From contig JAXHMM010000003.1 of NCBI GenBank assembly GCA_034521445.1, forward strand, positions 1 through 64,000: a stretch of DNA of 64,000 nt. The letters run 5' to 3'. Positions 1-64,000 of the stretch are shown in pieces. A program made the translations under genes and the position numbers. Every line of letters begins with the position of its first letter. Position 1 is the first letter of the stretch. A model generated the notes under the pieces. That model was not told where the DNA came from. It was given only the letters and a program-made list of their open reading frames with translations, and did not search any database. The DNA is from Balneolaceae bacterium (GTDB lineage Bacteria > Bacteroidota > Rhodothermia > Balneolales > Balneolaceae).

Positions 1-356
1 CTTATGGCTATTGGGAGGCTTTTATTTTATGTGACGTGGACAAAATTGCCCATTGTATTAAAAAATTTTAAGTTTAGGCAGATTAAGGCCGATAACAAGA
101 GTGAGCCGGAAGGGCAGGCCGGCTCACCTTTTTACATGTTCCCTTATAAACCAAGCCCCCCCGAGGCAGGACGGGAGGACTTGGGGTGTCGCGCAATAAG
201 AGCGGCTCCCCCGCAACTAGGGCAGGGATGTATCGCCTGGTAAGCGATAGAAGCAGCGAGAGAGCCGCAGGATATTCTTATATGCCCCGCTCGGGCGTAT
301 ATCTCATATTCCTATCTTTATATTTGACAGAGCCATCTAGCAGGATAACTGTCTAT
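1..356. other. Non-coding left edge
   Basis: I see no convincing gene here. The one clear element is a terminator hairpin at 101-133, listed separately. The rest is low-complexity flanking sequence downstream (minus strand) of the curli locus. A gene ending left of the window on the plus strand would use that terminator. Confidence 0.5.
101..133 (+). terminator. Rho-independent terminator
   Basis: A perfect 9-bp stem, GTGAGCCGG paired with CCGGCTCAC, encloses a 9-nt loop and is followed by CTTTTT on the plus strand. The minus strand has no T-run after the stem, so it most likely ends a plus-strand transcript that enters from outside the window. Confidence 0.75.
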
Positions 357-968
357 TCAGTTTGTCCAAATGTCATGAATTCGCACGGAATCGATGCTGC
401 CCCGGTCGATGTAGCGCATGAAGTTACGAAAGTTCTGTTCACGGGGACCCAGTTCGGTGCCCGACACCTCGTGGTAGTAATCGTTGACGTCGGTATAGAC
501 GCCGAAATAGATCTCGTACTCACCGATGCCGGAATTGGAACTCGTGTTCTGCACGCGGTACTCGACGTGCGCGAAGAGGCTGTCGTTGCTCTCGCTGCGC
601 TCCCACGAGATCACCTCGGCCTGCAGGTTGGAAGCACTGCCTCCGCCCAGGTATATCTCTGCCGATGCGGTGCGCCCCTCCCTCACCTGTATGCTTACCG
701 AGTGGGAACCCACCTCCGGCTTGGAAGCCGAAATGGTGTAGCTGCCCGTGGGCACCTCGTCGAGACGGAAAGTGCCGTCGTTGCCCGTGAGGATGGAGTT
801 GGTCGCCGGACTGGTCGTGACGTTGGCATTGGCTACGCCCTGATTGTTGTTCGAATTGATGACTTGGCCCTGGATGGAGCCGTACTGCACCGGATCGACG
901 GTTTCCTTGGTGCAGCCCACGGTCATGAGACCGACTGCTATAAGTAGAATTACCAGTTGGTTTTTCAT
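357..968 (-). CDS. Lipoprotein with carboxypeptidase-regulatory-like domain
   Basis: This 203-residue protein has a lipoprotein signal with lipobox VGC, so Cys19 should be lipidated. Residues about 30-108 form a carboxypeptidase-regulatory-like beta-sandwich, with the typical pattern of a GSIQGQV start, a DGTFRLDEVPTG turn and a SYTISASKP strand. The C-terminal half (110-203) is a second beta-rich region of unknown family. It lies 21 bp after the csgB-like gene, in the same direction, so it is probably the last gene of the curlin transcription unit. A role as an accessory or anchoring factor for curli is inferred from position only. Confidence 0.8.
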   Translation of the reverse strand: MKNQLVILLIAVGLMTVGCTKETVDPVQYGSIQGQVINSNNNQGVANANVTTSPATNSILTGNDGTFRLDEVPTGSYTISASKPEVGSHSVSIQVREGRTASAEIYLGGGSASNLQAEVISWERSESNDSLFAHVEYRVQNTSSNSGIGEYEIYFGVYTDVNDYYHEVSGTELGPREQNFRNFMRYIDRGSIDSVRIHDIWTN

Positions 969-989
969 AGGGGACCCTCTATGATCTGA

Positions 990-1589
990 TTAAAAGTTGA
1001 TTCGGTTGACGATTACGGGAATAGTGCCGGAGGTTTTGGAGATGGTCATGTAGGGAGATCCTCCCGCGCCATCTTCGTAAAGTGAAACAGAATTTCCGTG
1101 CTGTACGGCGTCAAATCGGTTGTTGATGCCGGTGATCTGGAACAGCACGCTGCTGTTTGAGGGCTGCTCGAAATCGAGTTTGTTCGTGGCACCGCCCAGC
1201 GTGGCCTTTAACCAGGAATTGCTGTGCTGGATGATGCGTGCCTCATTTTGAAGGCCGTAGAGCCTGATGATGCCTGTACTGCGGTTGCCTTTCTGGGTCA
1301 GAATGGCCTTGTTGCCGTAGCCGAACTGCTCTATATGGCCGGTGTTGAAGTTGCCGGTCTGGGTCAGGATGGCCTCGTTGAAGGCCGAAAGGGGAATGGG
1401 AATCCCGTTTCCGGCCAGGCCGGCTCCACCGCTGATGTATTGGCCGGTGAACTCGGTGACTGCCTCGTTATGGGTGATCCCGGGGTTATCGGTCTGCTCG
1501 ATGAAGGCCTCCCCGTCCTGGGCATGTACCCCGATCGAGCCAGCGAGCAGCATGGCAAGTATGAATGTAAAGTGGGTTGCGTATTTCAT
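990..1589 (-). CDS. csgB: Curlin-repeat protein, CsgB-like minor subunit
   Basis: This 199-residue secreted protein begins at the Met preceded by a strong GGAGG ribosome site, not at the Met 24 codons upstream. A Sec signal ends near HAQDGEAF. The mature part carries curlin-type strand-loop units with the pattern N-x-A-x-(I/L)-x-Q-x-G-N, for example NKAILTQKGNRSTG and NEARIIQHSN. Repeats are fewer and less regular than in the upstream curlin, and the C-terminus (about 150-199) diverges. That fits a nucleator (CsgB role) better than the main fibre subunit. The CsgA/CsgB assignment within the pair is inferred. Confidence 0.8.
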   Translation of the reverse strand: MKYATHFTFILAMLLAGSIGVHAQDGEAFIEQTDNPGITHNEAVTEFTGQYISGGAGLAGNGIPIPLSAFNEAILTQTGNFNTGHIEQFGYGNKAILTQKGNRSTGIIRLYGLQNEARIIQHSNSWLKATLGGATNKLDFEQPSNSSVLFQITGINNRFDAVQHGNSVSLYEDGAGGSPYMTISKTSGTIPVIVNRINF

Positions 1590-1687
1590 GGCAAACCTCC
1601 GTGGGTTGCGCTGCGGTTGTATGTGGAATGAAGAGGAGACACCCCGGTCAAGGGGTGTCACCCTGCTCGGTGAATTATTAGAAGCGT

Positions 1688-2485
1688 TTAGCTTCCACCC
1701 ATGGCGGCCGGATTGGTACCCTGGATGATGGAACCGGTGTTACCGAGGCCGCTCTGGACCAGGTTGGCATCGTCATGCATGCCAAACTGGGAGATGGCGC
1801 CGGTATTGAAACTTCCGGTCTGGATGGCATAGGCATCGTTGTCGTGTCCTTGCTGTTGGATGCCGTACCAACCAAGTCCATCGCGGTCGATGGCGGAGCC
1901 TGCAATGGTGTTTCCGTCACCGGCCTGGCGTACGCGGGCGTAGTTGTTGTCACCCCGGTTCTGTTGGACGGTGGCGGTGTTGCCGACCACGTTGTAGCCG
2001 TTGCCACTACCGCCCTGGTCAATGTCGGCACGGTTGATGCCGCTATGCGCCTGTTTCAGGGTCGCCGAGTTGTTGGTGCCCTGCTGGTAGATGTCGCCGC
2101 GCTGGCCGCCATTGTAGGCGTCGATGCTGGCCGAGTTGGCGACACCGCGCTGGGTGATTTCATGGTCGTTCCAGACGCCGTGAGAGCGCTGTTTGATGGA
2201 AGCTTCGTTGCCGCTTCCGCTCAGTTGGTAGATGTGGGCTTCGCCGAAGTCGCCAAAGTTACCACCCTGGAAGTCACCCTGGAAGATGGTTGCCGAACCG
2301 TTGTCGGCCGACTGCTCGATGTAGGCCATCGAGTAGGTGCCGGTTTCGGTCTGGACGATGTCGCCCGTGTTACCTGATCCGGATTGGTTCATGTCGGCAT
2401 CCTGTGCTTGAACGCCTGTGAAGGCGAGGAAGAGTGCAAAAACTGCACTCAAAAGCATTGTGAAGGTTTTCTTGAGTGATCTCAT
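1688..2485 (-). CDS. csgA: Curlin major subunit, CsgA-like
   Basis: This 265-residue secreted protein has a Sec signal ending VQA-QD, with AAGGTG about 10 nt before the start. The mature chain is almost entirely curlin repeats of about 22-26 residues rich in Gln, Asn, Gly and Ser, such as NEASIKQRSHG, NSATLKQAHSG and NTATVQQNRG. About eight to nine units are visible. Such repeats stack into the cross-beta amyloid core of curli, where CsgB nucleates them outside the cell. E. coli CsgA has five repeats, so this subunit is longer. The gene follows a 510-bp spacer full of hairpins, which suggests it has its own promoter or leader control. Confidence 0.9.
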   Translation of the reverse strand: MRSLKKTFTMLLSAVFALFLAFTGVQAQDADMNQSGSGNTGDIVQTETGTYSMAYIEQSADNGSATIFQGDFQGGNFGDFGEAHIYQLSGSGNEASIKQRSHGVWNDHEITQRGVANSASIDAYNGGQRGDIYQQGTNNSATLKQAHSGINRADIDQGGSGNGYNVVGNTATVQQNRGDNNYARVRQAGDGNTIAGSAIDRDGLGWYGIQQQGHDNDAYAIQTGSFNTGAISQFGMHDDANLVQSGLGNTGSIIQGTNPAAMGGS

Positions 2486-2517
2486 AATGTATGCACCTTT
2501 TGGTTATTTAGGGTTAA

Positions 2518-2570
2518 GGTGAATGGGACCCCATTCACCGAGGTTCATTCCATTGATGATCAATGGAATG
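2518..2570. promoter_or_regulatory. Two strong hairpins upstream of csgA
   Basis: Hairpin one is GGTGAATGG-gacc-CCATTCACC (2518-2539), with a 9-bp perfect stem. Hairpin two is CATTCCATTGAT-g-ATCAATGGAATG (2546-2570), with 12-bp perfect arms around one base. Both lie 33-85 bp before the csgA start on the minus strand. They could be RNA leader structures or, for the second, a protein-binding palindrome. Neither has the T-run of a terminator. Confidence 0.6.
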
Positions 2571-2614
2571 GGGTGGAGTAAGGTGCGTGATGAGATCACC
2601 CTTGCGAGTGTCCC

Positions 2615-2667
2615 GGGCAGCGCTGAAGGGTCCACAACCTCGCGTAAGCAAGGTTCCTTGGCGTTGC
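2615..2667. repeat. Structured intergenic repeat, copy 1
   Basis: About 53 bp, nearly identical to 2871-2923. It folds as GGGCAGCGC...AAGG paired with CCTT...GCGTTGC, a 6-nt bulge GTCCAC, and an inner stem AACCTCGC with GCAAGGTT capped by the GNRA loop GTAA (one C-A mismatch). Copy 1 is also enclosed by an outer 16-bp stem, TGGAGTAAGGTGCGTG (2574-2589) with CACGCCCCTTACTCCA (2670-2685). Confidence 0.75.
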
Positions 2668-2870
2668 TCCACGCCCCTTACTCCATTTTCCTGGTTCAGA
2701 ATTTCTCAGGTCAACGGAGTGCGTGTGCGGTGACGTTATATGTCATGGGTCAGTCATAGAATTTTTTTGAATAGGGAAAAGATAAGGCTGCCTCCTTTAC
2801 GGCCACCCTCTGGGAGGGCACTGCCGGGATGATGAAGATGAGCGTAATAATGGTTATATTTCGCTCATCG

Positions 2871-2923
2871 GGGCAGCGCTGAAGGGTCCACAACCTTACG
2901 CAAGTAAGGTTCCTTGGCGTTGC
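2871..2923. repeat. Structured intergenic repeat, copy 2
   Basis: Second copy of the 53-bp element. The inner stem is AACCTTAC with GTAAGGTT, 8 perfect bp, capped by GCAA, also a GNRA loop. Compared with copy 1, one base pair has changed on both sides (A-T here, G-C there), which is consistent with selection on the fold. It lies about 70 bp downstream of the csgG stop codon. Confidence 0.75.
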
Positions 2924-2995
2924 CCCTCTTTATTTCTGTTTCCTTTCCTTTCCATCGGTTTATTGGTTTGTTATTCCTTTCGATTTCAGTTCCTG

Positions 2996-4360
2996 TTAAA
3001 AGATGTCGGGATTGATGCTGATGCCGGCTGTGATATTCCATTGCTGATCGTTAATCGTTCCTAGGGTAACTCCGTCCACCCCGTCCTGCATCAGGTAGCG
3101 GTAGTTGAAGCCAAGCTGAACCCCGACGCTGCGGGAGATCCGATAGTCGATGCCTGCCGTCGCACTGACCGCCGGATAGAACTGACGGTCGGCAAAGTCG
3201 GGCGTGTCATCGTAGGCCAGCACACCGCCTCCCACGCCCAGGTAGGGCGAAAATTTCCGGGTGGGCAGCAGATAGGTGTTCAACATCAAGTCAGCGCTGG
3301 AAAAAGGTTCCGAAAATGCGTTTCGGGCTCCGATGCTGGAACGCTGCAGGTTCAGCCCCAGCGAGTAGCGGGAGCTCAGAAACTGTTCGGCCTGCAGCCC
3401 GCCACCTATGCGTGTATAGGGTGAAGGATAGCTGCCTATATGGCTGCCGGTGGTAAACTGCGCCGTCAGATCGAAACCGCTTCTCAACTCGTGGTCTTCC
3501 ATGAGTCCGAAGTAGTCTGCTTCGGCTTGCCGCTCCCTCTCTTTTTGATTGTGGTATTTCTGCTTGTAATCGTTGTAGGCGGTCGTGTCGCTTGGGCTCC
3601 AAAGGCCGTCTTCCACTCCTTCTACCACCAGGGTCTTCACGGCCTCGTCGATGGCTTCGGTCACCGCCATCACGGGCGGTTCGTTGTAGGTAAATCCGGC
3701 CTCGGCTTCCAGCAGCCTCTGGGTATCCACGAAGCGGAAGGCACCGCTTTTAAGCTCTTGTGAGATTATGGACTTGGTGGTGTGGACCGTTTTCATGACG
3801 CGGCCGGTCTGAGTGGAAACTGCGCGCAGGTAGATGGTCACCTGGTCCTTGCGGTACTGCCCCGATCCCCCCGTGCCCAGGTATCGCAGGCCGCCCCCGG
3901 CCGTAATTACGTTGGTGTCGTAGCCGATGATGCCGCCTTCCAGAATCACGCCGGCGTAGAGCAGGGGCGGAAGATTGCTCGGCTGCCCGTTCTGCTGGCG
4001 GGTCTGCTGGATGATCTGTCGTTCGTTCAGCAGATTGGAAACCCCTTCCCGTTCAATGGGCGTAAACCAGCCGGAATCCTCCATCGATTCGATCAGGATG
4101 GAGGTGGCCCCCTGGGTGACAGCGGTAGACCAGCTGGCACCCTGGGCTTTGGCCTTGTACTGGCCGGTCTGGTCGCGGAAGCGATACACGGCGGCCACTA
4201 CCTTGCTTTGAGGATCGGGCATCTGTTCTAGACTCTCTTGCACTTTGCTTTCCATACCCGGCCGAACCCGCTCAGTCTGCATGGGATGCAGGGCCGCGGT
4301 GCAGCCTGCGGCGGCAAGGAGGCAACTGATGAGCGATATGTGGACAATATGTTTCATCAA
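2996..4360 (-). CDS. csgG: Curli secretion channel CsgG with C-terminal beta-barrel domain
   Basis: This 454-residue lipoprotein has lipobox LLAAAGC, with Cys20 lipidated. Residues about 25-255 match CsgG, the nonameric outer-membrane channel that exports curlin subunits: they include an AVYRFRDQTGQY strand, the SWSTAVTQGAT helix and the SGWFTPIEREGVSNLLNER region. E. coli CsgG is about 277 residues. Here a charged linker (260-292) leads into about 160 extra residues that look like a small outer-membrane beta-barrel (alternating strands such as YTRIGGGLQAEQF and SVGVQLGFNYRYL). The gene is 16 bp after csgF and should be co-transcribed with csgE and csgF. Confidence 0.93.
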   Translation of the reverse strand: MMKHIVHISLISCLLAAAGCTAALHPMQTERVRPGMESKVQESLEQMPDPQSKVVAAVYRFRDQTGQYKAKAQGASWSTAVTQGATSILIESMEDSGWFTPIEREGVSNLLNERQIIQQTRQQNGQPSNLPPLLYAGVILEGGIIGYDTNVITAGGGLRYLGTGGSGQYRKDQVTIYLRAVSTQTGRVMKTVHTTKSIISQELKSGAFRFVDTQRLLEAEAGFTYNEPPVMAVTEAIDEAVKTLVVEGVEDGLWSPSDTTAYNDYKQKYHNQKERERQAEADYFGLMEDHELRSGFDLTAQFTTGSHIGSYPSPYTRIGGGLQAEQFLSSRYSLGLNLQRSSIGARNAFSEPFSSADLMLNTYLLPTRKFSPYLGVGGGVLAYDDTPDFADRQFYPAVSATAGIDYRISRSVGVQLGFNYRYLMQDGVDGVTLGTINDQQWNITAGISINPDIF

Positions 4361-4376
4361 AATCTACTTATGAGTT

Positions 4377-4805
4377 CTAAAAGTTATTGGGGATAGTTAT
4401 GGTGGTCTGTTCGCCGCTACCCGTATTGAATAGGGTGATGGTTATGCCCTGCGGACCCGGGGAAACCTCGATGTTGAATTCACCGAACTCGAAGGAGTTC
4501 TGCTGATTCAGGTTGAGATTGCCGAAGCGGTCCTCCACGATCTGCCTCGTCAGCTGGGAGAGGATCTGCCGTTGCAGGGACTGGCCGAAATTCTGCAGGG
4601 GGTCCTGCTGTCCGAAGCCGCCATCCGCAGTATACTTGTTTTGGGAGTTTGCAGAGTTCATCAGCCAGGAGTAGTTGTAGGGACTTCCCCCGAAGGCCGG
4701 GTTCATCGGTGTATAGACCAGGTCCTGGCCTGTGGCCTGCCGTGGAGAACTCATGAGCAGGAGTCCTGCGGCGACCATCAAACTGAGCAGTGTCGTAGGT
4801 TTCAT
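4377..4805 (-). CDS. csgF: Curli assembly factor CsgF
   Basis: This 142-residue secreted protein has a signal cleaved near ATG-QDLVYTP. The mature N-terminus reads LVYTPMNPAFGGSPYNY, the conserved NPxFGG stretch that in E. coli CsgF plugs into the CsgG pore and forms a second constriction. An NSANSQN stretch follows, as in the family, and the C-terminal domain begins around LQRQILSQLTRQI. Its length matches E. coli CsgF (138). It links CsgB to the secretion pore at the cell surface. It sits between csgE and csgG with 15-16 bp gaps, so this is a tight operon. Confidence 0.95.
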   Translation of the reverse strand: MKPTTLLSLMVAAGLLLMSSPRQATGQDLVYTPMNPAFGGSPYNYSWLMNSANSQNKYTADGGFGQQDPLQNFGQSLQRQILSQLTRQIVEDRFGNLNLNQQNSFEFGEFNIEVSPGPQGITITLFNTGSGEQTTITIPNNF

Positions 4806-4820
4806 AATTACAGTACTTGG

Positions 4821-5552
4821 TTAAGGTTGATATCCGGTTATCTGGTTCTGGTTGGCCTTAATGGCCTGCAGCGCCCTCCGGCAGATCTGCACGGCCTGCT
4901 CGGCCTGCCGCTTGGCCTGGTAGTAGCGCGGCTGAAGGCGTTGCCGGTACACCAGACGGTCGTCAATTTCGATCGTCACAATGGATCCCAGGCTGGGTAT
5001 GGGCTGCTCGCCAACGGTGATCATGAAATTGCCCACACCAGAGGGATCCTCCCAGTTCTGGTAAAAAATGGAGTAGAAATTGCTGCCTATTCGCGTGATG
5101 GTCTCGTCTAGGATCATGCCCCCCAGATTGAGGCCATTCGGATCAGTCTGGTTGCGGAGTCCGGATGTGTCGGCACGTACGGTGTCGGAAGCTGCAGCGG
5201 CGCTGTCAGGCTTGCTTTCCATCAGTGTACCGAAGGCTTTTCTCAGCTTGTTGAGCATGGCCCGGTCGGTGCTGTCGGCAATACCGCGCTCCCTGGTGCC
5301 ATACAGCCTGCCTTGCGAGGTTGCGGTCATGCGCTGTTGGGATGACGCCACGTTATAGCCGAGGGAGTCACCCGGTGTGATAAGCTGGTTGAAGTAACCG
5401 TGGGAGAGGAAATAGGAGGGAAGGGTGTCGTTGGTGACAGTCGCATGTAAGGTGGTATCGGCTGGCGCGTTGTTATGCTGCGCTTGGACCGATCCGCCGG
5501 ACAGGAGAAACAAAGCAAGTACACAGGAGAACCCTAAATCCCAGAAATACAT
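4821..5552 (-). CDS. csgE: Curli specificity factor CsgE with N-terminal extension
   Basis: This 243-residue secreted protein has a signal ending VQA-QHNN. Residues about 142-235 are the CsgE domain, with LDETITRIGSNFYSIFYQNW aligning to the E. coli region around the conserved TVSSIGHDFY, followed by NFMITVGEQP and VTIEIDDRLVYRQ. CsgE caps CsgG on the periplasmic side and gives curlin specificity. The E. coli protein is only 129 residues, so here about 115 residues rich in Ser, Thr and Asp (26-140) precede the domain. It is the first gene of csgEFG. The roughly 500 bp upstream should hold the promoter. Confidence 0.92.
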   Translation of the reverse strand: MYFWDLGFSCVLALFLLSGGSVQAQHNNAPADTTLHATVTNDTLPSYFLSHGYFNQLITPGDSLGYNVASSQQRMTATSQGRLYGTRERGIADSTDRAMLNKLRKAFGTLMESKPDSAAAASDTVRADTSGLRNQTDPNGLNLGGMILDETITRIGSNFYSIFYQNWEDPSGVGNFMITVGEQPIPSLGSIVTIEIDDRLVYRQRLQPRYYQAKRQAEQAVQICRRALQAIKANQNQITGYQP

Positions 5553-6039
5553 CCTTACCTTTGATAAATAGTTCGCATTCTAGTTAGTCACTAGTCCGCT
5601 ATCTCTCGGCATACGGTTGTTTATTGCAGCCGCGCCGTTTTACACCTTCCGGCAGGATGTGGCCGGAAAATGTCCCCGGGCGAAAACCCGGAATGCGAAT
5701 GTGTCCATATATTTTTGAAAACACATCCGCCAGGGACTATGGATCCCTACCCTGATTGCTAACTTGTCTCTAGATCGAAGGACTACTTACCAGGTAGTCA
5801 TAGAGGCCTCTTTTCAAGTCAATTCCATTATAATAAATCGGGGTCAGCCCTTCAAAATGTTAGTGCAAATTAAAGAAGTTCTAATAAATCTAGGATAATA
5901 TATAGGTATAAAGCCCTAGGGTATTTATTTTGTAATTATGCCAGTTTACAGGTATTGCTGTGCCATTATAGCGGCCGCTGACCGACTGTGGCGTTTTTGG
6001 ACCGCGGCCTTCCGGGTGCCAACAGCTGGGGAGCCGGTC
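5553..6039. other. Intergenic region upstream of csgE
   Basis: No gene seen in about 490 bp. It probably contains the csgEFG promoter (minus strand) in the AT-rich stretch 5860-5935. Small hairpins are visible, such as CCGGG-cgaaaa-CCCGG near 5685 and ACTAC-ttacca-GGTAGT near 5782. I cannot assign a regulator site. Confidence 0.4.
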
Positions 6040-6276
6040 CTAGGATTTGCTGGAGCATCCCGTGAACCTTCTTCACGGTAGCTTTTTGGCCACCAGTTTG
6101 TTGTCACCATTCTCGGTCAGGAAGAAATATTTTTACTTGCAGCCGCTGTCCCTGACCTTACAGTTCGAGCGGATTAGCTCATCGGAAATCATGCGGTACC
6201 TGTAGCTCTCCCCGTGGGAGAGGATGGGGAGCACCATGGGCTTGGCGGAAGCGGCCTTGAGTTCCCGGTTGACCAT
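6040..6276 (-). pseudogene. Decayed PadR-family regulator
   Basis: Reading the minus strand, 6276-6200 encodes the typical PadR start: MVNRELKAASAKPMVL, then SHGESYRYRMI. The frame then loses the conserved wing region, hits a stop, and continues in the same frame with KYFFLTENGDNKLVAKK, which resembles the PadR segment that precedes the C-terminal dimer helix. More stops follow. So the N-terminal helix-turn-helix and a piece of the wing remain, the middle is missing and the product cannot be functional. PadR proteins usually sense stress and repress nearby membrane proteins. Confidence 0.6.
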
Positions 6277-6392
6277 GCCAGGGTGGCCTTCGGTTGATAC
6301 CTGAATGTTTTCGGTAAGTTTTAAATATATACGGAACAATTTGTCGCGTTGACGGTCTCAATGCCTGTAATCCCAACCAAGAACCAAACGTT

Positions 6393-6599
6393 ATGAGAGC
6401 TTTCTTCGGATATCTGCTTTCGCTTGGAGGACTGGCATGCCTGGTCTATACCGGAATCAACTACATCAACAACTCCGAAAGCTTCGGATTCCTGGGCGCC
6501 GACGTGGTGATCAGTTCGGGCGACCCCGTGCCCGTTATCGCTTCGGCGGTGGTCATGATCGTGGGCTTCTTCCTGTTGAAAGCTTCTTCGGACGCTTAA
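6393..6599 (+). CDS. Small two-helix membrane protein (DUF3185-like)
   Basis: This 68-residue protein has two hydrophobic helices (about 3-25 and 45-65) and a short polar loop. Size and layout resemble DUF3185-type proteins, but I cannot fix the family from the sequence. It precedes another tiny membrane protein by 26 bp in the same direction, so they are probably co-expressed. Function unknown; such pairs are often stress-induced envelope proteins. Confidence 0.7.
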   Translation: MRAFFGYLLSLGGLACLVYTGINYINNSESFGFLGADVVISSGDPVPVIASAVVMIVGFFLLKASSDA

Positions 6600-6625
6600 G
6601 TATTTAACCCTTTAAGCCGAAAATC

Positions 6626-6790
6626 ATGCTACGCTGGAGCATTACATTCCTCGTTATTGCTATTATCGCCGCCGTCCTGGGCTTCGGTGGAATTGCCGGG
6701 TCCGCCGCGGGAATCGCGGAGATCCTGTTTTACATTTTCCTGGTTCTTTTTGTACTCTCCCTGCTGCTTGGACGCAGAAGCGGCATATGA
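6626..6790 (+). CDS. DUF1328 small membrane protein (YtjA-like)
   Basis: This 54-residue protein begins [20 protein letters not shown], the signature of DUF1328. It has an N-terminal helix ending in [14 protein letters not shown] and a second helix [14 protein letters not shown], ending with a basic tail. Members are tiny inner-membrane proteins induced under envelope or osmotic stress in several bacteria; the molecular role is not known. It is 26 bp after the previous small membrane protein. Confidence 0.85.
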
Positions 6791-6803
6791 AAGTCAATTT
6801 ACC

Positions 6804-7304
6804 ATGTACGTAGTTGACCGAGACCGACAGATCATGCTAATTCGGGAGATGACCCAGCTCCGCAAGGACCCCAAGAGCTGGGAAGTCTACTACCACCACC
6901 CGTCCACCAACAACATGTGGAAGAGTTATTTTCCGCGTGCCAGGGGAGAGGAGCGCGGGCCCAAGGTGATGCGCGTGGAGCCTGCCCCGGAACCCCTCGA
7001 CGTGCTGGTCCATCGCTGCCTCGACAGCGATTCGGTGGACGACGCAATCGGACTTGGGCTGGAGCTTTCCGTCAACCCCTCCCGCTGGGCTTCCGTCATG
7101 GAGGTCCTGGAGCAGCACTGGAGCAAATGGGCGCGCGGCCAGCTTGTCACCTTTCTTCGCTGCCTTGGCGTAGAGCAGCATGTCTCCTTGTTCGATGAGA
7201 TCGATTACGACCCCTCCTCCGACGGCCTCACCGACGAGCATTTCGAGGAGCTGCGCCGTCGCGCGCGCAACCTGCGCTGGAAACGTTTTCTATATCCTAT
7301 CTAA
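6804..7304 (+). CDS. Conserved hypothetical protein
   Basis: A 166-residue cytosolic protein, taking the Met of MYVVDRDRQIML as start because the reading frame upstream overlaps DUF1328. It is rich in Arg, Glu and Trp, with the segments KDPKSWEVYYHHPSTNNMW and FEELRRRARNLRWKRF. No signal or membrane segment and no recognised domain. It follows the DUF1328 gene by 13 bp, so translation may be coupled. The start is uncertain: a Met ten codons further in is possible. Confidence 0.6.
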   Translation: MYVVDRDRQIMLIREMTQLRKDPKSWEVYYHHPSTNNMWKSYFPRARGEERGPKVMRVEPAPEPLDVLVHRCLDSDSVDDAIGLGLELSVNPSRWASVMEVLEQHWSKWARGQLVTFLRCLGVEQHVSLFDEIDYDPSSDGLTDEHFEELRRRARNLRWKRFLYPI

Positions 7305-7361
7305 TGCGACTTGCCAGCTCTTCCTGGCCGCAGCCGCTCCTGCGGTTTCCCCGGTATTTCC

Positions 7362-8228
7362 CTAGACCTGTGCTTCCGTACCCAGGCTGCAGAGGCGTGC
7401 GCTGATCTCCCAGAGCTCTTCCGTCAGTTCGTTGTCGCGGGCCAGGGGATGGGGTTCCTGTTCCGAGCGATCCTTAAAGTAGCCCCCGGTCCGCTCCGGT
7501 ACTCTGTCGTCTTCGGCCAGCCACACGATTGTCTCCGCTCCCTTTTCGGGGCTGCGCATAAAGGGCCTTCCCAGGTTCCACGCCATGCGGGTGAGCCAGC
7601 CAGCCTCCTTGGTCAGGCGCGTATTCACCACGCCGGGGTGCATGGAGAATGCGCTGAGTGCGGTGCCGCGGGTCCGGCGGGCCAGTTCGTGTGTAAACAT
7701 GATGTTGCAGAGCTTGGACAGACCGTAGGCGCGGTAGGAAGACCAGCTGGTGTCCAGCTGCAGATTGCCCAGGTGGAAGGCCCCGGCGCCCGTACGGTGG
7801 GCGCCCGAGGAGACGGTGACAACCCGGCCGTCCGGGGCGGCGAGCAGCCGCTCCATGAGCAGGTTGGTCAGCAGGAAGGGGGCCAGGTGGTTGATGGCGA
7901 AGGTTTTCTCGACCCCGTCCAGGGTCTCCTCTCTGTGGCTGAGCACCGTGCCTGCGTTGTTGACCAGCACGTCTACCTGCTCGAACTTTGCGGCGATGTG
8001 GGAGGCAACCTCCCGTATTTCGTACTGCCAGGCGAAGTCGGCCAGCAGCACCTCCACGCCGCTGTTTCCGGTAGCCCGCACGATATCGTCCCGCGCCTTG
8101 AGGCCTCGTTCCTCGTTGCGGCAGATCATGACCAGATAGGCGCCGCGTGATGCGAAAGCTTGTGCCACCTCCTTTCCTATGCCTGCGTTGGCGCCCGTGA
8201 CTACGCAGAGTTTATTGGCAAGGTCCAT
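7362..8228 (-). CDS. Short-chain dehydrogenase/reductase
   Basis: This 288-residue protein has the classical SDR fold. The NAD(P) glycine motif TGANAGIG is near residues 11-18, the LLADFA acidic position follows strand 3, and NNAG is next. The catalytic Ser is in VTVSSGAH and the Tyr/Lys pair in YGLSK. The pattern resembles retinol-dehydrogenase/WW-domain-oxidoreductase-like SDRs (MHPGVVNTRL after the active site). The substrate cannot be told. The Met of MDLANKLCVVTG is chosen because the dinucleotide motif should start near residue 10; a GTG 24 codons upstream is open but unlikely. It is divergent from the GroES-like gene. Confidence 0.88.
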   Translation of the reverse strand: MDLANKLCVVTGANAGIGKEVAQAFASRGAYLVMICRNEERGLKARDDIVRATGNSGVEVLLADFAWQYEIREVASHIAAKFEQVDVLVNNAGTVLSHREETLDGVEKTFAINHLAPFLLTNLLMERLLAAPDGRVVTVSSGAHRTGAGAFHLGNLQLDTSWSSYRAYGLSKLCNIMFTHELARRTRGTALSAFSMHPGVVNTRLTKEAGWLTRMAWNLGRPFMRSPEKGAETIVWLAEDDRVPERTGGYFKDRSEQEPHPLARDNELTEELWEISARLCSLGTEAQV

Positions 8229-8369
8229 AACGGATGAAGTTTGTTTTCCGGTTGTTCCCTGTCTGGGTCGCCGCGGGCCCGTCCTGAGGCCGTCGGGCAC
8301 GGCGCTGTTCGATTTCTGGAATACAACTCGTACCTTGGATCATCTTATTGAACGAAAACCGGCAACTGA

Positions 8370-8744
8370 ATGATTCAAGACTACCTGAATTCCGTCGAAA
8401 AATTCGTCGTGGTGGGCGACCGCGTGCTTATCAAACCGCGCGATATGGAAATGCGTACCAAGAGCGGACTGGTGCTCCCGGCCACGGTGAAGGAGAAAGA
8501 GGAGATTCAAAGCGGTTACGTAATCAAGACGGGACCGGGCTATCCCATTCCCTCCCAGGAGGTGGACGAACCCTGGAAGGAGGATACCAGTAAAACGCGT
8601 TATATCGGCATGCAGGCCGAGGAGGGCGACCTGGCCATCTTTCTGAAGAGCCAGGCCCACGAAATAGAATTCGAACACGAAAAATACATGATTGTCCCCC
8701 ACGGGTCCGTTCTGCTGCTGATCCGGGAGGACATGGAGGTCTGA
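8370..8744 (+). CDS. GroES/Cpn10-family protein
   Basis: This 124-residue protein has the Cpn10 signature VVVGDRVLIKP near residues 13-23, a candidate mobile-loop region (MRTKSGLVLPATVKEKE) and a C-terminal VLLLIRE strand. Canonical GroES is about 95 residues and sits before groEL; here there is no groEL and the protein has an insertion (KTGPGYPIPSQEVDEPWKEDTSK). It may be a second co-chaperonin or a GroES-fold protein with another job. The next gene starts after one base, so the two are probably translated together. Confidence 0.85.
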   Translation: MIQDYLNSVEKFVVVGDRVLIKPRDMEMRTKSGLVLPATVKEKEEIQSGYVIKTGPGYPIPSQEVDEPWKEDTSKTRYIGMQAEEGDLAIFLKSQAHEIEFEHEKYMIVPHGSVLLLIREDMEV

Positions 8745-8745
8745 T

Positions 8746-9648
8746 ATGGACAGAAGACAATTTCTGGTTCGCGGTGCCCTGGCCGGGGCCGGCACCATGC
8801 TTCCCCTGCAAAAACTGGCCGCCCTGCATGCGGCGCGTCTGCCCATGGAGCGCTTTGTAACCCTGCGCCGGAACGTGGGTTACTTTACCGAACGGGGCGG
8901 TACTATCGGCTGGCTGGCCAATGGAGAGGCCCTGGCCGCGGTCGACTCGCAGTATCCTGAGTCGGCCAGGACCTTCCTGGATGGCTTCCAGGAGGAGTAC
9001 GGCGGCGCGCTCGACCTGCTGGTCAACACCCACCACCACGGGGACCATACGGCCGGCAACGCCGCGCTCCGCGAGGCAGCCCGCACCATTGCCGCGCATG
9101 AAAACGTGCCGGGGCTGATGCGGCAGGCCGCGGGCGAGGAAGAACCTCCGCCGGTACCCGACACCACCTATGCCCAGAGCTGGCAGACCGACCTGGGCGA
9201 CGAAACCCTTCACCTTCGTTATTTTGGCAGAGGACACACCAGCGGCGACTCCGTGGTTTACTTCGAGCAGGCCAACGTGGTGCATATGGGCGACCTGGTC
9301 TTCAATCGCATGAATCCCTATGCCGACCGGACGGCGGGCGCCTCCATTCACAACTGGATCACCATCCTGGACGTCGTGCGGGAGTGTTATCCCTCCGATG
9401 CCATCTTTGTATTCGGCCACGGCAAACCGGATTTCGGAGTGGAGGGTGACCGCGACGATGTGGCCGTGATGCGAAACTATCTGGAGACGATGGTGGAGCA
9501 CGTTCAAAAAGGCGTGCAGGCGGGCGAGAGCCGGGCCGAAGTTACTGATCTGGAGGTTATGGAGGGATTCGAGGAATTCCAGTACGCCGACTGGTGGACC
9601 CTCTCGCAGAATCTGGACGTAATCTATCAGGAGCTAACCGAGGATTGA
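8746..9648 (+). CDS. Tat-exported metallo-beta-lactamase-fold hydrolase
   Basis: This 300-residue protein begins MDRRQFLVRGALAGAG, a twin-arginine signal. The zinc motif THHHGDHTAG fits H-x-H-x-D-H. Further metal ligands are expected in YFGRGHTSGD, HMGDLVF and FGHGKPDF. This is the general metallo-beta-lactamase fold (glyoxalase II, quinoprotein-relay and lactonase families); the substrate is unclear. The Tat signal suggests the protein folds with its metals before export to the periplasm. It starts one base after the GroES-like gene. Confidence 0.9.
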   Translation: MDRRQFLVRGALAGAGTMLPLQKLAALHAARLPMERFVTLRRNVGYFTERGGTIGWLANGEALAAVDSQYPESARTFLDGFQEEYGGALDLLVNTHHHGDHTAGNAALREAARTIAAHENVPGLMRQAAGEEEPPPVPDTTYAQSWQTDLGDETLHLRYFGRGHTSGDSVVYFEQANVVHMGDLVFNRMNPYADRTAGASIHNWITILDVVRECYPSDAIFVFGHGKPDFGVEGDRDDVAVMRNYLETMVEHVQKGVQAGESRAEVTDLEVMEGFEEFQYADWWTLSQNLDVIYQELTED

Positions 9649-9857
9649 TGACAAACAGCCGAATCCGTACGGCAGATCAGCCGGGGTCATCTGCCCGTGA
9701 CAGCTCGACGGCTTCGACCTGCCGCGAGCAACGGCGCTGCGTCTATTGCGGTACCCGCGCCCCGGTGGTCTGGGTACACGGCCACGGACAGTGCGCCTCC
9801 TGCGGCATCAACGTAGAGGAGTGCTGCCGCGGTGAGCGTTGCAGGGGAGAATTGTAG
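9648..9857 (+). CDS. Small zinc-ribbon-like protein
   Basis: A 69-residue protein whose ATG overlaps the TGA of the upstream hydrolase gene, so it is probably coupled to it. The C-terminal half contains CVYCGTRAPVVWVHGHGQC followed by ASCGINVEECC. This is a C-x2-C...C-x2-C arrangement with additional Cys and His, consistent with a zinc ribbon. The N-terminal 30 residues are polar and probably disordered. Function unknown. Confidence 0.65.
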   Translation: MTNSRIRTADQPGSSARDSSTASTCREQRRCVYCGTRAPVVWVHGHGQCASCGINVEECCRGERCRGEL

Positions 9858-9865
9858 ACGGATTT

Positions 9866-10486
9866 CTAGTGCTTCGCCACTGAAAAGACCCGCTCGCAGA
9901 GATCCAGCTCATCGGAATTGTTGGAGGCGATGACCAGCATGTGGCCGCTGCTGCGAAACCGGGCGGCGATCTGCGCCACCAGACGCTGCCCCTCCTCGTC
10001 CAGGTTGCTTCCGGGTTCGTCCAGCAGCAGGATGTCGGGATCGTGGACCAGCGCGGAGGCCAGCCTGGCCCGCTGCTTCTGACCTGTTGACAGTTTGCCG
10101 AAGGGACGGTCGACGTGGCTGGCGAGTCCCACCCACTCCAGCAACGCGTCGGTGCGCCGGTCGTCGGGCCGCTCCTTCCTCAGCCGAAGAATAAAGGAGA
10201 GGTTTTCTCGCGGACTGAGCTCTCCGTAGAGCGAAATATAGGGCGCAGCGTAGCCCAACATCCTTTTGACCTCATTGTCTCCAAGGGGCGTTCCGTCCCT
10301 TAGCCACCCGAGGTCGCCGTCATCGGGTTTCAGAAGTCCCCCGATACAGCGAAGGAGGGTGGACTTGCCCGAGCCGTTGAGCCCGGCGATGCCGAGCGTG
10401 CCGCCGTCGTGTTTCAGGCTGAGTTCCCTGAAGACCGTATGGGAGCCGTAGGATTTGCGAAGGTTGCGGATCTGCAGTGCAAGCAT
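9866..10486 (-). CDS. ABC transporter ATP-binding protein, CcmA-like
   Basis: This 206-residue ATPase has Walker A GLNGSGKST, Q-loop near YAAPYISLYGELS, signature LSTGQKQR and Walker B DILLLDEP followed by the usual Asp and a late switch region. Size and the SPRENLSF segment resemble CcmA, the ATPase that with CcmB handles haem or apocytochrome during cytochrome c maturation. No permease is next to it, so the partner must be elsewhere. I take the Met of MLALQIRNL as start because upstream codons are atypical. It ends convergently 8 bp from the zinc-ribbon gene. Confidence 0.88.
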   Translation of the reverse strand: MLALQIRNLRKSYGSHTVFRELSLKHDGGTLGIAGLNGSGKSTLLRCIGGLLKPDDGDLGWLRDGTPLGDNEVKRMLGYAAPYISLYGELSPRENLSFILRLRKERPDDRRTDALLEWVGLASHVDRPFGKLSTGQKQRARLASALVHDPDILLLDEPGSNLDEEGQRLVAQIAARFRSSGHMLVIASNNSDELDLCERVFSVAKH

Positions 10487-10594
10487 GGCAGCAAGGTAAA
10501 AATCCGGCCGGAAAGCGCCAATTCGCATCGCACCCATCCTGCGCATGCACTGGTTGTTTTGCCAAGGCGAAGGCTATATATTTCCAAAAATTTC

Positions 10595-11926
10595 ATGGAC
10601 CGACTCATAGACGACATTACAGACCGTTTTCTCGACCGCCTGCCTGCCGACAGGCAGTATCATACAGCGGATGAGTTGCATAACCTGGAACTGCCCTCCT
10701 TTTTGAGGCAGCGACTTCTGCTGCAGGTGCGCCGCCGCCTGCTGGAATCCCTCAAGGCGCCCCGCACCCCGTGGGCCGATCTCCAGTCCGCTGAGGTCCA
10801 GCGACGGTGGGAGGACTATATGGAAAGCGCTGCTGCGTCGCTTCGCCTTCCTCAAAATCATGCCCGCGAGGAAATACGGGAAGCGGTGGAGGGCTGCCTG
10901 GAACTCCTTGTGCGGCCCCGCGAGGTCATTCCTCGTCTACTGTTCGGCAGCGAGCGAAAACTGGACCGCAGCCGTCTGGAGCGGCGCCTGTCGTGGCTGG
11001 TGGTCTATGTTCATTTTCACTCCCTGCTGCCCCGGTATATGGAGAAGAAGGAGCTGGAGTCTCTGGAACGTGAACGGTGCGCCTCCATCATCAGCCGGGC
11101 GGACCGCAGGTTCTGTCAGGGTTACGAGGCGGGGGACTGGATGGAGCTGCTCGATCCTCTTTTCGAACTGACAGGCGGCCGGGTTCCTTCCGGCCTGCTA
11201 GCCGATTTTTTCCGCGACAAGGAGATGGCCCACCGGGCCGAACGCATGCTGGAGTACGGCGACGACCTGGACCGCGAGGCGCTGCGCGGCCTCCTTTCCG
11301 GGCAGGAAGAAGCGCCATCACCTGCCGAAGAGCGGGAGCGGGAGGCGGCTTCCGGCTCGGAGAAATCTGCCGCCGTCGATCCCGGTTTGGCATCCGCAGA
11401 GGAGGGCAACGAATCACGCGAAGAGAGTCTTAACGCCTTATTTGCCGGAGATGAATCCGGGGATCCCGGGGAGCATGAAGTGCCGCGTCCCGATGCGGAA
11501 GTAGAACCGCCTGCCCCGGCGGTTGACGAGGAGGAGGAATCCACCCCCATGTGGATGCGCTACCTCGATCCCGATGAAGCCGAAGGCATGGAACATGAGC
11601 GCCGGGAGGAGGAAGACGAATCTGGAGATGATCCCGGAGCCGCCGAAGCGTCGCGGAACGGTAGCGGCCGAGCCGCGCGGCTCAGGAGTGTTCTGGAGTA
11701 TCGGCGCGACTATTTTGTAAATGAACTCTTCGGGGGCACGGGCGGAGCCTACGACCGGGCCCTGGAGGAGATAGCTTCCCGGGAAGACTGGCGAAGTGCC
11801 AGCCGGTATATCGAGCAGAAAATTTTCAAGCGTAACATGGTGGACCCGTATTCCGAACCAGCGGTGGATTTTACCGACCGTCTGCAGTCCTGGTTCATGA
11901 ATCCTTCCGACGACGAATCCCAATAA
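10595..11926 (+). CDS. Conserved hypothetical protein with acidic central linker
   Basis: This 443-residue cytosolic protein starts MDRLIDDITDRFLDRL. The N-terminal 220 residues are predicted helical and rich in Arg, Leu and Glu. The middle (about 230-350) is a low-complexity acidic stretch full of Glu, Asp, Ser and Pro. The C-terminal 80 residues (LEYRRDYFVNELFGG to PAVDFTDRLQSWF) form a second compact helical block. No family recognised. It sits 11 bp before the carboxylase gene pccB and may be co-transcribed with it. The palindrome at 10640-10657 lies inside its first codons. Confidence 0.75.
   Translation: MDRLIDDITDRFLDRLPADRQYHTADELHNLELPSFLRQRLLLQVRRRLLESLKAPRTPWADLQSAEVQRRWEDYMESAAASLRLPQNHAREEIREAVEGCLELLVRPREVIPRLLFGSERKLDRSRLERRLSWLVVYVHFHSLLPRYMEKKELESLERERCASIISRADRRFCQGYEAGDWMELLDPLFELTGGRVPSGLLADFFRDKEMAHRAERMLEYGDDLDREALRGLLSGQEEAPSPAEEREREAASGSEKSAAVDPGLASAEEGNESREESLNALFAGDESGDPGEHEVPRPDAEVEPPAPAVDEEEESTPMWMRYLDPDEAEGMEHERREEEDESGDDPGAAEASRNGSGRAARLRSVLEYRRDYFVNELFGGTGGAYDRALEEIASREDWRSASRYIEQKIFKRNMVDPYSEPAVDFTDRLQSWFMNPSDDESQ
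10640..10657. repeat. Short palindrome inside a coding region
   Basis: CTGCCTG-ccga-CAGGCAG has 7-bp perfect arms and lies within codons 16-21 of the hypothetical gene, encoding RLPADRQ. It resembles the short CTGCCTGC-type palindromes that are scattered in many Bacteroidota genomes, but only one copy was noticed here. Confidence 0.45.
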
Positions 11927-11937
11927 AATCAAATTAG

Positions 11938-13488
<1,551 letters not shown>

Positions 13489-13563
13489 CGCGCATCAGGC
13501 CCGGCTTCCTGCCGGTCTTACGTCCGCGGCGGAGAATGGCGTACTTTAAAAAGCAGCGATGCC

Positions 13564-14934
13564 ATGAACCTCTTCGACGAAGGTGCAGGCGGCGATCAGG
13601 ACGCTCCCCACATGGAGCCCGGGGCCAATCCCCACCAGCCGCTGGCCACCCGCATGCGCCCCCGCAGCCTGGACGAGTTCGTGGGACAGGAGCACGTGGT
13701 CGGGGAGGGCAAGATGCTGCACCGCATGATCGAAAGCGGGGTTATCGGCTCCATGGTCTTCTACGGTCCCCCGAGCTGCGGCAAGACCACCCTGGCCCAC
13801 GTGATATCGCGGGAGATTAACGCCCAGTTCGAAGTGCTAAACGCGGTGCTGGACGGCATCAAGGACCTGCGCCAGGTGGTGGATCGCGCGGAGACCTACC
13901 GCAAGATGAAAGACCGCAAGACCATCCTCTTCGTCGACGAGATCCACCGCTGGAACAAGGCCCAGCAGGACGCCCTGCTGCCCCACGTCGAGTCCGGCAT
14001 TATCACCCTCATCGGCGCCACCACCGAAAACCCCTTCTACTCCCTGGTGGGCCCCCTGCTCTCGCGTTGCCAGCTTTTTGAGCTCCACGATCTGACCACC
14101 GACGACGTACGGACGATGCTTGACCGGGCGCTGAAGGACGAGGAGCGGGGACTGGGCCGGAAGAAGGTGGCCATCACCGACCCGGCCCGCCGGCACCTGG
14201 CCGACTTTGCGGGCGGTGACATCCGTAATGCACTCAATGCCCTGGAGGTGGCGGTGCTGTCCAGCGAGTCCGACGGGGAGGGGGTCGTCCATATCGACCT
14301 GGAGGTGGCCAAAGAGTGCATACAGAAGCGGTCGGTGCGCTACGATGGCACCGGCGACGAACATTATCACTACGCTTCGGCCTTTATCAAGTCGATGCGC
14401 GGCTCCGACGTGGACGCCGCCCTCTACTGGATGGCGGCCATGCTGGAGGGGGGCGACGACCCTAATTTCATCTTCCGGCGCATGCTCATCCTGGCCTCGG
14501 AGGACGTGGGCATGGCCGATCCCTACGCCCTCACCATGGTCAACGCCGCTCACGAGGCCTTTACCAAGTGCGGTATGCCCGAGGGACTCTACTTCCTGGC
14601 CCATGCATGCATCTACCTGAGTCTGGCGCCCAAGAGCAGCAGCACCGGGGCCATCTTTTCGGTTCGCTCCCACCTCGGGGAAAAGGGTATCGGTCCGGTG
14701 CCCCCCTATCTGCGTGACAAGACCGCCAGCGGCAAGGAGTCGCGTTACCTGGGCGTGGAAAACGCCTCCGAAGACTACGACTACCCCCACAGCCATCCCC
14801 ACCACTGGACGCCCCAGCAGTACCTGCCCGAGGGACTGGAAAAGGCCTCCTGGTACGATCCCGGTACCATCGGCCGCGAAGGCAAACTCTGGGACCGCCT
14901 CCAAAAAATTAAACGGGAGTATATGCAGAAGTGA
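13564..14934 (+). CDS. rarA: Replication-associated recombination protein RarA/MgsA
   Basis: This 456-residue clamp-loader-like AAA+ ATPase acts at stalled replication forks with SSB. It shows [14 protein letters not shown], Walker [10 protein letters not shown], Walker [20 protein letters not shown], sensor 1 [11 protein letters not shown] and an arginine region in [10 protein letters not shown]. The C-terminal oligomerisation and DNA-binding half ([22 protein letters not shown]) is complete. The Ser in Walker A (usually G-x-GKT) is a mild variation. The start follows GCGATGCC; alternatives nearby are possible. It is convergent with the response-regulator gene, with a large inverted repeat between them. 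Confidence 0.95.
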
Positions 14935-14938
14935 GTAA

Positions 14939-15054
14939 GGTCCAGGAATCGTCCCATTTAGGCCTTAGGAATTTTTCAGGTGGGGCAGGGAAGAGGGAGT
15001 GGGAGTGGAAGTGGAAGAAAAAATCCACAAGCCCAAATGGGACGATACCTGGAC
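14939..15054. repeat. 116-bp inverted repeat between convergent genes
   Basis: The left arm begins GGTCCAGG-a-ATCGTCCCATTT (14939-14959) and the right arm ends AAATGGGACGAT-a-CCTGGACC (15034-15054). That is 20 of 21 bases paired, and the match continues imperfectly inward (GGCCTT/AAGCCC). The loop of about 65 nt is purine-rich on the plus strand. It fills the gap between rarA and the response-regulator gene almost exactly. It could be a bidirectional terminator or a small mobile element; there is no T-run directly after either arm. Confidence 0.7.
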
Positions 15055-15059
15055 CGAAC

Positions 15060-15764
15060 CTAACTCATCTTCAGCATATACCCCACCCCATGCAACGTCA
15101 CCAGGTACTTCGGGTCGTCCGGCTGCACTTCGATCTTGGACCTGAGCTTGGAGATGTGAACGTCCACGGTGCGCGTGTTGGTGCTGTACTCGTAGCGCCA
15201 GACATTCTCCAGCAGGGCATCGCGTGAAACCGGCTCGTTGGCGTGGGAGACCAGGTAGCGGATCAGCTCCACCTCGCGGGTGGTCAGCTCCGTCTCACCG
15301 TTGTCAGGATGGGAGGCCACGGCGTTCTTCAGATCCACATGGATGGGATCCAGATCCACCTCGTTGACAGGTTTCACCTTTGCGTACTTCTCGGAGCGCC
15401 TCAGACGCGCCTGGATGCGCGCCAGCAGCTCCTTTACGCCGAAGGGCTTGGTCATATAGTCATCGGCCCCGATGTTCAACCCGGTCACCTTGTCAATCTC
15501 CTGGTCGCGCGCGGTGAGCATGATGATGGGGAAGGTGTAGTTCAACTCGCGCACCTTCTTGCAGATGTCGTATCCACTCATACCGGGCAGCATGAGGTCG
15601 AGCACCATCAGGTCGGGATTCTCCCTTTTGACGATTTCGATCGACTTGTCCCCCTCTTCCGATACGAATACCTGGTAGCCCTCGTTTTCCAGAGTGTCCT
15701 GCAGTGTGAAGACCAGGCTGGGCTCGTCTTCGACGATCAGGATCTTTTTGGACTTATTCGGCAT
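15060..15764 (-). CDS. OmpR/PhoB-family response regulator
   Basis: This 234-residue protein has a receiver domain (1-120) with acidic pair EDE, phosphoacceptor Asp in LMVLDLMLPGMSGYD, Thr in IIMLTARD and Lys in MTKPFG. A winged-helix DNA-binding domain (about 140-234) follows, with LTTREVELIRYL and RTVDVHISKLRSKIE. It is the partner of the upstream histidine kinase: its start lies inside the last codons of that gene (11-bp overlap). Target genes cannot be told. Confidence 0.95.
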   Translation of the reverse strand: MPNKSKKILIVEDEPSLVFTLQDTLENEGYQVFVSEEGDKSIEIVKRENPDLMVLDLMLPGMSGYDICKKVRELNYTFPIIMLTARDQEIDKVTGLNIGADDYMTKPFGVKELLARIQARLRRSEKYAKVKPVNEVDLDPIHVDLKNAVASHPDNGETELTTREVELIRYLVSHANEPVSRDALLENVWRYEYSTNTRTVDVHISKLRSKIEVQPDDPKYLVTLHGVGYMLKMS

Positions 15765-17460
15765 ATTTTGGTTTTTCCTGGCTTATTTGGGAGGGCGTGT
15801 ATTCGGGGGTGCCGTCCCTGTATTCGTCCAGTTGTTGTTCGGGATTTACCAGTACCGGGAATCGCACCGTAAAGGTGGATCCCGTGGCCTGCTGACTTTT
15901 CACGGAGATGTCGCCGCCGTTCAGCTCCACCAGGTTCTTCACGATGGAGAGACCAAGGCCGTGTCCCTTGGTCTGGGCGGTCATGGCATCTTCGACCCGG
16001 TAGAACTTGTCGAATACGTGCTTCTGGGCCGATTTGGGAATGCCTACTCCGCTGTCCTGCACCTTCATAATAAGATTTTTATCGCGGTGATGTAAAGAGA
16101 TGTGAAGCTCTTTTTCGTCGTTGCTGTATTTGAGTGCGTTCTCGAGGAGATTCCCAACGATGGTTTCAAAGCTGTCGGTGTCGATCATGCACATGGGCAC
16201 CTGGGCGTCGATGTCGGTGGTCAGCTGGAAACCTTTGCCGGTAATGTAGGCCTCGTTTTCCTTGAGGTAGCGCTCGAGCACGTCGTTCAGATAAACCGGT
16301 TTGGGCTCGATGAGGGCCTGTCCCGCGTCGGCCTTGGCCACGTCCAGCAGCTTTTCAATCATCTTGCGTAGGCGAATGGCCTCGCTGTAGATGTGGTTGC
16401 CATAGGATTTCAGCCTATTCTGGTCGTCTACGCGACCGTCGGCCAGATTTTCCCCGGCCGCCTGCATCACAGCCAGCGGGGTCTTCAGCTCGTGGGTGAC
16501 GTTGGCCAGGAATCCCGCCTGCCGCTGGGCCAGGGAGCGCTCGCGCTGGGCGGTATAGAACATGAAGACCAGGGCGCCCAGCAATAGCAGTACCGCTACC
16601 CCGAGCACCACCAGGTTCTTGATAAAGGAGGAGTTGGCGGCCGCTGTGGCGGCGTCGTTGGTAACCTGCACCTCCAGCGCCCACCCGTCAAAGGTCTCGG
16701 GGAAGGATTGCCAGATGTCAATTTTGTCCCTGCGGTATTCTTCACTGGTGTTGGAGGCGATGATCTCGTTGCGGGTCCAGTCGCGGATCCAGACGTTCAT
16801 ACCCTCGTCGCCGTCCCCCAAGTGGCGCCGGATGGAGTGTGGAAGTTCTTTCTGGACCAGCACTGTACGGTTGATGGGGAAGTGTAAATAGCCGAAGACG
16901 TTGCGCTCGTTTACGTTGAAGAGCGCCAGGTTCAGGCTGCGGTGGGTGTCAAAGATGTAGTTCCTGGTGCTGGAGAAATCCGATATCACCGAATTCATGT
17001 TGTTCCGGGCGAAGCTGAGTCCGTCGCATACGGACTCAGGGACCTGCCCTACACTTTCAAAGCTGTTGCTGTCCGCCCGGTAACGCAGGATGGTCCCTCC
17101 TGTCTCCGAACAGGGAATACCGTTTCCGGGCATGAAATAGATGCCGTTGTAGATCGCCTCTTCGTCCACCTCCTGCATAATTTCGTTCACGTCATCGGGG
17201 AAGCGGCGATTTTGGCGGAACTGGTCCTCCACCTGTTCCATGTCGACACGGTTCATGCCCTCGAAGGGTTCCAGGAAAAGCCGGTAACGCACCCGGTCGG
17301 CGAACTCCAGGATCTGCAGCTCTTTAGACTCACGGTTGAATTCCAGCGTACTCTCCTTGAGCTGCATCAGCGAGTAGACATTCATCCCCGTCAGGCCGAT
17401 GATCGCTATGATACCGGCCGCCAGGAGAATCCAGCGGGTGGAAAAGAATTTCGATTTCAT
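15754..17460 (-). CDS. Membrane sensor histidine kinase
   Basis: This 568-residue kinase has TM1 at about 9-31, a long periplasmic sensor region (35-285) of unrecognised fold, and TM2 around VVLGVAVLLLLGALVFMFY. The cytoplasmic kinase has the H-box ANVTHELKTPLAVMQ, N-box NLLENALKYS, G1 DSGVGIP, F-box and G2 HGLGLSIV. It phosphorylates the response regulator encoded just downstream with an 11-bp overlap. The sensor has two Cys (GIPCSETGG and PESVCDGL) that might form a disulphide. The signal is unknown. Confidence 0.95.
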   Translation of the reverse strand: MKSKFFSTRWILLAAGIIAIIGLTGMNVYSLMQLKESTLEFNRESKELQILEFADRVRYRLFLEPFEGMNRVDMEQVEDQFRQNRRFPDDVNEIMQEVDEEAIYNGIYFMPGNGIPCSETGGTILRYRADSNSFESVGQVPESVCDGLSFARNNMNSVISDFSSTRNYIFDTHRSLNLALFNVNERNVFGYLHFPINRTVLVQKELPHSIRRHLGDGDEGMNVWIRDWTRNEIIASNTSEEYRRDKIDIWQSFPETFDGWALEVQVTNDAATAAANSSFIKNLVVLGVAVLLLLGALVFMFYTAQRERSLAQRQAGFLANVTHELKTPLAVMQAAGENLADGRVDDQNRLKSYGNHIYSEAIRLRKMIEKLLDVAKADAGQALIEPKPVYLNDVLERYLKENEAYITGKGFQLTTDIDAQVPMCMIDTDSFETIVGNLLENALKYSNDEKELHISLHHRDKNLIMKVQDSGVGIPKSAQKHVFDKFYRVEDAMTAQTKGHGLGLSIVKNLVELNGGDISVKSQQATGSTFTVRFPVLVNPEQQLDEYRDGTPEYTPSQISQEKPKYAE

Positions 17461-17650
17461 AAATTAAACGGATTTACGGGACCGCTGGTGCGGTTTGTAC
17501 GGCATATCATTCAAGGTACTAATTCTAGACGGACGCGCAGGGCCAAAGATAGGTCCTTTTACGATATTTTATAAAAAATACAAGCTTTAAATGCCCGCTG
17601 CCCGTGTGGAGCGCGTCTACGTTTTGTGTGCCCTCGAGCTCCCCTGCCTC

Positions 17651-19690
17651 TTACTGAGCACGCTCCCAGCGGTTGTTGGCCCGGTTGGCGTCGGGGTAGA
17701 GCCGTTCAGGGTCAATTTCTACAGAGACCACCTCGCGGTTGCGGGTTACCGTGAAGCGGTAGCGTACGTTGTCCTCCAGCCAGTGCTCCACGGGAATGGC
17801 GTGCGTCTCGGTGGCGCCGCCGGCGAAGGTGATCCTCACGGTGGCGGGCATGGGAACCCGGCCGTGGTCCTCGATGGTGATGCCTGTTGTGCCGTCCTCC
17901 AACGTCGAGACGGCGCTCACGGCCTGGTCGAGCACCCAGGTCTCGTAGAACCAGCTGCGCCAGAACCAGTCCAGGTCCCGCCCGGTCACATCCTCAAAGG
18001 TATTGAAGAGGTCCCACGGGTAGGGGTGTTTGTACTTCCAGCGCTGCAGAAAGGTGCGGTAGGCTTCGTTGAAGGTCTCCTCGCCAAGCATGTTGCGGAG
18101 GGTGAAGAGCATACTGGCAGGCTTGGGATAGGAGGCCACCCCATAGGCCGCCCCCAGGTAGTGGAAGTCAGACCATCGCATGATGGGTCCCTCGTCGCCT
18201 GTCCCCGCAATGGTCAGGTAGCTGTGGTAGGTACCCAGCTTCCAGTCAGTGTCGGGGTAGTACTCCGTCTTGGCGTTGTCCTCGTTGAAGGTGGTGGTTC
18301 CCTCGTCCAGCCAGCTGTAGCGCCGCTCGTTGGTGCTTACGGTCATGGGTACCCACATGTGGGCCACCTCGTGGGCGATGACGGCGTAGAGGGAGGAGGC
18401 GGGTTGTCCGTTGTAGGAGCCGATGACGGTCATCATGGGAAACTCCATACCGCCCCCGATGATGCCCCCACCCTCCACGGCGGTCATGTGTTCCCAGGGG
18501 TAGGGGAGGCCGGTGAAGCGGGAGAGGTAGTCGATGCTGTGACGCGAGAAGCGTGCGCTGTTTTCCCAGAGGGGGGCAGAGCTGCGGTAGAAGGTGTTGA
18601 TGGCGGTGTAGTCGGTTTGCCCATCTCCGTCGCGATCGCCCAATGGCGCCCGTGTAGCGTCCCAGCGCGAATCACGCGTGGCGCTGAAGGCGAAGTCGCG
18701 CACGCTGTCGGCGTGGAAGGTCCAGGTCACTGCGCTGTCGGCGGGCGTCACCGTCACGTTGCCAAAATCCTCGCGGCCTACCACCTCCATGACCGAGTCG
18801 CTGCTATGGGCCCGCTGAAGGCGGCTGTGGATGCGGGGCTGCAGCACCTGGCGCGGGTTGGCCAGGGTGCCCGTGGCCGCCACGATCCACTGGGGAGGCG
18901 CGGTGATGTTTACCCGGTAGCTCCCGAAGTCGTGGTAGAATTCGGCGTTGATGCGGAAGGGATCGGTGAACCAGCCGATTACGTCATCGTAAACACGCAT
19001 TTTGGGATACCAGTAGGCCAGGAAGAACAGGTTGTCCTGGCTGAAGCCCATTCGTCCCCCGGCTCCGGACTGCGGAATCTCCATGCGCCAGGTGAGGTGC
19101 ATCTCCACGGTGGTGCCTGGCAGTACGGGTGAACGGGGTCGCAGGGTCATCAGCGTGCCGTCGATGGAGTAGACCGACTCCCCGTTACGCAGGGCCTGGT
19201 AGTACAGTCCGTTCCGGTCGGCGGCCTGCCCCTCCACGCTCACCGAGTCGATGGTCATCCCGCCGGTCACCTCGGCCGATTCGTTGCGTATTACCCCCTC
19301 TGCGTGCACGTTCTGTGCCAGCTCCAGGGCGAGTACGCCCAGGGTGTCGGGGGAGTTGTTGTGGTAGGTGATGGTGGTGGTGCCGGCTAGGGTGCGTGAG
19401 CCGGGATGCAGTTGTACATCGATTTCATAGTCGGAGCGCTGCGACCAGTAGCGCGGGCCGGGCTCGCCTGAATGGGTGCGCGTGCCCTGCTCCACCGCAC
19501 GGTGGAAGGCTGGAGGCACCTCGCCGTTGATGGGGTTTGGAACCGGGCGGTCGGGAGGATATACGGCCGTATCGGTTCGCAGGCTGTCGGCATCTTCAAC
19601 ATTGCTTTGCCCGGCATGCTGGGTGGCGCAACCGCCGATTAGAGCAAGTATCAGAAGGGCGTGGAATACAGGCGCGATTAAGCGATTCAT
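17651..19690 (-). CDS. M1-family metallopeptidase, lipoprotein
   Basis: This 679-residue protein starts at MNRLIAPVFHALL; the open frame upstream is not signal-like. A lipoprotein signal ends ALIGGC. The M1 aminopeptidase core contains GGGMEFPMMT (the GAMEN-equivalent exopeptidase motif) and the zinc site HEVAHMWVPMTV with the third ligand Glu in WLDEGTTTFNE, 18 residues later as in the gluzincins. It probably sits in the periplasm or outer membrane and trims peptides. A C-terminal beta domain (ITIEDHGRVPMPATVRITF) follows. It is a stand-alone gene. Confidence 0.92.
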   Translation of the reverse strand: MNRLIAPVFHALLILALIGGCATQHAGQSNVEDADSLRTDTAVYPPDRPVPNPINGEVPPAFHRAVEQGTRTHSGEPGPRYWSQRSDYEIDVQLHPGSRTLAGTTTITYHNNSPDTLGVLALELAQNVHAEGVIRNESAEVTGGMTIDSVSVEGQAADRNGLYYQALRNGESVYSIDGTLMTLRPRSPVLPGTTVEMHLTWRMEIPQSGAGGRMGFSQDNLFFLAYWYPKMRVYDDVIGWFTDPFRINAEFYHDFGSYRVNITAPPQWIVAATGTLANPRQVLQPRIHSRLQRAHSSDSVMEVVGREDFGNVTVTPADSAVTWTFHADSVRDFAFSATRDSRWDATRAPLGDRDGDGQTDYTAINTFYRSSAPLWENSARFSRHSIDYLSRFTGLPYPWEHMTAVEGGGIIGGGMEFPMMTVIGSYNGQPASSLYAVIAHEVAHMWVPMTVSTNERRYSWLDEGTTTFNEDNAKTEYYPDTDWKLGTYHSYLTIAGTGDEGPIMRWSDFHYLGAAYGVASYPKPASMLFTLRNMLGEETFNEAYRTFLQRWKYKHPYPWDLFNTFEDVTGRDLDWFWRSWFYETWVLDQAVSAVSTLEDGTTGITIEDHGRVPMPATVRITFAGGATETHAIPVEHWLEDNVRYRFTVTRNREVVSVEIDPERLYPDANRANNRWERAQ

Positions 19691-19851
19691 GGCGAATGGG
19701 TAATAGGTGTGAAGTCTTCCCGGACACCTTGCGTGCAGGTCCTGGGTTCGCAACAAACGGAAAATACGGACTTGCACGCCTATTGCAACAGCCGCTCCTG
19801 CCGGTAGTCCTATTTCACAGTTCCGCTTGGTTCGAGAAGCAGGTCCTGAAT

Positions 19852-19889
19852 GAAAAATCGGCCTATCCGACATTTCGGATAGGCCGATT
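19852..19889 (-). terminator. Rho-independent terminator of the S9 peptidase gene
   Basis: A perfect 15-bp stem, AATCGGCCTATCCGA with TCGGATAGGCCGATT, has a 4-nt loop. Read on the minus strand it is followed by a T-run (GATTTTTCA), 30 bp after the stop codon of the S9 peptidase gene. Confidence 0.9.
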
Positions 19890-19917
19890 CAGGCACTTCT
19901 TGGCGATGACCAGGATT

Positions 19918-22440
19918 TCAGCCGTCACCCAGCTGGGCCTCGGGCACAGGTTCGCCTGCGTTCTTTACGTAGTGGTCCATCCAATTCACCCAGCGCGTCC
20001 ACAGATCCAGTATGGTTTCCCGCGCTCCGGGGCCATGAGCCTCGTGTGGATACATATACATTGCGGCCGTCTTGCCGATACCGTTAAGAGCGTGGAACAT
20101 CCGCTTTGAGTGGATGGGCCAGGTACCTACGTTCTGGTCCATCTCCCCGTGGTACATAAGCAGGGCGCCGTCCAGCTGATCGGCCCGGAATATGGGCGAC
20201 ATGTCGAGGTAGCGGTCCAGTCCCCGCCACAGGTCGTTGGGTTCGCGCTGGAAGCCCATGGGGGTGAGGGTACGGTTGTAGTTGCCGTCGCCTGCGATCC
20301 CCGCCTTGAACAGGGAGGTGTTGATCATGGCGTTGGCGGTACCGAAGGCCCCGTAGGAGTGTCCCCCAATGGCCATGCGCGTACGGTCGATATATCCTCG
20401 GGCGTCCGCGGAGTCGATCACAGCAAGGCTGTTTTGCTGGATGCTCCAGACAAAGCCGTCGTTCGGGCCGCCCCTCTCGGCCGCGATGGGCCAGTCGGCG
20501 TCAATGACGGCATAACCGCGCTTGGTTAAAATCTCCATGGAGCGATTGTAGACGCCCGGGAAGTCGTTCTTGTTGTAGTCGCGCTGGTCTTCGTCGTATT
20601 CTTCCTGGTCGTCGTACTCCGACGGGTAGTGCCAGATGATGCCCGGCAGCGGTTCCCCATTCCAGTCGGCCGGCATGGTAACCGTTATCCAGAACTCGAA
20701 GCCGTCGGCACGTTTCACTTTGAAACGGTGCCGCTGGGCATTGGTAATGGCCGTGTTGTAGTCAGTGTTGTTCGTGAGGTTGGTCATCTGCTCCGTCTCC
20801 GTGTTATAGAGCCAGGAGTCGGGATGCATGTCGGGCGACTGCCGCTGGACGATGAGCTCGGTTCCGGCGTCGTCGAGCATGGCTGTGGGATCCTCATCCA
20901 CGTCCGAGGCACTCATGAAAATACGCTCCTTCTCGCCGCTGCGGATGTCCACACGGTCGATGAAGGGCTGTGGGGCGTTTTCGTTGTAGTCCTCATGGTA
21001 CTGTGTGCCGGACAGGTAGACGCTGTTGCCGTCGGGCGTCATGCGCACCACGGAACCGCCCATCTCGCCGGGCTTGTTCATCAGGTTGCCCGGATCGGCG
21101 TAGAAATCGTCTTCGTCGAAACTGTAGATGGTGTGGGTCTGGTCGGGACTGTCCATGAAGACCGCATAGAGTTTTTCTTCGCCCCCGCTCTCTTCGCTGA
21201 TAAAGAGGATATCGGCCTCCTGGCTGTAGTCCACGCCGTCCATTTCGTTTTCGGTTTCGTAGACAATCTGCATGTCGTCTTCACCGAAGGGTGCGGTCCA
21301 GAGCATGACGCGGTCGGTGGCCTCCTCGTCGGATTCCTCATCTTCGGCCTGTTCCTGGTCTTCGTCTTCCTCCTCCTCGCCGGCGTCGGAAGCCTGCAGG
21401 AAGCTCAGACCCTCCCCGTCGGGACGCCACTGAATGTTGCGGCGGTCGTAGTCCTCGTCCTCTTCCTCGCCGGGCACGCTGGTGTCGAGCGAACTGTGGG
21501 CGATCTCGGCCAGTGTGTTTCCGTCAAGGTCCCATATCTCCTCCCGGTTGGGAAAGTTGTAGTAGGGCACGATGTAGGAGAAGGGCTTCTCCATGGTCTC
21601 CACCATCAGATACTGTCCGGTGGGGTCAGGATCGATGCCCTGAATCATGGCCGGTTCGCCGATGTTTCGCACGTTGCGGTTCTGCGTATCCAGGCGTACC
21701 AGCTGTCCGGTGGTGTGGTATTCCAGCAGCTTCATTTCGAAGGGATCCTCCAGCAGGTCCTGGTAGGTGCGCAGGCGATTCTCCTCGTTGCTGGTCATGC
21801 GTACTTTAAGATTTGCTGGCGTGGCGGGGCGTTGCGGCTCCATGCCGCGGTCTTCAGGCACCAGCACGGTAAACAGGTAGCGGCTGTCGCCCGACCATTC
21901 CAGGTCGGAACTCATCGTGGCCAGTACGGGCCGGCGGGTAATCTGCCGTGAATTGCCGTTGGACGTCTCGGCTACATACACATGGGTCTCGTCAGCTGTA
22001 TGGGCAAAGTAGGCAACCTTGGAGCCGTCGGGCGACCAGCTGGCGTCGGTAACGATGGCGCCCTCAGGCGTATCGATGTCGCTGGTTTCACCGCTACGCG
22101 AGCCAATGAGCTGCAGTTCACCGGAGGGCTCGGTAGTCATGTCGCGCTCACGATTGGCGCGCGGGTCGATCTGCAGTCCCCCCAGGTTGTAGTAGGGCTT
22201 GGCAAACTTCGACAGGGGCGTCATGCCGGACTCCTGCACGTTCAGGAAATATTCGGCACCGGGCGCCAGGTTGTATAGCGTAACGTTCAGGTGCCGCGGG
22301 GCCAGGACCTCCTCGGAGATCTCCTCCGGCGGGGTCAGGTACTGTTCCCTCAGGTCGGGGACATCCTGGGCTGAAAGCCCGGTGGCACCCACCAGAAGAA
22401 GAATGAACGTGAGAAATGCGGAAGTCGATTTTCTAAGCAT
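19918..22440 (-). CDS. S9-family (prolyl oligopeptidase) secreted peptidase
   Basis: This 840-residue protein starts at MLRKSTSAFLTF, with AAGGACC shortly upstream. A Sec signal ends LSA-QDV. An N-terminal beta-propeller includes DASWSPDGSKVAYFAH. The C-terminal alpha/beta-hydrolase domain has the nucleophile GGHSYGAFG, acid YHGEMDQNVG and histidine PHEAHGPG, the S9 Ser-Asp-His order. An unusual acidic insertion lies in the propeller (EEEEDEDQEQAEDEESD), as in proteins from salty habitats. The substrate is probably oligopeptides in the periplasm. Confidence 0.93.
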   Translation of the reverse strand: MLRKSTSAFLTFILLLVGATGLSAQDVPDLREQYLTPPEEISEEVLAPRHLNVTLYNLAPGAEYFLNVQESGMTPLSKFAKPYYNLGGLQIDPRANRERDMTTEPSGELQLIGSRSGETSDIDTPEGAIVTDASWSPDGSKVAYFAHTADETHVYVAETSNGNSRQITRRPVLATMSSDLEWSGDSRYLFTVLVPEDRGMEPQRPATPANLKVRMTSNEENRLRTYQDLLEDPFEMKLLEYHTTGQLVRLDTQNRNVRNIGEPAMIQGIDPDPTGQYLMVETMEKPFSYIVPYYNFPNREEIWDLDGNTLAEIAHSSLDTSVPGEEEDEDYDRRNIQWRPDGEGLSFLQASDAGEEEEDEDQEQAEDEESDEEATDRVMLWTAPFGEDDMQIVYETENEMDGVDYSQEADILFISEESGGEEKLYAVFMDSPDQTHTIYSFDEDDFYADPGNLMNKPGEMGGSVVRMTPDGNSVYLSGTQYHEDYNENAPQPFIDRVDIRSGEKERIFMSASDVDEDPTAMLDDAGTELIVQRQSPDMHPDSWLYNTETEQMTNLTNNTDYNTAITNAQRHRFKVKRADGFEFWITVTMPADWNGEPLPGIIWHYPSEYDDQEEYDEDQRDYNKNDFPGVYNRSMEILTKRGYAVIDADWPIAAERGGPNDGFVWSIQQNSLAVIDSADARGYIDRTRMAIGGHSYGAFGTANAMINTSLFKAGIAGDGNYNRTLTPMGFQREPNDLWRGLDRYLDMSPIFRADQLDGALLMYHGEMDQNVGTWPIHSKRMFHALNGIGKTAAMYMYPHEAHGPGARETILDLWTRWVNWMDHYVKNAGEPVPEAQLGDG

Positions 22441-22687
22441 AGAATAGGTCCTTGGTTCCAGGTTATGCATGCGCGCCGGTCCCATGGAGAGGACATTACG
22501 CATTCCTATAAGATTCAAAGATCTGGCTCAAATGAAAGGCGGGAGGGCGGATTTTACGTTTTTTATCGCCGGGGCATCAGGTGGTGGCCAGTACCATCAC
22601 TCATTTATATGGCGATGCCCGACGACAGCATCACTGCCGCCCGGCATCAGATGGATCGGATAGTTGAGACAGTCGAATACCCCCCTC

Positions 22688-23857
22688 TTATTCGACAGGA
22701 CTCCAGAATGGGATGTAGTCGGTGTCGGGGTGGGCTGTTAGGTTGATAACGGTACCGCTTCCGTCGGCATTGATTTTGTGAATGTCGTCGTTGCCCGATT
22801 TGTCGGAGGAGAAGGCGATTTGATCGCCATTCGGCGACCAGGTCGGGAAGCCTTCACTCGTAGTGTTTTGGGTGACTTTGCGAACCCCGGTGCCGTCAGG
22901 GTTCATGGTGTAAATATCATCGTCCCCGTCGCGGTCGGACTGGAAGGCGATCTTGTCACCGTCGGGCGACCAGGAGAGAAAGGTTCCCTGCTGGGACGTG
23001 ATTTGCTGAACGTTGCTTCCGTCGGAATCCATGGTAAAGATCCTGTCGTCTCCGTTGCGGTTACTCAGGAAGGCAATGGTGCCGTCGGGCGACCAACTGG
23101 GCGCGGTGTTGCCGCTGTTTCCGGTGCTGGTCAACTGTTCCCGGTTGCTTCCGTCGGGCTCTATGGTCCAGATTTGTTGGTTCGCTCCGTCTGATTCGCT
23201 GAATGCAATCTTGTCGTCTTCAGGAGACCAGGCGTAGTACAGGGTGGCGGCCGATGTTTGTGTAAGTTGCGTGACATCGCTGCCGTCCACATTCATGACG
23301 TAGAGGTCGGCATCGCCGTTTCGGTCGCTGCTGAAGGCGATCCTCGTGCCGTCGTTTGAAATGACGGGAATGGCTTCGGCGCTGGTGTTATCGGTCAACT
23401 GGGTCGGATTGGAGCCGTTGCCGTTCATAAGGTAGATTTCATGGTCGCCGTCACGGTCGCTGCTGAAGGCAATCTGGTTGTTGGCCACCGGGGCGCAGCC
23501 GATGTTGAACTGCGAGGTGGTGGTGTCTCCTGCAAAAACGCTTACGTCCCTGGAGGAGGAGCCACCCGGCTCGCAGTTGTATTCCACGCTGGAGTTGTCA
23601 AGGCTCACCATGTGGTTGCCTTCGGACAGACCGGTAAAGTAGATGGTATCGTCGGTTCCAGCGTCCTTGGTCGTTCCCTCCACCTCGAAGGTATACCCAT
23701 CAGGGTCCGGGTCCTCCCCGCTGGTTGAAGTCTGAACCGCGATCGTTCCGGTTTCCTGCTCGCTGTCGCCGTTATCGCCGCCGGATACGTTGTCGCCACA
23801 TCCGTAGAAGGTGAGTGTTGCAATGAGTATTGCCAGAATTGGAGGCGCATGTTTCAT
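22688..23857 (-). CDS. PD40/TolB-like propeller lipoprotein, copy B
   Basis: This 389-residue lipoprotein has lipobox FYGC (Cys20). A beta-sandwich region (40-120; TIAVQTSTSGEDPDPDGYTF) comes first, then six or seven PD40 repeats of about 42 residues, each with a core like IAFSSDRDGDHEIYLMN-x-DG and W/SPDG. These form a TolB-type beta-propeller. There are no tol or pal neighbours, so it is not TolB itself. It is a tandem paralogue of the next gene upstream and shares the N-terminal sandwich with it. Function unknown. Confidence 0.88.
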   Translation of the reverse strand: MKHAPPILAILIATLTFYGCGDNVSGGDNGDSEQETGTIAVQTSTSGEDPDPDGYTFEVEGTTKDAGTDDTIYFTGLSEGNHMVSLDNSSVEYNCEPGGSSSRDVSVFAGDTTTSQFNIGCAPVANNQIAFSSDRDGDHEIYLMNGNGSNPTQLTDNTSAEAIPVISNDGTRIAFSSDRNGDADLYVMNVDGSDVTQLTQTSAATLYYAWSPEDDKIAFSESDGANQQIWTIEPDGSNREQLTSTGNSGNTAPSWSPDGTIAFLSNRNGDDRIFTMDSDGSNVQQITSQQGTFLSWSPDGDKIAFQSDRDGDDDIYTMNPDGTGVRKVTQNTTSEGFPTWSPNGDQIAFSSDKSGNDDIHKINADGSGTVINLTAHPDTDYIPFWSPVE

Positions 23858-23891
23858 CGTGCAGGTCGGTTTTGTTGGTTTAAAGAATTAT

Positions 23892-25115
23892 TCATTGTTG
23901 TTTCTCGGGGCTCCAGTTAGGGAAGCTTTCGTTTCCAGGGCTGGCTGTCAAGTTGACCGGCGAGCCTGAACCGTCGGCGTTGACAACATAGATTTCATCG
24001 TTGCCGTCGCGGTCCGTAACAAAGGCAATTTTGCTGCCGTCGGGGGACCAGTTGGCGCAGCAGTCGAAGCCCGGGTTGTTGGTCAGCTGTCTCAGGCCGG
24101 ATCCGTCGCTGTTGATGATATAGAGCTCGGAGTTGCCGCTGCGCTCCGACTGGAATACCAGCTGGCTGCCGTCGGGGGACCAGTCAGGGATGCTGCCTCC
24201 CTGGGTGGTGAGACGTTGTACGTCGCTTCCGTCGGCCTCCATGGTGTAGAGGTCAAGTTCGGATCTGGAGGCGTTGCGATCGCTAGAAAAAGCAATTCGG
24301 TCGTCGGAAGACCAGCTTGGGAAGATGTCGTTGCCCGGTTCGCTGGTGAGCTGTTGCAGATTGCTGCCGTCCTTGTTGATGGTGTATATCTGGTTGTTCC
24401 CGGAACGGGTACCGAATACCAGCTTGGTGTCGTCGGGAGACCAGTCTATCCAATAGCCGCTTGGACCGCTTTCAGTAAGGCGCTGTACCTCCGATCCATC
24501 GGCATTCATTACATACAATTCGGTGCCTCCTCCCCCGCGGTAGCTGAAAAACACGATGCGGGTGCCGTCGTTCGAAATCACTCCGTTTTGATCGCCTGAA
24601 CTGTTGTCGGTCAGCTTTTCCTGTCCGGATCCATCGGCATTCATCATATATATCTCGGAATCGCCGTTCAGAGCGCCGTGCAAGAGAATCTTGCCGAAGG
24701 CTGCCGTCTTACACATTACATTGTAGCTAACCGCGGTGGTATCGCCCGTAAAAACAGCTACCTCCCGGCTGGCCTCTCCGCCGGTATCGCAGTTGACAGC
24801 CACGCTCTCGGTTTCCAGCGTCAGTTGGTGGTTGCCTTGGGAGAGGCCGGTAAAATAGATGGTTTCGTTGACTCCGACGTCCTTGCCGGTTTCTTCCACC
24901 GTGAAGGAATAGCCATCAGAGTCCTTATCGTTACCACTGGTGGAGGTTTGAATGGCAATGGTTCCGGTTGTGGCCTCTTCATCCGTATCTTCATCGGTAC
25001 TGCCGAAGATGCCGTCCCCGCAAGAGAGAAATGAAAGAGTGACGAGTACCAAGACGGTCAGTTGTCCAGTTTTCCGGACAAAGGATTTTGTAATATAGTG
25101 CGTATTTGCATCCAT
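23892..25115 (-). CDS. PD40/TolB-like propeller lipoprotein, copy A
   Basis: This 407-residue lipoprotein, taking MDANTHYITK as start, has lipobox SFLSC. The layout is the same as copy B: sandwich TIAIQTSTSGNDKDSDGYSF, then PD40 units such as GDSEIYMMNADGSG and LVFQSERSGNSELYIIN. The sandwich and its Cys pair (NCDTGGEA / YNVMC) are shared with copy B, where the same Cys occur, so a disulphide is likely. The two genes are 34 bp apart and arose by tandem duplication. Confidence 0.88.
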   Translation of the reverse strand: MDANTHYITKSFVRKTGQLTVLVLVTLSFLSCGDGIFGSTDEDTDEEATTGTIAIQTSTSGNDKDSDGYSFTVEETGKDVGVNETIYFTGLSQGNHQLTLETESVAVNCDTGGEASREVAVFTGDTTAVSYNVMCKTAAFGKILLHGALNGDSEIYMMNADGSGQEKLTDNSSGDQNGVISNDGTRIVFFSYRGGGGTELYVMNADGSEVQRLTESGPSGYWIDWSPDDTKLVFGTRSGNNQIYTINKDGSNLQQLTSEPGNDIFPSWSSDDRIAFSSDRNASRSELDLYTMEADGSDVQRLTTQGGSIPDWSPDGSQLVFQSERSGNSELYIINSDGSGLRQLTNNPGFDCCANWSPDGSKIAFVTDRDGNDEIYVVNADGSGSPVNLTASPGNESFPNWSPEKQQ

Positions 25116-25276
25116 GAGGCGCTCAAAATATTGGTCTTCTCCTGAATCATCGTAAATCACTTAATGTAAAACACATATTTAGGTATAAGTCAAATAGTTA
25201 TAATATTGATGGCAGGGCGGGTGCAGCCTAAAGGAGCAAGACAGTACCTATGTGGGGGAATTTGAAAGATGGGAAG

Positions 25277-25364
25277 TACCGGCGGTCGGACTCGAACCGA
25301 CACTCGGGGTTCACCCCGAATTGGATTTTAAGTCCAACGCGTCTACCAATTCCGCCACGCCGGC
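25277..25364 (-). tRNA. tRNA-Leu(UAA)
   Basis: The minus strand folds as a class II tRNA of 88 nt. The acceptor is GCCGGCG with CGCCGGT, the anticodon arm TTGGA-CTTAAAA-TCCAA gives anticodon TAA, the long variable arm is CGGGG-tgaa-CCCCG, and the T arm contains GGTTCGAGTCC. The CCA end is not encoded. Confidence 0.95.
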
Positions 25365-25502
25365 ATGGATTGGGGCTGGAGCGCGCGCAATATAACACTT
25401 ATGCCCCCTCAACTACAACAGGAATGGCCTTCTCTGTCTTGTTTGAGGGGGGAGAAACCGTTACTTTTACCGGGCTTCCCAGGCGAGACCCATTCGTTTA
25501 AC

Positions 25503-25575
25503 GGGCCCGTAGCTCAGTGGTTAGAGCAGTCGACTCATAATCGATTGGTCGCAGGTTCAAATCCTGCCGGGCCCA
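25503..25575 (+). tRNA. tRNA-Ile(CAU), lysidine type (tRNA-Met alternative)
   Basis: A 73-nt cloverleaf: acceptor GGGCCCG with CGGGCCC, anticodon loop CTCATAA (anticodon CAT) and T arm GCAGGTTCAAATCCTGC. The D-to-variable region (GTGGTTAGAGCAG and CTCATAATCG-TTGGTCGC) resembles E. coli ileX more than elongator tRNA-Met, so the minor isoleucine tRNA modified by TilS is preferred. CCA is not encoded. Confidence 0.85.
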
Positions 25576-25833
25576 CTTTTCCTTCCCATCCGTTCAATAC
25601 GTCGGCGAGTGAGGTAGTTGTCGCTGACACGCTATCCCCCACCAATATACCGGCAACCATGTTCCAGGCGCAGGCGGACGTATGTTTGTATTACTATGAC
25701 TGTACAGCCGTCGTAAATTGTTCTATATTAACCATTCAAATAACAGGCCATAAAACCGGCCATATAATGGAGGATATGAAATATTTAAACTTATATAAGT
25801 AAAATAATAACAAATATTTATAGAATTATATAA

Positions 25834-25865
25834 ACCGGACACTTATCCGGCCAAAAGACCGGACA
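25834..25865 (+). promoter_or_regulatory. Possible operator in front of the Fic gene
   Basis: ACCGGACA occurs twice as a direct repeat (25834-25841, 25858-25865), with an inverted TCCGG half-site between, giving CCGGA-cactta-TCCGG. The second copy ends 3 bp before the fic start codon. A protein bound there would block initiation. The Fic protein has a C-terminal winged helix, so self-regulation is possible. Confidence 0.4.
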
Positions 25866-25868
25866 AAT

Positions 25869-27089
25869 ATGAAAGCTTCAGACTTTTATTCGCACCCTCG
25901 TGAGATGGAACCCTTGTTCCCTTCCCAAAATGAGGAATTGATAGACCTTGCGATGGATGTTCATCGTAAAGCGGCTGCTTTGGGCGGAGCGCTTCATAAA
26001 ATCACCCGCCATCGCATAGCCGACTTACTGAGGCATATTAACAGTTACTACTCAAACCTGATCGAGGGACACCACACCCATCCGGCTGATATCGAACGTG
26101 CCGCCCGGAGGGAATATGATGAGGATCCCAAGAAGCGGGCGCTTCAACAATTAAATTTGGCCCATATTGAGGTCCAGAAAAAAACCGAAAAACGATTAAG
26201 GGAAGAACCGAATATTGAGATTTCTTCTCCGGAATTTCTATGCTGGATTCATAAATGTTTTTATGAACTGGTTCCTGATGATTTCAGGCGGATAAAGGAT
26301 CCATCTACCGGTGAGGAATTCCTGATGGAGCCGGGAAAGCTGAGAGACCGGTTGGTCGAAGTTGGCAATCATTTTCCACCGCATTTCGAAGCATTAAACT
26401 CTTTCATGGAGAGATTCAATGAGAAATTCAACCCTGATAACCTGCATGGGACGAAAAAGTTGGTTGCTGTAGCTTCAAGCCATCACCGGCTGACATGGAT
26501 TCACCCATTTGTCGATGGAAATGGCAGGGTTGCACGGCTGTTCACCCATGCATGCATGAAGAAGGCACAGATCGACTCTCATGGCTTATGGACTGTTTCG
26601 CGTGGACTCGCCAGAGAAAGCGAAGCCTATAAAAGTATGCTGGCCCATGCCGACGGCCATCGTAAAGGCGATTATGACGGCAGAGGAAATCTTTCGACAA
26701 AGACACTGGGCGAGTTTTGTTTCCACTTTCTGGAAACCTGCTTGGACCAGATTGAATTTATGAGTGAACTTCTTGACCTGGACAACCTTGCACAGCGTAT
26801 TCAAGGATATGTAGATTTGAGATCTCAGGGCATGTTAACCGGTGAAATAGAGTTAAAAGAGGAGTCAAAGCATATCTTGATTGAAGTGATGCTTCGTGGT
26901 GAAATTTCCCGGGCTGATGCCAAAAGGGTGACGGGGCTTTCCGAACGTTCAGCTCGTAGGGTGTTGAGCGCCCTGGAAGACGAAGAACTCGTTACATCTG
27001 AAAGCCATAGAAGCCCGGTCAGATTCAATATACCTCCGAAAGTGGTTGGGTATTACTTCCCGGACCTATATCCCGAAGGCAGAATATAG
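25869..27089 (+). CDS. Fic-family AMP transferase with own inhibitory helix and winged-helix end
   Basis: This 406-residue protein has the catalytic Fic motif HPFVDGNGRVAR near 217-228, which transfers AMP (or a related group) to a hydroxyl side chain. Near residues 56-63 the segment YSNLIEGH fits the inhibitory motif (S/T)xxxE(G/N), so this is a class II Fic that restrains itself. The C-terminal 70 residues (EISRADAKRVTGLSERSARRVLSAL) form a winged helix-turn-helix. Its lower GC upstream region, its place after tRNA genes and the adjoining gene fragments suggest an acquired island. No separate antitoxin gene is visible. Confidence 0.9.
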   Translation: MKASDFYSHPREMEPLFPSQNEELIDLAMDVHRKAAALGGALHKITRHRIADLLRHINSYYSNLIEGHHTHPADIERAARREYDEDPKKRALQQLNLAHIEVQKKTEKRLREEPNIEISSPEFLCWIHKCFYELVPDDFRRIKDPSTGEEFLMEPGKLRDRLVEVGNHFPPHFEALNSFMERFNEKFNPDNLHGTKKLVAVASSHHRLTWIHPFVDGNGRVARLFTHACMKKAQIDSHGLWTVSRGLARESEAYKSMLAHADGHRKGDYDGRGNLSTKTLGEFCFHFLETCLDQIEFMSELLDLDNLAQRIQGYVDLRSQGMLTGEIELKEESKHILIEVMLRGEISRADAKRVTGLSERSARRVLSALEDEELVTSESHRSPVRFNIPPKVVGYYFPDLYPEGRI

Positions 27090-27137
27090 AACGGTCGTAT
27101 GGTCTTGTACTGAACTCAAACCTACAACTCACGGCAC

Positions 27138-27590
27138 ATGAAACGAGTAACCGGTATTGGCGGCATGCGGAGGAACCCGATCGCAAGGGATTTGCCGCTT
27201 GGGGACCCTTCAGCCAGGCTATATTACATGGATCCCGACGGGTTTCCGGAAATCATCTTTCATTACGGAGATCCTTACCGTATCCGGCTCGGCGAGGAGT
27301 GGGAAATTCAGGAACCGTCGCTGTTCGCCGGCCAGATCACGGGACATTTCTTTCTGGAAAACACCGGCAGATCGAAAATGATCGGCATCAAATTGATGCC
27401 TGCTGCCGTGGTTCAACTCACGGCCCTGGATATGAGCCTATACACCGACCGGGTGGTGCCCTTGTCCCAGGCCTTCGGCGACCGGTTTGGAGACTTGGCG
27501 TAACGGATCCGGGAGGACCGATCGCCGGAGGAGCGGGCCGGTACCGTTGAGCAGGCTTTAACCGGACTGATGGAAACCGGGAAAGGGAGG
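27138..27590 (+). pseudogene. Truncated AraC-type regulator (N-terminal part)
   Basis: An open stretch of 121 codons (27138-27503) encodes the N-terminal domain seen in DUF6597-type AraC regulators: PDGFPEIIFHYGDPY, then FAGQITGHFFLE and MIGIKLMPAAV. It ends at a TAA, but the same frame continues with RIREDRSPEERAGTVEQAL, the normal continuation of this family. The C-terminal AraC helix-turn-helix domain is absent because the sequence runs into another gene fragment at about 27597. So there is a nonsense mutation plus a deletion. Confidence 0.7.
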
Positions 27591-27596
27591 GAACCA

Positions 27597-27860
27597 AGAA
27601 TCACGTCACGATCCGTGATCCTGTCCGCCGTTCTCCTGATCGCCATGGCGTTTTCCATCGTACCCGCCTCCGCTCAGGTGGCGGATTTCCGGGATGAGAT
27701 AATGGGCAGGTGGGAGTGTGAAGGCCATCTTATGGGCAACGACTCCTCCTTTCGCATGCAGTGGGAGAAGGTGCTGGGCAACCGCTTTTTATGAAACTGG
27801 AATACCGGATCAGCCGGGAGGGAGAGGGAGGATGTCTATGAGGTGTTTGCCGAAGCCTGA
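27597..27860 (+). pseudogene. Fragment of a small secreted protein
   Basis: Reading on from the AraC fragment, TSRSVILSAVLLIAMAF...SAQ is a Sec signal, followed by DEIMGRWECEGHLMGNDSSF and EKVLGNRFL. This looks like the start of a small exported protein of the DUF1579/lipocalin-like type. The frame stops at 27794; a shifted frame continues with KLEYRISREGEGG, as expected for the family, then stops. The signal has no Met of its own, consistent with a deletion that fused it to the AraC fragment. The family call is tentative. Confidence 0.5.
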
Positions 27861-27969
27861 AGCCATTGTCTCCAATACCGAAGAGCTGATATTTTGATCC
27901 CATACGAAGACCATATATATTCGCACGTGCATTGGTTACGTCCTGTTCACGGGCCGTTATTCTCCGAGC

Positions 27970-28160
27970 GAGGATGACAGGTCTGCGATACAGGAAGATT
28001 AAAAGGGAATCCGGTGAAAATCCGGAGCATTCCCCGATGCTGTAAGCTCCACGAGCTTTCGATTTCACTTTGCCACTGTCTCGCATCGCCCCGAAGCCAA
28101 TCGGGACGGACGGGACGGGAAGGTCGTCGAAAGCGGAGCAAGCCAGAAGACCTGCCACTG
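27970..28160 (+). promoter_or_regulatory. Cobalamin (B12) riboswitch
   Basis: The conserved core is clear: TTAAAAGGGAATCCGGTG, AAATCCGGAGC, CCCCGATGCTGTAAGC and the B12 box GCCAGAAGACCTGCC (28142-28156). Helix P1 pairs CAGGTCT (27978-27984) with AGACCTG (28148-28154). It should repress btuB when adenosylcobalamin is bound. Downstream hairpins ATAAATACA/TGTATTTAT (28197-28223) and AATGATG/CATCATT (28251-28273) are candidate expression platforms just before the btuB start. Confidence 0.95.
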
Positions 28161-28295
28161 CATCCGCATTCGTAGCTTTCGGGAGAAAAGCGAAGAATAA
28201 ATACAGGCTCCTATTGTATTTATCCCTTCCCAGTGGTTCCCAAAGGTGCGAATGATGCGTTTACGTCATCATTTGTAACCTAAGTACCCTCAATC

Positions 28296-30491
28296 ATGAC
28301 ATCTCAGAAAATCCTGCTCGCGGGGCTCCTGGCCCTTGCGACCCTTCTCTGCCTGCCTCCGAAATCCGTCGCCCAGGACGGTGCGCAGTCTGGACAGGCA
28401 TCCGAAACCGATACCCTTGACGTGCGAAGTCTGGGCCAGCTTATTGTGAGCGCCGACCGCTTTGAGAGCGACGCCGCCTCGGTAGGCCGCAACGTCACCG
28501 TCATCGACCGCCGGCAGATCCGTATCTCGCTGGCGCACAACGTGGGCGAGCTGCTGGACCGGCAGGCCGGCCTGCACGTGACCGGCGACAATCAGACGCC
28601 CGGTTCCCTGCAGAACGTGTTTCTCCGCCACAACGACGGAAACAACACCCTGGTTATGATCGACGGAGTACGCATCAGCGATCCATCCACGAATTCCAAC
28701 AGCGTGGACCTCTCCGAGCTCTCGCTGGCAGGCGTGGAGCGCATCGAGATCGTTCGTGGATCGCACAGCACGCTTTATGGCTCTTCTGCCATCGGGGGCG
28801 TCATCAATATCATCACCGGCCGTGGCGCCGAAGAGCACACCCGGGTGACGGCCGAGTCCCGTACCGGCGCGCTGCAGGAGGGCATGTTTTCCACCTCCAA
28901 CAGCCTGGATCTGCAGGGCGACCTGGGAGGCGGCTTTTATGCGGGCGGGGGACTCACCTACGACTGGTCCAACGGGATGGACGCCACCATTGACACCGCT
29001 GCCTCCGGCTTCAATCCGCAGGACCGCGATGGTTTTGAAAAACTGGATTTCTACGCGCGAACAGGCTACCGGGGCGACAGGCTGGATGTGCATGCCTCCT
29101 ACCGGCGCTCCGACCAAACCGTGGAAGCGGACCAGGGTGCCTACGCCGATGACGGCAACGCCGAGTCCACCTTCAGGCGGAACCTGGTGCGCTACGGGGT
29201 AACCGGTGAACTGTCGGACAGGCTTTCCCTCTCCCTGGAGGGCGCCTGGTCCGATGTCGACCGGGGATTCGTGAACGACTCCTCGCTGGTGGATCCCATG
29301 GGTGCCTACGACGGGACCTACACCGAGAGCCACGGCGACGGCACCCTGTGGGAGAATGATCTTACGGCCACCTGGCTGGCCGACGGCCTGCGGCTCACCG
29401 CCGGACTGGAGCGCAGCCGTGAGACCATGAACAACCGAAGCTACACCTTCAGCAGCGCCTTCAACTTCGAGTCGCGCACCAATCTTGACTCCCTCGACCT
29501 GGAGTCGGCGGTCAACAGCGCCTTTTTGCACGCTGACCTGGACGGATCGCTGTTGGCTGAGCAAGCCGAGGCTGTTTCGCTCGTGCTGGGTGCGAGGGTG
29601 GCCGGACACGACCGTTTCGGAACCCATATCACCTACGAGGTGAATCCGCGTTTGCGACTGGGCGAGCACACCCTGGGCTACGCGGCACTCACCACAGGCT
29701 TTAACGCCCCCTCTCTCTACCAGCTGTACAGCCCGGCCTTCACGCCCGGCTATCACACCGACCGGGGCAATCCCGGCCTGGAGCCCGAGGAGTCGGTATC
29801 CTGGGAGCTGGGATTGCGTCGGGACCTGGGCGAAAGCACGCGCCTGGAACTCTCTTTTTTCCGTACCGCTGTGAGCAACGACATCCAGTACGTTTACCTG
29901 TGGAAGGGCAAGACTCCTGTTTCCGGACTGAGTTTTCTGGATTACCGCGGAGATACCTACATCAACATCTCGGAGCAGCGGATGACAGGGGTGGAGGTGA
30001 GCGGCCGGATGCAGGCCACCCCGCAGCTGGCTCTGAGCGGCAGTTTCAGCTATATCCATTCGGAGCTCATGCTGGATTCCTCGGACATCGACCGCTCCTA
30101 TACCGGGGACCTTCACGTGCAGATTTACGAAAGCGGGGTCTTCCTGGAGGGGGAGGAGCATGTTGAAGGTCTTACCCGCCGCCCCCGGTTCACGGCCAAC
30201 CTGTCGGCGGACTGGCGTCCCTCATCCGACTGGTCGCTGGGGATTTCCGCCAGCTACACCGACAAGCGGCAGGACGTTTACTACAGCGGCGACCTGGGTC
30301 CCTTCGGAGCCCAGGACCGCACTGCGGTAGATGGATACCTGCTGGCCGACCTGCGCGCCGGCTACGAGGTAAGCCACCGACTTTGGCTGGGAGCGCGGGT
30401 GGAAAATCTGCTTGACAGCAGCTACGAGGAGATCCTGGGCTACAACACCCGTGGGCGCGGATTCTTTCTGAAAGCCACCCTCACGCTGTAG
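28296..30491 (+). CDS. btuB: TonB-dependent outer-membrane cobalamin receptor BtuB
   Basis: This 731-residue protein has a Sec signal ending SVA-QDG. The plug domain (about 45-170) has LGQLIVSADRFESDA, VGELLDRQAGLHV and the conserved VERIEIVRGSHSTLYGSSAIGG. The 22-strand barrel ends in the aromatic-poor GFFLKATLTL. Energised by TonB, it imports corrinoids across the outer membrane. The upstream B12 riboswitch supports the substrate. The usual partners (BtuFCD ABC transporter) are not in the window. Directly after the stop codon is a fragment of a Dph6-like gene, so the original operon was longer. Confidence 0.95.
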   Translation: MTSQKILLAGLLALATLLCLPPKSVAQDGAQSGQASETDTLDVRSLGQLIVSADRFESDAASVGRNVTVIDRRQIRISLAHNVGELLDRQAGLHVTGDNQTPGSLQNVFLRHNDGNNTLVMIDGVRISDPSTNSNSVDLSELSLAGVERIEIVRGSHSTLYGSSAIGGVINIITGRGAEEHTRVTAESRTGALQEGMFSTSNSLDLQGDLGGGFYAGGGLTYDWSNGMDATIDTAASGFNPQDRDGFEKLDFYARTGYRGDRLDVHASYRRSDQTVEADQGAYADDGNAESTFRRNLVRYGVTGELSDRLSLSLEGAWSDVDRGFVNDSSLVDPMGAYDGTYTESHGDGTLWENDLTATWLADGLRLTAGLERSRETMNNRSYTFSSAFNFESRTNLDSLDLESAVNSAFLHADLDGSLLAEQAEAVSLVLGARVAGHDRFGTHITYEVNPRLRLGEHTLGYAALTTGFNAPSLYQLYSPAFTPGYHTDRGNPGLEPEESVSWELGLRRDLGESTRLELSFFRTAVSNDIQYVYLWKGKTPVSGLSFLDYRGDTYINISEQRMTGVEVSGRMQATPQLALSGSFSYIHSELMLDSSDIDRSYTGDLHVQIYESGVFLEGEEHVEGLTRRPRFTANLSADWRPSSDWSLGISASYTDKRQDVYYSGDLGPFGAQDRTAVDGYLLADLRAGYEVSHRLWLGARVENLLDSSYEEILGYNTRGRGFFLKATLTL

Positions 30492-30512
30492 GCTGGATCC
30501 TGTGGAAATGCC

Positions 30513-30602
30513 ATGAAAGAACAGCTTCTGCTGAACTGGAGCGGTGGTAAGTTGCGTGGTTTGTCGAACTGTACCCTCAAGGGTCCTAGTAAAGCCCGCT
30601 GA
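30513..30602 (+). pseudogene. N-terminal stub of a Dph6-like PP-loop ATPase
   Basis: Twenty-one bases after btuB, 29 codons encode MKEQLLLNWSGGK and then unrelated residues to a stop. The LLLNWSGGK(DS) start is the ATP-binding PP-loop of the Dph6/ATP_bind_4 family, which often neighbours B12-transport genes in Bacteroidota. The chain leaves the family directly after the Lys, so a deletion removed nearly all of the gene. Confidence 0.6.
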
Positions 30603-30614
30603 ATGCAGCAGGTG

Positions 30615-30965
30615 TTACCTGCGAAATACCCCTATGAGGAAGGTGATATGGTCCCGCAGTTCGGTGCCGATCAGCTCCGCTCCCCTTTGGATGTGCTCCC
30701 GCGGCACGTCCGCGGCGAAGCTCTTGTCCTTCAGCTTCTTGGTGACCGATTTTACCTTCATGTCGGCGAAGCCGTTGGGGCGCACCAGGGATACGGCGTT
30801 CATAAAGCCGGAGAGTTCGTCGCAGGCGAAAAGGTAGCGTTCGATCTCCGTTTGCGGCTCTCGGCCGGTGCGTTCGGGTGCGTGCGACTTGACGGCAAGG
30901 GTGACCTCTTCGGGGTAGCCTTCTTCAGGCAGGATCTCCTCCACCGCCTTGTTGGGACGCTCCTC
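30615..30965 (-). pseudogene. C-terminal part of an HD-domain hydrolase
   Basis: A minus-strand frame ending at 30615 encodes about 105 residues typical of the C-terminal half of small HD-superfamily hydrolases: NKAVEEILPEEGYPEEVTLAV, SHAP, YLFACDELSGFMNAVSLVRP and VKSVTKKLKDKSFAA. The N-terminal half with the HD metal pair is missing; at about 30965 the sequence changes into the alanine-racemase remnant. It is a deletion product and almost certainly inactive. Confidence 0.65.
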
Positions 30966-31004
30966 CCGGCCAGCGCCCCCCGTACTGGGCGCACCGATGG
31001 CACC

Positions 31005-31653
31005 AGGTCACGTACCGTATGAGGAAAGGCCAGCGCGGCGGCCGAACAGGCGGTGTGAAAGTACCGGGGCTTGAGGCCCGCCTCCAGGATGCGCTCGCTC
31101 AGGTTTTCGAGTCTCCTCCTGGCGTGCTGATGCGGAACTGGCGGCAAGGGATCGATGCCGCTTAGTGGGTGCGGCGCGCCGAGATTCACCCGGTCACGGT
31201 GCTCCGCCAGGAAGTCAATGGTGCGGTTCAGCTCGTCCGGCTCCAGCCCAGTGCGGTGGCCGCCGGTTTCCAGTTCCAGATGTATGCGGGCCTTGCGCCC
31301 CGTCATCCCAGCCACTTCGGCTGAGCGCTCCAGGCGGGGATAGTCGTACACGAAAAATTCGATGCCCTCCTCGATGACCCACGGCAGGTCTTCGGGATAC
31401 AGGATGCCCATGATCATGATATCGGCTTCGGTGGTCTCGCCTCGATCATCTTCGCCTGCTGGCCGTGAGGCCACCGAAGTGGGATGCCACAGGCTTCGGC
31501 CATGGGCACGAAGTCGGAGATGCCATGCCCGAAGGCGTTGGCCTTGACCACGGAGGAGATTACCGGGCGGCTGCCGATCTTCCGGCGAATGAAATCCAGG
31601 TTGTTTAGTAAAGCCGACTGGCTCAGCTTGATATATGAGGAGTGTCGAGGCAT
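31005..31653 (-). pseudogene. alr: Frameshifted, truncated alanine racemase
   Basis: Minus-strand pieces in different frames match an Alr-type PLP enzyme. Piece one (from 31653) is MPRHSSYIKLSQSALL, then ISSVVKANAFGHGI with the PLP lysine in VVKANAFGHG. Piece two (31430-31030) is EADIMIMGILYPEDLPWVI, KARIHLELETGGHRTG and YFHTACSAAAL. The region between, expected to carry the DHFSVFSADEAL-type strand, is scrambled, and everything after residue about 230 is gone. The product is inactive; another alr must exist. Confidence 0.75.
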
Positions 31654-32128
31654 GACGGTGTGGGATAGGACGTTGGTTTTCAGTCGCTCCAGGTGAGGTG
31701 CCCAACTGGAGTGAGCGTCTCCAGACACCATGAGTTCCCGAAGGCCACCTATCTGGGATCCTGCACCATAGAATCATTGTAGTGGCAGGCGTAGATACGG
31801 GTGGTGAACTGCGGGAAGGTGAGAAGGATATTCGCCGCGCCGCTACTCTCGGGCAGGGCGGCCGCTTGGCGGCGGGAAGGCGTATGAGGATATCGCGCAG
31901 CCCCATGGGCGAGCAGAATTGCCGCTTTGCGATTGGTAGAGGATGCCGGCGGGTAGCCCACGTAGAAATCAACTTCCCCGTAATGGCAAAAAAGCTCTTT
32001 CATGCGCCCATGCCTCTACCTTGCCTTACAGCTGAAGGTTGGCCTGGTTGAGTCAGTCCATGAACTGGTGGACCTGCGTCGGATTTGCAGTTGGAGGGCC
32101 CCGCGGGGCAAGCCTGGGGGCCGCACGG
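31654..32128. other. Decayed or non-coding stretch
   Basis: On the minus strand an 84-codon frame (32003-31749) reads MKELFCHYGEVDFYVGYPP and then low-complexity sequence. I do not recognise it, and the frames around it are broken, so it is probably another fragment upstream of the alanine-racemase remnant. Nothing else is seen up to the M14 peptidase gene. Confidence 0.4.
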
Positions 32129-34711
32129 TTACATGTTACGCCCGAAGAGCAGGGCGTTCAGGAAGAGGCGCTTGGTGGTGTGCCAGTAGCTTCTGAAAGT
32201 GGGGTTCTGGGCGAAGAGCACCACGTCGCCCGAGCCCGTGCCCCCGGTCACGACCGCGGCGGTGCCTGCGATGCGCCCGAGGTTCTCCTCGTTGACATGT
32301 CCGCCGACCAGGGGTTCCTCCACGTACCGGGCCACGGTTGCGTAGGGATTGCTGCTGGGACGGAGCATGAAGCCCCCGTCTTTCATGAAGAGCTGCCGGC
32401 GGTCCGATGCGCCGAAGGCCACCGGGTGCGTGGGGTCGATATCAGCCTCCAGGATAACGCCCGGCACGGTATTGGCCAGGTAGCGGTCGGAGGACTCCTC
32501 GTAGTTGTAGCGCGGCTGCCCGGAGGTGGTGTCCTGGTAGCTCATGATCAGGTCCTCGCCCGCCAGTCCTTCCCGAATGGCCCACGCGGCGCCGCCTTCG
32601 TCAGCGATCAGAAGCCCACCGTCCCGCACCCATCGGCGGATCTCCTCCACGGTGCCCTGTTCAAGGTCGCCGTAGTAGCCGTCCACCATGATAAGGGTGT
32701 TGTAGCGTTGCAGTGATTCCCCGCCCAGCTCGGACTTGGCAAGGCGGGTGACGCCCATGCCCAGGTGCATGTTCAGCATGAACTGCACCTCGCCGGCTCC
32801 GTAGGAGCTTACGCCCTCGCCGACAATCATGGCGGCTTCAGGCTTGTCCAGCGGTTCGATGTTGCGGCTGCCCAGGTCCACCCCGCCCGGCGTCATGCCG
32901 GTGCCCGTAGCGTGCAGGTCCACCCCGTAGCTTTCGGCTACCGAGGCCAGGGTGTCGTGCAGGGCTTGGGGATTCAGTTCCTGGCCCCGCACCGGGATGA
33001 CGATGCTACCGTAGCCGAAGGAGCGATCGCCGCCGGAGGTGGCGGCGGTAAAGGGCTGGAAAGCCGCGCGGGTCCGCACGCCGCGGTCCTGCAGCTGGTA
33101 GAGTGCGGCCGGGGCGTTGTAGTCGTCCCAGCTCATAAGGTAGGCGTAGTCCGAGACCCCGCCGTGCACCTGTCCGCTGTAGGAGGGCACGTCGGTGACG
33201 CGCTCACCCTGAAGGGCGGACGGGTTGCCGGAGGTCATCTCACCGTAGGGAATGCCGTAGCCCTGCACCAGCGACCAGGCTGTGATGTCGTAGAAGACGC
33301 TGTCTGGGAAGGAGGTGTTGGATTCAAAAATGTCGTGCAGGGTGCGGTAGCCCACCTGTTCAGTGGGGATCACGTAGGAGCTTCCGCTTTGAAAGGTGCG
33401 TCCGTCGAGCTCTACGTCCTGTCCCAGTTCATAAACCTCCAGGCGATGGTCCAGTACCAGCTCCAGGAAATTGGAGGTGAGGGTACGGTCGGCGGAGTCG
33501 CCGAAGACATATGCTCGTACCGGCTGGTCGGCGGCCTGCTCGAGGGCCCCTTCAAAGAAGCCTCGCTGGTATTCAAAGAGCCGCTGCTTCTCCTCCACGG
33601 CGGCGCGCACGGTGGCGATGCCGGTGGCCAGGTGGCGGCGAATGGTGGAGCGGAAGGTTACCTTCCCTCCGTCGCTCTCCTGCACCAGTCCCCGCGAGCT
33701 GCCTACCTCGAAGGTGCTGCCCACACCGCCCCACATGTCGGGGTAGGTGGCCCCGTAAATGGGGGCGATATTGTCGTAGACCTCCTTGGTCCAGTAGAGC
33801 GCTCCCAGCCCGTCCAGGGCGTCGGTCTGGTATTGGGCGATGAGCGGGTTCATCACTTCGTAGTGGTAATCCGGCAGCACGGGATTCCAGGTGCGCACCG
33901 GCTTGGTGGGCTCCAGGAAGTAGGAGCTTCCCGTGCCCATCTCGTGGAAGTCGATCTGAAGGTGGGGATACCACTGGTGGTAGAAGTCCATACGGTTGCG
34001 GCTCTCCCGCTGGGTGAGGGCAAACCAGTCGCGGTTCAGGTCGTGCCAGAAGTGGTTGGTGCGTCCCCCGGGCCAGGCCTGCTCGTGCTCGCGGTCGGCA
34101 GGGTCGGCCACCGGCGGGAAGGATTTGTACATGTTGTGCCAGCTGGCGGCGCGGTCCCTTCCGTCAGGGTTGAGGGAGGGGTCGATATGGACGACCGTCT
34201 CCTCCAGGAAGCGCCGCGTCTCGGCGCCCTGTTCGGCCACCAGGTAGTAGGCTGTCAGCATGGAGGCCTCGGCGCTGGAGGTTTCATCGCCGTGCACCCC
34301 GTAGTCGAGGGCCACCACGGCAGGCTCGGAGGCGGGATCGGGTCCGGGTGCCGAGAGGTCGGTTACTTGTCCGCGCTGCGCCCGGATCTGATCCATGCGG
34401 GCGTGATTTTCGGGGGAGGTTATGGTGAGCTTGACCTGGGGACGGTACTCGTAGGTTCGGCCGATCTCTTCTATGGTGGCTTTGTCCGACAGCTCCGCCA
34501 GCCGCTCAAGGTAGGCCACAATGCGGTCGTAGCGGGTGAAGTGGCTGCCGATTTCGTAGCCCAGGAACTCCTGGGGAGAGGGGATATCCGGGTCGAAGGA
34601 GGTCTCCTCATCGAAGTAGTAGTCCTGCTGGGCGTTGCCGATGCCGGGCAGGGCGAGCAGCAGTGTGAGGAGTAAGGCAGGAATGGTCAGGGATTTCTCA
34701 ATGGTGATCAT
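32129..34711 (-). CDS. Large secreted M14 zinc carboxypeptidase
   Basis: This 860-residue protein starts at MITIEKSLTIPALLL; the frame upstream is not signal-like. A Sec signal ends GNA-QQD. The M14 domain (about 40-400) has zinc motif YGVHGDETSS (H-x-x-E), the VHIDPSLNPDGRDR strand with NPDG and the third-ligand segment QIDFHEMGT. The C-terminal 450 residues include a class I amidotransferase-like fold (YNTLIMVDGYYGDLEQG, WVRDGGLLIADEGG) without an obvious catalytic Cys. A second M14 protein with the same two-part design lies at 45-48 kb. Probably periplasmic peptide or cell-wall degradation. Confidence 0.92.
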   Translation of the reverse strand: MITIEKSLTIPALLLTLLLALPGIGNAQQDYYFDEETSFDPDIPSPQEFLGYEIGSHFTRYDRIVAYLERLAELSDKATIEEIGRTYEYRPQVKLTITSPENHARMDQIRAQRGQVTDLSAPGPDPASEPAVVALDYGVHGDETSSAEASMLTAYYLVAEQGAETRRFLEETVVHIDPSLNPDGRDRAASWHNMYKSFPPVADPADREHEQAWPGGRTNHFWHDLNRDWFALTQRESRNRMDFYHQWYPHLQIDFHEMGTGSSYFLEPTKPVRTWNPVLPDYHYEVMNPLIAQYQTDALDGLGALYWTKEVYDNIAPIYGATYPDMWGGVGSTFEVGSSRGLVQESDGGKVTFRSTIRRHLATGIATVRAAVEEKQRLFEYQRGFFEGALEQAADQPVRAYVFGDSADRTLTSNFLELVLDHRLEVYELGQDVELDGRTFQSGSSYVIPTEQVGYRTLHDIFESNTSFPDSVFYDITAWSLVQGYGIPYGEMTSGNPSALQGERVTDVPSYSGQVHGGVSDYAYLMSWDDYNAPAALYQLQDRGVRTRAAFQPFTAATSGGDRSFGYGSIVIPVRGQELNPQALHDTLASVAESYGVDLHATGTGMTPGGVDLGSRNIEPLDKPEAAMIVGEGVSSYGAGEVQFMLNMHLGMGVTRLAKSELGGESLQRYNTLIMVDGYYGDLEQGTVEEIRRWVRDGGLLIADEGGAAWAIREGLAGEDLIMSYQDTTSGQPRYNYEESSDRYLANTVPGVILEADIDPTHPVAFGASDRRQLFMKDGGFMLRPSSNPYATVARYVEEPLVGGHVNEENLGRIAGTAAVVTGGTGSGDVVLFAQNPTFRSYWHTTKRLFLNALLFGRNM

Positions 34712-34910
34712 GGCGAGGAATTTCACTTGGTGCTGTGGATTTGAGGGACGGTCGTAGGGGGGCGCACCGAGCGGTGCCTCAATGCCGATCTTCCCGCTCG
34801 CGGATGCTCCCCCCAAAACCGCAGAGGTAAGTTATCATCTTATAATTGGGATTCAACCACTATTCGTGAGCGATGAATCGGTTGGCAAAGCCCCTTGGGC
34901 GCCGTATATT

Positions 34911-35008
34911 TATACCATTACGGGTATAATATATACTTATATTGCTTTTCTATACCCGAAGAGGTATAATTAATAAAATTAAACCATATTTATACCCGTA
35001 AAGGTATA
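34911..35008 (+). promoter_or_regulatory. Three HipB operators, exactly 40 bp apart
   Basis: Three perfect palindromes of the form TATACC-N6-GGTATA lie at 34911-34928, 34951-34968 and 34991-35008. Starts are spaced 40 bp, close to four helical turns, so dimers would sit on one face. The last site ends 3 bp before the hipB start codon. The E. coli hip operator is TATCC-N8-GGATA, which is similar. GGTATAAT inside the second site may overlap a promoter element. Confidence 0.85.
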
Positions 35009-35011
35009 GTT

Positions 35012-35236
35012 ATGCAGGAGGCCACACATGAATTGATTTCGTTTGTAAAGTCCCGCCGGAAGCAGTTGGGACTTACGCAAAAGGAACTGGCCCGAAGGGC
35101 CGGTGTGGGACTCCGGTTTGTACGTGACCTGGAGCAGGGCAAGGAGAGCGTACAGGTAGACAAGGTCAACCAGGTTCTGGCGCTCTTCGGATATAAAATG
35201 GGACCGATTAAGATCGAGGATCGCAGTGAGTTATGA
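35012..35236 (+). CDS. hipB: HipB-like antitoxin/repressor (XRE family)
   Basis: A 74-residue protein made of one helix-turn-helix: SRRKQLGLTQKELARRAGVGLRFVRDLEQGK is the classical XRE core (seen in two parts, residues 14-44), followed by the dimerisation end VNQVLALFGYKMGP. It should bind the three upstream operators and repress the operon. Its stop codon overlaps the start of hipS by 4 bp. Confidence 0.92.
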   Translation: MQEATHELISFVKSRRKQLGLTQKELARRAGVGLRFVRDLEQGKESVQVDKVNQVLALFGYKMGPIKIEDRSEL

Positions 35237-35553
35237 TATATAGAAGCGCAATTATTATTGTTAATGAAATACCTGCGGGAACGCTGGAGGAAACCGACAG
35301 CGGATATCGCTTCCACTATCGGGAGGAGTACCTGCAGAGGGAGGACGCCGAGGCGGTCAGTCTCACTCTCCCGCTACAGCAGGAGCCTTTCGAATCCAAG
35401 GTGCTTTTCTCCTTTTTTGACGGGCTGATTCCGGAGGGCTGGGTGTTAAACGTTGTGGAGGAGACATGGAAAGTGGATCCGAAGGATCGGATGGGGCTCC
35501 TGCTGGTGAGTTGCCGGGATACTATCGGGAATGTCAGCGTGGGGGAATCTTGA
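35233..35553 (+). CDS. hipS: HipS-like protein (HipA N-terminal subdomain)
   Basis: A 106-residue protein equal to the N-terminal subdomain of HipA (couple_hipA): GTLEETDSGYRFHYREEYL, AVSLTLPLQ and LFSFFDGLIPEGW. As a free protein between hipB and the kinase it matches HipS of the tripartite HipBST systems, where HipS is the antitoxin that neutralises HipT. Four-base overlap with hipB at one end and a TTGA overlap with hipT at the other point to coupled translation. Confidence 0.85.
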   Translation: MIYRSAIIIVNEIPAGTLEETDSGYRFHYREEYLQREDAEAVSLTLPLQQEPFESKVLFSFFDGLIPEGWVLNVVEETWKVDPKDRMGLLLVSCRDTIGNVSVGES

Positions 35554-36503
35554 GTCATTGTCTGATTTGTATGGAACAGGTTACGTCAGGCGGGGATTAC
35601 CATTCGAATTGTCTGGTACGCCTTTTCGGCAGCGAGGAGATTCCGGTTTTGGAATACAACCTGGATGAGTTAGCTGAACTGGCGAAGAGAACGGTACGTC
35701 AGAAGGTGACGGTCCCCGGAGTACAGGCCAAACTTTCGATGGAGATGGAACGCCAGTCGGGGGAAGCGGATAAGCTCACGATAACTGGGCTGGGGGGCAG
35801 GTATATCCTGAAACCACCTTCTCAAACCTGGCCGGAACTTCCAGAAAACGAGCATTGCACCATGAGAATGGCTGCTTTAGTGGGGCTGGAATGCGTGCCT
35901 CATGGGTTGATTCGCCTGGCCTCCGGAGAACGAGCGTACATCACCAGACGAATTGATCGTGGTGCGCAGGGGGAGAAGTATGCCATGGAGGATATGTGTC
36001 AGCTCAGCGGTCGGTTGACGGAAGACAAATACAAGGGCTCGCATGAACAGGTGGCTTGGGCTATTAAGAACTACTCTGTCAATCCCATGTTTGACCTAAC
36101 GCGTTACTTCGAGGTAGTCCTTTTTTCATATCTGACAGGAAACAGTGACATGCATCTGAAGAATTTTTCGCTGTTCAAGGACCCGGAACTGGGTTGGAAA
36201 CTGGCACCAGCGTATGATCTTCTGTCCACATGGCTTGTAATTCCGGAAGAAAAAGACCCGGAAGAACTGGCCCTGAGCCTGTCGGGGAAGAAGAGCAATT
36301 TCAACAGATCATCTTTTGAATTGTTTGGCTTGCAGATCGGCTTGAACCGGAAGCAGATATCAAATTCCTTTGAGCACTTTATCTCACTTCGGGAGGAGCT
36401 GAATAAATCGGTCGATCACTCGTTTTTGAGTGAGGAGGTGAGGCGCAGGTACCGGGAGTTGTTGGACAGGAGGTATGGAGCGTTTGAATCCCAGCCAGTG
36501 TAA
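35550..36503 (+). CDS. hipT: HipT-like Ser/Thr kinase toxin
   Basis: This 317-residue kinase of the HipA C-terminal type probably starts at TTG 35550, inside TTGA shared with the hipS stop and preceded by GGGGGA. That start keeps the conserved CLICM...YHSNCLVRLFG head. Kinase features are the Gly-rich loop PGVQAKLS, GRYILKPPSQ with the ATP lysine, catalytic loop TGNSDMHLKNFSL and metal motif LAPAYDLLST. Known HipT phosphorylates TrpS. The Ser-Ile-Ser autophosphorylation motif of E. coli HipT reads Thr-Val-Pro here. Confidence 0.88.
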   Translation: MSHCLICMEQVTSGGDYHSNCLVRLFGSEEIPVLEYNLDELAELAKRTVRQKVTVPGVQAKLSMEMERQSGEADKLTITGLGGRYILKPPSQTWPELPENEHCTMRMAALVGLECVPHGLIRLASGERAYITRRIDRGAQGEKYAMEDMCQLSGRLTEDKYKGSHEQVAWAIKNYSVNPMFDLTRYFEVVLFSYLTGNSDMHLKNFSLFKDPELGWKLAPAYDLLSTWLVIPEEKDPEELALSLSGKKSNFNRSSFELFGLQIGLNRKQISNSFEHFISLREELNKSVDHSFLSEEVRRRYRELLDRRYGAFESQPV

Positions 36504-36543
36504 ATGTTGGAGAACTTTGTATATCTTTGAATGTACGTTTTAC

Positions 36544-36620
36544 GGGCCCGTAGCTCAGCTGGCTAGAGCGCTGCATTCGCATTGCAGAGGTCGGGGGTTC
36601 GAGTCCCCCCGGGTCCACCA
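36544..36620 (+). tRNA. tRNA-Ala(CGC)
   Basis: A 77-nt gene including encoded CCA. Acceptor GGGCCCG pairs with CGGGTCC; anticodon arm CTGCA-TTCGCAT-TGCAG gives anticodon CGC; T arm GGGGGTTCGAGTCCCCC. Of the three tRNAs in the window only this one has its CCA in the DNA. Confidence 0.95.
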
Positions 36621-36628
36621 CCCCTCTT

Positions 36629-37510
36629 ATGTCCGCCCTCTCTCCATACCCGTGTGATGTGCAGCTGCGCTGCAGCGACGGCTACCCGCTGGCGGCCACG
36701 CTTTTCGAACCGCCGCGCAAGGAGGCGCGCAGCTCCCTGGTGATCGGTTCCGCCCTGGGAGTGCCGCGATATCTCTATTTCAAGCTTGCCCGTTTCCTGG
36801 CGGCCCGTGGCTGGGCGGTGCTTACCTTCGACTACCGGGGCATACACGAGTCCCGGGAGGGCCAGGTGGCCGGTTCCGACATGCGGATGGAGCACTGGGG
36901 ATCGCGCGATCTACAGGCTGCTTTGGGCTGGATGCTGGAACACCGCCCCCGAGCGGCCTTGTGCTACCTGGGGCACAGCTGCGGCGGGCAGATCCTCGGG
37001 CTGGCTCCGCACGCTGAAAGGGTGAAGGCCGTGATCCTGGTTGCCTCCCAGAGCGGCTACTGGAAGCACTGGGACTGGCCCTACAAATGGGGCGTATGGT
37101 GGACCTGGCAGACACTCGGCGTGCTGGCCCCGCTTTTCAACTACCTGCCGGCGCGCCTGATGGGCATCTCTTCGGTCAACCTGCCGGGTGGGGTGGCGCG
37201 GCAGTGGGCCGCCTGGGGCAGGCGACCGCGCTACCTCTTTGACGACCGGTCGGGTCTGGATACCTCCCTATACCGTCGCCTGGAGATGCCGCTCCTCTCG
37301 GTTTCCATGAAGGACGACCCGTTTTTCGCCCCTCCCCGGGCTGTGGAGGCCCTGCTGAGGGAGTATCCGGCTGCGCTCATCGAGCGGATGGAGGTGCGGC
37401 CCGGGGATCTGGGACTCAACCGCATCGGGCATTTTGGTTTCTTCAGGGACAAGTGCCGCGCCCTGTGGGAGGAGACGGCCGCATGGCTTGAGGCGGAGCT
37501 CGCTCGCTGA
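36629..37510 (+). CDS. Alpha/beta-hydrolase (serine aminopeptidase S33-like)
   Basis: This 293-residue cytosolic protein has the nucleophile elbow LGHSCGGQ (Ser in G-H-S-C-G), oxyanion-side TFDYRGIHESR, an acid in VSMKDDPFFAPP and His in RIGHFGFFRD. Lid-like Trp-rich segment KHWDWPYKWGVWWTW. It resembles predicted alpha/beta hydrolases annotated as serine aminopeptidase S33; substrate unknown. It starts only 8 bp after the tRNA-Ala, so it may share that transcript. Confidence 0.85.
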   Translation: MSALSPYPCDVQLRCSDGYPLAATLFEPPRKEARSSLVIGSALGVPRYLYFKLARFLAARGWAVLTFDYRGIHESREGQVAGSDMRMEHWGSRDLQAALGWMLEHRPRAALCYLGHSCGGQILGLAPHAERVKAVILVASQSGYWKHWDWPYKWGVWWTWQTLGVLAPLFNYLPARLMGISSVNLPGGVARQWAAWGRRPRYLFDDRSGLDTSLYRRLEMPLLSVSMKDDPFFAPPRAVEALLREYPAALIERMEVRPGDLGLNRIGHFGFFRDKCRALWEETAAWLEAELAR

Positions 37511-37761
37511 GACTTTTACAGGGACCTCACCGGAATAGAAATACGGTTAATTTTCCCGCAGGGTCACAAATCATCCGATGCCGTTCGTACGTTACCGGTG
37601 CATGCGGCAATCTTACGCTGACCACACCTAAACCCTCATCCCAACGGCCATGAAACGCTTCTCAACCTTTCTGTCTGAACCGGCACGCAGGGAAAATTTA
37701 ATTTTTTTCCATAGCGAGAATTATTTATTGTTATGCCCATATCTAATCAATAAAGACCGAT

Positions 37762-38103
37762 ATGAATTATTCCGTTGAAGAGAAATACAATTGTGTAGTT
37801 ATCAAGCTGAAAGGTAACGTCATGGGCGGCCCTGACGCGGAGACCTTCCGGGACGAGCTTCACGGTTTTATCGAGGAGGGCAAGAAGAACGTCATCGTTG
37901 ATCTGAGCAGCGTGAAGTTCATGAACTCCTCGGGACTGGGGATTCTTATCGGGGGGCTCACCACCATGCGTAACGCAGAGGGCGACCTGAAGATCTGCGG
38001 CGCCAGCAATAAGATCGAGAGCCTGTTGATGGTCACCCAGCTCATAAAGGTGTTTGATCATTACCGCGACCTTGAATCGGCTGCCGAAGCCTACCAGGAA
38101 TAG
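37762..38103 (+). CDS. STAS-domain anti-sigma-factor antagonist
   Basis: A 113-residue single-domain protein: IKLKGNVMGGPDAETFRDEL, then VIVDLSSVKFMNSSGLGIL with the phosphorylatable Ser in MNSSGLG. This is the SpoIIAA/RsbV fold. Unphosphorylated, such proteins bind an anti-sigma kinase and release a sigma factor or output domain. No RsbW-type kinase or sigma factor is near, so the partner is unknown. The 250 bp upstream contain an AT-rich stretch (about 37690-37755) likely to be its promoter. Confidence 0.92.
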   Translation: MNYSVEEKYNCVVIKLKGNVMGGPDAETFRDELHGFIEEGKKNVIVDLSSVKFMNSSGLGILIGGLTTMRNAEGDLKICGASNKIESLLMVTQLIKVFDHYRDLESAAEAYQE

Positions 38104-38108
38104 ACCTA

Positions 38109-38939
38109 TCAGCGACTCGGCCGCGACTCAATGATCTCTTCTGCTTCGCGGGCCAGATCAAGCACTGTGTCGGCATAGAGAGAGCTGGGATTGTATCGGA
38201 TGACCGAAGTGCGCAGGTCGCCGGTCCGTTCCATGAAATAGGCCAGGTACTTGCCCACCGATAGGATGCTGTTGGCCATATCCTCCAGGTCGTCCCCTAC
38301 AAACCAACGGTTCAGCGAATAGGGAATGAACTGGGCGGGACTTACCGCACCTGCGTAGCTAGATTTCATGCCCATCACGTCGAGATCCCTGCGGCCGGTG
38401 AATTCCAGCAGCTCTTCCAATTGGGCCAGGGCGAATTCAGCGCGGTAGTCCGCTACAAACATAGAGACGTAGGCGTTAAAGGGATTGTAGCGACCCGTCT
38501 TGGTGCCGAAGTCCGACTCAATGCCGATGATGGCAGCGATTACGTATTGGGATATGCCGTAGGTCGCTTCGGCCTGGTGCAGCGGCTCGACGTGTTCGTC
38601 ATGGAATTGGGCGATGCGCTCGGCTTTGTCGTCAAACTGCAGGATTTGCTTGTACTCGTCCAGGTCGGGCGACTTGCGCTCGGCGGAACCGGTGAAACGC
38701 CGGTCGATGCGCTCGTAGATCTCGAAGCGCTCATCTTCCAGCAGACCCTCGATTTCATATCCTTCGGCCTGGAAATGGCGCACCAGCTCGGTGAGCTTCT
38801 CCCCGTACTTCTCGCGATCGCTGAGGGTGTCGGGGGAGGCAGCCGAGGCGGTGACCGTGCCCGCCGTCAGAAGGAGGGCCAGGGTGCAGAAGATGGCCTT
38901 GAAGGATGTATGGTATATGGCGGTCTTGAAATCGGTCAT
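38109..38939 (-). CDS. Lytic murein transglycosylase, MltB-like
   Basis: This 276-residue exported protein has a signal ending VTASA-ASP. It carries the SLT-2/MltB signatures: catalytic Glu in IIGIESDFGTKTG, SSYAGAVSPAQFIPYS and IRYNPSSLYADTVLDLA. It cleaves the MurNAc-GlcNAc bond with formation of 1,6-anhydro ends, in the periplasm. E. coli MltB is 361 residues, so this is a short form lacking a C-terminal peptidoglycan-binding domain. It is convergent with the STAS gene, 5 bp apart. Confidence 0.9.
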   Translation of the reverse strand: MTDFKTAIYHTSFKAIFCTLALLLTAGTVTASAASPDTLSDREKYGEKLTELVRHFQAEGYEIEGLLEDERFEIYERIDRRFTGSAERKSPDLDEYKQILQFDDKAERIAQFHDEHVEPLHQAEATYGISQYVIAAIIGIESDFGTKTGRYNPFNAYVSMFVADYRAEFALAQLEELLEFTGRRDLDVMGMKSSYAGAVSPAQFIPYSLNRWFVGDDLEDMANSILSVGKYLAYFMERTGDLRTSVIRYNPSSLYADTVLDLAREAEEIIESRPSR

Positions 38940-39059
38940 GGTGATGCCGGTATGGCCACGGATGGTTATCGGGAAGGGGAGGTGCGCGCTAAAGCGCCCT
39001 CCTTCCCAATCTAGCTATTTTTTCCATATCCGCAAGCGAGGCTCAGTCTGCCGGGGCCC

Positions 39060-40862
39060 TCAATAGGGAAACTTCTCGCGCAGCGCTTCCCATTCCCCGC
39101 GCAGGCTGTCCAGTTCGCTGCGCAGCTGGCGATGGCGTTCGGGAGCCTGGTTGCCGGGATGCTGGTCTGCCCCGCTGGTCAAGCCGTAGAGATACCCGAG
39201 CTGGTCGAGGAGCATGGGCGGCGGGTAGCTGCCCTCGTCGGAGGTTTCCAGCTCATTGTAAATACGGTTCCACTCCTCCATGAGCGGTTCCGCCTCATCG
39301 TCCGTCATCAGGCCCTGGGTGCGCAGGCTGTCGATGCGATCGCGCATGCGCTCCATCTGATCCTCCATACGGTTGGCAATTCCGATGGTCTCACGCATGG
39401 CCATGTTGTGCTTCAGCTGGGCGCGTAGATCATTCATGGTTACGCCTTCGGCGGCCACCCGCGGGTCGATGCGCACCCGAAGGGGCTGTTCCTGGCTCCA
39501 GCCCAGGCCGGAGAGGCGCACAGTGTAGCTGCCCGGCAGGGCCATGGGACCCGATCCCACGCCGAAGTATTCGCCGCCCTCCTCAGCGGGCACGGTGTCG
39601 CCCGGGTAGCGGAGGTCCCAAACGAAGCGGTTGTGACCCGCCTCCACCGTAAAGGTATCCGGAATGGAGGGCATGGGACCCTCGGGCGTCATCATGCGTT
39701 TGGCGGGATCCTGCTGTCCGGCTGGCAGGCTGTAGTCTTCGGAGGTGGCCGCGAAACGGCGCACCAGGTTGTCCTCTTCGTCAAAGATCTCCAGGGCAAG
39801 GGGCTCGTCCGGCACCTCTGACAGGTAAAAATCGATTATGGCACCCGCCTGACGGTACTGCGGTACGTTGTTTCCGAATCCGCCCCAATAGCGCATCCGG
39901 TAGGCCTCGCGCGGTTTGAACAGGTGACGTTCGCTTCCGGCGATCTGGGCGCTGGCCTGGTGCAGGACGCTCAGGTTGTCCAGAATCCAGAACCCGCGTC
40001 CCATGGTGGAGAGCACCAGGTCCTTTTCGTGCACCTTGATATCGGTGATGGGCGAGTTGGGAAGACCGGCCTTCAACTGCTGCCAGGACGATCCGCCGTT
40101 GAAGGAGACGAAGAGTCCCCAGTCGGTGCCCGCATAGAGCAGACCCTCGCGGTGGGGGTCCTCACGCACCACGCGGGTGGGATAGCCGTCGGGCAGGCCG
40201 TTGTCGCCCGGGGTCAGGAGCTCCCAGCTCTCGCCGTAGTCTTCGGTTTTGTAGATGTAGGGATGCCAGTCGTCCAGCAGGCGCCGGTGCATGGCAATGT
40301 AGGCGGTGCCCGCCTGGTGGTGGGAAGCCTGAATGGCGTCCACGCGCCCGTTGGGCGGCATATCGGAGGGGGTGACGTCGGTCCACTGCTCGCCCCGGCT
40401 GCGTGTCACGTGCACGGGTCCGTCGTTGGCGCCCGTCCAGATGACGCTGCGCTCCAGGGGGGAGACCTCGATGGAGTAGATGGTGCTGTAGTGTTCCTCG
40501 CCGGTGATGTCGCGCGTGATGGGCCGTCCGGAGGCCATCTGGAACTCAGGCTTGAAGGCGGTCAGGTCGGGACTGATGGTCACCCAGGTCTGTCCCCCGT
40601 TCACCGAGCGGTGCAGGTACTGCGAGCCGTGAAAGACCTCGTTGGGATCGTGAGGGGAGACCTCGATGGGGGCCACCCGCTGAAAGCGGTACTCCAGGTC
40701 GGCGGGGTTGCGCCCGTACATGTACTGTCCCCCCACCCAGTAGCTCTGCTCCTGTCCGGTAATCTTGTTGTAGGTGCCGAAGCGTCCCTTGCAGTTGGAA
40801 AAGACGATGTTGTGGTTTCCGACCATGGGCACGGCCGGGCCGGTTTCGCAGCCGCCGATCAT
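39060..40862 (-). pseudogene. C-terminal part of a frameshifted VPS10/sortilin-like protein
   Basis: This 600-codon frame continues the beta-propeller of the gene half upstream: NGGQTWVTISPD, YIYKTEDYGESWELL and VSFNGGSSWQQLK are BNR/Asp-box repeats. A beta-sandwich (PGSYTVRLSGLGW) and a helical end (MEDQMERMRDRIDSL) follow. Joined to the upstream half it would give one protein of about 1050 residues, the usual length of these VPS10-like proteins. Its ATG overlaps the upstream stop as ATGA, so reinitiation could still make both halves. Confidence 0.85.
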
Positions 40863-42229
40863 ATGCCACAGTCCCTGGTCGGTCTCGGCGCTCTCGGCTG
40901 GGGGAGGCTGGGCACGGAGATGGTGGAATTGTCCTGCTGGCCGGCGTAGAGCCAGTAGGGGAAGCGGTCGTCCACGTGCACCGAATAGAGCTCGGCGGTG
41001 TTCTGGTTCATCTGGGTCGACCAGGTTTCGCCCCCGTCGCGGGTGACGGTGGCGCCCCCGTCGTTGCCCTGCACCTGGATGTCGGGATCGTCGGGATTGA
41101 TCCAGAAGTCGTGGACGTCGACGTGCGTGACGGGCCGCCGGTCGAAGTCCTGACCGCCGTCCTCGGAGACGTAGTAGCTTACATTGCCCACGTGTACCTC
41201 GTCGGCATTCTGCGGGTTAAGTTCGATATTTGTGAAATAGAAGGGCCGCGAGAGGAAGTTGTCCGCCTGATCGTTATTGACCAGTTGCCAGCTCTGCGCG
41301 CGGTCGTCGGAGCGGTAGAGTCCCAGCTCCTCCCCCGGTGCTTCCACCAGGGCGTAAACCCGGTCGGGGGCGTCGGGAGAGACGGCGAAGTCCACCTTGC
41401 CCATAAGTCCCTGGGGCAGGCCCTCACTCATGCGGGTCCACGTGTCGCCCCCGTCGGTGGAGCGGTAGATGCCGTTCTCGGAGGCCGCGCCGCTGATGAT
41501 GGTCCACGGCTTGCGCTCGGCCCGCCAGAGGGCGGCGTAGATCACGTCGGGATTGGTGGGGTGAAGCTCCAGGTCGATGGCGCCGGTGGAGTCGGAGGCG
41601 AAGAGCACCTTCTCCCAGTTGGCCCCGCCGTCAACCGAGCGGAACACGCCCCGCATGGGGTTGTTGCCGAAGGGGTGCCCCAGCGCCGCGACGTAGACCC
41701 GGTCTGGATTTTCGGGGTGGGCCTCGACGGCACCGATCTGCCCGGCCTCTTCAAGTCCCAGGAACTGCCAGCTCTCCCCGGCGTCGGTAGATTTGTACAT
41801 GCCGCGGCCGGTGGTCACGTTGGCGCGGATGCCGTCGGTGCCGGTTCCCACATAGAGGATGTCAGGGTTGGAATCGGTCACTTCGATGGCCCCGATGGAT
41901 GTGCTCAGGAAGCCGTGGCCGTCGCTGATGTTCTCCCATGACTGTCCCCAGTCGTCGGTTTTCCACATGCCGCTGCCGCCGGCGCCTCCCATGTAGAAGG
42001 TGGCCGGATGGGAGCGGTGTCCATGTACGGCAGTGACCCTTCCCCCTCGGGTGGGACCCACGGCTCGGAACTGCATGTCGTTGAAGAGGCTGGTGTCCAT
42101 ATGGGTCGAAGCGACCACACGCGCGGAGGCGCCTCCTGTGACGTCCTGGGCTGCAGCGGGCGCGGCGCCCAACAGGGCCAGGCCCGTTGCGATCAGCAGG
42201 GAGCGAAGGAGCGGATTCCGTAATCTCAT
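40859..42229 (-). pseudogene. N-terminal part of a frameshifted VPS10/sortilin-like protein
   Basis: This 456-codon frame has a Sec signal ending AAA-QDV and a propeller of BNR units (GMWKTDDWGQSWENIS, GMYKSTDAGESWQFL). The frame fails after QQDNSTISVPSLP: one extra C in the run at 40900-40904 (G on the plus strand) would continue as PAESAETDQGLWHMIGGC into the next frame. So one base is missing in a homopolymer, either a real mutation or a sequencing error. These secreted propellers are often annotated as glycosyl hydrolases without proof. Confidence 0.88.
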
Positions 42230-42389
42230 GGTATGCGGAGGTGAATTGCGGTTTGAAGGGATCCCTGGGGTTCCCGAAAGACTATGGAAAGGTGATGGTT
42301 CTGCCGCTCAAATTCAAATTAAAGCGCATGTGAGCGGCGTCTGCCTGCGACGGGCGTTCGGGAATGCCCGGGTCTGTGCCGGACCTTCC

Positions 42390-43559
42390 CTATACCGTCA
42401 CAATGAGGGCGGTGGCGTACATGATGCCCACGCCCAGAAGGAAGGCCGCCAGGTTGGCTGCCGAGAGGGCCTCCTCCTTGCGGGCCTGGAGATAAAAATA
42501 GGCGCCTATCTCCACCAGGACCTGCAGGATGGCGCCGGCGCCCACCGCAAAGAGGACCGCGCCCCAGTGGGGGGCGTAGGAAACCGCTCCCAGCAGGGTT
42601 CCCACCGCCGCCGGAAGGCCGGCCAGGAGGGTTAGTCCCACAAAGGTAAGCAGACTGGTTTTGCGGTCCAGCAGGGGGGCGGCGATGCCGATGCCCTCGG
42701 TTACGTTGTGCAGAACGAAGCCGACTACCAGAAAGGAGCCCAGGGCCGCCTCGCCTGAGGCCATGGCGGCGCCCACGGCCAGCCCCTCGCCCAGGTTATG
42801 CAGGCCGATGCCCAGGGCCAGGTAAGTGGCCAGGGAGATCCCGCTTGGGGCTTTCCCGCCGCTGCGTCCCACCGCGAAAATACCCAGAAAGGAGAGTCCG
42901 GTCACCAGCCAGACCAGCAGCCCGCCCTCGAAAGCTTCCGAGGCTTGTCCGGCCAGCTCGAAGCCCTCCAGCAGGGTGTCGATGAACAGGTAGGCCAGAA
43001 GGCCAAGAGTGAGGGCCAGGATGAACTGTATGCCGCGTGCGCCCAGGGTCTTGAGCCAGGGATAGAAAAGCAGGCCCAGACCCACCGGAATCACGCCGAT
43101 GTAGATGCCCAGCAGGATGTAGGCCAGCACGCGCTGGAGATTCCACTCCGGCGTGGGCTGGGCGACCTCAATGGTATGGGTGAAGGTGATGCCGGTGTGG
43201 GTGATGAACGTAACCTCGTGCAGCTCGTGCTTCACCCAGGGATAGGGGATGGTAATCCAGGCGGAGGAGAGCCGGGGGAGGGGACCCGAGGGCTCCTGCG
43301 AGTAGCGCCAGTAGGCCTCGTCCACCATCACCTGGGCGATGCGCATGGGCTGCGATCCGTTGGCGCGCACCTTCAGGTGGATGCCGTTGTCATCCAGGTT
43401 GGTCTGCTCGACGGTCAGCTGTTCCACCGGCGGGGCCGTCACGCCCAGAGGCTTGAGCGGATCGGTTGAAAGGAAGAGGATCACCGATCCCACCAGCAGC
43501 GCCAGGGGAACGGCCGCCCAGATCCAGCGGGGAAGCTTGTCAAGTCGCTCTCCTGTCAT
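42390..43559 (-). CDS. ZIP-family metal transporter with extracytoplasmic domain
   Basis: This 389-residue membrane protein has TM1 (13-31) and a periplasmic beta-rich domain (35-135; IHLKVRANGSQPMRIAQVMVDE), then seven or eight helices of the ZIP core. The metal site helices read GIGLHNLGEGLAVG and GFVLHNVTEGIGI, the conserved HNxxEG pair. ZIPs import zinc, iron or other divalent ions. The extra domain is not typical. It overlaps the multicopper oxidase gene by 4 bp, so the two are translated together, which suggests oxidised or copper-related metal handling. Confidence 0.9.
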   Translation of the reverse strand: MTGERLDKLPRWIWAAVPLALLVGSVILFLSTDPLKPLGVTAPPVEQLTVEQTNLDDNGIHLKVRANGSQPMRIAQVMVDEAYWRYSQEPSGPLPRLSSAWITIPYPWVKHELHEVTFITHTGITFTHTIEVAQPTPEWNLQRVLAYILLGIYIGVIPVGLGLLFYPWLKTLGARGIQFILALTLGLLAYLFIDTLLEGFELAGQASEAFEGGLLVWLVTGLSFLGIFAVGRSGGKAPSGISLATYLALGIGLHNLGEGLAVGAAMASGEAALGSFLVVGFVLHNVTEGIGIAAPLLDRKTSLLTFVGLTLLAGLPAAVGTLLGAVSYAPHWGAVLFAVGAGAILQVLVEIGAYFYLQARKEEALSAANLAAFLLGVGIMYATALIVTV

Positions 43560-44722
43560 ACTTCAGACTCCCCTTTGCCGTTCTGGAAATCCGCGGCGGG
43601 ACGCACGTCAAAAATACTCATCCAGCCCAGCTCGGCGAACTCTGACTGGTGGGCGTGAAACATGTAGTTGCCCGGCTCGAAGCCGTCGAAACTGAATTCC
43701 AGGATACCGCGCTGCGCCTGGCAAAACATGACGGTGTCGATGGTCTCCCGTGAGGGGTAGAAGGTGGTGCCGTGGTCGTAGAAATCGAAGAAGTTGGCAT
43801 GCAGGTGAAAGGAGTTTATGGGGTCGAATTCGGTGGCATTCACCAGGTAGACGCGCACCGGCCGCTCACTTTCCACGGGGATGGGCTCATGCTGGTAGGC
43901 GAAGGCCACGGTGTTGGCGGCGTAGACCTCGTTGTCGCCGTCGAAGTCGGTGTCGAAACCGTTCATCACCATCACCATCTCCTGCCAGTGTTCGTTTTCG
44001 GGGGTGCCCAGCAGGCGGGAGCGGGCGGCGTCGCGGTAGTCGGGATGGCGCTCCGGATCAGGGTCGATAATAAAGGCCCCGTAGAGGCCCTTGTGAATAT
44101 GCCGCTTGAGCGGAGTGGAGTGGCAGTGGTAGAAATGGCAGCCGAAAGGGGCGGCGTCAAACTCGTAGGTGAAGCTCTCGCCCGGGTGGAGCATGCCGGG
44201 ACCGCTGCCCGGCACCCCGTCCATGGCCGCCGAGTGAATACCGTGAAAGTGGATGGTGTGGGGATGGGAGCCTGAGTTGATAAAATGTACCCGGATGCGT
44301 TCGCCCTCCGTGCAGCGGAGGGTGGGACCGGGCACGGTACCGTTGTAGGTCCAGGCGGGAAAGAAAACGCCGGGGGCAATTTCAATCTCCCGGTCCACCG
44401 CCGCGATTTCGTATTCGCGCAGGGTCTGTCCCCCCGGCAGTGTGGAGATGGTGCCGGTTTCCCACCGGGTGAGAAATTCGCCCGGGTGGAAGCCGTTGCG
44501 CTCGTGGTCTACCGTGCCCACGGTGGTCATCCCGCCGTGGTCCATGCCTTCATGGGGCGGTTCGCCATCCCCGGCCTGCCTTCCGGCATGTTCCGGGTCT
44601 GTACCGGAGCTCTCTCGGCCCTGCGCCTCGCCGCCCCAGATCATGGAACCCAGGAGGGTGCCTGCGCCGGCCATCAGGCCTGACTTCAGGAAGAAACGGC
44701 GGGGTATTTTCTTGTCAAACAT
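43556..44722 (-). CDS. Tat-exported multicopper oxidase
   Basis: This 388-residue protein starts MFDKKIPRRFFLKSG, a Tat signal. A His/Met-rich linker (PPHEGMDHGGM) comes before two cupredoxin domains. Copper ligands: HTIHFHGIH, CHFYHCHSTPLKRHIH (type 1 Cys-His with the trinuclear histidines), SFHLHANFF and MFHAHQSEFAELGWM. Two domains with both HCH and HAH elements fit two-domain multicopper oxidases that oxidise metals or phenols; copper nitrite reductase is a less likely alternative. Coupled to a ZIP transporter (ATGA overlap). Confidence 0.9.
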   Translation of the reverse strand: MFDKKIPRRFFLKSGLMAGAGTLLGSMIWGGEAQGRESSGTDPEHAGRQAGDGEPPHEGMDHGGMTTVGTVDHERNGFHPGEFLTRWETGTISTLPGGQTLREYEIAAVDREIEIAPGVFFPAWTYNGTVPGPTLRCTEGERIRVHFINSGSHPHTIHFHGIHSAAMDGVPGSGPGMLHPGESFTYEFDAAPFGCHFYHCHSTPLKRHIHKGLYGAFIIDPDPERHPDYRDAARSRLLGTPENEHWQEMVMVMNGFDTDFDGDNEVYAANTVAFAYQHEPIPVESERPVRVYLVNATEFDPINSFHLHANFFDFYDHGTTFYPSRETIDTVMFCQAQRGILEFSFDGFEPGNYMFHAHQSEFAELGWMSIFDVRPAADFQNGKGESEV

Positions 44723-44940
44723 GAGGTGATGCTTCCTGCGGGTGACGTTGAGCGAAGAAGCCCAAAGGCGGCCCAGGCACCCCGGATGGGTCATCGGAAG
44801 GGTAGCCTGGCCGCGCTTTAGGCCTTTCGCGATCAAGAGACCAATGTAGAAAAATTAAATTGTTAGTCAAAGCTAAATAATAATGTCGGCGGGGGCATGC
44901 AATCGGGTGGCCGGGCGGCCTGGACCATCGCCCAAACATA

Positions 44941-44982
44941 AAAAAGGCACCGACTCTGCCGTACGGCGGTGTCGGTGCCTTG
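44941..44982 (-). terminator. Rho-independent terminator of the M14 gene
   Basis: The stem GGCACCGAC with GTCGGTGCC, extended by an inner GCC/GGC, is followed on the minus strand by six T. It lies 39 bp after the stop codon of the M14 peptidase gene. Confidence 0.88.
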
Positions 44983-45020
44983 TGAAAATAGTTGCGCCTG
45001 CTTCGGCGCAGCCGAACCGT

Positions 45021-47711
45021 CTACTCTTCGTCGACGGGGGGCAACTGCACGGGCGTGTCGTGGGTCACGTAATCCTCTTCCATGGTGCTGATAAAGAGGG
45101 GATTGAAGATCAGCTTGTAGGTCCCACGGGGCTGGCCGCGGAACTGGGGGCGGAAGGCGTACATCACCAGGCGTCCCTCGCCGAAGCGCACGTTCAGCAT
45201 GGCGGACTCCCCGCCCAGGTACTGCTGCTCGCCCAGGGCCCAGCCGCTCATCAGCAGGTCCTCCTCGGCGTACCGCACGGGAGAATCGATGGGCGGGGGA
45301 TCGATCTGCAGGCTGTCACCCTCGTCGCTCTGGGGCCAGTCGACCGAAAAGGCACGGCTGTGCGAGAAGGAGGCGGCCACCTCAGGCTGCATGCCGAAAG
45401 CCAGCGGGTGGCTGTTGTCCACCGTGGCGCGGATCAGCGAGCCCGGAATGAAGAAGTCGAGGTTGTCGGCGCCCGCCGTTTCGTTCTCCACGGGCAGCAG
45501 GAACTGCTCGATGAGCAGGTCGCTGGCCGAGTCGAAGGAGAGCAGGGTGCCGCCTTCCATCACGTAGTCGCGCAGCGCCTGCATGCCGGAGAGTTCGATG
45601 CCCCCGGTGTATTTGGCCGGCAGGTCGTCGGGGTCCTCCCCGTGGAGGATTCCCTCGGGACTGTCGTCCGGCAGGATGATGGCATCGTACTGCGAGAGGT
45701 CGTCCCGGCGGATGTTCCGGTTGTGGAGGGTATCCACGTCAAATTCGTACTCCTTGAGCATCCAGCGGGTCCAGCCCTCGTCCATGTTGGCGTCCCATGA
45801 CTTGTAGAGTCCCACACGGGGCTTGTGCACCTCGTAGAGAGTGACGTCCGGCTCACCGGACAGGGCGTGGAAATCGAGTCCCATCTCTTCGGCCACCGCC
45901 TCCACGTCGGCTCGCGTGCGCCGCCGATCCTCGATGACGATGGAGCCTGCCTCAAAGTCGCCGCCGTCACGGCTGAAGGCCTCGCGGGTCCAGTATACTG
46001 TGTGGCCGGCCTCCAGCAGGCGGTTCATGGCGCGGGCGCTGAAGTTGGGCCGGTGGGAGAGTACGTAACCGTAGCCGGCGCTGCCGGCGATATCGCCGGG
46101 CACAGGCTGTTCCAGTTCCTGCAGTTGCGTGCCCTGGTAGGAGAAGGCTGAGTCGATGCGGTTCACCTCCACGCCCATCTGCATGGGCAGGGTCCAGCCG
46201 GCCAGGTCGTAGGGGGGATCCGGGGGACCTCCCGGGTACTGGTAGCGGGTTGGATAGTTCTGGGGCTCCAGCATATCCTTGACCATGGGCAGGTAGGCCT
46301 GCGAGGCCTCGACCACCCAGGTGCCGGCCGGGTAGGAGGAGTCGCCAGCCGAGAAAGAGGCGTCAGCCTGATGGATCTCCACGCCGTCCTGTATGAGGAC
46401 GTTCACCATGTTCATGGCCTCCCCGGAGTCCCACTGCTCCTGCGGAATCACATAGGCGTAGGGATTTCCGGCCTCGCCCTCCTCGATGGCGTCACGCCCC
46501 ATGTTGTAGATGTTCATCAAAAACTGCGTCTTGCGCTCGGCGGCCAGGTCAAGTACGGCCATGGAGCCCTGGATCATGTACTCCACAGCGTCGCGGAAGT
46601 GCGACTCGCCCCCCTGCCAGGGATCAGGATAGAAGATGTCGGTGCCGTCGGTGGGGATGCCGCTGCCCACGCGCGAGGGCATGTTCTCCGGATCGTAGTA
46701 GTCGGGCGTGGGCGAGGGATGGGCCACCTCAGTGAGAATGCCGATCATGTTGTGGTAATAGGGCGCGGTACGGCCTCCCCCGTTCCAGAACATGGTGTAG
46801 CTGTTGTCGGAGATGTAGCCCGGCATGTCCTTGACGGCGAAGCGCTGCGACATGGCCGAACCCACCATGTTGACGCCCGCGGTGACGCCCGGGTGAATGT
46901 TGGGATTTACGGGATCAGAGAAGGGGGGCAGGAAGATGCGGGTCCACCAGGGTGCGGTCTGGTGGTGGTTGTAGACCACCTGCGGGTACCACTCGTGGTA
47001 GAGTACCCGGTTCACGTTCTGGGTCTCTACCATGTTGTTCATAAACCAGTCGCGGTTATTGTCGTGTCCCACGTACTTCTGGTAGAGCCAGGGAGGTCCC
47101 GAATCCTGCCAGGGGGTGTCCAGGGTCTGGTTGTACCAGTCGCGCACGATCTCCAGTCCGTCGGGATTCATCACCGGCATAATGAGGGTGACTACCTTGT
47201 CGCGGATGCGCTGCATCTCGGGGGTCTCCTCCGTGGCCACCTTCCAGGCCAGCTCGGAAGTCATCTGCCCGTGAGCCATTTCAGTGGCGTGCATGCCCCC
47301 GTCTAGCCAGATGACGGCCTTGCCCTCCTCGGCCAGCTGTTCAGCCTGCTGCCTCGGGATGCGGGCGCGCGACATCTGCTCGCTGATGGAACGCCAGCGA
47401 TCAACCTGTTGCATGTTTTCCTCGCTGGAGATGATCAGCAGCACCATGGGTCGTCCCATGGTCGACTCGCCGATGTTGACCATCTGCACGCGGTCGCTGT
47501 TGTCGGCAAGGATCTGGTAGTATTCCATCATCTGCGGGTAGGAAGCCAGCTTGTAGTCCGCTCCGATCTGGAATCCGAAATGCTCTTCCGGTGTAGGGAT
47601 GTCCTGCGCGGCGGTGGACGCGGGGGAGCCCAGAAGCATGGCAGCGGCGAAGATCAGGGCCAGGGAGGAGGACAGAAGGCGATTTGGAAGACTGGCGGAA
47701 GAGTGGGTCAT
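45021..47711 (-). CDS. Large secreted M14-type zinc carboxypeptidase, second copy
   Basis: This 896-residue protein has a Sec signal ending TAAQDIP. The M14 domain (about 40-400) has WLDGGMHATEMAHG (H-x-x-E), LIMPVMNPDGLEIV and YPQVVYNHHQTAP in the third-ligand region. The C-terminal half again has an amidotransferase-like fold (YDAIILPDDSPEG, LRDYVMEGGTLLSFDSASD). It is a distant paralogue of the 32-35 kb gene with the same architecture. The ATG start is well placed before the signal. Probably digests extracellular peptides. Confidence 0.92.
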   Translation of the reverse strand: MTHSSASLPNRLLSSSLALIFAAAMLLGSPASTAAQDIPTPEEHFGFQIGADYKLASYPQMMEYYQILADNSDRVQMVNIGESTMGRPMVLLIISSEENMQQVDRWRSISEQMSRARIPRQQAEQLAEEGKAVIWLDGGMHATEMAHGQMTSELAWKVATEETPEMQRIRDKVVTLIMPVMNPDGLEIVRDWYNQTLDTPWQDSGPPWLYQKYVGHDNNRDWFMNNMVETQNVNRVLYHEWYPQVVYNHHQTAPWWTRIFLPPFSDPVNPNIHPGVTAGVNMVGSAMSQRFAVKDMPGYISDNSYTMFWNGGGRTAPYYHNMIGILTEVAHPSPTPDYYDPENMPSRVGSGIPTDGTDIFYPDPWQGGESHFRDAVEYMIQGSMAVLDLAAERKTQFLMNIYNMGRDAIEEGEAGNPYAYVIPQEQWDSGEAMNMVNVLIQDGVEIHQADASFSAGDSSYPAGTWVVEASQAYLPMVKDMLEPQNYPTRYQYPGGPPDPPYDLAGWTLPMQMGVEVNRIDSAFSYQGTQLQELEQPVPGDIAGSAGYGYVLSHRPNFSARAMNRLLEAGHTVYWTREAFSRDGGDFEAGSIVIEDRRRTRADVEAVAEEMGLDFHALSGEPDVTLYEVHKPRVGLYKSWDANMDEGWTRWMLKEYEFDVDTLHNRNIRRDDLSQYDAIILPDDSPEGILHGEDPDDLPAKYTGGIELSGMQALRDYVMEGGTLLSFDSASDLLIEQFLLPVENETAGADNLDFFIPGSLIRATVDNSHPLAFGMQPEVAASFSHSRAFSVDWPQSDEGDSLQIDPPPIDSPVRYAEEDLLMSGWALGEQQYLGGESAMLNVRFGEGRLVMYAFRPQFRGQPRGTYKLIFNPLFISTMEEDYVTHDTPVQLPPVDEE

Positions 47712-48093
47712 GGGTATAAAAGCTTGTTGGTCATGGTGTTGCGAGGGCGTCCGGGGGCCGGCCGCTGAGCGTAATGATATATTTTATTGATCACTAATGA
47801 CAATTTCAGCAAAAAAAGGTAAAAGCCCGTGCCCGTATATTTTTGATGTGGGAGATGTTTCGGCGGCGCCAACATTAACGCCTGGGCTTCGTAGGAGGAG
47901 GGCGCGGTCACTCTCTTTTTCCGCCGGACGCGCGCAGGAGGGGCGCAGGATAATAATTGTGCCTGCACGCCTAAATGGCTAATATATAGGTGTAAAATGA
48001 AAACCCCGGAGGGTGGCAACGACAGGGAATTTCTGGGAGGTCAGGGCACACCCGGAGCGGGTTTACACAGATTTCGAATCAGTCGGTTCAGGT
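47712..48093. other. Intergenic region between divergent genes
   Basis: No gene seen. AT-rich stretches at 47775-47830 and 47980-48000 are likely promoters for the M14 gene (minus) and the acyltransferase-like gene (plus). A GTG at 48013 would extend the latter by 27 codons but its product is not conserved-looking. Confidence 0.4.
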
Positions 48094-49215
48094 ATGGTTC
48101 ATGTCGAAGAGGTAACCACTGTTGCCGAAAAAGAGGCATTCGTACGGTTCCAGTTTGACCTCTTCGGGGGCAACCCTTATTGGGTGCCGCCCATTGTGAG
48201 CGAGGAGCTTGAAATCTTCGATCACGAAATGAATCCCATTTTCGGGCATGCCGACGCGCGCCTCTTCCTTGCCTACCGTGACGGGAAACTGGTGGGACGC
48301 ATAGCCGCTATTGTCAATTGGCTGGAGGTCCGCGAGCAGAAGAAACCCAAAATACGCTTCGGCTGGTTTGACGCGGTGGATGATCCAGAAGTGACCCGGA
48401 CGCTGCTGGACAAGGTGGCGGAAATCGGGCGCGGGCACGAGCTGGAATACATGGAGGGACCTACCGGCTTCTCCAATATGGACAAGGCGGGTCTCTTGGT
48501 GGAGGGCTTCGAGGAACTCAACACCATGATCACCTGGTACAGCCCGCCCTACTACATGGAACATTTCGAGTCCCTCGGCTTTGAAAAAGCCAACGAGTGG
48601 GTGGAGTACAAAATCCGCATCCCGGAAGAGGGTCCTTCGGAGCGGGTGCGCAAGTTTGCCCGGCTCATCATGGAGCGCAACGATCTGCACATAGTCAACT
48701 TTACCAGCAAACGTGAGATCCTTGCGCATGCCGACGAGATGTTCGACCTAATCAACAAGACCTACAGCGGGCTTGACACCTACGTGCCCATTCAGACCGA
48801 ACAGGTTGCCTATTACAAGGAAAAGTATTTCCGCTACCTCCATCCAGACTTCATCAACTGCCTGGGCGACGAACAGGGAAACCTGGTGGCCTTTGCCATC
48901 ACCATGCCTTCCTTCGCCAGGGCCCTGCAGAAGGCCGGCGGGAAAATTCTTCCTTTTGGCTGGTTTCACCTTCTCAAGGCGCGCTACTTCCCCCGGAAAG
49001 CCGACTTCTACCTGATCGGCGTGAAACCAGAGTTCCAGAACAAGGGTCTGACGGCCATCATTTTCAAAGAGATGAACGAGGTCTTCAACAAATACGGCAT
49101 CAGCGAGGTGGAGACCAACCCTGAACTGGCGGAGAACAAAGCCATACAGGCCCTCTGGAAAAATTACGACAGTACCCTCCACAAGCGCCGCCGCACCTAC
49201 CGGAAAGAGCTGTAA
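48094..49215 (+). CDS. GNAT-fold acyltransferase-like protein
   Basis: This 373-residue cytosolic protein starts at MVHVEEVTTVAEKEAF. It seems to hold two GNAT-like halves: DARLFLAYRDGKLVGRIAAIVNW (first) and DFYLIGVKPEFQNKGLTAIIFKEMNEVF (second, with the acetyl-CoA loop as P-x-F-Q-N-K-G-L). The C-terminus ALWKNYDSTLHKRRRTYRK is basic. Similar proteins of this length occur in Bacteroidota, function unproven. It ends at a strong hairpin terminator. Confidence 0.8.
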   Translation: MVHVEEVTTVAEKEAFVRFQFDLFGGNPYWVPPIVSEELEIFDHEMNPIFGHADARLFLAYRDGKLVGRIAAIVNWLEVREQKKPKIRFGWFDAVDDPEVTRTLLDKVAEIGRGHELEYMEGPTGFSNMDKAGLLVEGFEELNTMITWYSPPYYMEHFESLGFEKANEWVEYKIRIPEEGPSERVRKFARLIMERNDLHIVNFTSKREILAHADEMFDLINKTYSGLDTYVPIQTEQVAYYKEKYFRYLHPDFINCLGDEQGNLVAFAITMPSFARALQKAGGKILPFGWFHLLKARYFPRKADFYLIGVKPEFQNKGLTAIIFKEMNEVFNKYGISEVETNPELAENKAIQALWKNYDSTLHKRRRTYRKEL

Positions 49216-49217
49216 AT

Positions 49218-49256
49218 AAAAAACCCCGGCCCGCCATGTGGCGGACCGGGGCTTTG
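49218..49256. terminator. Bidirectional terminator
   Basis: CCCCGG-c-CCGCCA-tg-TGGCGG-a-CCGGGG is a 12-bp stem with one mismatch between convergent genes. The minus strand has TTTTTTATTT after it, so it is strongest for the cold-shock gene; the plus strand has only CTTT. Confidence 0.88.
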
Positions 49257-49278
49257 AATAGCCGCTTCGATAAGAAGA

Positions 49279-49494
49279 CTATTTGTAGTCCAGGCTCTTC
49301 ACGTTGATAGCGCTGAGGCCCTTGGGAGTCTCTTCGACTTCAAACTCAACTCGTTCGTCGTCTTCCAGACCCTGGTTGTAGCCCAGGTTATCTACGTTGT
49401 TCCTGTGTACGAATACATCTTTACCCCCGTCATCCGGTTTGATAAAACCGAATCCTTTCTGGGTATCGAAAAATTTAACTTTACCTTGTTTCAT
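49279..49494 (-). CDS. CspA-family cold-shock protein
   Basis: A 71-residue OB-fold RNA-binding protein: MKQGKVKFFDTQKGFGFI holds RNP1 (KGFGFI) and KDVFVHRNNV holds RNP2 (DVFVH). An ATG eight codons upstream is open, but the start at MKQGKVKFF matches the family. RNA chaperone that prevents secondary structure. It has its own terminator and an upstream region of about 200 bp that may form the long leader usual for csp genes. Confidence 0.95.
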   Translation of the reverse strand: MKQGKVKFFDTQKGFGFIKPDDGGKDVFVHRNNVDNLGYNQGLEDDERVEFEVEETPKGLSAINVKSLDYK

Positions 49495-49701
49495 TACTGT
49501 ATTGGGTATTTGGGCCACCCGGTGTAGAATTCACTCAGTGAAAGAGAGGCGAAAACGCTTCGTTACCGAAAGTATACTCAACTCCAGGTGGGGAATTAAA
49601 GATAACAGCAGTAATGTAAGTGAATTTAAGCGAAAAACCTATTTTTAGTCAAAATGGAACTCAGGGCGGAGTATGGCATCTGACGCGTCCTCCTTGGGGC
49701 A

Positions 49702-50922
49702 ATGAACTCATCAGAACCTGAGGATATGATCATTCTTGTACTTGAAGAGACCTATCCCTGGTACCGGGGAGGAGTAAGCGAGTGGGTTTCGCATTACTTG
49801 GGAGCATTCCCGGGACAGACTTTCTCGCTGCTGCAGCTCACCACCACTCCGGGTGAGGTACCGTGCCGAAAGCCGATCTACCGGTTGCCGGATCACGTGA
49901 GGGGATCCTTCCGGCTACCGGTGCCCGTCGCGCGTGGCGGTGAGCTGCCCGCGGACGATGCCTGGGCAAGCCGGGCACTTGCTTCGTTGCCAGACCGGGC
50001 CCTGCGGGGCGCCCGACTGGTGCACGTGCTCAATACCGGGTTCGCCGGGCTTCTGGGACGCGCCCTGGCTTCCGCGAAGGAACTGCCGCTGGTTCTGACC
50101 GAACACGCCCTCTACCGGAAGGAGGCGATGGCCGGTGAGCACGCCCTCGAGTGTGGTTTTGAGCTGCCGGTTGCGGAGAGAGCCCGCCGCCGCATGGCAC
50201 GCTGGTTCCGTAACTCCGCAAGGAAGATCTACCGCAGCAGTCACCGGGTGATCAGCGTCTCCCGCTGCAACATGCCGAACCAACGTGACCTCGGTGCCCG
50301 GGACCCTATCTACATTCCCAATGGAGTGGACGCCTCCTGGCTGCTTGAGCGAAAGGTGCGCTCCGGCCGGCCCACCCTGGGCTGGATCGGACGCTGCGCC
50401 GGTCTCAAGGACCCGCTGCGCTTTTTTCGGGTGATGGAACAGATGGATGATGAGTGGCGGGGACTGATGATGCTGAGTTCTGCGGGCGAGGGGGAGTTGG
50501 AAGAGCGTGTGCGCACGGAGGGGGAGGACAACGGACGTTTATGCCTGGTGTGGGACCGCCCGGCCCGTGAGCACATCGACCAGATGGACGCCCTCTGCAT
50601 TACCAGCCGCAGCGAGTCGCAGCCCCTGGTGCTATTCGAAGGACTTGCCCGCCGCGTGTTGCCTGCCGGGTGGAGAGTGGGGGACGTAGGTCCACCGTTT
50701 GCGCTTACTGTGCCGAAAGGGTCCCCGCCATGGACTTTGGCCGGGCGTATAAACAGGCTGTGGAAGGAGCAGTCATGCTGGGAAAGAGCCCTAGATTCGC
50801 GCCGCGAGCTTCTGGAAAAGGAGCACACTTGGGAAGCGGTCTTCGGTCGCTATCGAAATGTGTTGGAACCCTGGCTGGATGGCTCTTCCCCTGGACCGGA
50901 GGGTGGCGCTTTCAGCAGGTAG
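49702..50922 (+). CDS. Glycosyltransferase GT4, PelF-like
   Basis: This 406-residue transferase opens with MIILVLEETYPWYRGGVSEWV, which parallels the EGAYPYVRSGGVSTW start of PelF in the same locus, so they are paralogues. Donor-side motifs: PNGVDASWLL, GWIGRCAGLKDPL and ITSRSESQPLVLFEGLA with the E-x7-E pair typical of retaining GT4 enzymes. It is about 110 residues shorter than PelF. It is convergent with the giant lipoprotein gene: their 3' ends overlap by 73 bp on opposite strands. Confidence 0.85.
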   Translation: MNSSEPEDMIILVLEETYPWYRGGVSEWVSHYLGAFPGQTFSLLQLTTTPGEVPCRKPIYRLPDHVRGSFRLPVPVARGGELPADDAWASRALASLPDRALRGARLVHVLNTGFAGLLGRALASAKELPLVLTEHALYRKEAMAGEHALECGFELPVAERARRRMARWFRNSARKIYRSSHRVISVSRCNMPNQRDLGARDPIYIPNGVDASWLLERKVRSGRPTLGWIGRCAGLKDPLRFFRVMEQMDDEWRGLMMLSSAGEGELEERVRTEGEDNGRLCLVWDRPAREHIDQMDALCITSRSESQPLVLFEGLARRVLPAGWRVGDVGPPFALTVPKGSPPWTLAGRINRLWKEQSCWERALDSRRELLEKEHTWEAVFGRYRNVLEPWLDGSSPGPEGGAFSR

Positions 50923-53900
50923 AGCGGTTCGGGAAAGACGCGCCGGGTGACCTCCCCGTGTCCCACCAGTCGCCAGAGCGCCCGAAGTTTGCCCCGCGCG
51001 TGGTGCCAGTCTCTCATGGCACGGGTGTCCACGTGATAGCGGCCCGCCACCGGGTCGGTGCGAACCTGCGGGTTATATCCCGGCAGTGCTCCTCTGAGCT
51101 CCTCCGCACGCTTTTGCGCGTCGTCCAGGTTGCGGTAGCTCCCGAAGCGGAACCGGTAGGTCGCAGGTGTAGCGGTAGTGCTGTCGAACTTCACCAACTC
51201 GTAATGGCCGTTCCCTGCCGGTGCAAGGGTGTCTGACGAGACCAGGCTGTCAGCCAGGGCGCGCGCCTCTTTACGGGACCCGAACGGGCGGCTGCGCAGC
51301 TGCAGGCTGTCGGTGCCCGGAAGGTAATAGGGCGAGAGAGTTTCGCGCAGACCGGCGGTGGTGTGCTGCCGCAGGGCCAGGGCTTGGCCCAGCCGCATGC
51401 CTGCGGGGAGGGCGACCTGCCATCTGGCGGTGGCGTGGGCTGTATCTATCGCAGCGGATGACGGCGGTCCGGCCGATGAAAGGGTCAGTAGTGCGGTGGA
51501 TTCGGTGGCGATGCTCCCGAGTTTTACCGTAGTGGTATCGGGACGGGAAATAAAACTCTCCCCGGTTTCGGTCCAGAGTCTGTAGGTGTCCGCCGGCAGT
51601 GCATCTACCGCAAAGGAGCCGTCATAGTAGGTACGGGTCCGTCCCCGGTAACCGTTGTCCACTCCGCGGTAATGAACGGTCAGACTGTGAAGAGAGGTTG
51701 AGGCGGTGGAGTCGGTCCTCACGCGTCCCGCAAGAGTATATCGACGGGTCTTCCCCCCGGAGCGTGGTCCCCTGTCGCTGGCGATTTGCGGGGAGGCCGG
51801 GGATACGACCGACTCGGGTGAAGATACGTCCCCGCTGCGGCGCCGGGGCTGCGGATCGGGGAGATCCTGCGGCAGGGCGTAGCTGAGGGTGAACTGCAGG
51901 CTGTTGGACCGGTAGAGACGGCTGGTGGAGAAGTAGCCCTCGGCCTGCAGGCTCAGCTCGTCGGTGAGGGGCGCGCTGACCGATGCGCTGAGCGATCCGA
52001 AAAAGGGCGTACGGCTGTCCCGGTTGCCGCGAAGCTGCACCTCCGCCGCGGTTTCGCCATCCGGCAGGATGTAGCGTGCCGATAGACCTGCACCGTTGGT
52101 CATTCTGTTTGGGGGAGCGTAGTAGGGAATCCCGGAAAGGCGAATCCGGCTGGCGCCTGCCACGGACGTGTAGCCAACCGGCGAGAGACTGAGGGGGCCG
52201 AACCGGCTCGGAAATACGTAGGCGGTGAGTCCCAGTTCCATGCTGAAATTGCGGTCGGTAAAGTAGCGCGGTCGCGCGTTCAGTCCCATGCGCAGGTCCC
52301 CTCCCAGCCAGCTGCGCTCGTAGTAGAGCTCTGCCTCCAATTCTGAGATGCCCAGCTCCACGGATTCGGGCGTGTAGACGGGCCGGAACCGGAGGCGCGC
52401 GGAAGCGTGGCTCTCTTCGGTGGACCGGGTGAGGCCGGCGCGAAGTACGGGAAAAAAGTGGCCGGACCGGACTCGGAATCCAGCGCCGGCGTGCAGCTCC
52501 ATGCCCTGCTCTGGAAAGGCGCGGGTGAACCGGTAGTCCAGCCGGAAGAGGCGGCTGCGCAGGATTTCCTGGCTGTTTTCGGAGCGAAGATAAAACTCCG
52601 ACAGGTTCAGGCTGTGCCGGTTGCGGGAGCCCCGGCGCAGGGTGGCGCCCAGGCCCATCTGGGCCAGGCGATGACCGAAATTGTCACTTTGCCAGGCTCC
52701 CAGACTGTATACGGACAGCTGCCTTCGGGAGGCATAATCACCGCGGAGGGCTGTGTGGAGGCTGTCGCTGAAAAAGGATGGATAAGAGCGATACAGGGAG
52801 AGACGTTGTTCATAGGGCAGGTAGGCGATCTCCCGGCGGAGCGTCCCGGAGAGGGTGTTCTCGCGTCCGGGCGCCAGAAAAGGTTCCAGTATGGACCAGG
52901 CTTCCTGCCGGTCGCCCCCGTAAAAGAGGGTGAGTCCCACGTAGGCCCTCAGGCTGTCGTCCTGCGGATACTGGCGAAGCGCCTGTAGGCCGGTCCGGCG
53001 GAATCGACCCGTCTGGCCGCTATTTTCCTGCCAGTAGAGCACTGTACGCCAGTCTATCCCGAAGGAGCGGTCTGCCCACGAGAGGGCCTCGCGGTAATCC
53101 TCCCGCTGTCCTGCATAAAGGTGGGCAAGTTCGTCGGCCCAGGGTCGCACCTGCCCGTAGGCGTGGGAGGGAAGGCGGTCGGCCACGGCGAGTATGGAAT
53201 CGGGAGATTCGTACCAGAAGGTGTGCTGCATCAGGTGTGCATAGAGGGTGTCGGAGCGGGGGTGCTTGCGGATCATGCTTCGTGTGGCCTCTCTGCCGTC
53301 AGACCAGGTGGAATCGACAGTCAGGATGCGGGCCGCACGGCGTAGAGCGGGCATGCTATCAGGATGTGCGCGCCAGGCGCGCCGAACCCACCGGTTGCGT
53401 ACGGCGGGACCGGGCCAGCCGGTGCGCGCAAGGAGCCGGCGCTGCATCTGCAGCGTGCGCTCACCGGGACTACGCTCCCAGCGCTGCTCGAGCAGGTCCC
53501 AGGCCTCTGAGGTACGGCCGTTCCAGCCGTAGAAGGTCAGTAGCCGCTCGACGGTCATGGGACGTGGATCCTCCCTCCAGAACACCTCGCGTTTCAGAAG
53601 GGGAATTAGCTCCCCGCTCCGTCCTGTACCGGCAGCGACTTGGACCAGCCGGTCCAGCAGGGCCGTAGAATCGGTCCGCTGGGAATCGGGCAGCGACTGG
53701 TAGTGTCCCCGAAGGCTGTCGAGAGAGGCCGCCGTATAGGTGAGGCCGGGGGAGAGGCGTTGCCTTCGAACCCGCTCGAAGCGATTGTAGCGGGCCTCGA
53801 GGGCCCCGGCGGCTAGGGCTTCGCGGTCATTTGCGCCCTTCGGGAAGGGCAGGAACAGGCTGTCGCGCCGGCTGCTGAATTGGTGAAGATGTCCGCTCCA

Positions 53901-55799
53901 AAGTGGATAATCCGCACGGCGCGTACTCAGGCTGTCCAGTCGACGGGAGACCCGTCTTTCATGCTCCTGCGGCACATAGACGAACCAGTCCTGTGCGCCT
54001 GCGCTGTCAGCGGGCGCCTTGCGCAGGGTCAGCAGCTCTCCTCCGAGCACTTCTCTTTGCACCTTGGTCTGCAAAGTACGGCGAACAGCGGGTGCCCCCT
54101 CCCGGGCAGCGACGAAGTCGAGGAGCGGGTACCAGTTGCGCGTCTTCTCCAGGCGCTCGCGAAAGATGGGTAGCATGCCGCGGGAACCGCCCTCGAGACC
54201 ATCCTTCCAGCCCAGGCCCCGGGGGTTGCGAGGTTCGTAGTGCTGGTAGCGGGTTTCCTGTTCTTCAATGTCGAAGACGTCGTCGGGGTGTACGAAATGG
54301 TTCCAGGCGCCCGTCAGCAGGAGCTGGCTCTGCTGCAGGAAAATAGAGCTGTTGTCGGAGGTAAATCCGTTGCTGGAGCGTGGATAGGCGAACAGCTGTC
54401 CCTGGCCGTACGGTTCGGGACCGAACTCCCTACGCTCGCCCTCCAGGAAGCTGCCGCCCATGATTGAGCTGGAGATGCGCAGCTCGGGCATGGCCTCGGT
54501 GAGCGCCCGGAACCCCACCTGGTCGATGTTATTGTGGGGCGGCACGTAGGTGACGGGATTGTCGCCCAGCTGTCGAATGAACCACATGCGGCGCGCCGAC
54601 TCAACCGAGCGCCGGATGGTTTCCTTGTCCGGCCAGTAGGAGGTGTCGGGAGATACATGGTTGTACCCGTGAAACCCCAGCTCGTGGCGGCTCTGCCGCA
54701 CGTTTTCCGCCAGCCGCTGGCTCACACGGATGTTTTCCCCGTTGCGGTTTACCCGTCCGACGTCCCATCCCGGGAAATCGAAATGGGGTCGCAATTTTTG
54801 GTTGTAGTTGAAAACCAGGGCGACTGTATAGGTCATATCGAGGGAGTCGGCCAGCCTCTTCATGTCGGGCCACCACTCGCGGTAGACAAATTCAGCCTGC
54901 GTGATGCCGTATTCCCGGGCGATGGGTTCCATCATCCGGTTGTAATATGGGGCGGGAAAGTCGTCCAGGAAGATGGTGGAAACGGCGGTTACAGGGTAGG
55001 GCAGTCCCGGCAGCGTTTTCAGGATTGTGGAGAAATAGAGAGAGCGAAATTGGCGGTCCGCCAAGGCAATGCTGTTGTAGAGGTAGACGCTGCCCGCTCC
55101 AAGAGTGCGCTCCAGCAGTACAGGGTAGGTGCGGGGATGAAGGGCAGTGGCGTGCACGTACACTTGTTCACGGAACTGCCCGCGGGGAAAGCCCCGGTGC
55201 CTTTGCCCTTCCCAGGCGAGAGAGTCGCCAATCCCGCCGAAGCCGGGAAAGGGATTTGACCGGAAAATAATGCCGCTTGCGGTGGTGTCGGCGGCGGGAT
55301 AGCGGTCCGCGCGAAGACCCTGCAGGAACATCATACGCTCGTCCCAGACCGGACGCGTAAGAATGAGACTGCCGCCCCGGTTTACATAATGCGCCAACTG
55401 CCTGATGTCCCCCGCTGTGAGCTCTTCCGTACGATCGGTGGCCAGCACGAGGGTGCGCACCGAGGACGGTATGCGGAGGGAGCCGTCGCCCAGACTGTTT
55501 CGGGTGAAGGAAATACGGGCGTATTCAAGCGTCCGGGCAATGTGGCGCCCGGTGGCGCTACCGGCGGAGTCCTCCGGATGGTCCACCAGCATGACGAGAG
55601 GCTCGGATACATCGCCGTGGTCCATAGCCTGACGCAGCATATCCCCGTAAGGATTTTCTTGCAGGGCATCCCCGCATCCCGCTAGTAGGAGCGGCAGGAG
55701 CAGCCCCGCCAGTAGGAGAGAGGCGAGAAGGCGCCGCGGCAAGCTACTCCGCAAGGATTGGCCAGGGCTTGTCGCTATGTGTGCGGTAAAGAGATTCAT
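50850..55799 (-). CDS. Giant Pel-type lipoprotein: PelA-like deacetylase + TPR + beta-barrel + SPOR-like end
   Basis: Up to 1649 residues. Lipobox LLLAGC (Cys42). Residues 60-270: amidotransferase-like fold (TLVLATDRTEELTAGDIRQL). Residues 272-560: DUF2194/CE4-type polysaccharide deacetylase, with metal Asp pair FLDDFP (279-280), FHGYNH (H377, H381), YVPPHNN and NHFVHPDD. About 686-1025: TPR-type helical repeats. About 1025-1310: alternating beta strands ending FTLSYALP, a predicted outer-membrane barrel. About 1350-1440: carboxypeptidase-regulatory-like sandwich. About 1544-1600: SPOR-like YRFRFGSYRNLDDAQKRA. In Pseudomonas these functions are divided between PelA and PelB. An alternative TTG start at 55742, right after the upstream stop and behind GCGGAG, gives a tidier signal peptide. 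Confidence 0.85.
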   Translation of the reverse strand: MNLFTAHIATSPGQSLRSSLPRRLLASLLLAGLLLPLLLAGCGDALQENPYGDMLRQAMDHGDVSEPLVMLVDHPEDSAGSATGRHIARTLEYARISFTRNSLGDGSLRIPSSVRTLVLATDRTEELTAGDIRQLAHYVNRGGSLILTRPVWDERMMFLQGLRADRYPAADTTASGIIFRSNPFPGFGGIGDSLAWEGQRHRGFPRGQFREQVYVHATALHPRTYPVLLERTLGAGSVYLYNSIALADRQFRSLYFSTILKTLPGLPYPVTAVSTIFLDDFPAPYYNRMMEPIAREYGITQAEFVYREWWPDMKRLADSLDMTYTVALVFNYNQKLRPHFDFPGWDVGRVNRNGENIRVSQRLAENVRQSRHELGFHGYNHVSPDTSYWPDKETIRRSVESARRMWFIRQLGDNPVTYVPPHNNIDQVGFRALTEAMPELRISSSIMGGSFLEGERREFGPEPYGQGQLFAYPRSSNGFTSDNSSIFLQQSQLLLTGAWNHFVHPDDVFDIEEQETRYQHYEPRNPRGLGWKDGLEGGSRGMLPIFRERLEKTRNWYPLLDFVAAREGAPAVRRTLQTKVQREVLGGELLTLRKAPADSAGAQDWFVYVPQEHERRVSRRLDSLSTRRADYPLWSGHLHQFSSRRDSLFLPFPKGANDREALAAGALEARYNRFERVRRQRLSPGLTYTAASLDSLRGHYQSLPDSQRTDSTALLDRLVQVAAGTGRSGELIPLLKREVFWREDPRPMTVERLLTFYGWNGRTSEAWDLLEQRWERSPGERTLQMQRRLLARTGWPGPAVRNRWVRRAWRAHPDSMPALRRAARILTVDSTWSDGREATRSMIRKHPRSDTLYAHLMQHTFWYESPDSILAVADRLPSHAYGQVRPWADELAHLYAGQREDYREALSWADRSFGIDWRTVLYWQENSGQTGRFRRTGLQALRQYPQDDSLRAYVGLTLFYGGDRQEAWSILEPFLAPGRENTLSGTLRREIAYLPYEQRLSLYRSYPSFFSDSLHTALRGDYASRRQLSVYSLGAWQSDNFGHRLAQMGLGATLRRGSRNRHSLNLSEFYLRSENSQEILRSRLFRLDYRFTRAFPEQGMELHAGAGFRVRSGHFFPVLRAGLTRSTEESHASARLRFRPVYTPESVELGISELEAELYYERSWLGGDLRMGLNARPRYFTDRNFSMELGLTAYVFPSRFGPLSLSPVGYTSVAGASRIRLSGIPYYAPPNRMTNGAGLSARYILPDGETAAEVQLRGNRDSRTPFFGSLSASVSAPLTDELSLQAEGYFSTSRLYRSNSLQFTLSYALPQDLPDPQPRRRSGDVSSPESVVSPASPQIASDRGPRSGGKTRRYTLAGRVRTDSTASTSLHSLTVHYRGVDNGYRGRTRTYYDGSFAVDALPADTYRLWTETGESFISRPDTTTVKLGSIATESTALLTLSSAGPPSSAAIDTAHATARWQVALPAGMRLGQALALRQHTTAGLRETLSPYYLPGTDSLQLRSRPFGSRKEARALADSLVSSDTLAPAGNGHYELVKFDSTTATPATYRFRFGSYRNLDDAQKRAEELRGALPGYNPQVRTDPVAGRYHVDTRAMRDWHHARGKLRALWRLVGHGEVTRRVFPEPLYLLKAPPSGPGEEPSSQGSNTFR

Positions 55800-57906
55800 T
55801 GATCAGGGCGTAGCCTGTTTCGTAGTTGAGCTGGTAGACAACGGATTGGGGGCTTTCGTAGTAGACCTCTGCGCTGCCCCCGCGCGCACGGAAATTTTTC
55901 ACCCAGCGGCGCATGGCGGACATGCGCTCCTGAAGGTGCGGTATATTGCTCTGCTGAAAGTCGTACGGCGGCTTGGCGATGAACAGAAAAACATGGGGAC
56001 TCGGGCGGTATTCATACTGCAGTTCCGCCCCGGGCATTCCGCCACCCTGCGCCTTGGTTCGGCGGTAGAGAGAGTCGAGCCGCGCATAATTCTGCAGGAA
56101 AAAGGGATAATCCAGGAAACGGCTGCGGTTCACGGTCAGGGGACGCATCACGGCCGGTGCAATAATCGAATAGCTTGTGGGTATGCGCTCGGAGGAGATG
56201 CGGTGAAAGGCCTGGTAGAAATTTCTGGGAAGAGCGTCCGGCGGCTGTTCGGCCGGGACACCGGTAGGACGCAGTCCGGAAAGCAGCGGAACCAGCACGA
56301 CGGCGGCAAGGAATGTGCGGGGCATCCAGCGCAGGACGTCCCTCGGCGCAGCCGCAGCGCGGGACAGCGTCAAGCTGCCTGCGTGTACCAGGTGGCGAAC
56401 CACCAGTCCGGCGGCTGCCGCTGCGGCAAGGGAAAGCAGCATCGGCACTTGCGGGAGACTGGTCCACTCTTCCCGCAGGGCGGGGGCGAGGCGGTTCAGG
56501 AGGGCCAGTGCCAGGAAAGCAAGGTAAAATATGCACTCGGCGGCGGAAAAGGCACGCACACCACCGTTCCAGATCCTTGCTGCTGCACGTGCGATGCAAC
56601 AGAAAACCCCGGCCCCCAGGATGCCCCAGAGAAGACGCTGCTGCAAGACGGTGAAGCCGAAATCCCCGAAATAGACCTCCGGGTGGAAAAGCTGGGAGAG
56701 AAAAAACTCCCGGTAGGCCATGCCGTAACCTTGTACCATTGCTGCGTAGGAGGCGGCGCTGAGAAGCGCTCCCGCTCCGAACAGCAACAGGCGCCTGCCC
56801 GTCCCGGATTCCCCGCGGTCCCGCCGGAAGGGTTTGGTGGCCAGGTGTTCCAGCAGGCAGAAGGCGCCACCCGCCAATAGCAGGCCGAAGGCCATAAGGT
56901 CTGTCAGCGAGGTGGCAAGCACCATGGCCGGCAACAGTATGCGCGCGGGTCCTGGTGGAACGGCCCGGGCCTCTTCCTCTCCCCGAAGCAACAGCAGGGC
57001 GCAGGCGCCAAGGGCGAGTCCAAGCACCAGCTGGGTGTAGTACATGTTATGGGTGTAGGCCTCGCCCGCCACCAGGAGCGGTGCCAGGGCCCAGACGGAA
57101 GCCGCGGCCAGTCCCCCGTAGTGGGCGGAGCGGGAAAAGGCCTCCTCTTCACCCAAGCCGCTGCCGAGCAAGCGACGTACCAGCCGGTAGATCAATAGTG
57201 AGCCCAGCAGTGCGGCCAGCCCTTCTGAAATGAGCAGCATGAACTCCACACGGGTCTGTGTCAGGTCGCTGAATACGCGGACCAGAGCGTGATAGCCGGG
57301 GAGCTGGTGTACATCGCCCAGGACGGTCTGCAGGCGGAGGTCCTTGACTTTCTGCACGGCACCAAACCAGCTGGCGGTGACCGACATGGGCTGCGAGGCG
57401 AGCGACCAGAATCGAAGCAGGGGGGCGGCGCAGGCGACCAGCAGCACCGTAAACAGGCGGCGACGCCTCGAGGCGTGAGGTGCCAGGAACACCCTGCGCA
57501 GCCGGCGGCGCGCCAGTCTCAGGTGGGAGCCCGGGTCCTGTTCGAGACGCTCCAACAGTCCCACGAGGCCCACCGTCAGTGCGCTGAACCTGCCGCGAAG
57601 CCAGCTGGGAAGCGAGGGCGCTTTTCCCTCTCCTGAAGTACGTCTTGCCCGCTGCCAGGCAGAGCCCACGGCCAGGATGGCCAGAGCGGCCACTATCCCG
57701 ACAGGACCATACAGACCTGAGAGGGCAAGGAGGAGTCCGGTCAGCATCAGCAGGCATGCCGTAATGCCGGCCCTCAGAAAGAATCCCCGTGCGGTGGTTC
57801 CGGCGCCCCCCCGGTACAGCAGGAGCGTGGCAAGGCAGGCAAGACCCGCCCAGGCGCCGGTACGCAGGACGGCGATAAGCAGTTCGTATTTCAGCTGGAC
57901 ATCCAT
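55744..57906 (-). CDS. Polytopic membrane protein of the Pel-like operon
   Basis: This 720-residue protein has about 12 hydrophobic helices in residues 1-540 and a soluble C-terminal domain (about 545-720) with RNFYQAFHRISSERIPTSY and YRPSPHVFLFIAKPPYDF, probably extracytoplasmic. No Pel family is recognised: it has no GGDEF, GAF or TPR that would mark PelD or PelE. The general plan resembles GT-C-type membrane glycosyltransferases, but I cannot see a convincing catalytic loop. It lies 4 bp after pelG and overlaps or abuts the giant lipoprotein gene, so it is an integral operon member. Confidence 0.8.
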   Translation of the reverse strand: MDVQLKYELLIAVLRTGAWAGLACLATLLLYRGGAGTTARGFFLRAGITACLLMLTGLLLALSGLYGPVGIVAALAILAVGSAWQRARRTSGEGKAPSLPSWLRGRFSALTVGLVGLLERLEQDPGSHLRLARRRLRRVFLAPHASRRRRLFTVLLVACAAPLLRFWSLASQPMSVTASWFGAVQKVKDLRLQTVLGDVHQLPGYHALVRVFSDLTQTRVEFMLLISEGLAALLGSLLIYRLVRRLLGSGLGEEEAFSRSAHYGGLAAASVWALAPLLVAGEAYTHNMYYTQLVLGLALGACALLLLRGEEEARAVPPGPARILLPAMVLATSLTDLMAFGLLLAGGAFCLLEHLATKPFRRDRGESGTGRRLLLFGAGALLSAASYAAMVQGYGMAYREFFLSQLFHPEVYFGDFGFTVLQQRLLWGILGAGVFCCIARAAARIWNGGVRAFSAAECIFYLAFLALALLNRLAPALREEWTSLPQVPMLLSLAAAAAAGLVVRHLVHAGSLTLSRAAAAPRDVLRWMPRTFLAAVVLVPLLSGLRPTGVPAEQPPDALPRNFYQAFHRISSERIPTSYSIIAPAVMRPLTVNRSRFLDYPFFLQNYARLDSLYRRTKAQGGGMPGAELQYEYRPSPHVFLFIAKPPYDFQQSNIPHLQERMSAMRRWVKNFRARGGSAEVYYESPQSVVYQLNYETGYALINESLYRTHSDKPWPILAE

Positions 57907-57910
57907 GGAA

Positions 57911-59620
57911 TCAGTAAGCAGAGTAGTAGTAATAGGGAAGATTGTCGAACATTTCGAGGAGGTAATAGACTGTCAGCCCAGCCAAGGTGAATCCGCCGGC
58001 AACCAGTCCCAGTACCGCGAACTCATAGGAGATGAGACGGCTGCAGGCGAAACCGACCGATGCGTTCACCAGCAGGGCAGCTGTCATAGCCCGCACCACC
58101 TTGGCCGGCCTGCCTATGGTGAAAAAGAAGAGCGTGTTCATGAGTCCAAGTGCCGTAAACAGGTAACCCAAGCTGGCCAGCCAGAAAACCGGATACAGCA
58201 CCTCGTTGGAGAAAAAATCGTGAATGAGACGCACCTCGTCCGCAAATCCCCTCAGGCTGTGCACGGCAAAGTAGCTTGCGAGGATGGAAGAGACGGCCAC
58301 GCCCAGCAGTATAAGCACCTGCCGGCGGTAGAAATGCCGGAAGAACGCCTTGAAACGGTGTTGGGAGGTGCGGGACAGCTTCTCCTGCAGGGGAAGCACG
58401 AGCTCGGAGAAGCGGTTGATGCTGTATTCCGAGGAGGCCGTGATGAGAATGAGTCCTATAAGTGCCCAGTCCATGCCCAGTTCATAAGATGTGTCGAACC
58501 AGAGCGGATATTCGGGAGGAGGTGAGCCAGCCGACCAGGCCATGAGCCTGTCCATGAAAAGAAAAAGAAAATAGAGGGTTCCGTAGAGGAAATAGCGCCG
58601 GTTCTGGTAGAACTTCTGTGCAAGAGGGGGCAGCGAGAAATCCTTGCCGTTGTTGCCGTTATCCTTTTGCTGTTGCCGGTCCAGAATGCGCAGCCCATGA
58701 ACCGCCATGGCAAGAGCGGACAGGAGCATTCCAGTCCAGTGCGAGAGGTATATGCCCCATCCAAGCACCTCCATACCCAGTATCACGGCCGCGGTGCCGC
58801 CCAGGGTGGCATAGAGAATGGCCATGTAGCGCTCCATGGCGTAGAGCAGCGTGGAGGCCAGCAGCCAGGTGCCGATAAAAAACATGTAAGCGTTGCTCAT
58901 GATGAGCATGCTGTGCGGGAAGAGGGGCGTGAGCAGGTTAAGCACGTGCAGTCCCAGCGCAGCGGCCAGCAACAGTCCCACACCCATTCCCAACACTTGG
59001 CGGGCGGTACGCGCGGCCAGGCCGGGGGTATCGCGCTGCAGGTAGGAGGTGATTTCCCGGCTCGCGTAGAAGGAGAGTCCCCCGGTTACCAGAAAGGCAC
59101 TTATAGTGCCCAGCGCCACCATCGTAGCCTGAAACTCGTTGAAAAAGAGCCAGGCCCAGAGTGAATAGGAGACCAGCACCACGGAGAGTATCTGTGAGAA
59201 AAGGGGTGCCATGCCCAGGAGTCCTTTGCCGAAATGGCGCAGGAAGGTCCGGATCAGGGAACCCTCCCCGGGAAGATCCAGCGCCGGGGCTTTGTGCATG
59301 CCGTTCCTGCGCCTGCCGTTATTACGGGGGATGACAGGCGCTTCTGCAGTGCCGTTTCCCCCCTCCATTGGGTTGCCCGGTTGTGCTGACCGCTCTCTGG
59401 CCAACTCGTGTCGGATGTAATCGTACACCCGGTCTGCCAGCTGGAAAACGGAATCGTAGCCGTAGGTCTCCCGCACCTTGCGGTCATTGAGTCCCAGGAG
59501 CTCCAGCTGGATCGCCACGGAATACTTGGAGCTGGGCTCTTCCACCGATGCGCACACCTTCTCCCCCAGGTCGGCGACGACCTCGCTCTTCGTTTTGCTA
59601 TGCAGAAGCGCTTCGGCCAT
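57911..59620 (-). CDS. pelG: PelG-like polysaccharide transporter
   Basis: This 569-residue membrane protein has a cytosolic N-terminal part (1-about 135; VADLGEKVCASVEEPSSKYSV then VFQLADRVYDYIRHEL). About 12 helices follow (MVALGTISAFLVTGGLSFYASREI and others), ending in MFDNLPYYYYSAY. PelG is the MOP-fold flippase-like partner of PelF; the P. aeruginosa protein is about 456 residues, so the N-terminal extension is extra. Identification rests on topology, end motif and position 2 bp after pelF. It should move the growing chain over the inner membrane. Confidence 0.82.
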   Translation of the reverse strand: MAEALLHSKTKSEVVADLGEKVCASVEEPSSKYSVAIQLELLGLNDRKVRETYGYDSVFQLADRVYDYIRHELARERSAQPGNPMEGGNGTAEAPVIPRNNGRRRNGMHKAPALDLPGEGSLIRTFLRHFGKGLLGMAPLFSQILSVVLVSYSLWAWLFFNEFQATMVALGTISAFLVTGGLSFYASREITSYLQRDTPGLAARTARQVLGMGVGLLLAAALGLHVLNLLTPLFPHSMLIMSNAYMFFIGTWLLASTLLYAMERYMAILYATLGGTAAVILGMEVLGWGIYLSHWTGMLLSALAMAVHGLRILDRQQQKDNGNNGKDFSLPPLAQKFYQNRRYFLYGTLYFLFLFMDRLMAWSAGSPPPEYPLWFDTSYELGMDWALIGLILITASSEYSINRFSELVLPLQEKLSRTSQHRFKAFFRHFYRRQVLILLGVAVSSILASYFAVHSLRGFADEVRLIHDFFSNEVLYPVFWLASLGYLFTALGLMNTLFFFTIGRPAKVVRAMTAALLVNASVGFACSRLISYEFAVLGLVAGGFTLAGLTVYYLLEMFDNLPYYYYSAY

Positions 59621-59622
59621 AA

Positions 59623-61182
59623 CTAGGTTGCCAGTTTGCGGACTACGGGATGCCGGAGTTCCTTCTTCAGAGGGGTGCGTAAGGCGTTCTTCTGTTCGAG
59701 GTAGCGCCGGTGGTAGTTTTCAAGGGTGATGCGGGCACTGTAGCGGTTGACCGCATGGCGGCGGGACCGTGCGCCGAACTCCTCTCGCAGCGAGTCGTTC
59801 TCCAGGAGCTCCACTACGCTGGCGGCCAGTCCCTCCACGTCCCCTGGTTCATTCACCCTTCCGCATTCGCCCAGCACCTCGCGGACACCCCCCACGTCGG
59901 TAGCCACCACGGGCCGCCCGCAGGCCATCGATTCCAGTACGGTATAGGGAGCGCCCTCGGACACCGAGGTGAGGATGGAAAGATCACCCTCGTTGAAGGC
60001 CTCCGCCGGGCTGTTGTGAAATCCTCCGATGATAAAGTGTTCGGAGAGGTTCAGCTCCTCGATGAGCGCTTCGCAGCGGCGTGTGTATTCGGGGTCGGCC
60101 CGGTCGTTGCCGTAAAGCAGGAAACGTACCGTGGGTACAGATTCCCGCACCACATCGCAGGTTCTGATCATGGTTTTGATGTCTTTGAGCTCTACCAGGT
60201 TGGCCAGGGCCACGACCGTGGGACGCTCGCTCTCCCCGCCTGCCTCTTCCATGGGACGGAATTTCTCCACGTCTACCCCGTTGATGATGGGGTGGATGCG
60301 GTCTTCCCTCGCACCGAACTCTTTGAGCCAGCCGGAGTGGGTGCCGGTGACCGGGGTAAGAAGGTCGGCGTGCCGGTAGGCCGCCTTGCTGATTACGATG
60401 CACAGATTGGAGAGGAGCGTGCGCGCATGCAGGCCGAAGGCCTTGTCCTCATCCAGGGCCTTGATACGTTCCCGCAGCCAGATGCCGTGGTCGGTGACCA
60501 GATAGGGCGTTCCGTACTCGAATTTTCCGAGGAGGGAGGGCAGGGCGGGAAAGCCTGCCGATGAGGAATGCGACACGTCCACATGCGGTACCGATACGTT
60601 CAGCGGCATCAGAAAGTGGTAGAGCCTACGCAGTCCCATGGTGGCGTTCAGAAGGTTGAACTCCCCGGTGGCCTGCTCCGGCAGGGCAGTGCGGTAGTGG
60701 TGTGATAACTGGCGATTGAAGATCTCCCAGGTCTGCACATGCCGGAGAGTGTTCTTGTAGTCGTGCCGGCGGAAATAGCGCCAGAGACCGTACAACAGTT
60801 CGCCTACCTGCTCCGGATCGCAGGCGAGGGGACGGAAGAGGCAGGCCAGAAAATCGCGAAAAAGGGGGATGAACTGCTCCTCCAGCGCAGTCTCGTCCAG
60901 GTTCTCCTTGAGGCGCGCGATGCTCCGGAAATCCCGGGCGGGTCTGCAGTTTGCGGCGGGCATCTCAGATCCCCACAGAGGCACCTTGGTGATGTGCCTG
61001 ATGTTGCGCGGGAGGTCGTATTTCAGCTCGATGTCGGGATGGTCTACCAGACAGTAGAGGTCGAAGTCGACCTCCGAATCGAGACCGTCACAGAGGATTT
61101 CAGCCCAGGTGGAGACACCTCCGCTGCGCACGTAGGGGTAGGCGCCCTCCGTCTGGAGCATGACATGGACTGGTTCGGGCAT
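59623..61182 (-). CDS. pelF: PelF glycosyltransferase
   Basis: A 519-residue GT4 enzyme; P. aeruginosa PelF is 507. It starts MPEPVHVMLQTEGAYPYVRSG, the N-terminal PelF signature EGxYPYxxGGVSxW. Further landmarks: VDVSHSSSAGFPALPSLL, TDHGIWLRERI, INGVDVEKF and the donor site EGAPYTVLESMACGRPVVAT with the E-x7-E pair and DVGG. PelF polymerises the amino-sugar chain of Pel in the cytosol using UDP-linked N-acetylhexosamine. Followed by pelG with a 2-bp gap. Confidence 0.93.
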   Translation of the reverse strand: MPEPVHVMLQTEGAYPYVRSGGVSTWAEILCDGLDSEVDFDLYCLVDHPDIELKYDLPRNIRHITKVPLWGSEMPAANCRPARDFRSIARLKENLDETALEEQFIPLFRDFLACLFRPLACDPEQVGELLYGLWRYFRRHDYKNTLRHVQTWEIFNRQLSHHYRTALPEQATGEFNLLNATMGLRRLYHFLMPLNVSVPHVDVSHSSSAGFPALPSLLGKFEYGTPYLVTDHGIWLRERIKALDEDKAFGLHARTLLSNLCIVISKAAYRHADLLTPVTGTHSGWLKEFGAREDRIHPIINGVDVEKFRPMEEAGGESERPTVVALANLVELKDIKTMIRTCDVVRESVPTVRFLLYGNDRADPEYTRRCEALIEELNLSEHFIIGGFHNSPAEAFNEGDLSILTSVSEGAPYTVLESMACGRPVVATDVGGVREVLGECGRVNEPGDVEGLAASVVELLENDSLREEFGARSRRHAVNRYSARITLENYHRRYLEQKNALRTPLKKELRHPVVRKLAT

Positions 61183-61331
61183 AGTTCTCCCTAGATTTTC
61201 CCGGGTACCCTGCCCGGTACCATACCTTTCCGGGACGTTAGCTTTTTAGTTCGGGGTCCCTGCCCCGGTCCCTACCTTGTATTTTCACTCCTAAATGAAA
61301 ATGTCTTGTACCGGCATTCTGACAGCCGGAC

Positions 61332-62186
61332 TTATTTCCTGTACTGATACACCTGTTCCAGAGTATCGAGCTGGATGTTGCTGATGTAATACGGCTGGTT
61401 GAGGGTGTCCAGTCTTTGAATAACTTCGCGTTTCATGTCCTCCTCCACCGCATAATCAAGAATCAATACCGGTTTGCCCAGCGTGTCGGCAAAGGAGCGC
61501 ATCCAGCGCACTGTTTCCCTGTAGTCCTGCACGCTGCGCAAGTTGTAGTTTTCGGTTTCAAAATCGTAATGGGTGGCGATGTCCTCTATCATAATGGCGT
61601 CCACCAACGGGTCGGTGTCCTGCAGCAGGAAAAGTCCCCTGTTCTGTATGATATATGCCTCGGGATAGCGTTCGTTCAAGGTCCGGATCATGCCCAGCAT
61701 CTCGTCCTGTAGGTGGCTGCGTTCGGTATACGGCGCTACTCCGTCGATGGTGTCAAGGAGTAGTCCGTCGAAACCCTTTGCCATGATGCTACGCGCCACC
61801 TCGTCCAGCAGAATAGACCGTGCCTTTGGCGAGGAGAGATCGATATAGGGGCTGTTCCAGTTTTCGTTGACCCCCAGGAAGCCGATCTCACGCAAGAGTG
61901 GGTAATACCAGCGGTGGGGATTGACCTCGCTCATGCTGATGTAGCCGATGATGCGCGTGTCGGTCTTTGCCAGTTCGCTGACCTCCGATACGGTATACTG
62001 TTCGGGTTCCAGGACCACCAGGTCGTAATCCTCGATCTCGGAGGGGGTCACCTTGTCGTAGTCCACGCCGTAGTTCATCAGTATCTGGTCGGTGCATCCC
62101 ATAGTGGCTGTAATAAGACAGACGATAAGAGCCGCCCACCAGGCGCGCGCCTTATTTAGAGTGTATAAAGGGCCGGCCTCTTTCAC
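61332..62186 (-). CDS. GH114-like lipoprotein (PelA hydrolase-type)
   Basis: About 284 residues from a GTG at 62186; ATG starts at 62243 and 62336 are also in frame, but the GTG gives a normal lipoprotein signal ending TATMGC. The domain is the TM1410/GH114 barrel: DLVVLEPEQYTVSEV, IIGYISMSEVNPHRW, GFDGLLLDTIDG (putative catalytic Asp), AYIIQNRG and VDAIMIEDIATHYDF (putative Glu). This family includes endo-alpha-1,4-polygalactosaminidase and the N-terminal hydrolase of PelA. It is the first gene of the Pel-like operon, 149 bp before pelF. Confidence 0.85.
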   Translation of the reverse strand: MKEAGPLYTLNKARAWWAALIVCLITATMGCTDQILMNYGVDYDKVTPSEIEDYDLVVLEPEQYTVSEVSELAKTDTRIIGYISMSEVNPHRWYYPLLREIGFLGVNENWNSPYIDLSSPKARSILLDEVARSIMAKGFDGLLLDTIDGVAPYTERSHLQDEMLGMIRTLNERYPEAYIIQNRGLFLLQDTDPLVDAIMIEDIATHYDFETENYNLRSVQDYRETVRWMRSFADTLGKPVLILDYAVEEDMKREVIQRLDTLNQPYYISNIQLDTLEQVYQYRK

Positions 62187-62508
62187 GTGAAGTTTGTCGG
62201 TTTTTGCATTCAGAGGATTCCTTTTCGACCCTGCCTGTATCATCAGGCCGTTGGCGACGGACGGGTTGCGCCCGGTCTCGCCTGCGTTCACCTGAAGCTG
62301 CGCGACTATTGCAGACAGAAATTTAAGCCATTCCAACCTAAACAGATGTGACTGATTAGGGGCAGGTACGTGACAATTAAAAACTTAAAAATTTTATAAT
62401 TTTTCCTTTTTGCCAGAATGTGATTAATTGAGGCCAAAACGACAGAAGTGCGGGATCATCATCCCATCCCTGGGCAGGGATCAACCAAAAAGAGTGATCA
62501 TACTGCCC

Positions 62509-64000
62509 ATGGACCTACAAGAGAAGTTAGCCAGCCTGCTTAATCGTCACCGTCCCCGCTCGGGAGCAAACCGGGAGGAGAACACCTCGCGTGACCAGCG
62601 GTATCTCAATAAAATCAAGGAGATTCTCTCCACGAGGGAGCGCTTGGAACATGAGCTAAATCGCGTCAGGGGCGTGGCGGACCTGAAGGAAGAGCTGCTG
62701 ATGAACATCATTCACGATGTTCGCATGTCACTGACCCTGTTGAATGGCGCAGTGTCGCAGGTGGAGGAGGATCTCGACGAGCATGGATACGGGCAGAACG
62801 GCAGGGCAGAAGGGCCCAAGGCTCGAAACCGTCGTGCCCTCCCCAAGCTCAGTGACAACATCGACGGCCTGAAGGACGGCCTTGAGCTGATGATGCAGGT
62901 TAGTGAACTGCGTGTGCAGGATGCCAGTCTGAGGGTGGACGAGATAGAGTTCGGAGATTTCCTGCGCAATTGTATCGCTTTTTTTCGCAGCCGGGCGGAC
63001 CAGAAGAACATCACTATTGAGACCATCCTACCTGAACAGGAGGTCTACCAGACGGTCGATCCCGGTAAGTTTGAGAAAATCTTTCTCATGCTTCTCTCAG
63101 TAATGATTAACGCCACACCGGGCAGCGGATTGATGCGTCTGCGAATGGAAGAGGACGAGAACGATCTTCGCTTTGCGCTGGGCCATACCGGCATGGTCAT
63201 GGAGCAGGAGGAGGCAGACCGTATTCTGGGACCCTCCAAGAAGGCCTACGCCTCGCTGACATCCACTGAAAATGTACAGGGCGCCGGTATCCGGCTATCG
63301 GTCATTCGTAAGTATGTTGAGCTGCACGAAGGGGAGATGGAGATAAGCTGCGATGCCGAAGAGGGAACGGTCTACCGCATCCGCCTTCCCAGGATATCTG
63401 ACACACTTGAGCGTGCCGATAAAATGGACGCATCACCGCCGGCTCATCCCGCCCCCACGCCCTTGCACTCGGTGATGGAAGAGCTGACTCCCCTGTACCA
63501 GGGTGAAAAAGAAACCACGGTTCTGGTGGTCGACGACGACCCGCAGCTTCGTACCTACATTGCTTCGCTGTTGCGCCGGGAGGGCATGAAAACCGAACTG
63601 GCTTCCAACGGAAAGGAGGCCCAGAAGCTGCTTGCCCTGTGCAATCCCGATCTTGTAATCTCAGATATTATGATGCCGGAGATGGACGGTTTTGAGCTCG
63701 CCAAAGCCATCCGGAAGGACGGCCGTTTCCGTTTTACCCCCATCATCCTGGTATCGGCGAAAGCCGACGTGGAGTCGCGCATCTACGGCTATGACATCGG
63801 CATCAGCGACTACCTGGTGAAGCCATTCAACGAGTCGGCCATGACGGCGCGGGTTCACAATCTGCTTCGCCAGAAGGAGAGGCGCGAGCAGAGTCCCCGC
63901 CGAATCGAAGAGGAGGAGCTGGTCAACGAATCGCACGCCATGATAGAGCGGCTCAAGGCCTATGTGGAGAGCCGCATCAACGACGACAACATCACCATAA
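62509..64000 (+). CDS. Hybrid histidine kinase/response regulator, cut by the window end
   Basis: At least 497 residues, open at the right edge. An N-terminal coiled region (30-60) leads to the dimerisation helix with MNIIHDVRMSLTLL (His69). The ATPase domain has a weak N-box (LLSVMINATP) and a G1 motif GHTGMVM that lacks the usual Asp, while G2 (GAGIRLSVIRK) is partly kept. The receiver domain (about 335-450) is intact: VVDDDPQ, Asp in ISDIMMPEMDGF and Lys in LVKPFN. The last residues visible (NESHAMIERLKAYVES) usually lead to an AraC-type DNA-binding domain. It is divergent from the Pel-like operon and may regulate it. No membrane segment is seen. Confidence 0.88.
   Translation, partial: MDLQEKLASLLNRHRPRSGANREENTSRDQRYLNKIKEILSTRERLEHELNRVRGVADLKEELLMNIIHDVRMSLTLLNGAVSQVEEDLDEHGYGQNGRAEGPKARNRRALPKLSDNIDGLKDGLELMMQVSELRVQDASLRVDEIEFGDFLRNCIAFFRSRADQKNITIETILPEQEVYQTVDPGKFEKIFLMLLSVMINATPGSGLMRLRMEEDENDLRFALGHTGMVMEQEEADRILGPSKKAYASLTSTENVQGAGIRLSVIRKYVELHEGEMEISCDAEEGTVYRIRLPRISDTLERADKMDASPPAHPAPTPLHSVMEELTPLYQGEKETTVLVVDDDPQLRTYIASLLRREGMKTELASNGKEAQKLLALCNPDLVISDIMMPEMDGFELAKAIRKDGRFRFTPIILVSAKADVESRIYGYDIGISDYLVKPFNESAMTARVHNLLRQKERREQSPRRIEEEELVNESHAMIERLKAYVESRINDDNITI

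Follow-up and report, generated by a model that had tools for sequence, protein, structure and literature searches.

Within the 64,000 nucleotides of Balneolaceae DNA analysed here (positions 1 to 64,000 of contig JAXHMM010000003.1, hereafter the window), a 720-residue membrane protein encoded on the minus strand (55744..57906) appears to represent an undescribed family of conserved GT-C-fold components of a Pel-type exopolysaccharide system that has no detectable PelD. We consider it very probable that this family has a GT-C fold and is linked to Pel-type loci, and give about an even chance that the protein is a GT-C-derived, probably non-catalytic inner-membrane component of the PelF/PelG machine. 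A GT-C-fold protein of Pel loci was not found described in the open-access papers searched.

The open reading frame of the initial annotation was confirmed in both coordinates and length. It has an ATG start, runs from 57906 to 55744, is present in a single copy in the genome and has a third-position GC content that resembles that of its neighbours. These neighbours form with it an operon on the minus strand, in the order GH114 glycoside hydrolase, PelF, PelG-like exporter, 720-residue protein and DUF2194 lipoprotein. While GH114 lies 149 nt ahead of PelF, PelF and PelG are separated by 2 nt, and the gene for the 720-residue protein, which begins 4 nt past the PelG-like gene and overlaps by 56 nt the gene for the DUF2194 protein (1649 aa), therefore belongs to a tight operon. 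Pfam returned no family for the protein at E<=1, and its only NCBIfam match was by chance. One relative (L023) matches DUF6541 (PF20176) over ~330 residues (E 4.3e-6), but it scores 25.7 bits against a curated cut-off of 29 and the protein of the window has no match to this family. Sequence searches of the PDB, whether with the protein or with a profile of its family, were likewise empty, so that the evidence for a fold comes from structure comparison.

Structures were predicted by AlphaFold for the window protein itself, which yielded a fair model from 16 sequences (pLDDT 71, pTM 0.74), and for a Balneolaceae relative, which yielded a good model from 36 sequences (pLDDT 82.3, pTM 0.84). In a Foldseek search, the first match of the window model, and the only one with a probability of 1.00, was the arabinosyltransferase AftA. 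For the relative's model, the first 18 matches in the PDB (E 5.5e-6 to 4.2e-2, probability 0.99-1.00) were either named GT-C enzymes (OST/STT3, PglB, DPY19, AftA, ArnT, AglB, Pmt4 and EmbA-EmbB) or chains that belong to translocon assemblies with OST, and the next match had a probability of 0.07. The comparison with GT-C enzymes that had been proposed as a check thus came out in favour of this fold, with the relative's model matching GT-C enzymes only. With low TM-scores against GT-C structures (0.2-0.46), however, this is a distant version of the fold.

In both models, the predicted membrane fold is of the GT-C kind, its first core helix being followed by two juxtamembrane helices. In the window model, there are 14 hydrophobic helices (3 + 11), rather than the about 12 counted initially. 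The predicted layout, all of it on the minus strand, starts with an N-terminal extension of three helices that precede the GT-C core (residues 1-90, 57637..57906), followed by a basic linker with 10 K/R and 4 D/E that is predicted to be cytoplasmic (residues 91-144, 57475..57636). Then come the first core helix, which contains the invariant Arg165 (residues 145-171, 57394..57474), and extracytoplasmic loop 1 with juxtamembrane helices 178-191 and 204-216 (residues 172-219, 57250..57393). Ten further helices lead to the C-terminal domain (residues ~560-720, 55747..56229), an alpha/beta domain of ~160 residues, which is extracytoplasmic in the predicted topology, as the initial annotation had it. 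The family therefore shares with GT-C_A enzymes (PglB/STT3, ArnT, AftA, Pmt4, DPY19) the predicted core helices, the two juxtamembrane helices of loop 1 and a predicted periplasmic C-terminal domain, but differs from them by having no sequence match, three extra N-terminal helices and no conserved catalytic Asp.

How firmly can the surrounding genes be called Pel? PelF, the GT4 polymerase (59623..61182, minus strand), passes the cut-off of the equivalog model NF038011 (147.6 vs 100 bits), and GH114 (61332..62336, minus strand; PF03537, 48.9 bits) is the counterpart of the PelA hydrolase domain. The exporter (57911..59620, minus strand) does not match PF16933 even at E<=10, but five of its orthologs pass the cut-off of this model along most of its length, which identifies the window copy as a remote PelG. 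The DUF2194 lipoprotein (50850..55799, minus strand; PF09960, 202.9 bits), in which an LLAGC lipobox is readable, consists of an N-terminal part that resembles the PelA deacetylase, a long C-terminal part and a SPOR domain (22.4 bits). It gave no alignment with the single PelA to which it was compared, and its family was negative against one PelB in hhalign. DUF2194 is also found in a Fusobacterium pel-type locus, together with PelF and PelG-sized genes. That the locus makes a non-Pel polymer, of whose pathway the 720-residue protein would be a normal part, is a reading that the remoteness of PelG and the failed alignment with PelA would accommodate; in view of the PelF score, the five PelG orthologs, the GH114 gene and the Fusobacterium locus, we regard it as improbable.

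The DUF2194 protein of the window is longer than that of relatives (1649 vs ~1300 aa), the extra C-terminal part containing a weak carboxypeptidase-regulatory-like stretch and the SPOR domain. In addition, a second, short PelF-like GT4 protein (49702..50922, plus strand; PF11997, 94.9 bits), which falls below the NF038011 cut-off (90.2 vs 100 bits), is encoded by a gene that converges on the operon in the window and lies directly before PelF in relatives.

The link between the 720-residue family and Pel-type loci is best seen in its distribution. Searching with the window protein itself identified relatives with 25-26% identity in 5 of 39 genomes (one of which is its own), while a relative's sequence detected the family in 23 of 296 phylum genomes and a profile in 27 of 395. 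A PelG-like profile picked out exactly the same 27 of the 395 genomes, which come from five families, a count that carries no significance value and includes related, hence non-independent, genomes. The outcome that had been named beforehand as a refutation, membership of a housekeeping family that is frequent away from Pel loci, was not observed. A scan of named genomes with an alignment of relatives as query gave 32 loci, in Balneolaceae (Balneola, Gracilimonas and Fodinibius), with which the window genome shares its family, in Flavobacterium and in unclassified Bacteroidetes. Within contig limits, all 32 have the order GH114, 720-residue family protein, DUF2194, with an overlap or a gap of a few bases at the last junction, and in Flavobacterium the five-gene set of PelF, PelG, GH114, the family protein and DUF2194 stands alone. 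Deviations from this arrangement are seen in the window, where GH114 has been relocated to a position ahead of PelF, and in a distant locus (L096), which opens with GH114 and in which regulators separate the family protein from DUF2194. The match with PelG-containing genomes and the constant gene order tie the family to Pel-type loci in this sample, and its recurrence in this position in over 30 loci goes beyond chance.

The other side of the finding is what these loci do without. To our knowledge, in all Pel systems studied so far, whether Gram-negative or Gram-positive, the polymer requires both PelD and PelE. The claim that the locus has no recognisable PelD holds, since the best score of the PelD profile anywhere in the window genome is 12.9 bits, under a cut-off of 27, whereas the Pseudoalteromonas pel plasmid that served as positive control reaches 36.8 bits. 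Across the 395 phylum genomes, the same profile returned nothing above cut-off. In Pseudomonas aeruginosa and Bacillus cereus, the Pel synthase complex is PelDEFG (PMC12345266, PMC7112168). The window locus resembles these systems in bringing together PelF, PelG, GH114 and a putative deacetylase gene, but differs from them in that PelD is not detected and a GT-C-fold protein, which is not PelE, is present. Could this protein nonetheless be a very divergent PelE or PelD? Its genomic position would suit such an identity, which was rejected because profile comparisons (for PelE, made with the 720-residue protein alone) give probabilities of 0.1-0.2 percent, and which is contradicted by the fold and by the difference in size, so that we consider it extremely unlikely. 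Another candidate for a PelD stand-in, the 508-aa gene that precedes pelF in the loci of Flavobacterium, was also discarded, as its sequence reads as a helicase.

If PelD is missing, control must come from elsewhere, and the initial annotation had accordingly suggested a new regulator without c-di-GMP. For the 720-residue protein to be such a synthase regulator, sensing something other than c-di-GMP, is a highly doubtful prospect that gains from the missing PelD but finds no support in the protein, which has no recognisable sensory or nucleotide-binding domain. The loci of relatives moreover carry separate genes that look regulatory, either a GAF-HD protein or a SpoIIE/STAS/HATPase set. In most Balneolaceae relatives, an HD-domain protein of ~540 aa with HDIG and HHEW motifs, which is partly HD-GYP-like and has a GAF domain in L096, is encoded between PelG and GH114 (L006:6929-8554, L007:12004-13626, L008:12174-13748 and L049:7536-9167) and may be the regulator that substitutes for PelD. 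In the window genome, the GAF-HD protein was rejected as a PelD stand-in, since it was not found by a search that was positive in controls. In the distant locus (L096:5124-15898), a HATPase, a GAF-SpoIIE phosphatase, a GAF-HD protein and a STAS-like small protein are found among pel-type genes, and may form a partner-switching set that controls polymer synthesis.

Is the 720-residue protein still an enzyme? The initial proposal of a GT-C type glycosyltransferase fared well for the fold and poorly for the activity. In GT-C_A enzymes, the first juxtamembrane helix has a conserved, essential Asp at its tip (PMC12041299). In the 720-residue family, this position, which was placed from helix boundaries and the alignment rather than by superposition, is not conserved (R16 D12 S4 A2 E1 N1) and is Ala178 in the window, and a second candidate column six residues earlier (D16 N14 H4 Q1 S1) has Gln172. 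Most Balneolaceae members have Arg and Asn in these two columns and Flavobacterium members have Asp in both. No conserved acidic column is present in loop 1 of the family alignment, and in the window protein acidic residues are entirely missing from residue 145 to residue 188. A further loss in this copy concerns a DxDQLN loop motif, whose DxD is nearly invariant in the other members but has been replaced here (S483, P485), and Gln692 stands where the others have Glu. Of the five core proteins, the 720-residue protein diverges most from its relatives (21% identity, vs 30-42% for the others); among Balneolaceae, the protein is conserved about as much as GH114 and DUF2194. What is invariant in all members is Arg165 and, in the C-terminal cap, Tyr600, Phe603, Tyr607 and Asp611. 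Taken together, the unconserved Asp, the lost acidic residues and the divergence favour a non-catalytic role in this genome, where the protein most likely has no transferase activity any more.

With Asp in both columns, the Flavobacterium sequences may point to an enzymatic function of the whole family, which leads to the most serious competing explanation. The protein could be a GT-C glycosyltransferase that is still active and takes sugar from a polyprenyl-phosphate donor to decorate or prime the Pel-like polymer on the periplasmic side. A different acid would then do the work of the classical Asp, and the copy in the window might be a member in decay. In favour of this reading are, besides the predicted fold and the Flavobacterium residues, the invariant Asp611 of the cap and the near-invariance of the DxD loop motif in all but the window copy, and GT-C enzymes are known to make periplasmic additions to polysaccharides (PMC11127046). 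The three-component systems concerned (GT136, Gtr; PMC11127046) indeed resemble the Pel-type loci in having a GT-C-fold membrane protein in a polysaccharide locus, but differ in that neither a synthase for the lipid-linked donor (a polyprenyl-phosphate sugar) nor a small flippase was recognised among the core locus genes, although these could be encoded elsewhere. Since the lack of a conserved acid in loop 1, and of any acid between residues 145 and 188 in the window copy, also speaks against catalysis, we regard an active enzyme as unlikely, yet worth keeping in mind.

Among the roles first suggested, that of the missing inner-membrane scaffold fits best, in light of the strict co-occurrence with PelG and the failure to detect PelD, and the absence of the usual catalytic residue in the window copy makes it possible for such a scaffold to stand in place of PelD/PelE. 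On this reading, an exopolysaccharide machine of PelF and PelG, of a Bacteroidota type, has the protein as its obligate partner, which is built on a GT-C_A fold to which three N-terminal helices have been added. PelF would build the chain and PelG would export it, while the 720-residue protein would sit beside PelG in the inner membrane and keep the complex together, through presumed contacts with PelF and PelG. Its former substrate groove and periplasmic cap could grip the emerging polymer, which might be handed over to the DUF2194 lipoprotein that is encoded next and that presumably modifies the polymer in the periplasm. It would thus occupy the structural place of PelD/PelE without binding c-di-GMP, and PelD/c-di-GMP control would be absent from the Pel-type system of the window.

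The broadest form of this proposal, that a GT-C glycosyltransferase was turned into a non-catalytic scaffold or conduit that replaces both PelD and PelE, in a whole lineage of Pel synthases without a c-di-GMP receptor, is put forward tentatively, as we hold it to be somewhat less probable than not. It nevertheless outlines why these loci matter. The loci shared by Balneolaceae and Flavobacterium, in which PelD is undetectable and a GT-C-fold protein never missing, suggest that a Pel synthase can be assembled around another membrane protein, and if the scaffold reading is true, a candidate family of pseudo-glycosyltransferases would be added to polysaccharide export.

Two minor observations concern the genomes that were surveyed. 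In Fodinibius-type genomes, a second, broken copy of PelG and the 720-residue family protein is found beside the intact locus (L045:1-6000; G384:C6:85306-88772). Finally, a contig filed under a Bifidobacterium breve MAG (L062) carries a Flavobacterium-type locus with the same flanking genes, and is probably mis-binned.
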